A DNA stretch of 39,304 nt, taken from IMG/VR virus record IMGVR_UViG_3300047666_000962, positions 1 through 39,304 of that record, one strand, 5' to 3'. The stretch comes from a virus. The notes below the pieces were generated by a model. It searched no databases. It saw only the letters and a program-made list of their open reading frames with translations, and was not told the DNA's origin. How positions within the stretch are numbered: the first letter of the stretch is position 1; every line of letters begins with the position of its first letter. Of the stretch, positions 1-39,304 are shown piece by piece. The translations under genes and the position numbers were made by a program.

Positions 1-235
1 AGACGTAACAGCCGAAGCAATGGCTTTGCTCCTAGAAATAGAGGCATCTAAATCTAAGTCGCCCTGTTCTTCTTCTTTTGCCTGCTTTTTTAAATATTCT
101 TCGTCAGCCGCTTCTATTTCTCCAGAGAATCCTTGCTCTCTTTTTTTTGCCGCTTCTGCATTTGCATCATTCCTAAGCGTTTGCATTTTCTTTAAATGCT
201 CTTTTTCTTGAAGCTGCAAAAGCTTATTATTTAGC
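1..235. repeat. Left copy of the terminal redundancy (circular closure)
   Basis: The first 235 bases are repeated at 39070-39304, ending exactly at the window end. The only difference I find is C at 108 against T at 39177. Joining the copies gives a circle of about 39,069 bp and restores one open reading frame for the tape-measure gene. Lying inside a coding gene, the overlap is more likely an assembly overlap of a circular or circularly permuted genome than a true physical terminus. The mismatch would then be a population variant (Ala or Thr at residue 750 of the tape measure). Confidence 0.95.
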
Positions 236-2355
236 TCGGTAAGCTCGAAAATGTCCGCATTTACTTTCGCTTCAAAAATTTCAACCTCTTTGGCACTCTT
301 TTCGCCTGCCGCTTTTACTGCCGCCAATTGCTCTAATTGGTCGGTTATTGTTTTATTGAAGTTCTCAATTTGCTGACTTCTTATTTTTTCAGCCCTCAGC
401 CTTTCTTCTTCGATTAATCTTCTCGTCAAATCTTCTATAGAATCGACCTCTATTTTTCTAAGCTTAATATTTAAAGCCCTTGCCGCACTTGCTCGTTTTG
501 CGTTTTGGCTAAAAATAACTGTAAGTAATTCTTGCCTTAGCTTAGTCTCCCCCTTTAAGTTGTTGCTAACTTCTTTCGCCGCCTTTGCTTCTAGTTGGCG
601 CAATTGCCTATTTAATGTTAGAATTTTCGTTGCGCTCAATTGCTTCAATCGCTCTAATTTTATTGCTTCGGAATTGATCTTATCCAATTGATCTGCCGAC
701 GTGTCAGAAGCCGCCGCAATGGCTTTTATTGCGTCTAATTTCCTTTGCTGTGCTGCGATTTCTATGCTAGTTAAGGCGTTCTCTTTACTTGCAATATCCT
801 TTAATAGTTCGATTCGTTCAGCTAATGGCGTGTTCACGTCCCTTGATGCGTCCCTAGCTTTCACTAATGCCGTATCTTGTTTTGCACGATCTAAAGAAAG
901 CCCCCTTTGCTCGTCCCTTAATTTCTGTAATAAGCCCGTTAATCTTGAAACTTCGTCACCTTCTCTGGCTATTTCGTCAACCACTCCACCTATTCCGTCC
1001 TTGATTTTTTGTTGTTGATTCTCGTCAAGTCCGCTATATATTTGAGTGAGTGCTGTCGCTGCGTCTTTTGCTGCGTCCTCAAGGGCTTTCATATCTGTAG
1101 ACGCAAGGGCTTTAAGGGCGTCCCCTACTACAAAAATAATATCAATAAGCCCCTTGAATCTATTTATTACATTATTTATCAAAAACTTACCTAATTCTTT
1201 TATGCTTTCTTGTGGATTCTCGAAGGCGTCGACTAGGAATTTTCCAACCGTTACCGCTAAATCTCTCAGAACGTCCAATGTTGCGCCAAGTCTTGCGCTT
1301 GCCCGTTCCATGAACTCCGCCCCCGCTTTAGTGGATGCAAACGCCCTAAATAAACCAGTTAAAGCGGCAACTAAGGCAGCAACAACGGCGACGACAGGAT
1401 TTGCCAAAAGTAGCTTAAAAGCTCCGCTTAGTGCGCCGACGCCTGCTTTTGCCTTACCAAGTGGAGCACCTAAGCCGTTTAAGGCTTGAATATAACCACC
1501 TACAAAGCCTCTATTGTCTCCGATTTCAGAACGAAGCCCGTTCAATTCGTCCTTAGTTTCTTTTATTTTCTTCTTAAGATTCAAGCCCTCCGCACTTTTT
1601 CGCTCGGCTTGACCCATTGCGCTATACTCTTTAGTTAGCCGCCTAACGGTTTGAGACAGCTCGAATATAGAGTCTTTTTTTAATTCCGTTTCTTGAACAC
1701 CCTGCCTAAGCCCTCGGTTAAATTCAAGTATAGTGTCTCTATTTTCTCCATATTCGGCGGTCAAGACCCTTATAGTGTCACTTAGTTCTTCGTACCCTTC
1801 TTGACCTTCTTGAGGTGTATTCTTAAGGACTTCTTTTATATCCTTGTTTCGCTCTTCTAGGTCACTTATGCTTTGGACTGTGCCTTGTACCGATTCGTCC
1901 ACCCCCTCAAAGCCCTCCGCCGCTTCCGTAGCACCTTCGCCCGTTTCGACCAAAGCTTCATTTAATCCATCTATAGATTCGGTCGTCCCCTCAGCGTCCA
2001 CGCCCAAAGAATCAACTACAGCCGCCGCCGTTTCTAGCTGCTCTAAATCCGCCGACTGCTTAGGCGTTGCGCCGTTTTTCTGAGTACTAGAAACTCTAAC
2101 TATGTTCGCCGCTTGCGCTTCTAGTACCTTTTTTATTCTTGACAAGTCGGCTCGCTCAATATCCTTAATTGCCTTTAAGAATTCACGCCTATACAGTACG
2201 GCGGCTTTTTGTAACTCCTTAGCATTGCCTTTAAATCCCTTATCTTGAAGGGCTTTTTTTATTGCTAAAATGTCCGCCCGTGCCCTTTTTGTAAGGGCTT
2301 GAAATTGCTTAATTCCTTCGACGTCGATTTCGATTGTACTTTTTAATTCTGCCAT
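1..2355 (-). CDS. Tail tape-measure protein, residues 1-785 (continues at the other window end)
   Basis: Reading starts at ATG 2355 (MAELKSTIEIDVEGIKQF) and is open to base 1. It continues in frame at the right end and stops at 38317, giving 1035 aa. Tape-measure proteins span the tail lumen, set tail length and leave at DNA ejection. The sequence shows long charged coiled-coil stretches (about 1-270 and 420-740) and a hydrophobic stretch (LLLANPVVAVVAALVAAL, about residues 310-330). The C-terminal part carries a glycine-rich, EGGE-containing segment of a type I associate with tape measures of Bacteroidota phages. It follows the 1203-aa tail gene by 1 base, so it belongs to the tail operon. 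At about 0.15 nm per residue, the usual scaling, the tail would be near 150 nm. Confidence 0.9.
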   Translation of the reverse strand, partial: MAELKSTIEIDVEGIKQFQALTKRARADILAIKKALQDKGFKGNAKELQKAAVLYRREFLKAIKDIERADLSRIKKVLEAQAANIVRVSSTQKNGATPKQSADLEQLETAAAVVDSLGVDAEGTTESIDGLNEALVETGEGATEAAEGFEGVDESVQGTVQSISDLEERNKDIKEVLKNTPQEGQEGYEELSDTIRVLTAEYGENRDTILEFNRGLRQGVQETELKKDSIFELSQTVRRLTKEYSAMGQAERKSAEGLNLKKKIKETKDELNGLRSEIGDNRGFVGGYIQALNGLGAPLGKAKAGVGALSGAFKLLLANPVVAVVAALVAALTGLFRAFASTKAGAEFMERASARLGATLDVLRDLAVTVGKFLVDAFENPQESIKELGKFLINNVINRFKGLIDIIFVVGDALKALASTDMKALEDAAKDAATALTQIYSGLDENQQQKIKDGIGGVVDEIAREGDEVSRLTGLLQKLRDEQRGLSLDRAKQDTALVKARDASRDVNTPLAERIELLKDIASKENALTSIEIAAQQRKLDAIKAIAAASDTSADQLDKINSEAIKLERLKQLSATKILTLNRQLRQLEAKAAKEVSNNLKGETKLRQELLTVIFSQNAKRASAARALNIKLRKIEVDSIEDLTRRLIEEERLRAEKIRSQQIENFNKTITDQLEQLAAVKAAGEKSAKEVEIFEAKVNADIFELTELNNKLLQLQEKEHLKKMQTLRNDANAEAAKKREQGFSGEIEAADEEYLKKQAKEEEQGDLDLDASISRSKAIASAVTS

Positions 2356-2356
2356 T

Positions 2357-5300
2357 TTAAACCTCTTTTAGTAATTTTATTATTGATAAATTCCGCTTAT
2401 TAACGTCGTAGTCCTTAATTGACATTAATCTATATATCTGGTCTAAAAACTTAATTTTCCTACTCCCTTCCATTTCGTTCCAGTCTTTTGTCGTTACTGA
2501 CATTTTTAACGTCAGAACCTCTGACAATCCAAATAATTCTAGGAGGTTTTCAAAGTACTTTAAGTACAACCCGTCGTCCCCGTCATACCTTAAAGTAGGG
2601 TATTTTATACCTGTTAAATTTTCATTTTCTCCATCAAATTGGCTTACCGTAGGCTTGAACCAGTATTTTTTAAGATTCATATAGTCAATGTCAGAGCGTG
2701 GCATATCTATAAGCGTGCCCCACTCTTCGGAGCTGTAATCTTGCGTGTACTGGTTTGCCGTTCCTAGATTATACATTAAGCGTGGACTATATCCAAAATC
2801 AAGCGACCAATTGCCGTATTTTTTTATCTTAAAAGATTCCTTTGATTGAATGGATGGAAAATCTAGTATCATTTCTCCATTCAAAGAAGGGACGGGCAAA
2901 ACGAAACCCTTTATCAAGCAAATGGAGCTGTCTAAAGGAGAGCAACTTTCTATGAATTCATACGGAAACGAACCTAACCCGAAACCATAGGGATTCGTAG
3001 AAATTGGCGACCTAAGGAACTTTGTTGCGCTAAACAATATCAAGTCGCTCGATGAATTCTCGCTATATGTGTTCTCGTTTTCAATTTCGATATTTGCGTA
3101 GTCTGCCGAAGATTCTAAACTAGAATTACAACCCCTTAAAGTTGATTCGTTTAGTAGCCTGTCATTTTCATCGTTCTTATAGCCAACCGACCAACTTTTC
3201 GGGCTTTCTATTGGCGTGGACTTCCATTTTTTGCTAACATCAACCCTGCTTGTTATGTCATACGCTTCGTTTTCATAATATCGAACAACTGGATAAAAAG
3301 AAATAGTTCCGTCGTTTACTTTATAGTGAAGATTGAACTGTTTTATAAAAGAACTTATAAAATCCTTGCCGCTTATATTTGGTAAGTTTTGAGCTAAATC
3401 TAAGTCGTATTCCCCACAAAGGTGGTCAATGGAATAATAAGAAGTTAAATTTGAAGGGTCTGGCAACGGGTTCGATATACTTGCGCCGAAATTTTGCTCC
3501 ATGTCCGAAACGGGGACAGCGTGGTCAAATACTGGATTTGCCGAATAATGCCTAGAAACCTCCCCGTATATATTACCCAACGAAACCCATAAAATTTCTA
3601 CCAAGTCCCCTTCTATTAAATCGATTTCGATTTCGATTTCTGCATAAGATTCCGAATGTTTCGGAATTGAATTATTTAGTAATTCGTGGGAAACAAAACT
3701 GCTAGAAGTTCCACCGAGCCCCACCTTTACGACGCTATTAAACTCTGAATAAGGCGACCCCATTATTTCGGAACTAGGAACAGAAATACCCCTGTCATTT
3801 AAGGCCCAACGCTTTGGGCTAAAGTAGGCTATTACGTCGCTTTTTTGGGTTGTTAAATCCTTATTTTGCCCGTTCATCCATTCAAATAAAAGGCGGTTAG
3901 TTTCTTCGCTAGTTCGCCCGTTCGGGTCTTTTCTCATAACTACCAGAACATTATCATCCCAAGAATAACGACGATCTACGAAAGGCAAAGAGCCGACCGA
4001 ATCCGAATCCCACGTACCAAAGGCATTAATAAGGGACGCACCTAACCAGTATATAGCACCTCCGCCGCCGCCGCTACCACCGCCGCCAATAACCTCCGCC
4101 GTTGTCGTAATTACATTATTGCTTAAGGTTATGGCAGCAACGCCCACCGTCATGACTCGACCATTTATAGAAGCTCCAACGCCTGCCGTAAAAGCCCCTA
4201 ATCCTATGACAGTTCCTTCTAGGTGTGCCGCTGCACCCAATGAGGGCGCACCAGTTACCGCCCAAAAAATATTCGAAGATTGTGCGCCGTTAATGAGTAC
4301 CATATTAGCAGCCGCCGCCGCTGCGAATGCGGCATTTATTTGTATTACAAATTGAGCTGCAGGATTCCCTTGAGCGTCAAAAGTTACCGTTGTAGAATTA
4401 GTTATAGCGGCGACCGCAAAAAAAACGCCTGCCGTAAATCTAAGACCTCCTATGTCGCCCGAAAAATTGGGCGAAGTGGCGACAAGGGCACTCGTGGCGG
4501 TTACGTATATATTGCCCGTAGGCGTAAGTCCTTTATAGTAATTATAAGCGGCGTTTAAGTCTATCATAGCCTGTGCGTAGGTAGAATTTGCATAGTGCTG
4601 AGAAGACCCAATCGAGACAGCCCCCGCAACGGTTCCCCCCGCCCACCAATTGCAAGACATCAAAGCCCCCGAAGTGGTAACGGCAGCGGCAGAGAGTACA
4701 CTAAAGTCATAAGCTGTCCCCAATTGAGTAGACGAGCTGCCACCGCCGCCGCTGCCGCCGCCGTATTGGGTAAAGCTATTATGAATACTTTCATACTGGG
4801 AAGCAACCTTGATTTTATAAACACCATTAGAAGGCACTAAATAAGACCCCTCTTTGTTGAAATTGTTCGTCAAAGAACACTTATCTACTACTAATGGGCT
4901 GAATCCGTCATGCTTTATGATGTTGGCAAACTTGAATAAAAAACGCTCTTCGTCTATCCAGAACTGAGTCGGAGTACTGCCGCCCAAAAAAGGCAAAGCT
5001 AGTCTATTTAACTCAATGGTTCCCCCGACATTTCCACCTACTTGCCTGTCAACTTCGTCGGTGTATTCTATTTTGTCGATACTGATATTTTGATTCTGCA
5101 AAACGGTAGGCGTGAACGAATAGACAGAACCTATGTTTCGCCAATTATAAAGGTATTTAGAACCCTCATAAGTCATATAGATAGTGTTAAACCAGTCTTG
5201 ATAAAATAATTCGCAATCGACAACCAAACCAACTTCTTTAAATAGTCGCTCAATTACATTTCGATAATACAAAGCAGGGGGAAAATGATTAAATTTTAGT

Positions 5301-5968
5301 CCCATTCTTAATTTATTAGGAAATCCACTAACTACGTCGAAGTCGTTAGGTAGAGACAAGCTTCCTCTTAATCTACTAGGTGGGCTTTGAGAGAGGTCGT
5401 ATTCCCCCCATATTTCGCCATCTTCCAAGTCTAAATAATCTAAAACGGGCGTATTGTTGTAAATTATAGTTGGACAAATAAAGTCCGTTTCCCTGTTTGA
5501 AAGGTCGTTTACTTCGTCAAACGTAATAGTTCCATCAAAAGGGACTAGCCAAGTGGGCTTATTGTCCACATACCCTAAGCGGTTCATTTTTACTTTTTCT
5601 AGCTTTTCGATAAAACTAGAATCTTTATCAAAAAATACACCTTCGTAAGCTTCAGAGCTTACGCCCTGTAATTTGAAAACGCCCCTAGCAACTTCGGAGC
5701 CGTTTTCGTTTATAACAGCTTCGTAGTTGTTGTTTAGATTGAATTTCCCAAAACTAGCAATCGAGGTTTTTCCTGCAAACAAAAAACCGTTTCTTTTGCT
5801 ATTTTTTGATAATTTAACTTTAGTTGAAAAAGTGCCACCTAACGACTTTAAATTCTTAGGCGAAGTCTCAAAAGACACTCTATTTAACCTATATTGAAAG
5901 TCGGTTACGTCGGCAGCGTAAAATAAGCCGTCAAGACCCTTTATTAGAAATTCTACTTTATTAGGCAT
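2357..5968 (-). CDS. 1203-aa tail/baseplate protein carrying an inserted DUF3494 ice-binding-like domain
   Basis: A large structural protein between the 580-aa tail protein and the tape measure, a position typical of tail-tip or baseplate components. Residues 1-400 and 640-1203 are beta-rich and unlike any family I can name. The centre is different: residues 403-413 (GGGSGGGGSSS) and 628-637 (GGGGSGGGGG) are flexible linkers enclosing about 213 residues. These match DUF3494, the fold of microbial ice-binding proteins: LGTAYDFSVL at 416, DIGGLRFTAGVFF near 505-517, TFDAQGNPAAQFVIQI at 529-544, VLINGAQSSNIFWAVTG at 557-573, LEGTVIGLGAFT near 583, GASINGRVMT at 598-607. The insert interrupts what reads as one beta domain (...NSFTQY / AIYWLGAS...). 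Identity of the insert is strong; its function here (ice, carbohydrate or cell binding) is inference. Start ATG 5968 lies 5 bases after the upstream stop. Confidence 0.9.
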   Translation of the reverse strand: MPNKVEFLIKGLDGLFYAADVTDFQYRLNRVSFETSPKNLKSLGGTFSTKVKLSKNSKRNGFLFAGKTSIASFGKFNLNNNYEAVINENGSEVARGVFKLQGVSSEAYEGVFFDKDSSFIEKLEKVKMNRLGYVDNKPTWLVPFDGTITFDEVNDLSNRETDFICPTIIYNNTPVLDYLDLEDGEIWGEYDLSQSPPSRLRGSLSLPNDFDVVSGFPNKLRMGLKFNHFPPALYYRNVIERLFKEVGLVVDCELFYQDWFNTIYMTYEGSKYLYNWRNIGSVYSFTPTVLQNQNISIDKIEYTDEVDRQVGGNVGGTIELNRLALPFLGGSTPTQFWIDEERFLFKFANIIKHDGFSPLVVDKCSLTNNFNKEGSYLVPSNGVYKIKVASQYESIHNSFTQYGGGSGGGGSSSTQLGTAYDFSVLSAAAVTTSGALMSCNWWAGGTVAGAVSIGSSQHYANSTYAQAMIDLNAAYNYYKGLTPTGNIYVTATSALVATSPNFSGDIGGLRFTAGVFFAVAAITNSTTVTFDAQGNPAAQFVIQINAAFAAAAAANMVLINGAQSSNIFWAVTGAPSLGAAAHLEGTVIGLGAFTAGVGASINGRVMTVGVAAITLSNNVITTTAEVIGGGGSGGGGGAIYWLGASLINAFGTWDSDSVGSLPFVDRRYSWDDNVLVVMRKDPNGRTSEETNRLLFEWMNGQNKDLTTQKSDVIAYFSPKRWALNDRGISVPSSEIMGSPYSEFNSVVKVGLGGTSSSFVSHELLNNSIPKHSESYAEIEIEIDLIEGDLVEILWVSLGNIYGEVSRHYSANPVFDHAVPVSDMEQNFGASISNPLPDPSNLTSYYSIDHLCGEYDLDLAQNLPNISGKDFISSFIKQFNLHYKVNDGTISFYPVVRYYENEAYDITSRVDVSKKWKSTPIESPKSWSVGYKNDENDRLLNESTLRGCNSSLESSADYANIEIENENTYSENSSSDLILFSATKFLRSPISTNPYGFGLGSFPYEFIESCSPLDSSICLIKGFVLPVPSLNGEMILDFPSIQSKESFKIKKYGNWSLDFGYSPRLMYNLGTANQYTQDYSSEEWGTLIDMPRSDIDYMNLKKYWFKPTVSQFDGENENLTGIKYPTLRYDGDDGLYLKYFENLLELFGLSEVLTLKMSVTTKDWNEMEGSRKIKFLDQIYRLMSIKDYDVNKRNLSIIKLLKEV
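4058..4762 (-). other. DUF3494 domain plus two Gly/Ser linkers, GC-rich insert in the tail gene
   Basis: The linkers are encoded at 4730-4762 and 4058-4087, mostly with GGC and GGT codons; the domain lies between at about 4091-4729. Counted 60-base lines in the insert give about 43-58% GC (33/60 at 4141, 34/60 at 4201, 26/60 at 4321, 35/60 at 4441). Lines in the same gene outside it give about 37% (22/60 at 3241 and at 5221). The frame is continuous through both junctions. This is the signature of a domain gained by horizontal transfer and accepted in a surface loop. The second and third rungs of a usual DUF3494 (normally near GDIGVSPG) are altered here, with a CNWW segment instead. Confidence 0.85.
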
Positions 5969-5973
5969 TTTTT

Positions 5974-7716
5974 TTATCTCTTTATAGTGTTATTATTAAC
6001 AGTTCTCGTGTAGCTCACTGATATGCTGCCGCTTCCGTCGCTTGTATTTGGCTTGTAATCATAAGACCTTATATCTATACTTTCGTACGCTTGAAGGTCG
6101 TTATTCCATTCATAAACCGCCGTACTTTCTAAAATCTTAATTACCCAATTATAATGAACCGTATTCATCAATCCAGAATGAACCGTTTTTACTGTCTGTA
6201 TTTCAATATCTACATTTAAAGATACTTCTTTACTAATTGCATTTATTGTATTTGCGTCAAATGGTAACGATCTAGTAATTGTATTTTTGGTCCTGTTTGG
6301 GCTTTTTTGGATTGAGCCACGAAACCCGACCGAATCCCACGCCCCGAATTCGTTCAAAAAAACTATTTGAGTTTCTGAATTATAGATATTTCTATCCATA
6401 ACATATTTTTTTACTTTAGATTTTCCACTTACGCCGCCTTGAGTTGACCACTTTAATTTTACTTCGTAAGAATCGACCAATTTACCATTCAATAACTCGT
6501 GGTCTTTTAATCCAAGCGCAACGGGCGAAACGTCAAAAGATAAATTTCCCGCAATTTCTTGATTTGAAAAATCGAACGAACTCAAGTTCACTAACTCAAA
6601 AGTTCCATCGTAATACATGTATTTTATCTCTATATTTGCGGTTATAGCTGCCTGCGTTGGTTTCTTGCAAATTAATTGCAAGAATGCGTGCGACTCATAC
6701 GTTAAACTTTCGTTTTCTGGACGAGAAGAAAGCCAATCGAAAGTATTTTCGGTTTCTGGCAACCAGACATACGTACTCATGTCGTAGGGGCGCAATTCGT
6801 CTAAGGCTCCCAATTGAACCCAACGAACAGGACTCACGCCCTTGACTATTCGCTTGCGTTGACCATTAGAAATGTATCTGAAAGAATCGCCATACACAAC
6901 GAAGTAAGGTCTAAGCAAAAAAGCCTTACCCCCGTTTTCGTCTTCAGAAGGAACTGAAAGCCCTGCGCCGCTTACGCCCGAATCCATAACTAAAAAGTCG
7001 CTAGATTTAGATAAGCTCCTTAACGGCAAAATTGGACTCACGTAGTCGCCTACGGGGTTCAGTAGGATACTTGCTTCGCTTTCCCCAGACGGAACTAAAT
7101 ACCTATCTATAAGTATAGAGCTAAACTTATTAACTTGACTAGAAAAAGACTCGAAACCGACGTATAGGTCTGCAAAAGCGGAATAATCAATTACATTTTG
7201 AGCTAAATACTTGCTAGTTCCTGTCGTTGACTGGTTGTAAATTCCTGCCGCCGACGAACTAGAAGATATATTGAATTTTTCGCCGTAAGATTTTGCCATT
7301 ACCCCAATTGAAGCCCCTGCCATTGAAATAATGTAATTCGAACCAAAGGACAATATTTGTTCTAAAGTGTCACTTATGGACTCGGAAACTGATTCTAAAT
7401 ATACAGACAATAGAGCAGCGGAGGGCGCAACCGATTCGGTTAAAAATTCCCCAGACGTGGGCGTCGTGCTTGCGGTTAGAGTTATCAAGGAATCAAGAAA
7501 GGAGAATGTAATCGTTTCGCCTTCTGGTATGAATGCAAATACAGCCAGTTGACACATAGCCTTGTTTTGTGAAACGGAAGATTCTACAGGCGAAAACCTT
7601 AATACTTTTACGTTTTCGCTTAATGTTATTTCGTTAGGCGATTCCGTCAATACGGACTTTGCATCTAGCTTTTTATTTGCGGAGTTGTTGCTGTTCCAAT
7701 TAATGGGAATTTTCAT
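5974..7716 (-). CDS. 580-aa putative tail protein
   Basis: Not assigned to a named family. It is beta-rich with many Ser/Thr/Asn residues, and has no signal peptide or membrane segment. A short segment near residues 459-490 (FLNEFGAWDSVGFRGS, then a basic stretch) resembles a motif I associate with distal-tail or baseplate proteins of Bacteroidota phages. The 1203-aa neighbour has a related string (INAFGTWDSDSVGS), hinting at a shared fold. It starts 2 bases after the 141-aa tail gene and ends 5 bases before the 1203-aa gene, so the genes are co-transcribed and probably co-assembled at the tail tip. Start ATG 7716 is the first in frame. Confidence 0.75.
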   Translation of the reverse strand: MKIPINWNSNNSANKKLDAKSVLTESPNEITLSENVKVLRFSPVESSVSQNKAMCQLAVFAFIPEGETITFSFLDSLITLTASTTPTSGEFLTESVAPSAALLSVYLESVSESISDTLEQILSFGSNYIISMAGASIGVMAKSYGEKFNISSSSSAAGIYNQSTTGTSKYLAQNVIDYSAFADLYVGFESFSSQVNKFSSILIDRYLVPSGESEASILLNPVGDYVSPILPLRSLSKSSDFLVMDSGVSGAGLSVPSEDENGGKAFLLRPYFVVYGDSFRYISNGQRKRIVKGVSPVRWVQLGALDELRPYDMSTYVWLPETENTFDWLSSRPENESLTYESHAFLQLICKKPTQAAITANIEIKYMYYDGTFELVNLSSFDFSNQEIAGNLSFDVSPVALGLKDHELLNGKLVDSYEVKLKWSTQGGVSGKSKVKKYVMDRNIYNSETQIVFLNEFGAWDSVGFRGSIQKSPNRTKNTITRSLPFDANTINAISKEVSLNVDIEIQTVKTVHSGLMNTVHYNWVIKILESTAVYEWNNDLQAYESIDIRSYDYKPNTSDGSGSISVSYTRTVNNNTIKR

Positions 7717-7718
7717 AT

Positions 7719-8144
7719 TTATTTTTTAAATATATCCTTTAATGCTTTTTCGATCTCTCTATCTATGTATAAAACCGCCAATTCGTGCGCACTTTTGCTA
7801 ATTGCTTCCAAGAACGGCTTAGGTTCAATTCCATTTGCTCCAATTGCGGCACTAAGAATATAAGCTAATTCTTTCTTAGTTACGTTATCGTTTTTAGGCT
7901 CAATCCCTTCTCTTCTTATCCAAGCCCGTATTTTATCCACGGGCGGAGGTGGTGCGCCTTTTCGCCTGCCGTCGTTTATATTTATGGCATACTTTCTAAA
8001 TCGTACTTTAATACTTCCGTTCTTTGCAATTGTTATTTTTACCGACCGTGCAAGCCTAGAATTGCCCAAATTTATACTTTGTAACACTTCTTGTACGGTT
8101 GTATCAATATCATCTTTTAAGTCGCTTAGGTCGAATCCTTCCAT
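7719..8144 (-). CDS. 141-aa tail protein, HK97 gp10-like pattern
   Basis: The middle reads as a neck/tail-completion pattern: a basic beta hairpin (IKVRFRKYAININDGRRKG, about 45-63), then PPPP, then IRAWIRREGIEP. The layout 'Y-A-x-x-x-x-G-R-R-x-G-x-P-P ... I-x-x-W-I-x-x-x-G-I' is common in HK97 gp10-like and related head-tail proteins. A helical C terminus rich in Lys and Glu follows. It is the first gene of the late tail operon, downstream of a possible promoter at 8174-8206. Its partners would be the tail terminator and tube proteins. The family call rests on pattern reading alone. Confidence 0.7.
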   Translation of the reverse strand: MEGFDLSDLKDDIDTTVQEVLQSINLGNSRLARSVKITIAKNGSIKVRFRKYAININDGRRKGAPPPPVDKIRAWIRREGIEPKNDNVTKKELAYILSAAIGANGIEPKPFLEAISKSAHELAVLYIDREIEKALKDIFKK

Positions 8145-8173
8145 CTTATCAATTGGCTTTATTGTAAAAGTAC

Positions 8174-8206
8174 CAAAATTAAACTACAATTGCAGATTTT
8201 AACAAA
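8174..8206 (-). promoter_or_regulatory. Possible late promoter for the tail operon
   Basis: On the minus strand, TTTG (8203-8206) is followed after 21 bases by TAATTTTG (8174-8181), a full match to TAnnTTTG. The spacer is 1-2 bases longer than in the other promoters here. It sits just behind the terminator of the left operon and about 30 bases upstream of the first tail gene. No palindrome overlaps it, unlike the early promoters. Confidence 0.45.
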
Positions 8207-8210
8207 AAAA

Positions 8211-8238
8211 AAGCCCTACAACTTTCGTTGTAGGGCTT
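8211..8238. terminator. Bidirectional intrinsic terminator
   Basis: A perfect 12-bp stem, AAGCCCTACAAC / GTTGTAGGGCTT, has a 4-base loop and A and T runs on either side. It closes the left minus-strand operon after the lipoprotein gene and insulates it from the tail operon. Confidence 0.85.
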
Positions 8239-8265
8239 TTTTTATTTGTATCTTATTGGTAATTC

Positions 8266-8565
8266 TTAGTGCGTCCTCGAAGACAGGCCATAAGCTAGAT
8301 GATAGTTTTCAATCGTTTTATCTAGTAAAGGTTTGCGCCCCTCAATAAGTTCTGACACGGTGCTATCCTTCTGTAAATTTAGCTCAATGGGAATCACATT
8401 AAGGTATTCCAATTTTTCGTTTTCGATTCCGTCAACAGCTTTTAGGTTTGACGTTTTGGTCTGGTCAAAATGCGTACTTTCTTCGTCCTCTACGGGGTAT
8501 TCAACAACGCCGTTGGTGCAAGAAAATAAAAGCATTCCAAGTAACAACAAAAGAATGAATTTCAC
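8266..8565 (-). CDS. Small lipoprotein, possible superinfection exclusion or spanin role
   Basis: The first 16 residues, MKFILLLLLGMLLFSC, are a lipoprotein signal with lipobox LFSC, so Cys16 would be lipidated. The mature part is about 84 residues, acidic at first (VEDEESTHFD), with no recognised domain. In context it is the last gene of the left operon that starts with the replication initiator, not part of the late region. A small lipoprotein made early suggests superinfection exclusion, as known for other phage lipoproteins. An Rz1-like outer-membrane spanin is the alternative, but no partner spanin is visible nearby. Function is inference. Confidence 0.75.
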   Translation of the reverse strand: MKFILLLLLGMLLFSCTNGVVEYPVEDEESTHFDQTKTSNLKAVDGIENEKLEYLNVIPIELNLQKDSTVSELIEGRKPLLDKTIENYHLAYGLSSRTH

Positions 8566-8643
8566 GATTATTTATTTTGTGGTTAAAAAATATTATTTAG
8601 TGTCAAAAGATAAAGGTATGTATTTTTATTTAGAAAGAAAAAC

Positions 8644-8961
8644 TTAGTTCATCAAATCATAAGAATAAATAAGAGTCAACTTACCACCACTTACTAACTT
8701 TCCTTTTTTATTGCAAGATTGTCCGCAATATACAATAATTGGCGTTTTGTCGATAAAGTGCAACTCGTAACGCTTAATAATAAGCAAGATAAAGCCGTTA
8801 GGATGCTCCAGAACGTCCCCTTCTTTTCGGGTGTCCTCCTCCTTTAAATACTCTTTGATTAACAATTCAGTGTCTTTTTTCGCTTTATATTTAGCCTTTA
8901 AAGCTTTTGATTCTATCGCTTTTAACTTAGTTATTTCTTCTTGAAATTCTTGCTTTGTCAT
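8644..8961 (-). CDS. 105-aa hypothetical protein
   Basis: No family recognised. The N-terminal half is a charged, Lys/Glu-rich helix (about 1-48, likely coiled coil); the second half is beta-like (FILLIIKRYELHFIDKTPIIVY) with a CGQSC pair of cysteines near residues 79-83. It starts 13 bases after the stop of the 326-aa gene and is separated from the lipoprotein gene by 78 bases. It probably belongs to the left operon, and the tight spacing supports a real gene. Confidence 0.65.
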   Translation of the reverse strand: MTKQEFQEEITKLKAIESKALKAKYKAKKDTELLIKEYLKEEDTRKEGDVLEHPNGFILLIIKRYELHFIDKTPIIVYCGQSCNKKGKLVSGGKLTLIYSYDLMN

Positions 8962-8974
8962 TTTTGCTTGCTTT

Positions 8975-9955
8975 TTATGAATTTAAAATTGATTTTATTA
9001 TCACTATTTTTGAGTATCTAGCTTGCCACTTTGCGGTAAATCCACCATCTTGCCCCTTGTTGCCTATTGACTTTATCATTTCAGTAGCTGCGAGTCGGTC
9101 AACATCCTTTTTTCTGCCGTCGATTCTTGCGTTTTTAAGCTCGTTTAAAGTTCGTTCCTTAGCTTCGCCTTTCGCTATCTGCCTTTCTTCGTTAGATAAC
9201 TTAATTATGCCGCTAGATACAAGAATCTTTCCCCAATATGACTTTACAGAATCTTCTACCACGCTTTTAGTCCACTTAGCAACTTCTTTGTTGCTCGGGT
9301 CGTTAATTTCTTGAAAGTACCTTAAAAGGGCCTTATACTCAAGTATTGCATATTTGTTCGCCTTTTCCTGCAAGGCTTCTTTTTCTTCGTCGGTTTTCTC
9401 CTTATTTGCAATGAAGTGCTTTTTCTCATACTCGGCGATTACGCCCCTTCTGAACTTCGTATAAGCAAATAGGACACGCCCTAAGTGCATAGGCTCGAAA
9501 ACCCAACCAAAAGTCCTAACGTCTGCCGTCAACTTTCCTGCCGACAACATAGAAAAAGCGTCCTCGATCTCAAAAACTCCAATTTCTGGGAATTGAACCT
9601 TTACGAATTCCGTACAAGACTCTAAGGCGTCAAACTGAGCTTCTAGCTTTGACTTTTCGGCGTCCGAAGCGGTGCTTAATGCCGCCTTTCTTAAATTAAC
9701 GCCGACATGCGACTCTATCTGTTTCAACAAAGTTGCCGCAATGGCTTTATTTAGCGTGTTAATTTGAGCTAAATCGCCGCCGTTTACTATTGATCTTATG
9801 TTAGTCGAACTCTTGTATAAGGTCACTATCTTCGTTGCTTGAGCTACTGGCAACCCCAGAGCCGCCGAAACGGTTGTTAAACTGATCTTGCAAAGAGTCG
9901 CTTTGTTCTGCGCTTCCGTAGTTAGTCCCGTTTGTTTTTCCTGCTTGCTTTTCAT
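8975..9955 (-). CDS. 326-aa hypothetical protein overlapping the initiator gene
   Basis: No family recognised. It is mainly helical and rich in Lys and Ala, with a long charged segment about 180-230 and a basic C terminus (GRKKDVDRL...KWQARYSKIVIIKSILNS). ATG 9955 makes it overlap the end of the upstream gene by 155 bases in another frame, unusually long for a phage operon. The next in-frame ATG would remove about half the protein, so either the overlap is real or a non-ATG start just after 9801 is used. Position behind an initiator-like gene suggests a DNA-replication role, but nothing in the sequence proves it. Confidence 0.7.
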   Translation of the reverse strand: MKSKQEKQTGLTTEAQNKATLCKISLTTVSAALGLPVAQATKIVTLYKSSTNIRSIVNGGDLAQINTLNKAIAATLLKQIESHVGVNLRKAALSTASDAEKSKLEAQFDALESCTEFVKVQFPEIGVFEIEDAFSMLSAGKLTADVRTFGWVFEPMHLGRVLFAYTKFRRGVIAEYEKKHFIANKEKTDEEKEALQEKANKYAILEYKALLRYFQEINDPSNKEVAKWTKSVVEDSVKSYWGKILVSSGIIKLSNEERQIAKGEAKERTLNELKNARIDGRKKDVDRLAATEMIKSIGNKGQDGGFTAKWQARYSKIVIIKSILNS

Positions 9956-10673
9956 ACGCTTCTAATTGTTGTTTAGATATGCCTTTTATAAATATTCCGT
10001 CGTATCCTATTCGATGGGTAGTTTCTAGCGCAACATAAACCGCCGCTATTCCGTAGGTTTTAGCACTTTCGTAAAAATAATTTGCTTGCTTCTGCAATCG
10101 CCATTGTTCAGTATATGACTTTTTCTTATGCTTAATGTAGTCAAAAAAGAACTCTTTTAAATCGTCTCCAAAGTCTTCCTTAAATTCAAGGTCTTCAATG
10201 TTTGCCTTTTTGGGCTTCTTTCGGGGTTTCTTTTTTGGCTTTTCTTTCGGCTCGTCTACTGGTTTTTTTATTTCGATTTCGTTAATTTCGGTCGGTTTGG
10301 CGTTTTCAAGGCTTGCAATTTGCTTCTTTAAATCTTTAATTTGCTTTCTTAAGTTTCCGACTTCAATATTAACGATTTCAGATTTTTTATTTTTGCCGTT
10401 GAATTTCTTCATTAGGCCAGTTGTAATTTCGTACTTATTGGATGCTCTCCTTGTCCGACCTTCAACAATTTGGTATCTAGGCTCAGAAGTTAAAAAGCCC
10501 TTGTCGATTAATTGTTTCCTGTACTTCTTAACTTTTTTTAAGTCCCACTTGCTACGACTGACCAGTACATCGTTGCTAGGGTGTGAAATTTTGCCGTAAG
10601 AAGCAAAAATTGACAACAAAAAATACTCTGAGTCTGTCAGCTCGTCCAGTATCGCTTCGTTCGTGTTTATCAT
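9801..10673 (-). CDS. Winged-helix replication initiator-like protein (DnaD / phage O-like)
   Basis: Residues 1-85 read as a winged helix (LTDSEYFLLSIFASYG, SRSKWDLKKVKKYRKQLIDKGFL, then a beta wing RYQIVEGRTRRASNKYEIT), as in the N terminus of phage O-type initiators and DnaD-like proteins. A coiled coil follows (about 100-125), then a Lys/Pro linker (PKEKPKKKPRKKPKK, near 140-157) and a helical C-terminal domain (about 165-250). The tail is Ser/Gly-rich and acidic. It would bind the origin and load helicase, perhaps with the AAA+ protein at 21572. It is the first gene of the left operon, behind a leader hairpin and next to the repeat cluster at 11086-11165 that could be its binding site. 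No enzymatic motif is present. Confidence 0.65.
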   Translation of the reverse strand: MINTNEAILDELTDSEYFLLSIFASYGKISHPSNDVLVSRSKWDLKKVKKYRKQLIDKGFLTSEPRYQIVEGRTRRASNKYEITTGLMKKFNGKNKKSEIVNIEVGNLRKQIKDLKKQIASLENAKPTEINEIEIKKPVDEPKEKPKKKPRKKPKKANIEDLEFKEDFGDDLKEFFFDYIKHKKKSYTEQWRLQKQANYFYESAKTYGIAAVYVALETTHRIGYDGIFIKGISKQQLEAYEKQAGKTNGTNYGSAEQSDSLQDQFNNRFGGSGVASSSSNEDSDLIQEFD

Positions 10674-10700
10674 CTTTCAATTTTACGGCAGAAATTAAAC

Positions 10701-10789
10701 AAAAAAAAGGAATGCTTTAAAAAGTCGGGCGTTTAGGAAAACAAGCGCATAGCAAGTAAAAAGCGCAACCCGACTTTTTAAAGCATTCC
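10701..10789 (-). terminator. 21-bp perfect stem with U tract in the initiator leader (attenuator-like)
   Basis: Bases 10709-10729 and 10769-10789 are exact inverted repeats of 21 bp (GGAATGCTTT... / ...AAAGCATTCC) around a 39-base loop. On the minus strand the stem is followed at once by eight T (10708-10701), the form of an intrinsic terminator. It lies between the minus promoter (10918-10948) and the initiator start (10673), so transcription could stop before the operon. The loop contains a smaller GCGC...GCGC hairpin. It could instead be an origin cruciform. Confidence 0.7.
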
Positions 10790-10912
10790 CTTTTGCAGAA
10801 TTGCTATAAAAAAAAATAAAATTAGATTCTCGTTAGACTTGCTTAGACTAAAAGAAAAAGTAAAATTTGAGTTTCCTACGCTCAAATAAAAAGTAACTTT
10901 CTACTCATTGTC
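10701..10912 (-). ncRNA. Candidate ~210-nt leader or small RNA
   Basis: From a start a few bases after the -7 box (about 10912) to the U tract at 10701, a transcript of about 210 nt would carry no substantial reading frame. It would form a TTTGAG/CTCAAA hairpin (within about 10865-10886) and the 21-bp stem. If termination is efficient it is a stable small RNA; if not, a structured leader of the initiator mRNA. Inferred from sequence only. Confidence 0.35.
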
Positions 10913-10917
10913 TGACA

Positions 10918-10948
10918 CAAATATACGGCGACTTTTTACAATTCCAAA
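10918..10948 (-). promoter_or_regulatory. Minus-strand promoter of the left operon
   Basis: On the minus strand, TTTG (10945-10948), 19 bases, then TATATTTG (10918-10925), followed by TGTC as in the plus-strand early promoters. This is a full Bacteroidota primary-sigma match. It lacks the TTCGC...GCGAA palindrome that marks the plus-strand early promoters, so its control is likely different. Confidence 0.7.
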
Positions 10949-11080
10949 CTTTTAAATACTTTTCTTAAAAAAAATAAATTGATCTTGATTTAAAAAAAAA
11001 GTCCCCTTTTCCTTTTTAATAATTGTTTATTAAATTTCAATAAGTATTTAAAACTCTCAATAGTTATTATACCCCCCCTA

Positions 11081-11182
11081 TTTTCGTACTGTACTAAAAC
11101 GGTACAGTACTAAAAGCGGATAGATGGAAACTTTCGTACTACCCTATTTTAGTACTGTACGAAAGTGGTATAGATGGAAAAA
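11081..11182. repeat. GTACnGTAC repeat cluster, candidate origin or operator
   Basis: Within 623 non-coding bases (10674-11296) are three copies of TTTTAGTAC-T/A-GTAC: two on the minus strand (cores 11086-11094 and 11102-11110) and one on the plus strand (core 11152-11160). A half-site CTTTCGTAC (11131-11139) pairs with GTACGAAAG (11157-11165). TAGATGGAAA is repeated directly at 11121-11130 and 11171-11180. The flanks are very AT-rich, with a run of seven C at 11072-11078. This iteron-like set next to an initiator gene, at the point where transcription diverges, fits a replication origin. A repressor operator is the alternative. Confidence 0.5.
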
Positions 11183-11208
11183 CTTAATTTAAAATAAATA
11201 TAAATCTT

Positions 11209-11251
11209 TTCGCTTAAAGTTTGCGAAATCAAATAAGTTGTTTTATATTTG
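11209..11251 (+). promoter_or_regulatory. Early promoter P1 with palindromic operator
   Basis: Palindrome TTCGCTTAAAGTTTGCGAA (11209-11227) contains the -33 box TTTG (11220-11223); 20 bases later comes TATATTTG (11244-11251). It drives the small-gene cassette 11297-13038. From the palindrome to the start codon it is almost the same as P5, 7,350 bases away. Confidence 0.85.
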
Positions 11252-11296
11252 TGTCAGCAAAGAAGTTAATTATTCAGATAAATAAAACAAGAAATT

Positions 11297-11500
11297 ATGT
11301 GCTATATGTCAAACCAAATTTCCGACCAAATAGAAGCAGGCGAACACCTAATGAATCAAATATATTTAGAGTTAGAAGAAATGACAGAAGTCGAACTACA
11401 GGCCATAATAGACGACCCTTCTGATTATTGCCACATGAACGGATACGGCAACAAAGAAACGATTAAAGAGTTTGCGCAAAATGTAATTGCGTCGATTTAA
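11297..11500 (+). CDS. 67-aa acidic hypothetical protein
   Basis: Small acidic, helical protein (MNQIYLELEEMTEVELQAIIDD in the middle), no family recognised. It is the first gene behind P1. The leader AAACAAG-AAATT-ATG matches the leader of the 18647 gene, and both proteins begin Met-Cys. A longer frame over the same bases starting at 11221 is rejected because its start lies inside the promoter. Small early phage proteins of this kind often act on host enzymes, but nothing here says which. Confidence 0.7.
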   Translation: MCYMSNQISDQIEAGEHLMNQIYLELEEMTEVELQAIIDDPSDYCHMNGYGNKETIKEFAQNVIASI

Positions 11501-11538
11501 AACGAAAACGAATTACAAATCAAAACAAAGCAAGCGAA

Positions 11539-11781
11539 ATGATAAAAGAGCACGAAATAAAAGAAATATCAAATTCGACACAAGCCAGTATCCAGAATTT
11601 AGAAATCGAAATGCTTTATATGTGTCGAAATATAGCCGACCTAGAAGCGAAAAACGAAAGACTAAAGGCTCAATTAAAAGAGTGTCAAGCGGCTAAGGTT
11701 ATGCATAGGAATAGCGCAAAAAAGCACAAGAAGTACTCTTTGCATTTAAAGTCGGAATTAAAAAAGATCGAACAGAGTTAG
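11539..11781 (+). CDS. 80-aa coiled-coil hypothetical protein
   Basis: Almost wholly a charged helix with heptad spacing (IQNLEIEMLYMCRNIADLEAKNERLKAQLKEC, about 18-50), then a basic tail rich in Lys and His. No named family. It is preceded by a 34-base leader (11501-11534, ending AAAGCAAG) that recurs exactly at 11995-12028 before the 12034 gene. It is second in the P1 cassette, 38 bases after the previous stop. Confidence 0.65.
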   Translation: MIKEHEIKEISNSTQASIQNLEIEMLYMCRNIADLEAKNERLKAQLKECQAAKVMHRNSAKKHKKYSLHLKSELKKIEQS

Positions 11782-11819
11782 CTAGAAACGAGTTATAAAT
11801 CAAAATAAAAGAAAAGATC

Positions 11820-11990
11820 ATGTGCATTAATAGACATACAGAAGAGTCAATCAACAATGATATTGAGTTTATTAAAGAAATTAAAACTCACTTAGAATCA
11901 AATAATATTGACGCAGTAAATCAGATGTTAGCCGACTGGGAAGAAGAGTTGTGCAACCTGTCTAAAAGACTGGATAGCCTAAAAGGGTAA
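11820..11990 (+). CDS. 56-aa hypothetical protein
   Basis: Frame ATG 11820 to TAA 11990 encodes 56 residues starting MCINRHTEES and ending LSKRLDSLKG. It is helical and amphipathic, with no named family. Like its neighbours at 11297 and 18647 it begins Met-Cys. It fills the gap between two cassette genes, is read in the same direction, and is followed 5 bases later by the repeated 34-base leader of the next gene, which supports it as real. Confidence 0.55.
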   Translation: MCINRHTEESINNDIEFIKEIKTHLESNNIDAVNQMLADWEEELCNLSKRLDSLKG

Positions 11991-12033
11991 ATAAAACGAA
12001 AACGAATTACAAATCAAAACAAAGCAAGAAATT

Positions 12034-12528
12034 ATGAATAAGCAAGATTTAATCAAGGAATTTAATAACTCAATTGCAATTGTCGAACGAACAACAGCTA
12101 GTTATCAAAAAGAGTACATTGGGTTCTTAGAAGAAAAATACATCCAGACCGAAAACCGCCACCAAGTAGCGTTGGGTGTCGCAAGTAATCATAGCGATAT
12201 AATTATAGAGAAAATAGGAACAATTAAGGGGTTGGGCGAAGCTTCTAAAATTTATTGGGGGGAGTTCGTGAAAGCAAACGGATTACTAGACGAAAAAGAC
12301 GAGCAAATCAAAGCCCTTAAGTCCGAGATTGACCAATTAGAAGATATTCGAATAGGGGGCATAAGTGCGTGTACGGAATCCTTTGACGAAATCAGGGCCC
12401 TAAAATCCGAAGTCTCAGAACTTGGCTCTATAGTCTTAAAAAGATGCGAAGAAGCCGACAATTTAAGAGTAAAAACCAAAGAGCAAGCCGAGCAAATCGA
12501 AGGGCTTAAACGTCAAATTAAAGCCTAA
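12034..12528 (+). CDS. 164-aa coiled-coil hypothetical protein
   Basis: A long helical protein with heptad repeats in the second half (DEKDEQIKALKSEIDQLEDI near 87-106, then EIRALKSEVSEL and EQAEQIEGLKRQIKA to the end). The N-terminal 60 residues could form a small helical head. No enzymatic motif, no membrane segment. Leader AAAGCAAG-AAATT-ATG. It is the fourth gene of the P1 cassette. Function unknown. Confidence 0.65.
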   Translation: MNKQDLIKEFNNSIAIVERTTASYQKEYIGFLEEKYIQTENRHQVALGVASNHSDIIIEKIGTIKGLGEASKIYWGEFVKANGLLDEKDEQIKALKSEIDQLEDIRIGGISACTESFDEIRALKSEVSELGSIVLKRCEEADNLRVKTKEQAEQIEGLKRQIKA

Positions 12529-12579
12529 TAAAGGCAAGTTTAGCAAAAGTAATAATTAACCTTAAAGCAAGAAAAAGAA

Positions 12580-13038
12580 ATGGAAGCATATCAATTATTG
12601 GAGAATATAAATAAAGTTTCAATTGCCGCATTTACTTTATTGAAGCCGTTGAATAAAGTTATCGAAGACCTGTATTATTTCACATTACAAGAAATGTACT
12701 TGAGCGAAGCGTGGGAACTTACTTGTCAAATTACTAGGTTTCAAGACGTAAGCTTAGAAATGGGCTTGTTCATAGCCGCCAAAGATGATTCCCCGACAAA
12801 GAACACGGGGGACGCTAAACGGAATGTAATTTTTGAAGGTTGGAAATTTTCACACAAAACGCACGGAATTTATTATATACGGAACGAGTCAAAAAAGATG
12901 GATATTGAATTTAATGACGGCGCAATTACGGTAGAATTCGAAAGCTCGGCGCACCCTTATAACTATTCACGCATTGAAACCATTTCCGACCTTGCGAAGG
13001 TAACAAAGGGAGACCCCCTAAGGTTTAAATCAAGATAG
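12580..13038 (+). CDS. 152-aa hypothetical protein
   Basis: No family recognised. A helical N-terminal half (MEAYQLLENINKVSIAAFTLLKPLNKVIEDL) is followed by a beta-rich half (VIFEGWKFSHKTHGIYYIRN, MDIEFNDGAITVEFESS). It is the last gene of the P1 cassette: leader AAAGCAAG 8 bases before the start, and a terminator 24 bases after the stop. Confidence 0.7.
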   Translation: MEAYQLLENINKVSIAAFTLLKPLNKVIEDLYYFTLQEMYLSEAWELTCQITRFQDVSLEMGLFIAAKDDSPTKNTGDAKRNVIFEGWKFSHKTHGIYYIRNESKKMDIEFNDGAITVEFESSAHPYNYSRIETISDLAKVTKGDPLRFKSR

Positions 13039-13061
13039 CCAGATCGACGAAAACGAACAAA

Positions 13062-13099
13062 AAAAATAGCCTACTGAATTTCTTCGGTAGGCTATTTTT
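13062..13099. terminator. Bidirectional terminator between converging genes
   Basis: AAAAATAGCCTACTGAA pairs with TTCGGTAGGCTATTTTT (17 bp with one T-G pair, loop TTTC). A and T runs on both sides let it end the P1 cassette on the plus strand and the 13119-13526 gene on the minus strand. Confidence 0.85.
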
Positions 13100-13118
13100 G
13101 TATTGAAAAAGTTAAGGT

Positions 13119-13526
13119 TTAAAATTTGCCGTCGCCCTCTTTGTATTCTCGTATCGAGCTTTCCAACTCAGCACCGCCCCCTATATTCATAAAAATTAAG
13201 GGTAAAATACCCTTGAAGATAACAACAATTAAGCCCGTATCTTTGTTTTTTCCTTCAAATTCCTTGACAATTTGATCCTGCAGGGCTTCTTTATTTTCTG
13301 CGTAATCTACAGATTTAGAAAACGCCATCGCTTCGTTCTTGAATCGCTTCAATTGAGTAGCTACTAGGCCATAGGAAAACGCATTGTTAAAGTATGCTAT
13401 TGCGTCCCTGCCTTCGTCGATTTCTACAGCCGTTTCTACTGAAGTTCTAGTCATTCGCCAAAGTAACGGGAATTTATTTTTAATATCAATCGTCTGTCCT
13501 CTTTTATCCTCTTTTACTTCTTTCAT
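13119..13526 (-). CDS. 135-aa hypothetical protein, the only minus-strand gene in the early region
   Basis: No family recognised and no clear helix-turn-helix. It is mixed helical, with a hydrophobic stretch (LIVVIFKGILPLIFMNIGGG, about 98-117) that may pack in a core or touch the membrane. It is transcribed away from P2 (13615-13657) with its own weak promoter and shares a bidirectional terminator. This divergent single-gene layout is where phage repressors often sit, so it is a candidate for binding the early palindromes. The sequence gives no direct support for DNA binding. Confidence 0.65.
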   Translation of the reverse strand: MKEVKEDKRGQTIDIKNKFPLLWRMTRTSVETAVEIDEGRDAIAYFNNAFSYGLVATQLKRFKNEAMAFSKSVDYAENKEALQDQIVKEFEGKNKDTGLIVVIFKGILPLIFMNIGGGAELESSIREYKEGDGKF

Positions 13527-13564
13527 AATCTAAGTTATTTTGATATAATTCAATTCGTTAAATC

Positions 13565-13595
13565 CAAAGATAAGCAATAAATCAAAACAAACGAA
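13565..13595 (-). promoter_or_regulatory. Weak minus-strand promoter for the 135-aa gene
   Basis: On the minus strand, TATCTTTG (13565-13572) is a full -7 match. The -33 position 19 bases upstream reads TTCG (13592-13595), one base off TTTG. It lies 39 bases before the start codon at 13526. Confidence 0.4.
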
Positions 13596-13614
13596 TTAAA
13601 TACTTTTAAAATAG

Positions 13615-13657
13615 TTCGCTCAAAGTTTGCGAAACTGGAAAAAAGGTTGTAGATTTG
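13615..13657 (+). promoter_or_regulatory. Early promoter P2 with palindromic operator
   Basis: TTCGCTCAAAGTTTGCGAA (13615-13633) with TTTG at 13626-13629, a 20-base spacer and TAGATTTG (13650-13657). It drives the cassette 13697-15663, which includes the RusA-like resolvase. Confidence 0.8.
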
Positions 13658-13696
13658 TTGTAGTTAGGAATGAATTATTAATTAAAAAGCAAGGAA

Positions 13697-14119
13697 ATGG
13701 AAATTAAAAACATAGAGCTTCATACATTCGAGGGCGTGGCAGTAGGTCGGGTTTTTAACTTTGAAGACGGGAATAGTATTTCTATCGAAATAGGGGTTAG
13801 TGAAGTGTACGACTCAGACGGAAGTATTTACGACTTCGATACTTGCGTGTCGGGCGGAGCTTTTATTCCAATAAAGGAAGGTTATGTAAGGGCAATTAAA
13901 AACTTGGGTACGAATGTCAAATTAAACCGTAAGGGCAAAAGCAGGAAAAGTAAAATATACGCACTTTATAAAAATACCTTTGATGAAGAATTGAAGCTAG
14001 CCACTAAGGGGGTCGATTTCGACCCAGACAGTAAGAAATATTTAGACTCGTCAAACTTGGCTTGGAAAAACACAATAAGTAGAATTGAAAAAACAATCAC
14101 TAAAGAGGAGCAACTATGA
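13697..14119 (+). CDS. 140-aa hypothetical protein
   Basis: No family recognised. The N-terminal half is beta-like and acidic (ISIEIGVSEVYDSDGSIYDFDTC); a basic patch follows (KLNRKGKSRKSK, near 75-86) and a helical C terminus. It is the first gene behind P2, with leader AAAGCAAG-GAA-ATG. It ends in an ATGA overlap with the next gene, so the two are translationally coupled. Confidence 0.7.
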   Translation: MEIKNIELHTFEGVAVGRVFNFEDGNSISIEIGVSEVYDSDGSIYDFDTCVSGGAFIPIKEGYVRAIKNLGTNVKLNRKGKSRKSKIYALYKNTFDEELKLATKGVDFDPDSKKYLDSSNLAWKNTISRIEKTITKEEQL

Positions 14120-14604
14120 ATCAAGAAACAAAAAGAATAATCCTAGGCCACTTAAACGAGCATTTGGAAGAAAAGGAACTCAATACAGTTGATTTGAAAA
14201 CGAGCGGACATTTGCCCGTTTCTGGTCGATGGGTGGATAGCCTTAGAAAAAGCGTTCGGGACAAGGATAATAAGGGTTTCAATACCGATAAGGTTGCCGA
14301 GCTTCTGAAGGTCTTAGAGTTGCCTTATTTTATGGATGGTAGCCAGTTAGTTGTTAAATCTAAAGGCGAAAGTCAGTCAAAAGCAAGGCGAATAAAGTCT
14401 ATTGAAGAAATTAAAAAAGAACTTAAAACCGAAACAGGCGAAGCGTCTACAGAGTGCGAAGGTCAAGAAGAGTGCGAAGGTTGTGAGATTTGCGACGAGA
14501 GCGAAGATGTAAACGAGTGCGCCCACTTAAATACAAAAAAGGGGGTCGGTTGCTTTGACCAGTACAGTATGTGTTTAGATTGCGGCTTATATCCTGTATC
14601 GTGA
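14116..14604 (+). CDS. 162-aa protein with possible DNA-binding N terminus and Cys-rich zinc-binding C terminus
   Basis: Residues 30-75 (GHLPVSGRWVDSLRKSVRDK, then NTDKVAELLKVLELPYFM) could form a small helical DNA-binding domain, though I cannot assign a family. The C-terminal 50 residues hold nine cysteines: CEGQEECEGCEIC, then CAHLNTKKGVGCFDQYSMCLDC. The last block, with pairs spaced to bind one metal, looks like a zinc ribbon. ATGA overlap with the preceding gene and GTGA overlap with the resolvase gene show tight coupling. A role as a regulator or in recombination is inference. Confidence 0.65.
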   Translation: MNQETKRIILGHLNEHLEEKELNTVDLKTSGHLPVSGRWVDSLRKSVRDKDNKGFNTDKVAELLKVLELPYFMDGSQLVVKSKGESQSKARRIKSIEEIKKELKTETGEASTECEGQEECEGCEICDESEDVNECAHLNTKKGVGCFDQYSMCLDCGLYPVS

Positions 14605-15131
14605 AAGTAGTACACAACAAAAAATCAGAGCTAAAGAAGCCGCCAAAACAAAAGCAACCAAGGCAAATAACCCTAATCCTAAAAGGCGAGCCAATGGCGA
14701 AACAAAGCGTCCGACAGGGCAAGACAAAGACGGGTAAAAAGATATTCTATCAACCCGAAAAATACGCCCTTAGAGAGCAAAGTTATAGAATCCAGATAAG
14801 GAACCAATTGCCTAAGGATTTCGAAATGTTTACGGAATGGGTGCAAGTGACTGAATTTCTAGTAGTTCACGAAGCACCCAAAACAATAACGAAGCACAAG
14901 AAGAAATTGGCTTGGATGCAAATGGGCGGCTTGGTTAATAAGTTCACTAAGCCCGACTTGATCGACAATCTCAATAAGTTACCTTTTGATTCTATGAGTC
15001 GAAAAAAGCTAAAAAGCGGAGTTATTCAAAAGGGGGTCTATTTAGATGATTGTCTGGTTTACCATACAAAAGAAGCTTCTAAACACTGGGGTCTTAACCC
15101 TCGAATAGAAATTACATTAATAGGAGTTTAA
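14601..15131 (+). CDS. rusA: RusA-like Holliday junction resolvase
   Basis: RusA enzymes cleave four-way DNA junctions made during recombination or replication. Counting from the GTG start chosen here, the sequence shows ITLILKGEPMAKQSVRQ at 23-39, KPDLIDNLNK at 117-126 and YLDDCLVYHTKEASKHWG at 147-164, then the ending PRIEITLIG typical of the family. Asp119, Asp122 and Asp149/150 match the acidic metal site and Lys157 the following basic residue. The spacer after the first block is longer than in E. coli RusA. An upstream ATG (14571) would overlap the previous gene by 34 bases. GTG 14601 gives a clean GTGA coupling, and ATG 14694 would cut the first beta strand. Confidence 0.88.
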   Translation: MKVVHNKKSELKKPPKQKQPRQITLILKGEPMAKQSVRQGKTKTGKKIFYQPEKYALREQSYRIQIRNQLPKDFEMFTEWVQVTEFLVVHEAPKTITKHKKKLAWMQMGGLVNKFTKPDLIDNLNKLPFDSMSRKKLKSGVIQKGVYLDDCLVYHTKEASKHWGLNPRIEITLIGV

Positions 15132-15142
15132 AAAAAGTTAGA

Positions 15143-15424
15143 ATGATAACACCAATAAAGAGAGCCAAGGAATTAATTGATATAATCAAGCAAGTAGACC
15201 ACAGATGGAGCCACGGAATAGCAAAGCAAAAGAAAAAGCGTCTATTGTCTTTGTGTGGCGCAATAGATAGACGAGAAGACAAAAGCGTCTGGACTAACGA
15301 TAATATTAAGTATATGGCTGCTCGTCGTGAGATTTCGGAAATAAACCAAACCAAGGAGGACTTAATTCACGCCTATAAGAATTTGGTAATTAAATACAAG
15401 AAGTTTAAAAAGGACAAAGCATGA
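15143..15424 (+). CDS. 93-aa basic hypothetical protein
   Basis: Very basic, helical protein (KQKKKRLLSLCGAIDRRED in the middle, ending KYKKFKKDKA), no family recognised. Its charge suggests nucleic-acid contact. It starts 11 bases after the resolvase stop and overlaps the next gene as ATGA. Confidence 0.65.
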   Translation: MITPIKRAKELIDIIKQVDHRWSHGIAKQKKKRLLSLCGAIDRREDKSVWTNDNIKYMAARREISEINQTKEDLIHAYKNLVIKYKKFKKDKA

Positions 15425-15663
15425 GTTTCGAACATTGCTACGAGCAAATAAAACTAAACCAAGGCGAAGAAGTAGCCGACCAGTTCGGCGAGTCGCACGA
15501 AGATGGAATTTTTCACGGTCACAGTGCGGCAGGCCTAATGAGAATTGAAGCCGAATTAAAGGAAATACTAAAGCGAAAGCCGTTTGATAAAAACGAAGAC
15601 GACGACGAAATCGAAGAGTATTTGGAAGATTTGGAAAATTACTTGGATTCCGAAAATAAATAA
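15421..15663 (+). CDS. 80-aa acidic hypothetical protein
   Basis: Strongly acidic, especially the C terminus (DKNEDDDEIEEYLEDLENYL). The middle holds a His-rich stretch (HEDGIFHGHSAAG). No family known to me. It is the last gene of the P2 cassette, followed 8 bases later by a terminator. The coupled basic partner just upstream suggests the two may interact. Confidence 0.65.
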   Translation: MSFEHCYEQIKLNQGEEVADQFGESHEDGIFHGHSAAGLMRIEAELKEILKRKPFDKNEDDDEIEEYLEDLENYLDSENK

Positions 15664-15671
15664 TTACCCAT

Positions 15672-15711
15672 AAAGAACACACTTTCAGCCAGTTAGGTAA
15701 GTGTGTTCTTT
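15672..15711 (+). terminator. Terminator of the P2 cassette
   Basis: AAAGAACACACTT (15672-15684) pairs with AAGTGTGTTCTTT (15699-15711), a perfect 13-bp stem with a 14-base loop, followed by TTTTTC. P3 begins 16 bases later. Confidence 0.85.
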
Positions 15712-15726
15712 TTTCTTTTAAAATAC

Positions 15727-15769
15727 TTCGCAAAAGGTTTGCGAAAACGAGAAAGGCGGCGTACATTTG
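15727..15769 (+). promoter_or_regulatory. Early promoter P3, with the most perfect palindrome
   Basis: TTCGCAAAAGGTTTGCGAA (15727-15745) has perfect 8-bp arms around AGG. -33 TTTG lies at 15738-15741 and -7 TACATTTG at 15762-15769, 20 bases apart. It drives the single gene at 15810. Confidence 0.85.
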
Positions 15770-15809
15770 TATCATACCAATAAGGTAAAACACTTTAAAG
15801 CTTAATATT

Positions 15810-16424
15810 ATGACTACCGACACAATTGAAAACGTAAACGAATTAATTTTAAAAGTAAAATCATTAATAAGTGTATCGTTTGGCGAGACAAAAGAAGGCT
15901 GGGAGTCGTTCGCAAAAGAATGTAAGTCTTTTGTTAAAGCTAGTAAAAAGCAATTGAAAGACAAGTATTCAGCTCTTCGATTTTCTGCAGAGCAAGCAAG
16001 CGGAGTTCACAGCTTACTAAACTCAAAAGACTCCGATAATGTAAAAATAGGCAAAGAAATTTTATTTAAAAACAAATCTTTCTTGGGCGGCTATTTGCTT
16101 TGGGTAGCTAAAAACCTAAAAGAAGAAAGCACTAATAAAAGAACTAAGGGCGATCTTTTGTACTCGGCATTCTCTGATATATCTGACATAGCAAAAATTA
16201 CAAGAATGTACGCTAAGTACTTCTTGCAAGGATTTAAATTCAGCGTTAGTATACATAGGTTTTCAATGGGCCAATCTATAGATATAAGCTATAGCACGGA
16301 AATAGAGGGAAATAGAGCAGCGGCTCGGAATTTAGAAAGGTTTTTAAATAGATTTAACGACATAAGATATAACGACTATTCAAGCACAGACTATAATTTC
16401 TATACAAGCATTTGTAAAATGTAA
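15810..16424 (+). CDS. 204-aa hypothetical protein, C terminus like a polyvalent-protein-associated domain
   Basis: The N-terminal 130 residues are helical and lysine-rich. The C-terminal 65 (FKFSVSIHRFSMGQSIDISY, then a helix AAARNLERFLNRF and an Asp/Tyr-rich end) weakly recall LPD29-type domains found on mobile-element proteins; this is by eye only. It has its own promoter (P3), and P4 follows directly with no clear terminator between. Function unknown. Confidence 0.65.
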   Translation: MTTDTIENVNELILKVKSLISVSFGETKEGWESFAKECKSFVKASKKQLKDKYSALRFSAEQASGVHSLLNSKDSDNVKIGKEILFKNKSFLGGYLLWVAKNLKEESTNKRTKGDLLYSAFSDISDIAKITRMYAKYFLQGFKFSVSIHRFSMGQSIDISYSTEIEGNRAAARNLERFLNRFNDIRYNDYSSTDYNFYTSICKM

Positions 16425-16441
16425 ATCTTTTTTAAAATCTT

Positions 16442-16484
16442 TTCGCAAAAAGCTTGCGAAATCAAATAACCCGTTGTATATTTG
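16442..16484 (+). promoter_or_regulatory. Early promoter P4 with palindromic operator
   Basis: TTCGCAAAAAGCTTGCGAA (16442-16460), -33 box CTTG (16453-16456, one base off), a 20-base spacer and TATATTTG (16477-16484). It drives four genes, 16527-18504. Confidence 0.8.
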
Positions 16485-16526
16485 TTTCAACGAAGGAAAT
16501 AATATAAACAACAAAACTAAAACGAC

Positions 16527-16817
16527 ATGAGCAAATCGGCAACATTTACCAAGGCGCACAAAATAGCAAAAGCAAACAAGTACGGAATTGGAACTTATGC
16601 AAAAAGGTTCTCATTGGCGTTGAAAGGTATCTACCTTAAAAGTCGTTTAGCAAAAAGAAAGCAAGCTATCAAGTTAGCGGACGCAAAGGCTAATCAAGAA
16701 AGGCTTTCTAACTGGTCAACTAACGAAGCGGCTAAGCCTAAAGTTTGCCCTATTGAAGCGCAATATCTTCACGGGTTGACACATAGTAAAGATTTAGCTT
16801 TTAACGCTTGGTCTTAG
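16527..16817 (+). CDS. 96-aa basic hypothetical protein
   Basis: Basic, helical N terminus (SKSATFTKAHKIAKANKYGI, then YAKRFSLALKGIYLKSRLAKRKQA). The 'KRFSLALK' type of segment is seen in small proteins of phages and plasmids of unknown role. It is the first gene behind P4. No enzymatic or membrane features. Confidence 0.65.
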   Translation: MSKSATFTKAHKIAKANKYGIGTYAKRFSLALKGIYLKSRLAKRKQAIKLADAKANQERLSNWSTNEAAKPKVCPIEAQYLHGLTHSKDLAFNAWS

Positions 16818-16852
16818 TAAATTTAACAATCACTTATCTAAAATATAGAACA

Positions 16853-17365
16853 ATGCCAAAATTAACACAAGTTACCATAATTGAAGCTTTAGACTTAATA
16901 AATAGTATGAATCATTCGGGCTTAGTTCATTTAGAGTTTGTAGACGGAATGATGGAATTTTTAGGAGCAAGACAAGAAACCGTAAAAGATATTTTAATCA
17001 AAAATATAAGAGCCAATTTGGGCGAATCCTTAGTTTTGATTCACTTTGAAGGAATAGAAGACCTCTTGAATAGCTTTGACTCTGCTATGGAAATTTTAGA
17101 CTCTGCACAGGAATTGAGCGAATTTACAGACTCGTATCTAGGTATTGAAACTGTAATATCCTATAATAGGATAAAAACTAAATTTACCTATACGATTTCG
17201 TATTTAGCCGAAAGCGGCACGGCTTTAATTTTTGCAAACATGATTAAGGGGGAAATAATAAAGTCAGCCCATCAAAGGTGTATATTTAAAAAAGTAACCG
17301 TACTTTTAGAAGAGGGCGAAGGTGACGACTACCAATTAAGCGACGAAGCCGAGCAGGATAGATAA
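16853..17365 (+). CDS. 170-aa hypothetical protein
   Basis: No family recognised. It is an alternating helix/strand, acidic protein with a Glu/Asp-rich end (VLLEEGEGDDYQLSDEAEQDR). I start it at ATG 16853 (MPKLTQVTII); extending to a TTG at 16808 would overlap the previous gene and add unrelated residues. Second gene of the P4 cassette. Confidence 0.65.
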   Translation: MPKLTQVTIIEALDLINSMNHSGLVHLEFVDGMMEFLGARQETVKDILIKNIRANLGESLVLIHFEGIEDLLNSFDSAMEILDSAQELSEFTDSYLGIETVISYNRIKTKFTYTISYLAESGTALIFANMIKGEIIKSAHQRCIFKKVTVLLEEGEGDDYQLSDEAEQDR

Positions 17366-17426
17366 TTATTAATGCTTACCAGATTGAATAAATAATTTTT
17401 AACTAAAATACTTAATACTTTTAAAG

Positions 17427-17951
17427 ATGAAAAAGTGGTTTTTTAAAGCGCAAAAGGTGGCAGTAATAGAAGAAATTAACAAACTTAACTATTCTAAAAA
17501 CCTAAGAGGTAAAATTATACTCAAGCAAAAGCGAACTATCTTCGACCTAAACGAAGAAAACGACAACTTTGCAATAGACATTGAAACGATCAAAAGCAGC
17601 CACTACAAAGAAGTCTCTGAGCTTCTAGCTAGAATAAAGGAGCTAGAAAAGGCAGCCAAAGAGACCGACGAACAGAAGGGGCACGGCTTGCTTATTGAGT
17701 ATGGAGGAGTTGACAAAGTGCCTAAAGTTGATAAATTTTACATTGGCGAACACTCCTATAGTAAGTTCATTGAAAATGGAAAAAGAAAGTTCTTAGTTCC
17801 TAATGATTTTATCCTTTTTGATCATTTATTCTTAATAGAAACGAATCTAGCCACACCGACAAATAGACGTTCACTAGTAGCCGTGCTTGAGGTTCATAAG
17901 CGGGACGGATCTAGATATATGACAGTTTCCGACCCTATTAATAGTTTTTAA
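17427..17951 (+). CDS. 174-aa hypothetical protein
   Basis: The N-terminal 75 residues are basic then coiled-coil (EVSELLARIKELEKAAKET). The C-terminal half is beta-like (VDKFYIGEHSYSKFIENGKRKFLVPNDFILFDH, SLVAVLEVHKRDGSRYMTV), perhaps a small barrel. No named family. Third gene of the P4 cassette. Confidence 0.65.
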   Translation: MKKWFFKAQKVAVIEEINKLNYSKNLRGKIILKQKRTIFDLNEENDNFAIDIETIKSSHYKEVSELLARIKELEKAAKETDEQKGHGLLIEYGGVDKVPKVDKFYIGEHSYSKFIENGKRKFLVPNDFILFDHLFLIETNLATPTNRRSLVAVLEVHKRDGSRYMTVSDPINSF

Positions 17952-17988
17952 ATTAATTCAAAAACCAAAATACTAATAAAATACAACT

Positions 17989-18504
17989 ATGAAAAATCAA
18001 TTAGAAAGAAGAGTTGCAAGAATTTCCGCCTATGTCAAGTCTGTAGAATCTCTGCTAGAAAAAGCCAAAGAGAAGAACACAAGTAGCCGTGTCGTTATGC
18101 TAGAACGGGCGCACTTGCCACTAAGTTACAATTCTAGTACCAGAGAATACTTTGTGGAGCAGGTTTTGAAGCCTCAACTATTCGACTCAGAACGAGCTAA
18201 GCGAATTTCTAAATCATTCGAAACGAAAGACGGGAAAACCGTCGTTGTTACTGAAATTCAGTACTACGAAGCTAGACTGGGGGACGCAAAGGCTTTATTA
18301 ATCACTTATACCAAGAAAGAAACGCCCGAAAGTGTCAAGACCCTAAAGAAGAAAATTAAGTCGCTTAAATTGCAATATGCAGCCCTTGAGAGCAGGGAAC
18401 GGAAAGGCAAAACGGGCTTAGGTATTCAAAGAGGCATTTTGATTACTCGGAAGCTTTTGAAGACCTACAAAGAAGATGTATTCAGAGCAACGAAAACGAA
18501 GTAA
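17989..18504 (+). CDS. 171-aa basic hypothetical protein
   Basis: A basic protein with a helical N terminus, a central beta part (TKDGKTVVVTEIQYYEARLG) and a long basic C-terminal helix (SVKTLKKKIKSLKLQYAALESRERKGK). Lysine content suggests nucleic-acid or ribosome binding, but no motif confirms it. It is the last gene of the P4 cassette, 6 bases before a terminator stem. Confidence 0.65.
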   Translation: MKNQLERRVARISAYVKSVESLLEKAKEKNTSSRVVMLERAHLPLSYNSSTREYFVEQVLKPQLFDSERAKRISKSFETKDGKTVVVTEIQYYEARLGDAKALLITYTKKETPESVKTLKKKIKSLKLQYAALESRERKGKTGLGIQRGILITRKLLKTYKEDVFRATKTK

Positions 18505-18510
18505 AAACGA

Positions 18511-18543
18511 AAGCCAAAAACAAGCAAATTAAGTTTTTGGCTT
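18511..18543 (+). terminator. Terminator of the P4 cassette
   Basis: AAGCCAAAAAC (18511-18521) pairs with GTTTTTGGCTT (18533-18543), an 11-bp stem followed by TTATTTTT. P5 starts 15 bases on. Confidence 0.8.
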
Positions 18544-18558
18544 TTATTTTTAAAATAC

Positions 18559-18601
18559 TTCGCTTAAAGTTTGCGAAACCGAGAAAGTTGATATATATTT
18601 G
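18559..18601 (+). promoter_or_regulatory. Early promoter P5 with palindromic operator
   Basis: TTCGCTTAAAGTTTGCGAA (18559-18577, same as P1), TTTG 18570-18573, 20 bases, TATATTTG 18594-18601. Downstream, the leader to the start codon is the same as that of P1 except for one base. It drives the recombination genes 18647-21128. Confidence 0.85.
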
Positions 18602-18646
18602 TGTCAGCAAAGAAGCTAATTATTCAGATAAATAAAACAAGAAATT

Positions 18647-18856
18647 ATGTGCAATAAATCAAACGCAACGCAAGATCATAAGGCAGAAATAACGCTTTGG
18701 GCTAACAAATCAAGATACGCTAATCTTTTAAACAAAGCGGTTATACTTTTACCTATAGAGTCAAAGCTACAAAGAGTTAAAAGCAAAGGCGGACGAGCTA
18801 TACAAAGAAAAGGGTTATTCAAGTCTTCCGTTTTTGGAAAAGCAAAGCGTACTTAA
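18647..18856 (+). CDS. 69-aa basic hypothetical protein
   Basis: Basic protein (LQRVKSKGGRAIQRKGLFKSS in the second half), no family recognised. It begins MCNKSN with leader AAACAAG-AAATT-ATG, the same as at 11297, but the two proteins are unlike beyond the first residues. So the promoter and leader, not the gene, were duplicated. First gene behind P5. Confidence 0.65.
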   Translation: MCNKSNATQDHKAEITLWANKSRYANLLNKAVILLPIESKLQRVKSKGGRAIQRKGLFKSSVFGKAKRT

Positions 18857-18927
18857 GGAGTATTTTAATTAACCCCAGAAACGAAAACGAACAATTAATT
18901 TAGGAAAACAATCAAAAAGCAAGGAAC

Positions 18928-19515
18928 ATGAGTAACAAGGTACGCCCGTTTGAAACGGCAAAACATTGGAAATTAAACTTTGACTATGAGCATTTAGGTT
19001 CTCAACATTTTCCCGAAATGAGTCCCAATAATGCGGACTTAGTAGTAACGATAAAATCTTTCCATCAAGAAGAGATAGCAGGGAAAGACGGCAAGAAGTG
19101 GAAAAATGTAGTTACATTCAAGGAAACTAAAATTAACGGCTTTAAGGTGCTGCCAATGATTTTAAATATAACTAACCTTACTCTTATGGAAAGTGCCTTA
19201 GAGTCCACTTTTGCCGATGATTTCATAGGTAAAAAAGTAAAATTATATGTAAAAAAGAACGTAAGTTCGCCACAAGGCAAGGTTAATGCATTGAGGTTCC
19301 GAAGCACGCCGCCAAGGGCTGAAGCTAAGAAGATTCTTAAAGATAGTGAAATACCTTTGTCGGTTAATTATTTCTTGACAGCGGGACACCTAAATGCAAT
19401 AGAGGAAGATTATGAGATTTCAGAATCTCAGATGGAGGAAATAAACAAGCAAATCGAAGTAGCTAAAAAATTAAAGTCAGAAGCAAAAAGTCAAGATGAA
19501 AAACTTAAGAACTAA
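18928..19515 (+). CDS. 195-aa recombination-associated protein (partner of the exonuclease)
   Basis: A beta-rich core (ADLVVTIKSFHQEEI...KNVVTFKET, then FIGKKVKLYVKKN, VNALRFRS) reads like an OB-type, DNA-binding barrel; residues 150-195 are a charged helix. Proteins of this type, with 'G.KV.LYVE... VDALRI'-like strands, are often next to YqaJ-type nucleases in phages and may act as annealing or single-strand-binding partners. It overlaps the nuclease gene by 20 bases, so the two are coupled. The pairing is seen; the biochemical role is inference. Confidence 0.65.
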   Translation: MSNKVRPFETAKHWKLNFDYEHLGSQHFPEMSPNNADLVVTIKSFHQEEIAGKDGKKWKNVVTFKETKINGFKVLPMILNITNLTLMESALESTFADDFIGKKVKLYVKKNVSSPQGKVNALRFRSTPPRAEAKKILKDSEIPLSVNYFLTAGHLNAIEEDYEISESQMEEINKQIEVAKKLKSEAKSQDEKLKN

Positions 19516-20479
19516 TATACTTCGTGGCGAACAAAATACGGACATTTGGAAAAAGGAGAAGTTTGGCAAGTTTTCAAGCTCTGAAATTTTCAAGCTATTC
19601 GAAAGTCCTTCTAAACAATCAATGGCAAAAGCTGCTATGAGTCAATTAAAAAATGACTTGTGGCAGCCTTGCAAAAAGATGATGGAATTCCGACCAACTT
19701 CTTACGATCTTGATTATACTGGCGGCTATTTAGTTAAGTCTGGATTTTGTAAAGACAGGGACTTAAAGGCAGTCAAAAAGGAAATTAAAGCCGTGCTTAA
19801 GGATGATTTTTTTGCCTTTGAGACAATCCATAATTACGACTTGACCGACATTGAATTGCTTCTTATTCGTGGCTGTTACGCAATTGAAAACATCGACATA
19901 CTAGCAGGGTCGGCAGTTGGCTATGCCAAACAAAAGCACCACGAAATAATATACCAATCTTTAGGCGAAGACCTAGAAGGCGTGAAGGCTATTGACTGGG
20001 GGAACGAAAACGAACCGCTTGCATCCAGAGAATTCAGAAGGAAAACGATGCTTTATCCAGACGAAGGAGAAAACAAAGTAATGATAGTGCAGCACTTGGA
20101 CATAGAGAGCGTTTCAAGTCCAGACGATACAATTTACTCACTTATTCCCTCAGAGTACAAATGCCCCATAAATAAAGGAATCCACCACGACCACACCGAA
20201 ATAAGAAGCGATCAAGACCTGTTTAATTTCTCGAAACAAAAGTACTATCAAGTTCAGCATCAAATATGGAGTTTAAAAGCCGAATACGGGTACTGGACAA
20301 GTTTTCACCCAGACTTGTTGAATAGAAGCTTAACAGCACACAAGGCTTCTCATACGATCAAAATAGAGCTTAATAAAGACATTGCAAGACGTTTTGAACG
20401 GGTAATCAAACATGCTACATTGATTCGTGACGAATTTACAAGGAAATTTTTAGAAACAGACGACAAAGGACTATACTAA
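19496..20479 (+). CDS. YqaJ / lambda-exonuclease-like nuclease
   Basis: A PD-(D/E)XK recombination exonuclease, which would resect double-strand ends to feed strand annealing. Visible motifs: WGNENEPLASREF at 168-180 (the family's G-x-x-x-E, here Glu173), SPD at 208-210 with the strand after it, EYKCP at 220-224 (the E-x-K pair Glu220/Lys222) and KYYQVQHQIWSL at 249-260 (the Q-x-Q-x-Q-type helix). The length of 327 aa is usual, but residues 55-150 form an extra helical block between the N-terminal helix and the core. It is preceded by its probable annealing partner. Confidence 0.85.
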   Translation: MKNLRTNILRGEQNTDIWKKEKFGKFSSSEIFKLFESPSKQSMAKAAMSQLKNDLWQPCKKMMEFRPTSYDLDYTGGYLVKSGFCKDRDLKAVKKEIKAVLKDDFFAFETIHNYDLTDIELLLIRGCYAIENIDILAGSAVGYAKQKHHEIIYQSLGEDLEGVKAIDWGNENEPLASREFRRKTMLYPDEGENKVMIVQHLDIESVSSPDDTIYSLIPSEYKCPINKGIHHDHTEIRSDQDLFNFSKQKYYQVQHQIWSLKAEYGYWTSFHPDLLNRSLTAHKASHTIKIELNKDIARRFERVIKHATLIRDEFTRKFLETDDKGLY

Positions 20480-20480
20480 C

Positions 20481-20657
20481 ATGAGAGTTACAAAAGAAGC
20501 CGCAAGGCTAATATTTAGAGCGGAAAGGCTAAAAGTTAGCGACACGGAAGGGCTGAAAGATTTGATTGACGACGTAAAGAGCTACGACGAATTAAACCCG
20601 ACCCTTTATTCGTTGGCTAATAAAATACAATTAATGTACGATATTAAAGTAAATTAA
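20481..20657 (+). CDS. 58-aa hypothetical protein
   Basis: Frame ATG 20481 (MRVTKEAARLIFRAERLK) to TAA 20657. It is helical and rich in Lys, Asp and Leu, with no family known. It starts 1 base after the nuclease stop and ends 1 base before the next small gene, so the packing supports it. It may be a small modulator of the recombination pair. Confidence 0.6.
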   Translation: MRVTKEAARLIFRAERLKVSDTEGLKDLIDDVKSYDELNPTLYSLANKIQLMYDIKVN

Positions 20658-20658
20658 T

Positions 20659-20769
20659 ATGAAGTTCTTTAAATGGCTAAAAAGCCAAAAACCAACCAAG
20701 AAAAACGAAAGCGACGTAATCGAAGAAACGAATCGTTATTTAATAATAAAATCAAAGGCAAGCAAATGA
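20659..20769 (+). CDS. 36-aa hypothetical peptide
   Basis: ATG 20659 to TGA 20769: a short basic peptide starting MKFFKWLKSQKPTKKN. Its end overlaps the next start as ATGA, and the spacing with both neighbours is as tight as in the rest of the operon. It may be a real peptide or a leader that couples translation of the 120-aa gene. Confidence 0.45.
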   Translation: MKFFKWLKSQKPTKKNESDVIEETNRYLIIKSKASK

Positions 20770-21128
20770 AAAAATCAAAATTAGCGCACACAATAGCCGT
20801 GTCGGTATGGAATACCTTCGCTAGGAAAAAGAATAAAAATATACCTTACTATTCTGCCGTAAACTTAGAAAAGGCAATAGAGGAGGGAATTAAACAACAC
20901 ATAGACGCCGAAATTGAAAGTGTAGAATTTGCAAAGAAAAGCGTATATGAAATATCCTACCTTGATGTAGGCCATAATCAATTTAGGGTCAAAATGTTTG
21001 ACGAACTACCAATGGCCGTTGAATGGATGCGATACATGGAGTTTATGAAGTACACAGAAGCTAGGTTTAAGTACATAGCCTGCAACTTTCAAGACGAGTA
21101 CGACGCTTGCAACGACGTACCTTTTTAA
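20766..21128 (+). CDS. 120-aa hypothetical protein
   Basis: No family recognised; helical start (MKKSKLAHTIAVSVWNTFARKK), a beta middle (SVYEISYLDVGHNQFRVKMFD) and an aromatic-rich helical end with two Cys. I start it at ATG 20766 because this is preceded by the AAAGGCAAG leader and forms an ATGA overlap with the peptide gene. A longer frame from 20673 would run back through a lysine/arginine-rich out-of-frame copy of that peptide gene. Last gene of the P5 cassette. Confidence 0.65.
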   Translation: MKKSKLAHTIAVSVWNTFARKKNKNIPYYSAVNLEKAIEEGIKQHIDAEIESVEFAKKSVYEISYLDVGHNQFRVKMFDELPMAVEWMRYMEFMKYTEARFKYIACNFQDEYDACNDVPF

Positions 21129-21135
21129 TAAATCT

Positions 21136-21173
21136 AAAACGAGAAATTCGGCTAATCGTCGTTTTCTCGTTTT
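21136..21173 (+). terminator. Terminator of the P5 cassette
   Basis: AAAACGAGAAA (21136-21146) pairs with TTTCTCGTTTT (21163-21173), followed by TTC and TTTT. P6 begins 14 bases later. Confidence 0.75.
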
Positions 21174-21186
21174 TCTTTTAAAATAC

Positions 21187-21229
21187 TTCGCTTAATATTT
21201 GCGAATACAAATAAGTTGTTTTATATTTG
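21187..21229 (+). promoter_or_regulatory. Early promoter P6 with palindromic operator
   Basis: TTCGCTTAATATTTGCGAA (21187-21205), TTTG 21198-21201, 20 bases, TATATTTG 21222-21229, then TGTC as in P1 and P5. It drives the AAA+ ATPase and Toprim cassette. Confidence 0.85.
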
Positions 21230-21272
21230 TGTCAACAAGGAAAACGAATTATTGATTTAAAAGCAAGAAGTT

Positions 21273-21530
21273 ATGAATTTACAGGACGCCATAGAAAAAG
21301 GAACGCAGCACGACATCGACACCTTAAAAAAGCTAGTTGCTTCATTAAAAAGTAACATTAGTATTTTGGTCGAAACGAACAATATGCGTAGTGACATTAT
21401 AAAAGCGAGAGACATTAAAATAGGGGGACTTAAAGCCGAATTAAAAGATACTAAACTTGATCTAATGATAGCTAACGGGAGGGCAAGTGCGGCGTTCGAC
21501 ATAGCTGTAAAGTTAGGCGGCGGCAAGTAA
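21273..21530 (+). CDS. 85-aa coiled-coil hypothetical protein
   Basis: Nearly all helix with heptad spacing (DIDTLKKLVASLKSNISILV, then IKIGGLKAELKDTKLDLMI), ending in GGGK. It resembles the coiled-coil protein at 12034 in style, with 'IKALKSEI'/'IGGLKAEL' segments, and may be a distant relative. Leader AAAGCAAG-AAGTT-ATG. First gene behind P6. Confidence 0.65.
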   Translation: MNLQDAIEKGTQHDIDTLKKLVASLKSNISILVETNNMRSDIIKARDIKIGGLKAELKDTKLDLMIANGRASAAFDIAVKLGGGK

Positions 21531-21571
21531 AACGAAAACGAATTATAAATAAAAAAAAACAAAGCAAGATA

Positions 21572-22660
21572 ATGGTACTTAACGGAACACAAGCGACGCT
21601 ATCAAAAGGCGATTTAGTCTATACTTACGGACGAAACAAGCAAGAAATACCAATGGTTTTTGTAAAGATAAACAGTAGGGGGCTTGCTTATTGTCATAGA
21701 ACGGACGGAATAGGCAACAACAAGGATGTAAGAAGGGATTTGGATAAGGTTTTCTTAGCGTCTAAGGCAGACGAAAACGGGAACGTTTCACTTTTTCCTG
21801 CAGTTAAAAAAGTGCGTCGAAAAACCGCAACCCCTAGCATTTCACTAGAAGCATTTCAAGACCAGAAAAAACGGGAAATGCTGTCTAAGTTCTCAATAAA
21901 CAAGCGATTCCAGATATTAAAAAGCCTTGTAAGACTTACGGCATTTGGAAAGCGTAATGCTCTAATTATAACGGGCAAAGGTGGACTAGGTAAGACGTAC
22001 ACCGTTAGAGAGGTTCTTATGGCGATGGGATTTAGACGTCATAGACTGGATTCTACGGACGGACTAGGCGAAGACGAAAACGCCACGGATTCAGTCGAAA
22101 TTGAACGAGACTCTAAAGAGTGGGCGGACGTTGATGAAGAGGGGGACTATGTAGTTATAGGGGGTTCTTTGTCCGAAAAGGGTCTATACGACATAATGTC
22201 AAGACATAGAAATAAACTTCTGATCTTCGACGATTGTGATGACATTTGGAAGAAAAAGAAAATGGCGGATTTGCTCAAAAATGGACTAGACAACAAAGCA
22301 GAGCGGTTTATATCTTGGGCGGTACACGGGGACATAAATCAATTTCAGTTTTTCGGTCAAATTATCTTTATTTCTAATTTAGATAAAAACAAGATGGACA
22401 AGCCCGTTATGACTAGGTGTTCTACTGTTGATGTTTCTATGACCCCCGACGAAATGATTGAGAGAATGCAAACAATCATTGATAGCGATAAATATATGAA
22501 CGAAATCTCTATGGAAATCAAACAAGAGTGCCTAGCTTTAATAGCAGAAAACAAAGAAGCGGAAGGTATTTCTATGAGGACTCTGGAGGAGGTTATTATT
22601 TACCGAAACGAAGACCCCGACGAATGGAGGGATTTGGCAGAATATTCAATATATAGTTAG
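21572..22660 (+). CDS. AAA+ ATPase, likely replication (helicase loader or helicase)
   Basis: Residues 1-80 form a small beta-rich N-terminal domain (LSKGDLVYTYGRNKQEIPMVFVKI). The AAA+ core has Walker A GKGGLGKT at 135-142, Walker B LLIFDD at 216-221, sensor I Asn at 269 (IIFISNL), a possible arginine finger Arg282 (MTRC) and a lid with the sensor II-type Arg in ISMRTLEEV. ATP hydrolysis is therefore likely. With an initiator-like protein but no DnaB or DnaC gene in sight, a helicase-loading role is the simplest guess; it could itself be an atypical helicase. It sits between a coiled-coil gene and a 105-aa gene in the P6 cassette. Confidence 0.8.
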   Translation: MVLNGTQATLSKGDLVYTYGRNKQEIPMVFVKINSRGLAYCHRTDGIGNNKDVRRDLDKVFLASKADENGNVSLFPAVKKVRRKTATPSISLEAFQDQKKREMLSKFSINKRFQILKSLVRLTAFGKRNALIITGKGGLGKTYTVREVLMAMGFRRHRLDSTDGLGEDENATDSVEIERDSKEWADVDEEGDYVVIGGSLSEKGLYDIMSRHRNKLLIFDDCDDIWKKKKMADLLKNGLDNKAERFISWAVHGDINQFQFFGQIIFISNLDKNKMDKPVMTRCSTVDVSMTPDEMIERMQTIIDSDKYMNEISMEIKQECLALIAENKEAEGISMRTLEEVIIYRNEDPDEWRDLAEYSIYS

Positions 22661-22662
22661 CA

Positions 22663-22980
22663 ATGAAAAATCAACTTAAAATAAACCTAGAAACGACCAA
22701 CCGCCCGAAGTTAGAAAACTTGGAGCGGTTGGCAAAAAAGCAGCTTGACGAATGCGATATTTTCAAAGCGGAGGGATTCGGGAATGTAATCCTACTCAAA
22801 AGTAAGGACGAAAGGCTTTTAATTGCGGCAAGGTGCAAAGATTCTTTTGTGCAAATGCGAATAATCAACAAAGATAGAAGATTGCTTAAAACGGCAAAAT
22901 CGACGTTCAAGATAAGTGATCTAAAAAATAAGAAAAAGAAAAAGAAGTTTATTGCTGCATTTGTGGCGTTCGCTTCGTAA
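22663..22980 (+). CDS. 105-aa basic hypothetical protein
   Basis: A short basic protein with a beta middle (FGNVILLKSKDERLLIAARC) and a lysine run (KNKKKKKKF, near 88-96) before a hydrophobic end. No family recognised. It starts 2 bases after the ATPase stop, so it is coupled to it and may be its cofactor. Confidence 0.65.
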   Translation: MKNQLKINLETTNRPKLENLERLAKKQLDECDIFKAEGFGNVILLKSKDERLLIAARCKDSFVQMRIINKDRRLLKTAKSTFKISDLKNKKKKKKFIAAFVAFAS

Positions 22981-23010
22981 TTAATTTAATAGTCAAAACA
23001 TAAAGCAAGC

Positions 23011-23904
23011 ATGAAAAAGGATATTTGGAACAGAACTTGGATAACGGAAAACGCACTCGAGATAATACCACAATACGAATCGGGGGTCTTGACCTTGCGT
23101 GGGCTTTATTATAAATTGGTAGGCTTAGGAATGACAAACGACTTCCCTTTTTACAAAAGAGTTGTTGCTGCAATGACAGTTGCACGACGCAAGGGCTTAG
23201 TCGCCTACGATGCGTTTAGCGACCACGACAGACAAGTCATAGGGTCAACGAATGGAGACGCAACCGACCTAGATGAAGAAATTGACACGGCTATGGGCGC
23301 AATAACAAACTGGATGAACTCGTATAGTCGTAATATGTGGGAAAACCAAGAGTATTTTGTGGAAGTTTGGGTCGAAAAAAAGACATTAATAGGGGTTTTA
23401 GAAAAACCTTGCTCCACTTGGAATGTTGCACTGTGTCCGTGCAAAGGCTACCCTTCATTAACGTACTTAAAGGATGCGTCTAACCGCTTTAAAAGAGCTA
23501 AATCTAACGGTCAGAAGCCTATTATTTTATACTTTGGGGACTACGACTCTTCGGGGGTTGACATCCCTAGGAAAATAGGCGTTTCAATGGACGAAGATTT
23601 CGACATTGACATAGAGATAGAAGTTGTATCCTTAAACAAAGAGCAGGTTCTTAAATGGAAATTACCTATTGCGCTGTCTAAGAAAAAAGACAGTAGAACC
23701 GCTAGCTTTGAGCAAAACGGCGGACTTGGACAAGTTGAACTGGATGCGGTAGACCCTAACGACTTGCAAAAAATGTGTTCCGACGCAATTAGCAACAAGT
23801 TCGACGAAGGCACTCACGATCTAGTTAAAGAGCAAGCGGCAGAGGAGCGAATTCAATATCGAATCGAATTAAAAGAATTCGTCAACGACTTAGCTAACGA
23901 CTAA
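23011..23904 (+). CDS. Spo11 / topoisomerase VI A-like Toprim protein
   Basis: The layout matches the A subunit of Topo VI in miniature. A winged-helix 5Y-CAP-like part contains TLRGLYYKLVGLG (28-40, Tyr33/Tyr34 at the catalytic tyrosine position), and VARRKGLVAYDAFSDHDR at 57-74. A Toprim domain follows: Glu122 in VEVWVEKKTL, then YFGDYDSSGVDIP at 174-186, with Asp177 and Asp179 as the D-x-D metal pair. A block with LNKEQV, KKKDSRTASF and VELDAVDP (208-249) is shared with related phage proteins. No partner B subunit (GHKL ATPase) is present. It may cut or nick DNA in replication or recombination. Last gene of the P6 cassette. Confidence 0.75.
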   Translation: MKKDIWNRTWITENALEIIPQYESGVLTLRGLYYKLVGLGMTNDFPFYKRVVAAMTVARRKGLVAYDAFSDHDRQVIGSTNGDATDLDEEIDTAMGAITNWMNSYSRNMWENQEYFVEVWVEKKTLIGVLEKPCSTWNVALCPCKGYPSLTYLKDASNRFKRAKSNGQKPIILYFGDYDSSGVDIPRKIGVSMDEDFDIDIEIEVVSLNKEQVLKWKLPIALSKKKDSRTASFEQNGGLGQVELDAVDPNDLQKMCSDAISNKFDEGTHDLVKEQAAEERIQYRIELKEFVNDLAND

Positions 23905-23911
23905 TAAACCG

Positions 23912-23949
23912 CCCCCGTTTTCGTCAATCAATGCCGACGAAAACGGGGG
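23912..23949 (+). terminator. Strong stem after the Toprim gene
   Basis: CCCCCGTTTTCGTC (23912-23925) pairs perfectly with GACGAAAACGGGGG (23936-23949) around a 10-base loop. The U tract that follows on the plus strand is poor (TTATAAAA), so termination may be partial and the next gene may be reached by read-through. Confidence 0.65.
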
Positions 23950-23996
23950 TTATAAAAGTAAATAAATACATTTTAACGTTTTAAATATACAAGGTT

Positions 23997-24329
23997 ATGA
24001 ATGAGCAAGAAGCAAGGAGCTTATCTAAGGCGCACACTTTTACTAAACTAGATTTGTATCAAATATTAAAAGACGCACTAAATTCAATTAGTCCCGAATT
24101 TTGGAAAAAACCAAATGTGGTTAATCCTATATTTGACAACGGGTCTTATTTTAATTCTTGCCGAGACTGGGTAGGTCTAGTAAAGGGTGTTAATGAAGGC
24201 GAAAACTGTAGCCAAATGGTCGTATTTAGGGTGCTTCATGTATTTGGGGAGTTTAGCAAAATTCAACCCCCTAATAAAATAAAAAGAAACAAACAGCCTG
24301 TAATTAAGTCAGAAATTCCAACGCTTTAA
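23997..24329 (+). CDS. 110-aa hypothetical protein
   Basis: No family recognised. A helical N terminus (MNEQEARSLSKAHTFTKLDL) precedes an aromatic middle (PEFWKKPNVVNPIFDNGSYF) and a basic Pro-containing tail. It is the last plus-strand gene before the convergence point. No palindromic promoter precedes it, so it probably depends on read-through past 23949. Confidence 0.6.
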   Translation: MNEQEARSLSKAHTFTKLDLYQILKDALNSISPEFWKKPNVVNPIFDNGSYFNSCRDWVGLVKGVNEGENCSQMVVFRVLHVFGEFSKIQPPNKIKRNKQPVIKSEIPTL

Positions 24330-24397
24330 AGACGCAAGATTTAGCCCCTTAGTTTTGCAGGGCAAAACTACATAAAAGCACAAGGCAGGAATCCAAT

Positions 24398-24440
24398 AAA
24401 AAGAACCCCTATATAACGTAGTTATATAGGGGTTCTTTTT
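24398..24440. terminator. Perfect 20-bp bidirectional terminator at early/late convergence
   Basis: Bases 24398-24417 and 24421-24440 are exact inverted repeats (AAAAAGAACCCCTATATAAC and its complement) with a 3-base loop GTA. A and T ends make it work in both directions. It stops the early plus-strand and late minus-strand transcripts that meet here. A 9-bp hairpin (TAGTTTTGC-AGG-GCAAAACTA) lies just before it near 24351-24371. The rest of 24330-24547 shows no gene. Confidence 0.9.
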
Positions 24441-24547
24441 ATTGTCATCAAAACGCCGTGCGTAAATCTTTTTATTTCTTATATTACGCCTGCAAATATG
24501 TGACTAAAAATAATAAGAAAAATAGTACAATTTCTATGCTGCTCGTT

Positions 24548-24895
24548 TTAGCTTGGTTCTTCGTTTTCATTTTCGCTTCTAATTTCGTTAGACTCAAATC
24601 TACGAATTTTTTCCCGTAACGCCAAATTTAACGAATCGTTCTCTATTTTCATTCGCTCGAACTCAAACCCTTTGGTCTGCTTTTCGATTTCCATTTTAGA
24701 TAGTCGCTCTGATCTTTCTTGTTTCCATCTTGAAAGCTGCATAAGAACGCCAACGATTGACGAAAAGACCATACCTAAGGCGGTAATCAAAGCGACCCAT
24801 TCTTCGGTGTTCATCGTCGTAATTGAGAAGATTACAGCCGTAAAAAAGTTTGAATTTGGATGAAAAAGAAGATATTCTTTTATTTTTTGTAACAT
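24548..24895 (-). CDS. 115-aa holin-like membrane protein
   Basis: A hydrophobic stretch (WVALITALGMVFSSIVGVLMQL, residues 33-54) is preceded by a shorter one (FFTAVIFSITTM, 17-28) and followed by a basic, coiled-coil cytoplasmic tail (RWKQERSERLSKMEIEKQ...REKIRRFESNE). One or two membrane passes plus a charged tail, at the very end of the late region, fit a holin or related lysis protein. Met28 (MNTEEW, 24814) is a possible second start, which would give a dual-start arrangement as in some holins. No endolysin neighbour is seen. Confidence 0.6.
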   Translation of the reverse strand: MLQKIKEYLLFHPNSNFFTAVIFSITTMNTEEWVALITALGMVFSSIVGVLMQLSRWKQERSERLSKMEIEKQTKGFEFERMKIENDSLNLALREKIRRFESNEIRSENENEEPS

Positions 24896-24952
24896 AAGTT
24901 TAACTTTTATAGATTAAAAAATAGTGTATTTATGTAAATATAGTAAAAATAT

Positions 24953-25558
24953 CTAATATTCGCTTTGCCCGTGCCAAGGTTTTTGAGCAACGTAAATTTT
25001 GGAACTTACGCCGCCTACATCTTCCGCTTCTGAATTTACGACTAAATTATCGACAAAAGTCTCCTCAATGTATTCAATTAAGTTTTCGGTATATTGTTCT
25101 GCGATTTCTTTTCCGTCCCTAACGAGCTGTATTATTCCTTCTATTCCTGCCGCTTCTGAATTTTCCGCATACCCAATTGTCAGCCCTGCTTCGCTTACTT
25201 TTATAGCGGTCGTAGAAAGTCCTAGCACGTAGGCCCACCAACAAAGCGGCATGTAAATATACTCGTGAAGTTCTTTGTAATTGGTAGTGTCTCCACTTAC
25301 TTGCGGCGGCGTTCCCGTTGTCGTTCCATCTGGCAAGGTGGTTGCATCTTGATTATTTGCTAACCATTCGACCAAAAGGGCTTTGTATAAAGAGTTGCCC
25401 AACGCCTTTTTTATTCTCAAATCTTGAGAGGTAACGATATGGTTTACAATTGTAGATACAGCCTTATTTGCCGCTACTGGAGTGACTGTCTTAACGTCCA
25501 ATTCTGTTACTAAAACTTTTAAATTTAGCTTTTTCGTAATCACATCTAATGCACTCAT
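24953..25558 (-). CDS. 201-aa putative head-tail connector
   Basis: A helical protein lying directly after the portal, the usual place for the adaptor ring. The pattern (LRIKKALGNSLYKALLVEWL near 48-66, NYKELHEYIYMPLCWWAYV near 92-110, then an acidic helix IEGIIQLVRDGKEIAEQYTENLIEY) recalls the 'D..I...LG..LY..L' adaptors of Bacteroidota phages (DUF6712-like, by eye). It starts 6 bases after the portal stop. Role as connector is inferred from place and pattern. Confidence 0.6.
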   Translation of the reverse strand: MSALDVITKKLNLKVLVTELDVKTVTPVAANKAVSTIVNHIVTSQDLRIKKALGNSLYKALLVEWLANNQDATTLPDGTTTGTPPQVSGDTTNYKELHEYIYMPLCWWAYVLGLSTTAIKVSEAGLTIGYAENSEAAGIEGIIQLVRDGKEIAEQYTENLIEYIEETFVDNLVVNSEAEDVGGVSSKIYVAQKPWHGQSEY

Positions 25559-25564
25559 TTTTTT

Positions 25565-26839
25565 CTATTTAGTTGGTTCGTTTTCGATTACTTCGTCTTT
25601 TTCTGCTTCTTCTTTTTCGGCTTCCAAAAATGGCAATATTTCCAAATATCCTTCTTCGGAAGAAACGTACCTAAGAACCTTTTCTAAGGAGCGTACTATT
25701 TTTTGTTGATAACCTAAAATTGTAGTTCCTTGAAATTGCTGTACTGCCGCTTTCATTTCTTCGGCACGATTATTGAAGCCGCCGCCGCTTAGGTTTACTT
25801 CCAAAAGAATTGCGGGCGTGTCGTGCCCTGTAATTATTCGCTGCTTAGTTTCCGTGTTCACTTCTTTGTACACGTCCGCTTCTACCGCATCGAGCTTGGT
25901 TATGTTGACATTTGCAGGCATGAAAATTAATGAACTTGCGTTCTGGGCACCCGTTGCGACTCGGTTCAATGTTGTAATTACCTCGTTTTTTGAATCGTCG
26001 TCTAGTGGCGTGTCGTCTTTTGTCGTTATGATTACACCGCCATTTATCCCGTTCTCAATTCCGTTTCGCATTGCGATACCTGTTTCTACTTCAGTTAGAG
26101 CCGCATCTAAACAGCCCGAGTACTCGGGTACTGGATAAAGTCCATTTCCTGCCGCTGAATACAGCGTACAATAAACCATTTGCCACGCATTATCTCTAGT
26201 CGTGTCGTCAGCTACATAGTCGCCTGTGTCTTTATCCTTCTTGGATTCGCTTATACTTTCTGGATTGAATTTATTTAGACTATATTCAATTCTAGCACTT
26301 TGATGCAAAGGGTTTTTTAAATCAAAATCGTTTGAAACTGGATAGAATGTCACTTTGCCTTCCGTAAGTTCTCCTATTCTTGCCCACTTAAACGGCACAT
26401 GCTCAATTGCTGCAATGTTTTTGCCGCCGCCCCAATTGACACGAAAGGAAAAACCAGAGTACAAAGCTAAGTCGGCGGCTAGCTTTTCTAACAATTCATT
26501 TGCTGAATCGCCGCCCGAATCTTCCATTTCTCTAAATAGGGTCTTGACCTTTTCGGGAAATGCTTCTGTGTTAAATCCTTGCCCTAGCGTTAGTCTTGAT
26601 TTTACCCGAATAGCTGCGCCGTGCGTTGGACTATCTGCCGCCAACTTTGCGAGTACGTCGGGGAAATTGTTCGCCGTTTTTATTGCTATTCCGTCCCCAG
26701 AAAAAGGAATAAACTTTCCAATTCCCGATTTGTTTTCATAGGGTTTAAAAATTGGAATTCCGACACCTCCCAATTTTGAAAAGAAAAACCCTTTTGCATC
26801 TCTAAACTTCTCTTTTATTTTTTCTACACTCTCAGCCAT
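25565..26839 (-). CDS. Portal protein
   Basis: The portal is the 12-subunit ring through which DNA enters and leaves the head. The sequence follows the portal plan: an N-terminal helix and clip-entry strand (GAAIRVKSRLTLGQGF, near 74-89), the wing and stem region (WARIGELTEGKVTFYPVSNDF), and a crown part with DTPAILLEVNLSGGGFNNRAEEM, then FQGTTILGYQQKIVRSLEKVL. The last matches the 'P..ll.......g....AEE....f....i.p.q..ie..L' signature. The C terminus is acidic. Its position far downstream of capsid and terminase genes is odd; in most phages the portal precedes the capsid. Confidence 0.85.
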   Translation of the reverse strand: MAESVEKIKEKFRDAKGFFFSKLGGVGIPIFKPYENKSGIGKFIPFSGDGIAIKTANNFPDVLAKLAADSPTHGAAIRVKSRLTLGQGFNTEAFPEKVKTLFREMEDSGGDSANELLEKLAADLALYSGFSFRVNWGGGKNIAAIEHVPFKWARIGELTEGKVTFYPVSNDFDLKNPLHQSARIEYSLNKFNPESISESKKDKDTGDYVADDTTRDNAWQMVYCTLYSAAGNGLYPVPEYSGCLDAALTEVETGIAMRNGIENGINGGVIITTKDDTPLDDDSKNEVITTLNRVATGAQNASSLIFMPANVNITKLDAVEADVYKEVNTETKQRIITGHDTPAILLEVNLSGGGFNNRAEEMKAAVQQFQGTTILGYQQKIVRSLEKVLRYVSSEEGYLEILPFLEAEKEEAEKDEVIENEPTK

Positions 26840-26931
26840 TTTATATAAGTTTTGATAGGATTATATTAAAAGCGATAAAAAGAAGCTTAAAGCCCCAATT
26901 TATCGCCAATTAATGTACTTTATTCAATGTA

Positions 26932-27675
26932 TTAAATTCCTTGGACTAGAACCTCCTGTTCAATAGCCTTCAAACTCAATCCTTGAGCGTCCTTTAATTC
27001 GATAAGTAACTTGTATTCTCCTCCAACTGCCGCCACGGTATCGTCGAAAGTAATAGTCTGGTCTAGGAATGATTTAGAGCCTGCTACGTTAGGCGTAGAT
27101 AGTGGCAAGGTCACTTCTACGGGCGTAGGTTCTGGATTCCCGTTAAAATCATCAAAAATAACATCTATACTTGACACAATACCTATGAGGTCGTTACTTA
27201 TGTCGACCTTTAATTCAAAGTTGACAGAATCTAACTTAGTAATAGATACCGAATCAATCAACAAAGCAACTGGCACTACGTGGACATTGAAGTTTACTTC
27301 TACATTGAATACGTCAACTTTTGGCACATAATTACTACTGGTCGACTCTGCTACGGTAGATTCGTTTTCGCTTTTTCTTTCAACGCTCGCAATGTATATT
27401 TTTACGTCGTGTTGGTTGTCTTGATTGGTGAATACAGTTTCTAAATACTCGACCGCCGCCACTTTTGTAGCGTTAATCAATGCAACCTTTCCTGCTTCGT
27501 CCGTGGTGGTTCCATCTACTACCGTAGCAGGTAATTTAATTGATTTTAGGCCAACCCTAGAATAGTCGTCGCTGACTATTTCTTCTTGCGTAAAATCCAC
27601 AAAATCCGAACTTTCTCCAATGCTTGAGATTTCTGGGTAAAATTTACTAGAAATTTGAACTTTCTCGAATGCCAT
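26932..27675 (-). CDS. 247-aa putative virion protein with Ig-like C terminus
   Basis: No named family. Residues 1-110 are mixed (FVDFTQEEIVSDDYSRVGLK, a helix KVALINATKVAAVEYLETV). Residues 130-247 read as one Ig-like beta sandwich ending GEYKLLIELKDAQGLSLKAIEQEVLVQG. The preceding 1000-aa tail protein ends in a similar style (YLYDFEFSFKDSGLV...ENVEIKG), so the two may share a C-terminal module. It lies between the 1000-aa protein and the portal, so a virion role is likely. Confidence 0.65.
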   Translation of the reverse strand: MAFEKVQISSKFYPEISSIGESSDFVDFTQEEIVSDDYSRVGLKSIKLPATVVDGTTTDEAGKVALINATKVAAVEYLETVFTNQDNQHDVKIYIASVERKSENESTVAESTSSNYVPKVDVFNVEVNFNVHVVPVALLIDSVSITKLDSVNFELKVDISNDLIGIVSSIDVIFDDFNGNPEPTPVEVTLPLSTPNVAGSKSFLDQTITFDDTVAAVGGEYKLLIELKDAQGLSLKAIEQEVLVQGI

Positions 27676-27765
27676 ATTTTAATATTTTTAATATGTAATT
27701 AATTATTTAATCAATAGTGTTATAAAGATACTTCTTTAAATTCGTTATTTCAAATAACAAATAAC

Positions 27766-30700
27766 TTACCCTTTAATTTCGACGTTTTCTGTATACTGCA
27801 AAAGCTCCACTAATCCAGAATCTTTAAAAGAAAATTCAAAATCGTAAAGGTAATTTAAAACCTTAGAGGGTGTGGAGTATTGAATATTTTGCGCTCTGAA
27901 AGTCTTTTCGATTGCCGTGCTGCTAATTAATTGCATTTCGTAGATACTAGAAACGGATTGAGACCCGCCATTCGTCGGGCCAACACTAAGTTGAACAGAA
28001 GCTACCGAACTAATTGCAGAACCTATCACCGATATTATTGCCGTTGTTATGTTTCCAATTGGCGAATGAGTAACCGCCAAAGAAGACACGCAAACCGTGC
28101 AAGGCGAACAAATTAAAGAGCTTTCAACGGGACTTTGAGCTGTTATGTCAGTTCCTAAATATTGCAAATAGTCAACGGTTCCCCAGATTAAAGGAGAATT
28201 TGAGATTTCCGAAAAGGTCAAATTTCCACTACTTGAGAAGTCGAAAGATTTTAGATTAGTCTTGCCGAATTGGTCGGTATATGAAACGAAACCGCCGTTT
28301 GATAAAGAGCCAAGGGCGGCAGAAATTCCAGTATCTAAAGCGGAATTTATACCCGAAGGTAAAGTAAATGTATACGCTGAATTAACGCCATTTTGTGGGT
28401 AATCAATCCATAAATAAACGTCAAAAGTTAATTCCTTACCGCTGAACGGAAAAGAGGTAGTTAATCTACTTATCGCCATTTCTCCGCTCGTACTATTCCA
28501 CGTAAGCGAAACTACATCTTGAATTGATTCCGTTTCTTGGAACTCGCCAATAGTTAAATTTCTGGAGCCTAATGAGGTAAAAGGAATTACGGTTGGCAAT
28601 GTCGCCCACTCTAAGCCAATGTAGGGATTTATTTTTTCACTTAAAGAATTGGTATAAATCGAATTAGTTGACGAAAGCGAAAGCAAACGACCGATTGAAA
28701 GTTCTTTTATTTGGGTTAAATTGAACGCACTTTCAACCATAAAGCTAAAGCTATACGTCATATCAACAGGATTGAACTTGTAAGCCAATAGCGACACGCC
28801 TTTTACTTGATCAAACAACCTAGTTAGATAGTGTGAATTCTCGTTTTGGCTTATCGCTACGGGCGAAACTATTACCGTCGTGCTGCCGTTTATTGTGAAT
28901 TCAAATACATTGCCGCTGCTTGAATTGCCTGCCGAAGCGTCTAAAGTTGCAAGTACATAAGCATGAGTAAGACTTGAATTAAAGCCATTAAAACAACTCT
29001 TTAGTTGCGTTTGAAGCGTCGGGGTAATGCAAGTATCAGACACGCTACTTGTTGTTATTTGGGAAATTTCAGAGTAAGGTAAATTATCAAAGGCGTAATT
29101 AAGTGCTATATTTTCGATGCTCTGATTACTGGTTTCTGCTAAATTCAAAAGCTCAAAAGTTAAATTGTCCGAAATTCCCGTTAAGTAGTCGCCGTTTATT
29201 TCGTTTCCGTATTGGTCTGAATGGGTCACAATAGAGCCGACTGGGGCGTTAGTTTTTAACTGCAAAGCCCTTGATTGAATCCAGCCTACTTGTGAGTTAG
29301 TCGGCGCACTTTCTCCGCTAGCGGACGAGCTAAAGAATGGATTTTTTTGGTCTGCATTCATTCCAATAACAAAAAAGTCAATTTCAACACCTAGTCCAGT
29401 GTCACTAAAAGACATAGAATTTAAGTCCACTAAATCGAAACCCGACTCAGTTATTTTATTTTTAAAGTCAGTTTCAAATGTAGTTAGATCACTATGCCAA
29501 AGCTCGAAACTTTTATAGAACTCATAAAAAGTGCCGTTGATATTTATCTTAATATCTTGGAATTTTGGAGAAACTAAGCCCGTATTTGCTGCATTAGAAA
29601 ATGAGACATAAGGTACGAAGATTTTATGTTTCGCCCCTTTGTAAAATTGAAAGTCTACACTTTGAGAACAGGCGGACAATGTATTTTCGTGCAAATATTC
29701 ATATTGAAAAGGCGGACAGTCAAGACCCCCTAAAGAAAAAATTAAATTAATATCTTGATTTGGGTATAAGTTCGATATAATTACTATAGAATCATTTGTT
29801 TTGCCAGAAACACCCGAAACGCCCGTTAATATTTCGTCGTAGCCGCCCGAATATATGACATTATTACTACCGTCTTTTAGCTCTATAGATGTATTAGAGT
29901 TTGCTATATTTGGACTAAGGGCAACTTTGAATCCAAGCTGTGCCGAAACGCTCGTATTGGTCGATGAAATTCCGTCAATAATTAAAGCCCCAAAAGAGGT
30001 ATTTGGAGATTCTATTTCCACAGTAAATGTGTCGCTAATTAGGTCGTAATTTGCTGAGAAATTAGTTATTGTGCCGCCTGCTTCAAACATTGACAATAGC
30101 CTTAGTTCGTCACTTAGTTTTAAGTTTGGAAGTGAGGCCCAAAAGTTGGGATTTAAAACGGGCTGCATAGTGTAATTATAAGCCCTGTCATCTGCCGAAA
30201 AATCAAATTGACTATAATTCAATGTACTTGCATTACTAAAAGATATAAGAGAGTATCTATTCTCCACAACCGTCACAGAACTAAAACAACTTTCGTCTAT
30301 TGCTTCAATTTCCTTTAGTTGCTCTTTTTCCTCCGACTCAAAAACTAAAGTATAGTCGTTTTCGCCATCCTTTGCGCCCGTGGACAAAGTTAAAGACTTG
30401 AATTTACAAGGATAATTCTTTCCCATAATCCAAGAATTACCGTTTGCATCTTCAAAGATTAGGGTCAAATCAAGCCCTTTTAAAGCCTTAAACTCTCTTC
30501 GTTTATCTCTATCTAACTTAGGAAAAGATAGAGTTAATTGGTGGTTCATAAAGGCAAAATTTCCGCTTCTTTCGTTTCCAGAATAAAAAGACTGTTTCTT
30601 ATTGGGTCGGTAGGTGGTTGGTAAATTTGCGGCGGTGTATTTGGTTATGAAATTTAAGTCGTCATTAGTGTATCTGTATTCGCCAATTTCCCCAAAAGAA

Positions 30701-30768
30701 AATACATGAATCTTAGATATTGAAGGCTTGTTAAGACCGCAATTGTTTACACCTATTAAATTATTCAT
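27766..30768 (-). CDS. 1000-aa tail protein with tail-tube-like N terminus
   Basis: Residues about 80-160 (KLDRDKRREFKALKGLDLTLIFEDANG, MGKNYPCKFKSLTLSTGAKDGENDYTLVFESEE) follow the tail-tube pattern of short hydrophobic strands around a 'D-G-x-W/F-x-x-G' turn and a 'sG...D..gYt' end. The remaining 840 residues are beta-rich, Ser/Thr/Asn-rich modules with scattered Cys pairs (CPPFQYEYLHENTLSAC, DTCITPTLQTQLKSC, CSPCTVC), suggestive of a surface-exposed extension. The middle also repeats a string of the 190-aa tube protein (EIDFFVIGMNADQKNPF here, ELDFAIVGMDTENKNSF there). Candidates are a decorated minor tube protein or a tail spike. Confidence 0.7.
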   Translation of the reverse strand: MNNLIGVNNCGLNKPSISKIHVFSFGEIGEYRYTNDDLNFITKYTAANLPTTYRPNKKQSFYSGNERSGNFAFMNHQLTLSFPKLDRDKRREFKALKGLDLTLIFEDANGNSWIMGKNYPCKFKSLTLSTGAKDGENDYTLVFESEEKEQLKEIEAIDESCFSSVTVVENRYSLISFSNASTLNYSQFDFSADDRAYNYTMQPVLNPNFWASLPNLKLSDELRLLSMFEAGGTITNFSANYDLISDTFTVEIESPNTSFGALIIDGISSTNTSVSAQLGFKVALSPNIANSNTSIELKDGSNNVIYSGGYDEILTGVSGVSGKTNDSIVIISNLYPNQDINLIFSLGGLDCPPFQYEYLHENTLSACSQSVDFQFYKGAKHKIFVPYVSFSNAANTGLVSPKFQDIKININGTFYEFYKSFELWHSDLTTFETDFKNKITESGFDLVDLNSMSFSDTGLGVEIDFFVIGMNADQKNPFFSSSASGESAPTNSQVGWIQSRALQLKTNAPVGSIVTHSDQYGNEINGDYLTGISDNLTFELLNLAETSNQSIENIALNYAFDNLPYSEISQITTSSVSDTCITPTLQTQLKSCFNGFNSSLTHAYVLATLDASAGNSSSGNVFEFTINGSTTVIVSPVAISQNENSHYLTRLFDQVKGVSLLAYKFNPVDMTYSFSFMVESAFNLTQIKELSIGRLLSLSSTNSIYTNSLSEKINPYIGLEWATLPTVIPFTSLGSRNLTIGEFQETESIQDVVSLTWNSTSGEMAISRLTTSFPFSGKELTFDVYLWIDYPQNGVNSAYTFTLPSGINSALDTGISAALGSLSNGGFVSYTDQFGKTNLKSFDFSSSGNLTFSEISNSPLIWGTVDYLQYLGTDITAQSPVESSLICSPCTVCVSSLAVTHSPIGNITTAIISVIGSAISSVASVQLSVGPTNGGSQSVSSIYEMQLISSTAIEKTFRAQNIQYSTPSKVLNYLYDFEFSFKDSGLVELLQYTENVEIKG

Positions 30769-30795
30769 TTTTTCGGTTTATTTATCAAAAAAAAA

Positions 30796-30826
30796 GCGCA
30801 ACAACTCAGTTAATGAGTCGTTGCGC
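30796..30826 (-). terminator. Terminator after the tube gene
   Basis: GCGCAACAACTCA (30796-30808) pairs with TGAGTCGTTGCGC (30814-30826), 13 bp with a single G-U pair on the minus strand and loop GTTAA, followed on the minus strand by nine T. It lies between the tube gene and the 1000-aa gene. Confidence 0.8.
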
Positions 30827-30855
30827 TGCTTGTCGTTTTCGCTTTGCTCGCAAAC

Positions 30856-31428
30856 TTAAAGCGTAATAGCTTCAATTGTAATTCCATCATTAGAAAGTAC
30901 ATTAATTACAAGTCCTGCCTGTACGGTCGGAGTCACAAATGTTTCTTGAGCTACGAATTTAGCCGTACCTCCGACTAGATCATCAACGGCGATTCCCGTA
31001 CCAATTGCGCCCTCTGTCATTTCAGCACCCGAAACGTGTCCCATCATGTGACGTACTTGGTTGGCATCTTGTCCAATAAATACAGCTTGCCCGTTTATTA
31101 AGCTTTGGAAAGAATTTTTGTTTTCGGTATCCATTCCGACAATGGCAAAGTCTAATTCTTGATTATAAAACTTGGTATTGGTTCCAATTTGAGCAACGTT
31201 ATTAATGCCGCTCGTTTGCTTTTTGGGCGTTATAGCGTACCAATGGTAAGGCGTTGACGAAATAGGGTTTGTTTTCATTGTGATATTAGTTACAATGCCG
31301 CCCGAAACCGTGACGGTATCCACTTCGCTAAGATTAGCACCGTATACGATATTAATCAAGCCGCCCTTAGTTAATGTACAAGCACGTCTGTATGCGTTGC
31401 CTGTAATTGGATTACAAAAAAATGCCAT
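30856..31428 (-). CDS. 190-aa putative major tail tube protein
   Basis: A beta-rich protein that follows the capsid gene behind a terminator and is itself followed by one, a sign of high separate expression as expected for tube or decoration proteins. Pattern: CTLTKGGLINIVYGANLSE, ELDFAIVGMDTENKNSF, QAVFIGQDANQVRHMMGHV, then a 'D-D-L-V-G-G-T-A-K-F' strand near the end. The second half parallels residues 80-160 of the 1000-aa protein. A head decoration protein is the alternative. Its start ATG is preceded by an AT-rich leader (AAATATATAAATT). Confidence 0.55.
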   Translation of the reverse strand: MAFFCNPITGNAYRRACTLTKGGLINIVYGANLSEVDTVTVSGGIVTNITMKTNPISSTPYHWYAITPKKQTSGINNVAQIGTNTKFYNQELDFAIVGMDTENKNSFQSLINGQAVFIGQDANQVRHMMGHVSGAEMTEGAIGTGIAVDDLVGGTAKFVAQETFVTPTVQAGLVINVLSNDGITIEAITL

Positions 31429-31460
31429 AATTTATATATTTATATTGTTTGTTTAAAAAA

Positions 31461-31486
31461 GGGGCTAAAGCTTGAACTTTAGCCCC
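31461..31486. terminator. Bidirectional terminator after the capsid gene
   Basis: GGGGCTAAAG (31461-31470) pairs with CTTTAGCCCC (31477-31486), loop CTTGAA, with A run before and T run after. On the minus strand it closes the capsid gene. Confidence 0.85.
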
Positions 31487-31497
31487 TTTTACTTTAA

Positions 31498-32505
31498 TTA
31501 TGCGTTCATAGCCATTTGGGAAACATTAGGAGGGATAGATGTATTTTGACGAGCAAAACACCTCCATCGAATTTTATCCCCGTCGGAAACCTCTCTAATA
31601 GTCAGAGTCTCTTCTTCTTTTACCACGCCTACGCCGCATTTTAAAATCCCTGCGACGCTATCTTCAAAAACGCCTGCCATTATGATATTTGAATTATCAA
31701 TAGCGGACAAAGAATCTTGATAGTCAAGACCGTCAACAACAAAAACAGGTGCGCCAAAAAATGCCTTGTCGCAAATTTGCCCGATTTCGTCTTGATTTGT
31801 TACGTTTGGCAGCGTATTTAATCCAACCGTAAGAGCTTTGTTTCTAATTGCTGTTCTTAAAAAGCCTTCGATAGCTCCAGAAACGATAATTTTGAAACCC
31901 TTATGCTTTCTTATCTTTGAATTCTTTACAGAATCAACGACTATTCCGATTTGCTGAATGACATTAGTCGCATCAATGACAACGGTCGGAGCCTTAATAT
32001 ATCCTTTCGGGTTTCCTGCGCTAAACGCCCCCTTTGCCTTGATGAGCTTAATTACACCGTCATGCTCACTTAATAGCTCGGTACTTGGTAAGGTCGTATC
32101 CCCAGACCATCTAAGGCCTTGTAGTCCTTCACTAAAATTATCTACCTCCTCTCTCCCCCAAGTCGCAACTTGGTTGTTGATAATGGTCTGTTCGTCATAA
32201 CCTTCCGTTGCATTAGAGAATTCGCTTCCGAAATTTACGTCCTTACATAGTTCTTGCGTAACAACGAACTTCACAAGTAGCACTTCTGTAATTTCTCTAT
32301 TAACACCCCCTTGCGGCACAATGTCACATAATGAACTAAATGACTGGATTACAGTATTTACGGACAAAAAGGCAAATCTGACCTTGTCGTTTTTTGTTCG
32401 CATAAAATGAAAATGATTGAAGTCGTTTGCTCCAATCGTTAATAGAGTAGCTAATTGACCGATTAACTCCCCGACGTAATTATTATTAACTAGCGTTAAA
32501 GCCAT
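31498..32505 (-). CDS. Major capsid protein (probable)
   Basis: 335 aa directly after the protease/scaffold gene, with its own terminator. It is a mixed alpha/beta protein: N-arm, FVVTQELCKDVNFGSEF helix region, central helices (TNVIQQIGIVVDSVKNSKIR), a strand-rich part with PVFVVDGLDYQDSL and IIMAGVFEDSVAGILKCG, then VRSVSDG-like end (LTIREVSDGDKIRWRCFARQNT). This is compatible with an HK97-fold capsid and the expected size after scaffold removal. No other gene in the late region fits better. It is not matched to a named family. Confidence 0.75.
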   Translation of the reverse strand: MALTLVNNNYVGELIGQLATLLTIGANDFNHFHFMRTKNDKVRFAFLSVNTVIQSFSSLCDIVPQGGVNREITEVLLVKFVVTQELCKDVNFGSEFSNATEGYDEQTIINNQVATWGREEVDNFSEGLQGLRWSGDTTLPSTELLSEHDGVIKLIKAKGAFSAGNPKGYIKAPTVVIDATNVIQQIGIVVDSVKNSKIRKHKGFKIIVSGAIEGFLRTAIRNKALTVGLNTLPNVTNQDEIGQICDKAFFGAPVFVVDGLDYQDSLSAIDNSNIIMAGVFEDSVAGILKCGVGVVKEEETLTIREVSDGDKIRWRCFARQNTSIPPNVSQMAMNA

Positions 32506-32562
32506 GTTTTTATATATTTTAAAAAGTTAAATAGTTATTTTTAATTCAAGAAAAAATCTAGC

Positions 32563-33810
32563 CTATCGTTTCAATACCAACATTGGAACGCCGCCCCTTA
32601 CGACTTTTCTAAATACATCTTTGTCATAGTCGTCCGCAATTTTAGCGGCGGGCGTAATGCCTTTACTTTTTTTCAAAGCGTCAATTTCTGCTTTTGCGTC
32701 TGCCAATTCCTTTTCTTTTGCCGTGTCCGCTGCTGCTTTGTCCGCTGCCGCTTTCGCTGCTGCTGCTTTTTCGTCACGACTCTTTAAGGCAGCTTCCACC
32801 GCTTTGTCGGTTGCTGATTGTGTCGCCACCCTTGCTGCTTCTGCCGCTGCCTCTGCCGCTTTTGCTTCTGTTGCTGCCGCTACTGCCGCCGCTGCCGTTG
32901 CTGCGTCGTCAAGAATAACTTCGGGCTTATCGTTCGTATCGTCAATTGTTCCCACGTCTTCGCCTTCGTTTTCAAAACCAAAGTCGGCAACTTTACCATC
33001 ACGAACAACCACGGAAAAGCCCGTGCTTAACTTAATAGTCCCCTTAGATACAACCTTTTCGCCTAACTTGATAACCCCCTCAGCACTAAAAGACAAAGCC
33101 CCTTTTGCCGTTAAAAATTCTCCTGTTTCTTGATTCAATCCATAAGCGGCAAACATTGCCTTTTGTTTTACATTAGCCATTTCTGTCTTTTTTTCTTCTA
33201 AATTAAAAAATGCTTCAATTGAAAAACCTTTTAGCTTTCCGCTCGAAATGTTATTTTCAAAAAATTCCTTATTCTCAATGAATACAGTCATAAAGACAGT
33301 GCCCAAAGGAATGTTTTCTTTTTTATATCCTAAATCTTCAATGCTATTATTTAGAATTGGCGAACGTTGCGAATGGTCATTGAGTACCCAGATTTCCATA
33401 GTTCGCAAGCCTTCGACCATTTCGCCGTCATGCATTACGTTAAAGTTGTTTGAAGCCCCTGCCTTGACATAGTTAGAAACGGCTTTTTGCAATTCTGGAC
33501 GAGTTATGTTAGTTGAAAAAACCCCGTTTCCGTCCATCCTTGGATAGTCAATATCTGGCATAAACCAAACGCCCGAAACGATTCTTTCAAATTTTCCGTC
33601 TTTTTCATTTACCGATTGCTTGTTTTCTGGACTAGGTAAAGTGACCTTAAAGTCAAGCTGGCCTTTGATTTCTGCGCTAGAAAATACGGCGAATAATTTT
33701 TGTGTAGCAGGATCATCAACGAATGACGTACAAATTACATTGTCAAAGTCTTCGTAATCGTCGGAAACGGTAACGATGTATTGAGGTACTTTTTTTTTCT
33801 TCTTAGCCAT
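32563..33810 (-). CDS. Head maturation protease fused to an Ala-rich scaffold (XkdF-like)
   Basis: Residues 1-205 fit the XkdF-type serine protease: TSFVDDPATQKLFAVFS near 28-44, the likely catalytic His127 in NVMHDGEMVEG, and Ser197 in KLKGFSIEAFF, the position of the active serine in prohead proteases. Residues about 215-290 form a beta-rich linker. Residues about 300-385 are an Ala/Lys/Glu-rich coiled coil (DDAATAAAAVAAATEAKAAE...EKELADAKAEIDALKK), the usual form of a scaffold. A short basic tail follows (VRGGVPMLVLKR). Fusion of protease and scaffold in one chain fits its place just before the capsid gene. The repeat-like codons are coding, not an array. Confidence 0.82.
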   Translation of the reverse strand: MAKKKKKVPQYIVTVSDDYEDFDNVICTSFVDDPATQKLFAVFSSAEIKGQLDFKVTLPSPENKQSVNEKDGKFERIVSGVWFMPDIDYPRMDGNGVFSTNITRPELQKAVSNYVKAGASNNFNVMHDGEMVEGLRTMEIWVLNDHSQRSPILNNSIEDLGYKKENIPLGTVFMTVFIENKEFFENNISSGKLKGFSIEAFFNLEEKKTEMANVKQKAMFAAYGLNQETGEFLTAKGALSFSAEGVIKLGEKVVSKGTIKLSTGFSVVVRDGKVADFGFENEGEDVGTIDDTNDKPEVILDDAATAAAAVAAATEAKAAEAAAEAARVATQSATDKAVEAALKSRDEKAAAAKAAADKAAADTAKEKELADAKAEIDALKKSKGITPAAKIADDYDKDVFRKVVRGGVPMLVLKR

Positions 33811-33812
33811 TT

Positions 33813-34355
33813 CTATAAAATTACATTATCTTTAAATAATTGTCTTGCTTCGCAAATGTATGGATTCCCTAGTAAGAATTCAATCGAAACATCAACGCCC
33901 GTAGAATAATCAATGTCAACGTTTTCGACGCCTTTTATTGACACCGTGCCAATTTTGAAGTACTCGAAACTATCTTCTGACAGCTTAAGCCACTCTATTA
34001 AGTGCGACGAAATGCGAAGAGCTTTTCCCCTCAAAGCGTTTACTAATGCAATATCGCTATTTATTTCGTTAATCGTCGCATTTTCGGTTAAATTATTTAT
34101 ATTTACCTCCATATTTTGCGCCCCGACCTCAATAACGGCTTTATTTACCCTAATTGCGAGCGTTAGTTTCAAGGACATAGGTAGACTATCTGATTCGTCG
34201 CTCGGCACGCCAGAGAACGGCAAAATTACACGAACGGCAGGATGTTCAATAATTGAACTATCTTTGCTTGATTTCGTGCCTGTATAAAATCCTTTTATGT
34301 CTGGATGGGAAACGCACAAAGTTTTGATAAGTTCCAAAAGTTGTATAAATGTCAT
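33813..34355 (-). CDS. 180-aa putative tail terminator / head-tail joining protein
   Basis: The N terminus (FIQLLELIKTLCVSHPDIKGFYTG) and following beta strands (EHPAVRVILPFSG, LKLTLAIRVNK) follow the pattern of small neck and tail-terminator proteins of Bacteroidota phages. A helix (ALVNALRGKALRISSHLIEWLK) and a last beta hairpin complete it. It is encoded between the 283-aa gene and the protease, with 2-3 base gaps. The call is tentative. Confidence 0.5.
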   Translation of the reverse strand: MTFIQLLELIKTLCVSHPDIKGFYTGTKSSKDSSIIEHPAVRVILPFSGVPSDESDSLPMSLKLTLAIRVNKAVIEVGAQNMEVNINNLTENATINEINSDIALVNALRGKALRISSHLIEWLKLSEDSFEYFKIGTVSIKGVENVDIDYSTGVDVSIEFLLGNPYICEARQLFKDNVIL

Positions 34356-34358
34356 ATT

Positions 34359-35210
34359 TTAATGCTTTGAATTTGTTTCAAAATCTTTATTTAATGCTAA
34401 TGCTTTGCTAATTGAGCAATTTAGAAATTCCAAAACCTCTAACATTGGGGCTTTTTTGGTCTCTAAATAGTTGCCAAATACTTGTTTTTCAGACAATTCT
34501 CTAAGTGTTTCCAACCACCCAAACATACTTGAATGATGAGAAAATGCTTTATTTTTCCCGTCCTTCTCGTTGTCGTTTTCGCTTTCTGAATAGATAAAAC
34601 TATGCCCTTCTTTTAATTCATTAACTAAGGCGTTAATTCTGCATAGGACTGGTATAACGTCAACGGCTTTCAATTCGTCGTTAAAATAGGCAAATTTTGC
34701 TTGAAAATCTGGCATACTATCAAACCATTCGCCGAAACAAACGGGCAAAACGAACTTTTCCCCCCTCTCGGTTTGAACTGTTTCGCCGCCAATTTCTTCA
34801 TAAGCCCCCTTTAAGGCATTTTCAAAAGTTACCCATTTATTAAACCTCCATTTCTCGAAGTGCTCAAACGATAGCGTTTTGCCTTGAAAAACAAAGGTAT
34901 CATTTTCTATTTGCTCAACATTGACCGACTGGTTTAGTAGCTCGTTTAGTGCGTTATATTTTGGCGTAATTTCAGCCATTGCCATGTCGATAAATGTATC
35001 GTCTTGTGTAAAATCAATAGATAGTCCAGACAATTCCGAAACTATTTTTCTATGCAATTCAAATATAAATTCGTCTGTCCTGTCAACTTTTGCCAACTTT
35101 TCGCCCTTCACTAATCGCCTGCCATTGTCAACGAATTCATATTGGTCTGTATTTAGTATGTCGCCAATTCTCATAAATGCCGAAAATGTAAAGTCATTCA
35201 CCTTTATCAT
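34359..35210 (-). CDS. 283-aa hypothetical protein next to the large terminase
   Basis: No family recognised. It is mostly helical, with a short beta hairpin near residues 100-112 (ENDTFVFQGKTLSFEHFEKW). The middle contains GGETVQTERGEKFVLPVC and the C-terminal third is helical. It begins 3 bases after the terminase stop, so it is coupled to packaging or head assembly. A tail-assembly chaperone or a packaging accessory are both possible. Confidence 0.65.
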   Translation of the reverse strand: MIKVNDFTFSAFMRIGDILNTDQYEFVDNGRRLVKGEKLAKVDRTDEFIFELHRKIVSELSGLSIDFTQDDTFIDMAMAEITPKYNALNELLNQSVNVEQIENDTFVFQGKTLSFEHFEKWRFNKWVTFENALKGAYEEIGGETVQTERGEKFVLPVCFGEWFDSMPDFQAKFAYFNDELKAVDVIPVLCRINALVNELKEGHSFIYSESENDNEKDGKNKAFSHHSSMFGWLETLRELSEKQVFGNYLETKKAPMLEVLEFLNCSISKALALNKDFETNSKH

Positions 35211-35213
35211 TAT

Positions 35214-36524
35214 TTAGTAGTTTTGCTGCTTTTTTTGGTTGCTTATCATGTTTAATTCGAATGTCTGAACATTGCCCATATTGTATACGGCAATTGCTAA
35301 GGACATAACTCTGTCATCGTGAACGCCATTCGAGCCACCGTATACAGGCTTTCCGTTTACCCATTCACATGTAAAATGGTCTAGCTCGTCCTTTAAATCT
35401 TGAATATCTGGTATAGAAATTGCACCCGTATTAAACTTAACTTGTAAGTTAATAATCATGTCCGCCTTACTTGCGCCGTTTTTCTTTCCTCCAGTGACCC
35501 AAGGTCTAGTATTTCCATATTGCGCCCTTAGTAGCTCGTAAGGGACTTGACCAACTCCATTAACCTCTACGTAGCAAACGGGGCTACCGTATTCTTTTAA
35601 TCGAATTGCGACCCTTTGCATAATGTCGGAGTACTCTAAATGCCGCCATTTTTCGGTAAAAATCAACCGTCCTTTTTTATCTAAAATAGTTAGAACGGTA
35701 TAATCTTCTTTGCTTGCTATGTCAACGCCTGCCATTCGCCCAACTTTAGGTAGGTCGATATATTCTTTTATTGGCATTAAGCAATCGATGTACCCAAAAA
35801 GCCCACTTCCTGCGTCCAGAAATTCGCCTAGATACTCATTTCGATAGGCTGCTTCTGGCATTCCTTTTTTAGTGTCTTCGAGTATGCTTTTATGTATTCG
35901 CCCCCCCTCTTCTGTAGTAAAACGAATAGTAACCTTTCTTTCGCCTTCGTCTTTTACTTGACCAAAGAACCAATTTTTCGTTTTTGGCGTGGAGGTTAAT
36001 AGTACTTTTCCATGAAAGCCAATCAATCCAAGTGCATTGGATTTAGATAAAGAAGCGTTGACGGTTGGTTGTATTGCTTGCGTCCAAATTTCATCTTTAA
36101 TGAAACAAGCTTCGTCTACTATGATAGCGTCGAATGTTTCCCCCCGACAATTGTCATTTTCTGAAGTAAAAAACTGAATAGTCGAGCCGTTCCAAAATTC
36201 GACAATTAAGTCGGTATGATTGAATGACAAACTACCGTGCAATGGCGTTAGCATCTTCTTTAAGCCCTTGAAAACCTTTTTGCATTGCTTGTAAACAGGC
36301 AAGAAAAAGCCGATCTTAAAGCTTGCATATCCTAACGCCCAAGCGGCAGCGGTTACGGTACATATTAACGTCTTGCCAACTTGTCGGCCCGTGCACACTT
36401 TTACGTATTGTATGCCGTTGCCGATCTTGCAATGGTTGTATATTTCTCGCTGCCTTTCGCTAAGTTCAAAACCTAAACTAATCTTAGGTTTGTACTTTTT
36501 TGCCTGCTTTTCGCTTAGTGTCAT
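35214..36524 (-). CDS. terL: Terminase large subunit
   Basis: The packaging motor ATPase and nuclease. ATPase domain: Walker A TGRQVGKT at 45-52, Walker B DAIIVDEA at 132-139, coupling motif LLTSTP at 175-180. Nuclease domain: Asp268 in GVDIASKEDYTVL (RNase H-like first Asp) and HDD at 402-404 before RVMSLAIA as the last acidic motif. 436 aa is a normal length for the family. It follows the 83-aa gene by 10 bases. A headful mechanism would fit a circularly permuted genome, but the protein alone does not decide it. Confidence 0.95.
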   Translation of the reverse strand: MTLSEKQAKKYKPKISLGFELSERQREIYNHCKIGNGIQYVKVCTGRQVGKTLICTVTAAAWALGYASFKIGFFLPVYKQCKKVFKGLKKMLTPLHGSLSFNHTDLIVEFWNGSTIQFFTSENDNCRGETFDAIIVDEACFIKDEIWTQAIQPTVNASLSKSNALGLIGFHGKVLLTSTPKTKNWFFGQVKDEGERKVTIRFTTEEGGRIHKSILEDTKKGMPEAAYRNEYLGEFLDAGSGLFGYIDCLMPIKEYIDLPKVGRMAGVDIASKEDYTVLTILDKKGRLIFTEKWRHLEYSDIMQRVAIRLKEYGSPVCYVEVNGVGQVPYELLRAQYGNTRPWVTGGKKNGASKADMIINLQVKFNTGAISIPDIQDLKDELDHFTCEWVNGKPVYGGSNGVHDDRVMSLAIAVYNMGNVQTFELNMISNQKKQQNY

Positions 36525-36534
36525 TTTAAGTATT

Positions 36535-36786
36535 TTAGGGTACGTCTAGTTCTATTTCGTCGGGCAAGTCTTGACCGCCTTCGGCTTTATCAAATCCTTT
36601 TAGTTTGGACATAAACTCTAATGCTTTTTGAAATTCACTAGGCTTTATGGAAATCCCCGCTTCGCCCTCAGAAGCACTAATGTACTCCTGTACCACATAT
36701 TTTTCTAACCTATAGATAAGTAGTTCCCTGGTTATTGAACTGGACACCTCCGACGCTTTTATTTGAATTGCTTCTTCCGACTCCAT
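36535..36786 (-). CDS. 83-aa protein, possible small-terminase oligomerisation part
   Basis: A short, acidic helical protein (ITRELLIYRLEKYVVQEYISAS, then IKPSEFQKALEFMSKLKGFD) placed 10 bases before the large terminase, where the small subunit belongs. At 83 aa it is shorter than usual and lacks the N-terminal DNA-binding helix-turn-helix. A C-terminal HTH is found in the gene just upstream. It could be a reduced small terminase or a partner of that HTH protein. Behind it lies a strong terminator stem. Confidence 0.6.
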   Translation of the reverse strand: MESEEAIQIKASEVSSSITRELLIYRLEKYVVQEYISASEGEAGISIKPSEFQKALEFMSKLKGFDKAEGGQDLPDEIELDVP

Positions 36787-36804
36787 AAGTTTAATTTAAT
36801 CAAA

Positions 36805-36836
36805 ACGGGGAAAACATTCGATAATGTTTTCCCCGT
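36805..36836 (-). terminator. Terminator between the HTH gene and the terminase genes
   Basis: ACGGGGAAAACATT (36805-36818) and AATGTTTTCCCCGT (36823-36836), perfect 14 bp with loop CGAT; on the minus strand it is followed by TTTGATTAAATT. No good promoter is visible between it and the 83-aa gene, so it may be partial. Confidence 0.7.
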
Positions 36837-36857
36837 TGGTTTAAATAAGTTAGAGGT

Positions 36858-37955
36858 TTATTTCTCGTCCTCAAATTTCTTCACTCTTCTTCTAATTGTC
36901 GTTTCGGAAACTCCGAAATAGTCGCCAATCTCTTCATTTGAAAGCCCTTTTTCTTTCATTCCTATAGCAATTTCGTTGCTATATTCTGGCTTTTCTGGGA
37001 TGGACTCAGCGATAGCATCAACAACCGTATCGATTAATTCAGTTGTCGCTTGTAGTCCTTTAGGTTTTTTCAATGACTCTGGCATGACTTTCATTAATAC
37101 ATCAATTGCGGCGACTTCTCCAAATTCCTCAATAAATCCCTTTACTCCGCTCTCTTCCGATTCCGACTCTTCAAAAGCTTCTGATTGTTCGCTTTCGTCT
37201 AAAGGTGTGGCTTCGGGTTTTTCGAGTTTCTTTATTGTTCTATCTAATACCTCGCTTACTGTTTCTTCTTGCATCCAAGGCAGCCCGTTAGTTTTTTGGT
37301 CTATATACAACACCATTTCTAGCATGTCCTCTTCTAATAACTTCACTTGACCCTTAAGTCCCCTGCCTGCTAATCCTTTGATGTCTTTGAATATCGCCAA
37401 TTTCGTAGCTTCTAGGTCAGCAAAACACATCATAGGCACTAACTTGTTAAACCCGTTGCTAGAATACTTCGCAGACTTAAAGGTAATAGGCTTGATAAGG
37501 TAAGGAAAGGCCCGTTTTGCTTCTTTGTTGATTCTCTTTTGAAAGTCATTATGAAGCCTCTGCATGATATCGCCGCAAGTATCACAAATTCCTTTCATTT
37601 GTAGCACTTTAGAAAAGTAGTCCTTGTAAGCCAATGGTGTAATTCCGTCCTTTTTTTCGTACTGTGCAATTTTCTTGTACGCTTCCAAGAATCCTTTTTC
37701 TGTCAATTTTTTCATTTGCTTATTTTTTGTTAAGTAGAAATACTCTTTATTTTCTTTAAGTACCGCCGCCAATAAGAACGGCGATACAAAGAAGTTGATT
37801 ATTTTAATAAATATATTAACGTTTGGATTAATGGCTTTTGAAATTTCCTTCAAAACCTTCGTTTGCTTTTCGAAACAATCGATCATGTCGTTTTTTTCGC
37901 CCTCTAACTTGTAAGCTATTTCTAGCAATTCATTCTTAGTTCTGTGCTTCAGCAT
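36858..37955 (-). CDS. 365-aa protein with C-terminal helix-turn-helix
   Basis: Residues 329-365 (IAIGMKEKGLSNEEIGDYFG, VSETTIRRRVKKFEDEK) are a clear homeodomain-like HTH of the resolvase/terminase type. The N terminus has a hydrophobic stretch (46-66) and a CDTCGD pair (Cys124/127) that may bind a metal. The centre is helical and holds an acidic Ser/Glu-rich segment (LDESEQSEAFEESESEESG). No family known. It overlaps the membrane-protein gene by 20 bases and lies just before the terminase genes, so DNA binding during packaging is a reasonable guess; a late transcription regulator is another. Confidence 0.65.
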   Translation of the reverse strand: MLKHRTKNELLEIAYKLEGEKNDMIDCFEKQTKVLKEISKAINPNVNIFIKIINFFVSPFLLAAVLKENKEYFYLTKNKQMKKLTEKGFLEAYKKIAQYEKKDGITPLAYKDYFSKVLQMKGICDTCGDIMQRLHNDFQKRINKEAKRAFPYLIKPITFKSAKYSSNGFNKLVPMMCFADLEATKLAIFKDIKGLAGRGLKGQVKLLEEDMLEMVLYIDQKTNGLPWMQEETVSEVLDRTIKKLEKPEATPLDESEQSEAFEESESEESGVKGFIEEFGEVAAIDVLMKVMPESLKKPKGLQATTELIDTVVDAIAESIPEKPEYSNEIAIGMKEKGLSNEEIGDYFGVSETTIRRRVKKFEDEK

Positions 37956-38304
37956 AATATTTTATTCTTCCGTAAGTTAAAAGGGCAACTAACAAAGCGT
38001 ACCAAAACGAAAACGTGACCCAATGTATAAAAAAGCATATCCAAAACGAATGACAAGGATAGCAAATGAAAGCTTTTGAATAACTTGCATTTAGTATCCA
38101 GTTGGCTAATTTTGGTTTTTTAAACTTGAATTTTATAATATCTTCTATCCAGAAAACCAAGCCGCCAAACTTGCTTGAATTGCCTACCGTTGTAAATTTA
38201 CTTAAAAAATAGGACAATTCAGAAGTTACTACCCAAAAAATAAACAAAGATATGAAACTAAAAAATACTGCTTCGAAATTTATACACTCTAAGTACCTAA
38301 ACAT
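37936..38304 (-). CDS. 122-aa membrane protein with CxxC motif
   Basis: Two hydrophobic regions, about 11-34 (AVFFSFISLFIFWVVTSELS) and 86-112 (FWICFFIHWVTFSFWYALLV), flank a soluble loop. ICYPCHSFW (80-88) begins the second region, recalling the 'CxxC-x-x-FW' of DUF1360-like membrane proteins. It lies between the tape measure and the HTH protein. A role in lysis or membrane contact at entry is possible; nothing decides it. Confidence 0.65.
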   Translation of the reverse strand: MFRYLECINFEAVFFSFISLFIFWVVTSELSYFLSKFTTVGNSSKFGGLVFWIEDIIKFKFKKPKLANWILNASYSKAFICYPCHSFWICFFIHWVTFSFWYALLVALLTYGRIKYYAEAQN

Positions 38305-38316
38305 ATTGATTTATTT

Positions 38317-39304
38317 TTAATTAAATGACGTTTGATTCTCTACTTTTGCCTGTTGCGTCTGTAAGTTAGTTATTTCTGTGACATTTACCGATATATTCAG
38401 CTCAGAAAGTTGTTTTAATAATCTGTTTTCGTCACTTGATGAAACTTTATTTAGTGCTTCAAAATTGGGGGTAACGTCGCCCCCAAATTGGAATTTTTTG
38501 CCGCCTGCACTTGCGTTCATTTGACTAAGCTCCTCTTTGTACATTTGCGTTGCCCTAACTGTCATTATAGATTCTCCGCCTTCTAACTCTATATTTGGCG
38601 CACCTTTTACCGAAGCAGAAACACCGCCGTTTGCGTGACTTGCGCCTTGCACAATTCCCCCGTCTGCAAATTTTTTGCTCGCAATAACGCCAACTTCTAC
38701 CGCTACCGCTGCGCCTGCCGTTGCCGCTAAGATATAGTTAGCAGGCGTAAAGGGTTGCATTGCCAAAGCTCCAGAAACGGCTAGCGCACCATTTACAACG
38801 GCTTGCGTTAGTTGTATAATTCGCTGTGTCTCCGCCTGTTTTCTTGCCGCTTTTTCTGCCTGTTGGTTTAGTTTTTCTTTTGCGCTCTTTTCGATTTGTA
38901 ATTGCCTTTCAAGAAATTGTTTTCTTACACCCGTGGCGTTTTCTAAATCTTCATTTATGGCATCAATATTTCTTTGCCTTTGCGCTATTGAGTCGGCAAA
39001 AGCTTTATTTTCTGCCGCCGCCGCCGCTGCTTGAACTTTTCCTATCAAGTCAAAAGACACTTGAACGGCAGACGTAACAGCCGAAGCAATGGCTTTGCTC
39101 CTAGAAATAGAGGCATCTAAATCTAAGTCGCCCTGTTCTTCTTCTTTTGCCTGCTTTTTTAAATATTCTTCGTCAGTCGCTTCTATTTCTCCAGAGAATC
39201 CTTGCTCTCTTTTTTTTGCCGCTTCTGCATTTGCATCATTCCTAAGCGTTTGCATTTTCTTTAAATGCTCTTTTTCTTGAAGCTGCAAAAGCTTATTATT
39301 TAGC
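38317..39304 (-). CDS. Tail tape-measure protein, C-terminal part (residues about 708-1035)
   Basis: The frame enters from the window end and stops at 38317. It is the continuation of the gene at 1-2355; about 78 residues are encoded twice because of the terminal redundancy. It carries a long coiled coil (AKKREQGF...KEKLNQQAEKAARKQAETQR), hydrophobic ANYILAATAGAAVAVEVGVI near 895-920, and the closing segment FADGGIVQGASHANGGVSAS, then IELEGGESIMTVRATQ, the Gly/Glu-rich form I associate with the C terminus of Bacteroidota-phage tape measures. The residue that differs between the copies is Ala (left) or Thr (right) at 750. Confidence 0.9.
   Translation of the reverse strand, partial: LNNKLLQLQEKEHLKKMQTLRNDANAEAAKKREQGFSGEIEATDEEYLKKQAKEEEQGDLDLDASISRSKAIASAVTSAVQVSFDLIGKVQAAAAAAENKAFADSIAQRQRNIDAINEDLENATGVRKQFLERQLQIEKSAKEKLNQQAEKAARKQAETQRIIQLTQAVVNGALAVSGALAMQPFTPANYILAATAGAAVAVEVGVIASKKFADGGIVQGASHANGGVSASVKGAPNIELEGGESIMTVRATQMYKEELSQMNASAGGKKFQFGGDVTPNFEALNKVSSSDENRLLKQLSELNISVNVTEITNLQTQQAKVENQTSFN
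39070..39304. repeat. Right copy of the terminal redundancy
   Basis: Same as 1-235 except T at 39177 for C at 108. See the left copy for interpretation. Confidence 0.95.

Follow-up and report, generated by a model that had tools for sequence, protein, structure and literature searches.

A DUF3494 ice-binding-type domain tethered by Gly/Ser linkers within a phage tail protein

The closest described systems for the domain reported here are the type 1 ice-binding proteins (IBPs) of the DUF3494 family, among them EfcIBP (6EIO), a Flavobacteriaceae IBP (5UYT), FfIBP (4NU2), a domain of SfIBP_1 (6BG8), and AnpIBP (7BWX). In SfIBP, a hyperactive IBP of Shewanella, column 2 of the B-face has been reported to consist of alanines only (PMC12337378). 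Genes matching the Pfam family PF11999 (Ice_binding) were found in an Arctic virome and treated as auxiliary genes with a possible function in host cryoprotection, and Synechococcus phage S-SKS1 was named in the same work as having ice-binding-like homologues (PMC11515562). One antifreeze gene has been reported in a virome (PMC8407431). Among domains carried on virions, Hoc of T4-like phages is reported to be an Ig-like domain that binds mucus (PMC11853027, PMC10385173).

Here we describe a DUF3494 domain within the tail protein of a phage. It has the same profile as the type 1 IBPs, a predicted solenoid with a long helix, and a small-residue B-face. Unlike them, it is internal to a tail protein, has no signal peptide, is shortened at the N terminus, lacks the full T-A/G-x-T/N motif, and is known here from its sequence and a structural model. 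Whereas the virome genes of the same family were read as serving host cryoprotection, this domain and those of several IMG/VR contigs are parts of structural proteins. The role that we propose is akin to that of Hoc-type domains as accessory virion domains that retain phages in the host's niche; Hoc-type domains have an unrelated fold, are located on the capsid, and recognize mucus as their surface, whereas the function of the phage DUF3494 domain is one that we infer.

The window, by which we mean the whole 39,304-nt stretch of viral DNA that was analyzed, ends in a 235-bp direct terminal repeat (bases 1 to 235 and 39070 to 39304, assigned to no strand), the two copies of which differ by one mismatch. 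Because of this repeat, the record closes to a genome of ~39.07 kb, and the contig is a near-complete phage. The genome contains genes for the terminase large subunit (TerL; 35214 to 36524, minus strand; PF03237, E = 1.3e-17; PF17289, E = 8.4e-9) and the portal, as well as RusA- and YqaJ-type genes in the early region. No Rfam families or tRNAs were found within the 39,304-nt stretch. Relatives of TerL in IMG/VR are 32 to 43% identical to it in the best segments. Shine-Dalgarno cores precede just 6 of the 42 genes, and the upstream bases are 55% A. Scarcity of such cores together with A-rich upstream bases is indicative of a Bacteroidota host, and the translation signals accordingly suggest that this phage may infect a Bacteroidota-like host.

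Three other loci of the minus strand were recorded along the way. A small predicted lipoprotein (MKFILLLLLGMLLFSCTNG) is encoded at 8266 to 8565, adjoining the tail genes. At the head of the late strand, two ORFs on the same strand overlap (8975 to 9955 and 9801 to 10673); the latter has a weak helix-turn-helix match (PF13730, under the cut-off). The gene at 27766 to 30768 encodes a 1000-aa protein without a Pfam family, whose weak matches are one unknown PHROG and small proteins near the portal end of relatives.

The tail gene occupies positions 2357 to 5968 of the minus strand and encodes 1203 aa, with an ATG start and no internal stops. On the closed genome, it is followed directly by a tape-measure-like gene of 1035 aa, which crosses the record ends (first part, 1 to 2355; second part, 38317 to 39304; minus strand) and finishes at 38317. 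Gene order beside the tape-measure gene suggests a possible location at the tail tip. The DUF3494 domain comprises residues 414 to 626 (4091 to 4729, minus strand) and is enclosed by the two linkers listed in the initial annotation, both of which proved exact: GGGSGGGGSSS at residues 403 to 413 (4730 to 4762, minus strand) and GGGGSGGGGG at residues 628 to 637 (4058 to 4087, minus strand). In the AlphaFold2 model, the linkers have low confidence (low pLDDT at the N-terminal one), which fits a flexible chain. No other long Gly/Ser linkers were seen among the proteins of this stretch that were scanned.

The assignment of the domain to DUF3494 is secure. PF11999 matched residues 427 to 621 (4106 to 4690) at an E value of 1.3e-29 and a score of 103.8 bits, as opposed to a cut-off of 28.7, over profile positions 26 to 208 of 208; this was the only PF11999 match in the record. 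A sequence search against solved structures returned 25 DUF3494 sequences, led by 5UYT and 6EIO (best E = 7.5e-22). These matches bear out the family landmarks first recognized by eye, such as LGTAYDFSVL (residues 416 to 425) and GASINGRVMTV (residues 598 to 608). AlphaFold2 prediction of residues 395 to 645, based on 61 sequences, gave a pTM of 0.80, with pLDDT of at least 90 in 152 of the 251 residues, and produced the irregular triangular beta-solenoid with the long alpha-helix alongside (model residues 68 to 85) that marks the family. When this model was compared with the PDB using Foldseek (E of at most 0.001), all 31 chains retrieved were DUF3494 (best E = 8.9e-13), with 20 to 30% identity to the solved members. 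The only three significant matches in BFVD were to proteins of Hyperionvirus, all named DUF3494.

Compared in the alignment with typical members, the domain has a shortened N-terminal part, which was also the weakest in the model (pLDDT of 58 to 65). The complete N-terminal segment xxTGDxGxxPGxSxTGF is absent, with the profile match beginning at position 26; this segment is variable across DUF3494, and a profile match is possible without it. The domain has no signal peptide or other means of secretion of its own, since it is internal to the 1203-aa ORF.

The flanks of the insert are homologous to tail proteins of ~950 to 1000 aa from TerL-related phages in IMG/VR. The profile of this ~1000-aa family matched the C-terminal flank with E = 8.5e-11 and the N-terminal flank with E = 0.0029, both values being computed over a small set of this phage's sequences. 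Conservation is best in residues 839 to 987 of the C-terminal part (3008 to 3454, minus strand), which the hmmsearch match to the flank alone covers. A profile was required to establish the family link, as plain sequence search of the TerL relatives with the whole tail protein gave no match at an E value of 0.001. Searches of IMG/VR gave no close relatives of either flank, and searches of INPHARED gave none for the full-length tail protein or for a protein of the head region. Four members of the tail family (L031, L043, L054, and L190) reach 1480 to 1698 aa and end in a C-terminal extension of long, repetitive, Asn-rich sequence.

The neighborhood of the tail gene is likewise shared. The 580-aa gene before it (5974 to 7716, minus strand; phmmer E = 2.9e-7 and 2.1e-4) is homologous to a ~420-aa gene at the same place in the relatives L008 and L004, and the 141-aa gene at 7719 to 8144 (minus strand; 24 matches, best E = 5.3e-9) has homologues downstream of TerL in many relatives. 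In L004 and L008, a ~185-aa gene, a ~420-aa gene, and a ~1000-aa gene follow one another, and in L004 the next gene is again tape-measure-like. This phage and its L004/L008 kin thus have the order of a small gene, a ~420- to 580-aa gene, the tail gene, and the tape measure. The C-terminal half and the gene order make a firm case for kinship with the tail family; for the N-terminal half, we judge the case to be moderate.

Twenty-one relatives of the tail family lack the insert. They have 169 to 248 aa between two anchors, and the comparable stretch of this tail protein has ~574 aa, 235 of which are the insert. The two flanks, joined solely to display the empty site, were collinear with the family over their length in a local hhalign alignment (E = 1.7e-4, with a probability of just 50%). 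In this weak alignment, the insert site falls directly after GSYLVPSNGVYKIKV, and the last residues before the insert (373 to 402, GSYLVPSNGVYKIKVASQYESI...; 4763 to 4852, minus strand) are aligned with a probable beta-sandwich of the relatives; the insert probably sits in a loop of this sandwich. Full-length AlphaFold2 prediction was set aside for locating the insertion site because the flanks were misaligned in its mixed alignment and the pLDDT was 48. Together with the insert-free relatives, these data support the initial proposal of a DUF3494 domain inserted into a phage tail protein and tethered at both ends.

We evaluated how common DUF3494 is in other viruses. An alignment query retrieved 128 IMG/VR stretches encoding the domain, and a second query built from the viral clade retrieved 84, largely the same contigs; apart from the structural cases described below, some of these may be proviruses with host genes. 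By a crude rule, a signal-peptide-like start was present in 6 of 72 distinct viral proteins as opposed to 21 of 33 Bacteroidota proteins. In three unrelated phages, the domain is inserted into a tail sheath or sheath-like protein: L122 (4297 to 7155; phrog_279, E = 1.7e-25, two matching stretches; DUF3494 at 143 to 315), L108 (7326 to 9821; DUF3494 at 234 to 423; C-terminal part matching the sheaths of Bacillus phage G and Tunturi_5), and L112 (139 to 2610). These resemble the present case in that a tail protein carries the insert, but the carrier is a sheath rather than a tape-measure-adjoining protein, Gly/Ser linkers are absent, and the domains lie on another branch of the tree. DUF3494 also occurs in a collagen-like tail fiber (L157), in a gene clustered with terminase, portal, and major head proteins (L141), and in a gene following terminase and portal (L139). 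Judged from these predicted proteins, DUF3494 is a recurrent structural module of phages. The initial annotation knew of no described case; our search of open-licence PMC papers likewise yielded no account in which DUF3494 is a part or module of the virion, but the domain itself is far from unique among viruses.

PF11999 searches that do find the copy in this phage gave no match in S-SKS1 (HQ633071), Tunturi_3, or Tunturi_5, and no control genome matched there. Two contigs encode neighboring DUF3494 gene pairs, a sign of local duplication (L113, 7197 to 9608 and 9622 to 11673; L145, 7632 to 8747 and 8752 to 9849). In ten others (L107, L109, L114, L123, L125, L134, L140, L143, L148, and L153), the domain follows a start that looks like a fibronectin-type repeat (SWDPSPTPVSGYNVYRGT), a likeness judged by eye for which Pfam gives no such domain.

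The register of the putative ice-binding B-face was set by alignment and published descriptions (PMC7277481, PMC12337378) rather than by coordinates; the published columns are numbered from 0 and were matched here by residue pattern. This register is supported by EfcIBP, in which column 2 gives S, T, A, as published. In the alignment register, the six rows of the face read AAVT-AAIT-AAFA-GAPS-GAFT-AAIT. Column 2 would accordingly be alanine in all six rows, a pattern unique among the 106 sequences compared, on a face of small residues. Column 4 reads T, T, A, S, T, T, with Thr or Ser in five of six rows. No bulky, aromatic, or charged residue occupies any of the 18 outward positions, although the absence of bulky and charged residues is also true of 26 of the 105 other sequences. 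The initial annotation had found the T-A/G-x-T/N motif not obvious, and the full motif is indeed absent, its first T occurring in none of the rows; the A/G-x-T/N part, however, is present in four of six. The active members 6EIO and 5UYT (domain 2) also lack the full motif. The putative ice face is therefore better than was first thought, and ice binding by this domain is plausible. Since five of the six column-2 alanines also occur in ten further viral sequences, the pattern may in part be a group trait, and the face may have been inherited rather than selected.

We consider it probable that the DUF3494 domain is an adhesion arm displayed by the virion on its tail. On such linkers, the domain would be free to swing away from the tail, and several copies per assembled tail would provide avidity. 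The flat alanine/threonine face could then dock weakly to an extended, ordered surface, either ice or a carbohydrate matrix, and such docking would keep virions near host cells ahead of receptor binding. In favor of display, we count the fold, the insert-free relatives, the adjacency of the tape measure, the phage-like codon usage, the presence of DUF3494 in other structural proteins, and the six-row face; against it, we count the missing full motif, a face read by alignment, an insertion point taken from a weak alignment, and the low pLDDT (58 to 65) of the N-terminal part. Ice is plausibly the most specific single candidate for the ligand because of the all-alanine column 2, as reported for the hyperactive Shewanella IBP. 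We propose it tentatively; its likelihood, like that of the rival ligand below, overlaps with that of display, and these likelihoods are not meant to sum to one.

The main rival to ice is a glycan of the host or matrix, with the domain serving as a lectin-like scaffold for a polysaccharide or host-surface glycoprotein at reversible first contact and having no role in ice binding. This reading has display in common with the one above and departs from it in the ligand; it is a real possibility, proposed as tentatively as ice itself. DUF3494 is found in many viral contigs and in very different virion parts, beyond the apparent need of an ice function, and a tail location suits contact with the host. 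However, we found neither a carbohydrate site nor a glycan-binding relative within DUF3494, and the 18 outward positions checked include no aromatic or charged residues, which is unusual for a sugar-binding site.

It is unlikely that the domain is a ligand-free structural spacer or decoration, in which a stable solenoid would serve to fill or shield one of the loops of the tail protein. Phage tails often acquire such domains without known ligands, and many assemblies tolerate the fold, as its insertion in sheaths and fibers shows. On the other hand, a long flexible linker at either end suits reach over rigid packing, and the regular small-residue face is retained in all six rows.

As to origin, the initial annotation had the module taken from a cold-adapted microbe. 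That the gene of a secreted ice-binding protein was recently captured from a cold-adapted host of the Bacteroidota now appears very improbable. The insert with its linkers has a GC content of 0.52 as opposed to 0.37 and 0.39 in the flanks, and this excess of 13 to 15 points agrees with the 10 to 20 points first noted; moreover, DUF3494 is frequent in Bacteroidota (32 of 296 genomes above the cut-off), and the translation signals hint at such a host. The excess, however, lies in the first and second codon positions (0.52/0.55). The core has a GC3 of 0.411, compared with 0.403 expected for the same amino acids in this genome, and its codon log-likelihood ranks at the 26th percentile among 62 segments of equal length from other late genes; third-position GC was high in the two linkers alone (0.71 versus 0.51, 21 codons). 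The GC excess thus reflects Ala and Gly content, and codon usage fits the phage, with no sign of a recent donor. A recent donor read from high GC was rejected on these grounds.

In a tree of 107 DUF3494 domains, this domain fell in a set of 21 rows (support of 99/98), including 17 viral and 3 bacterial ones, apart from the main Bacteroidota group of secreted IBPs. Its end branch is long (0.96), as are those of its nearest partners, and its exact placement is therefore unsure. The highest identity among the sequences of the tree was 38%, and a scan of genome contigs, which finds close relatives only, returned one relative at 27% identity; both values argue against recent capture, as does the mainly viral set, albeit with a long branch. 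No close relatives of the domain were found in IMG/VR and INPHARED, and PF11999 gave no match among TerL relatives in the 33 viral records searched. Circulation among phages is a likelier route into this tail than recent acquisition from a cold-living bacterium. An assembly chimera joined at the two Gly repeats, which are similar, GGC-rich, and of a kind where short-read assemblies can misjoin, is highly improbable given a frame that runs intact through both junctions without a stop, a core with the codon usage of the phage, and a domain of a mainly viral group without a signal peptide.

In the broadest proposal, DUF3494 would serve tailed phages as a recurrent virion adhesion module, shared among sheaths, fibers, head-cluster proteins, and this tail protein, and would here bind ice or ice-brine exopolymer. 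The virion would then be an ice-attached particle, and this the first phage known to have its own ice adhesin; we regard this combination as somewhat doubtful. If the domain does bind ice, phages would be among the participants in ice attachment in cold ecosystems, and whether brine channels retain virions could be tested directly. Even without ice binding, "ice-binding" genes that virome studies have credited to host cryoprotection may in many cases encode components of the virion, since DUF3494 recurs in sheaths, fibers, and other structural proteins. Such a reading would change how the "ice-binding" genes of polar viruses are interpreted.
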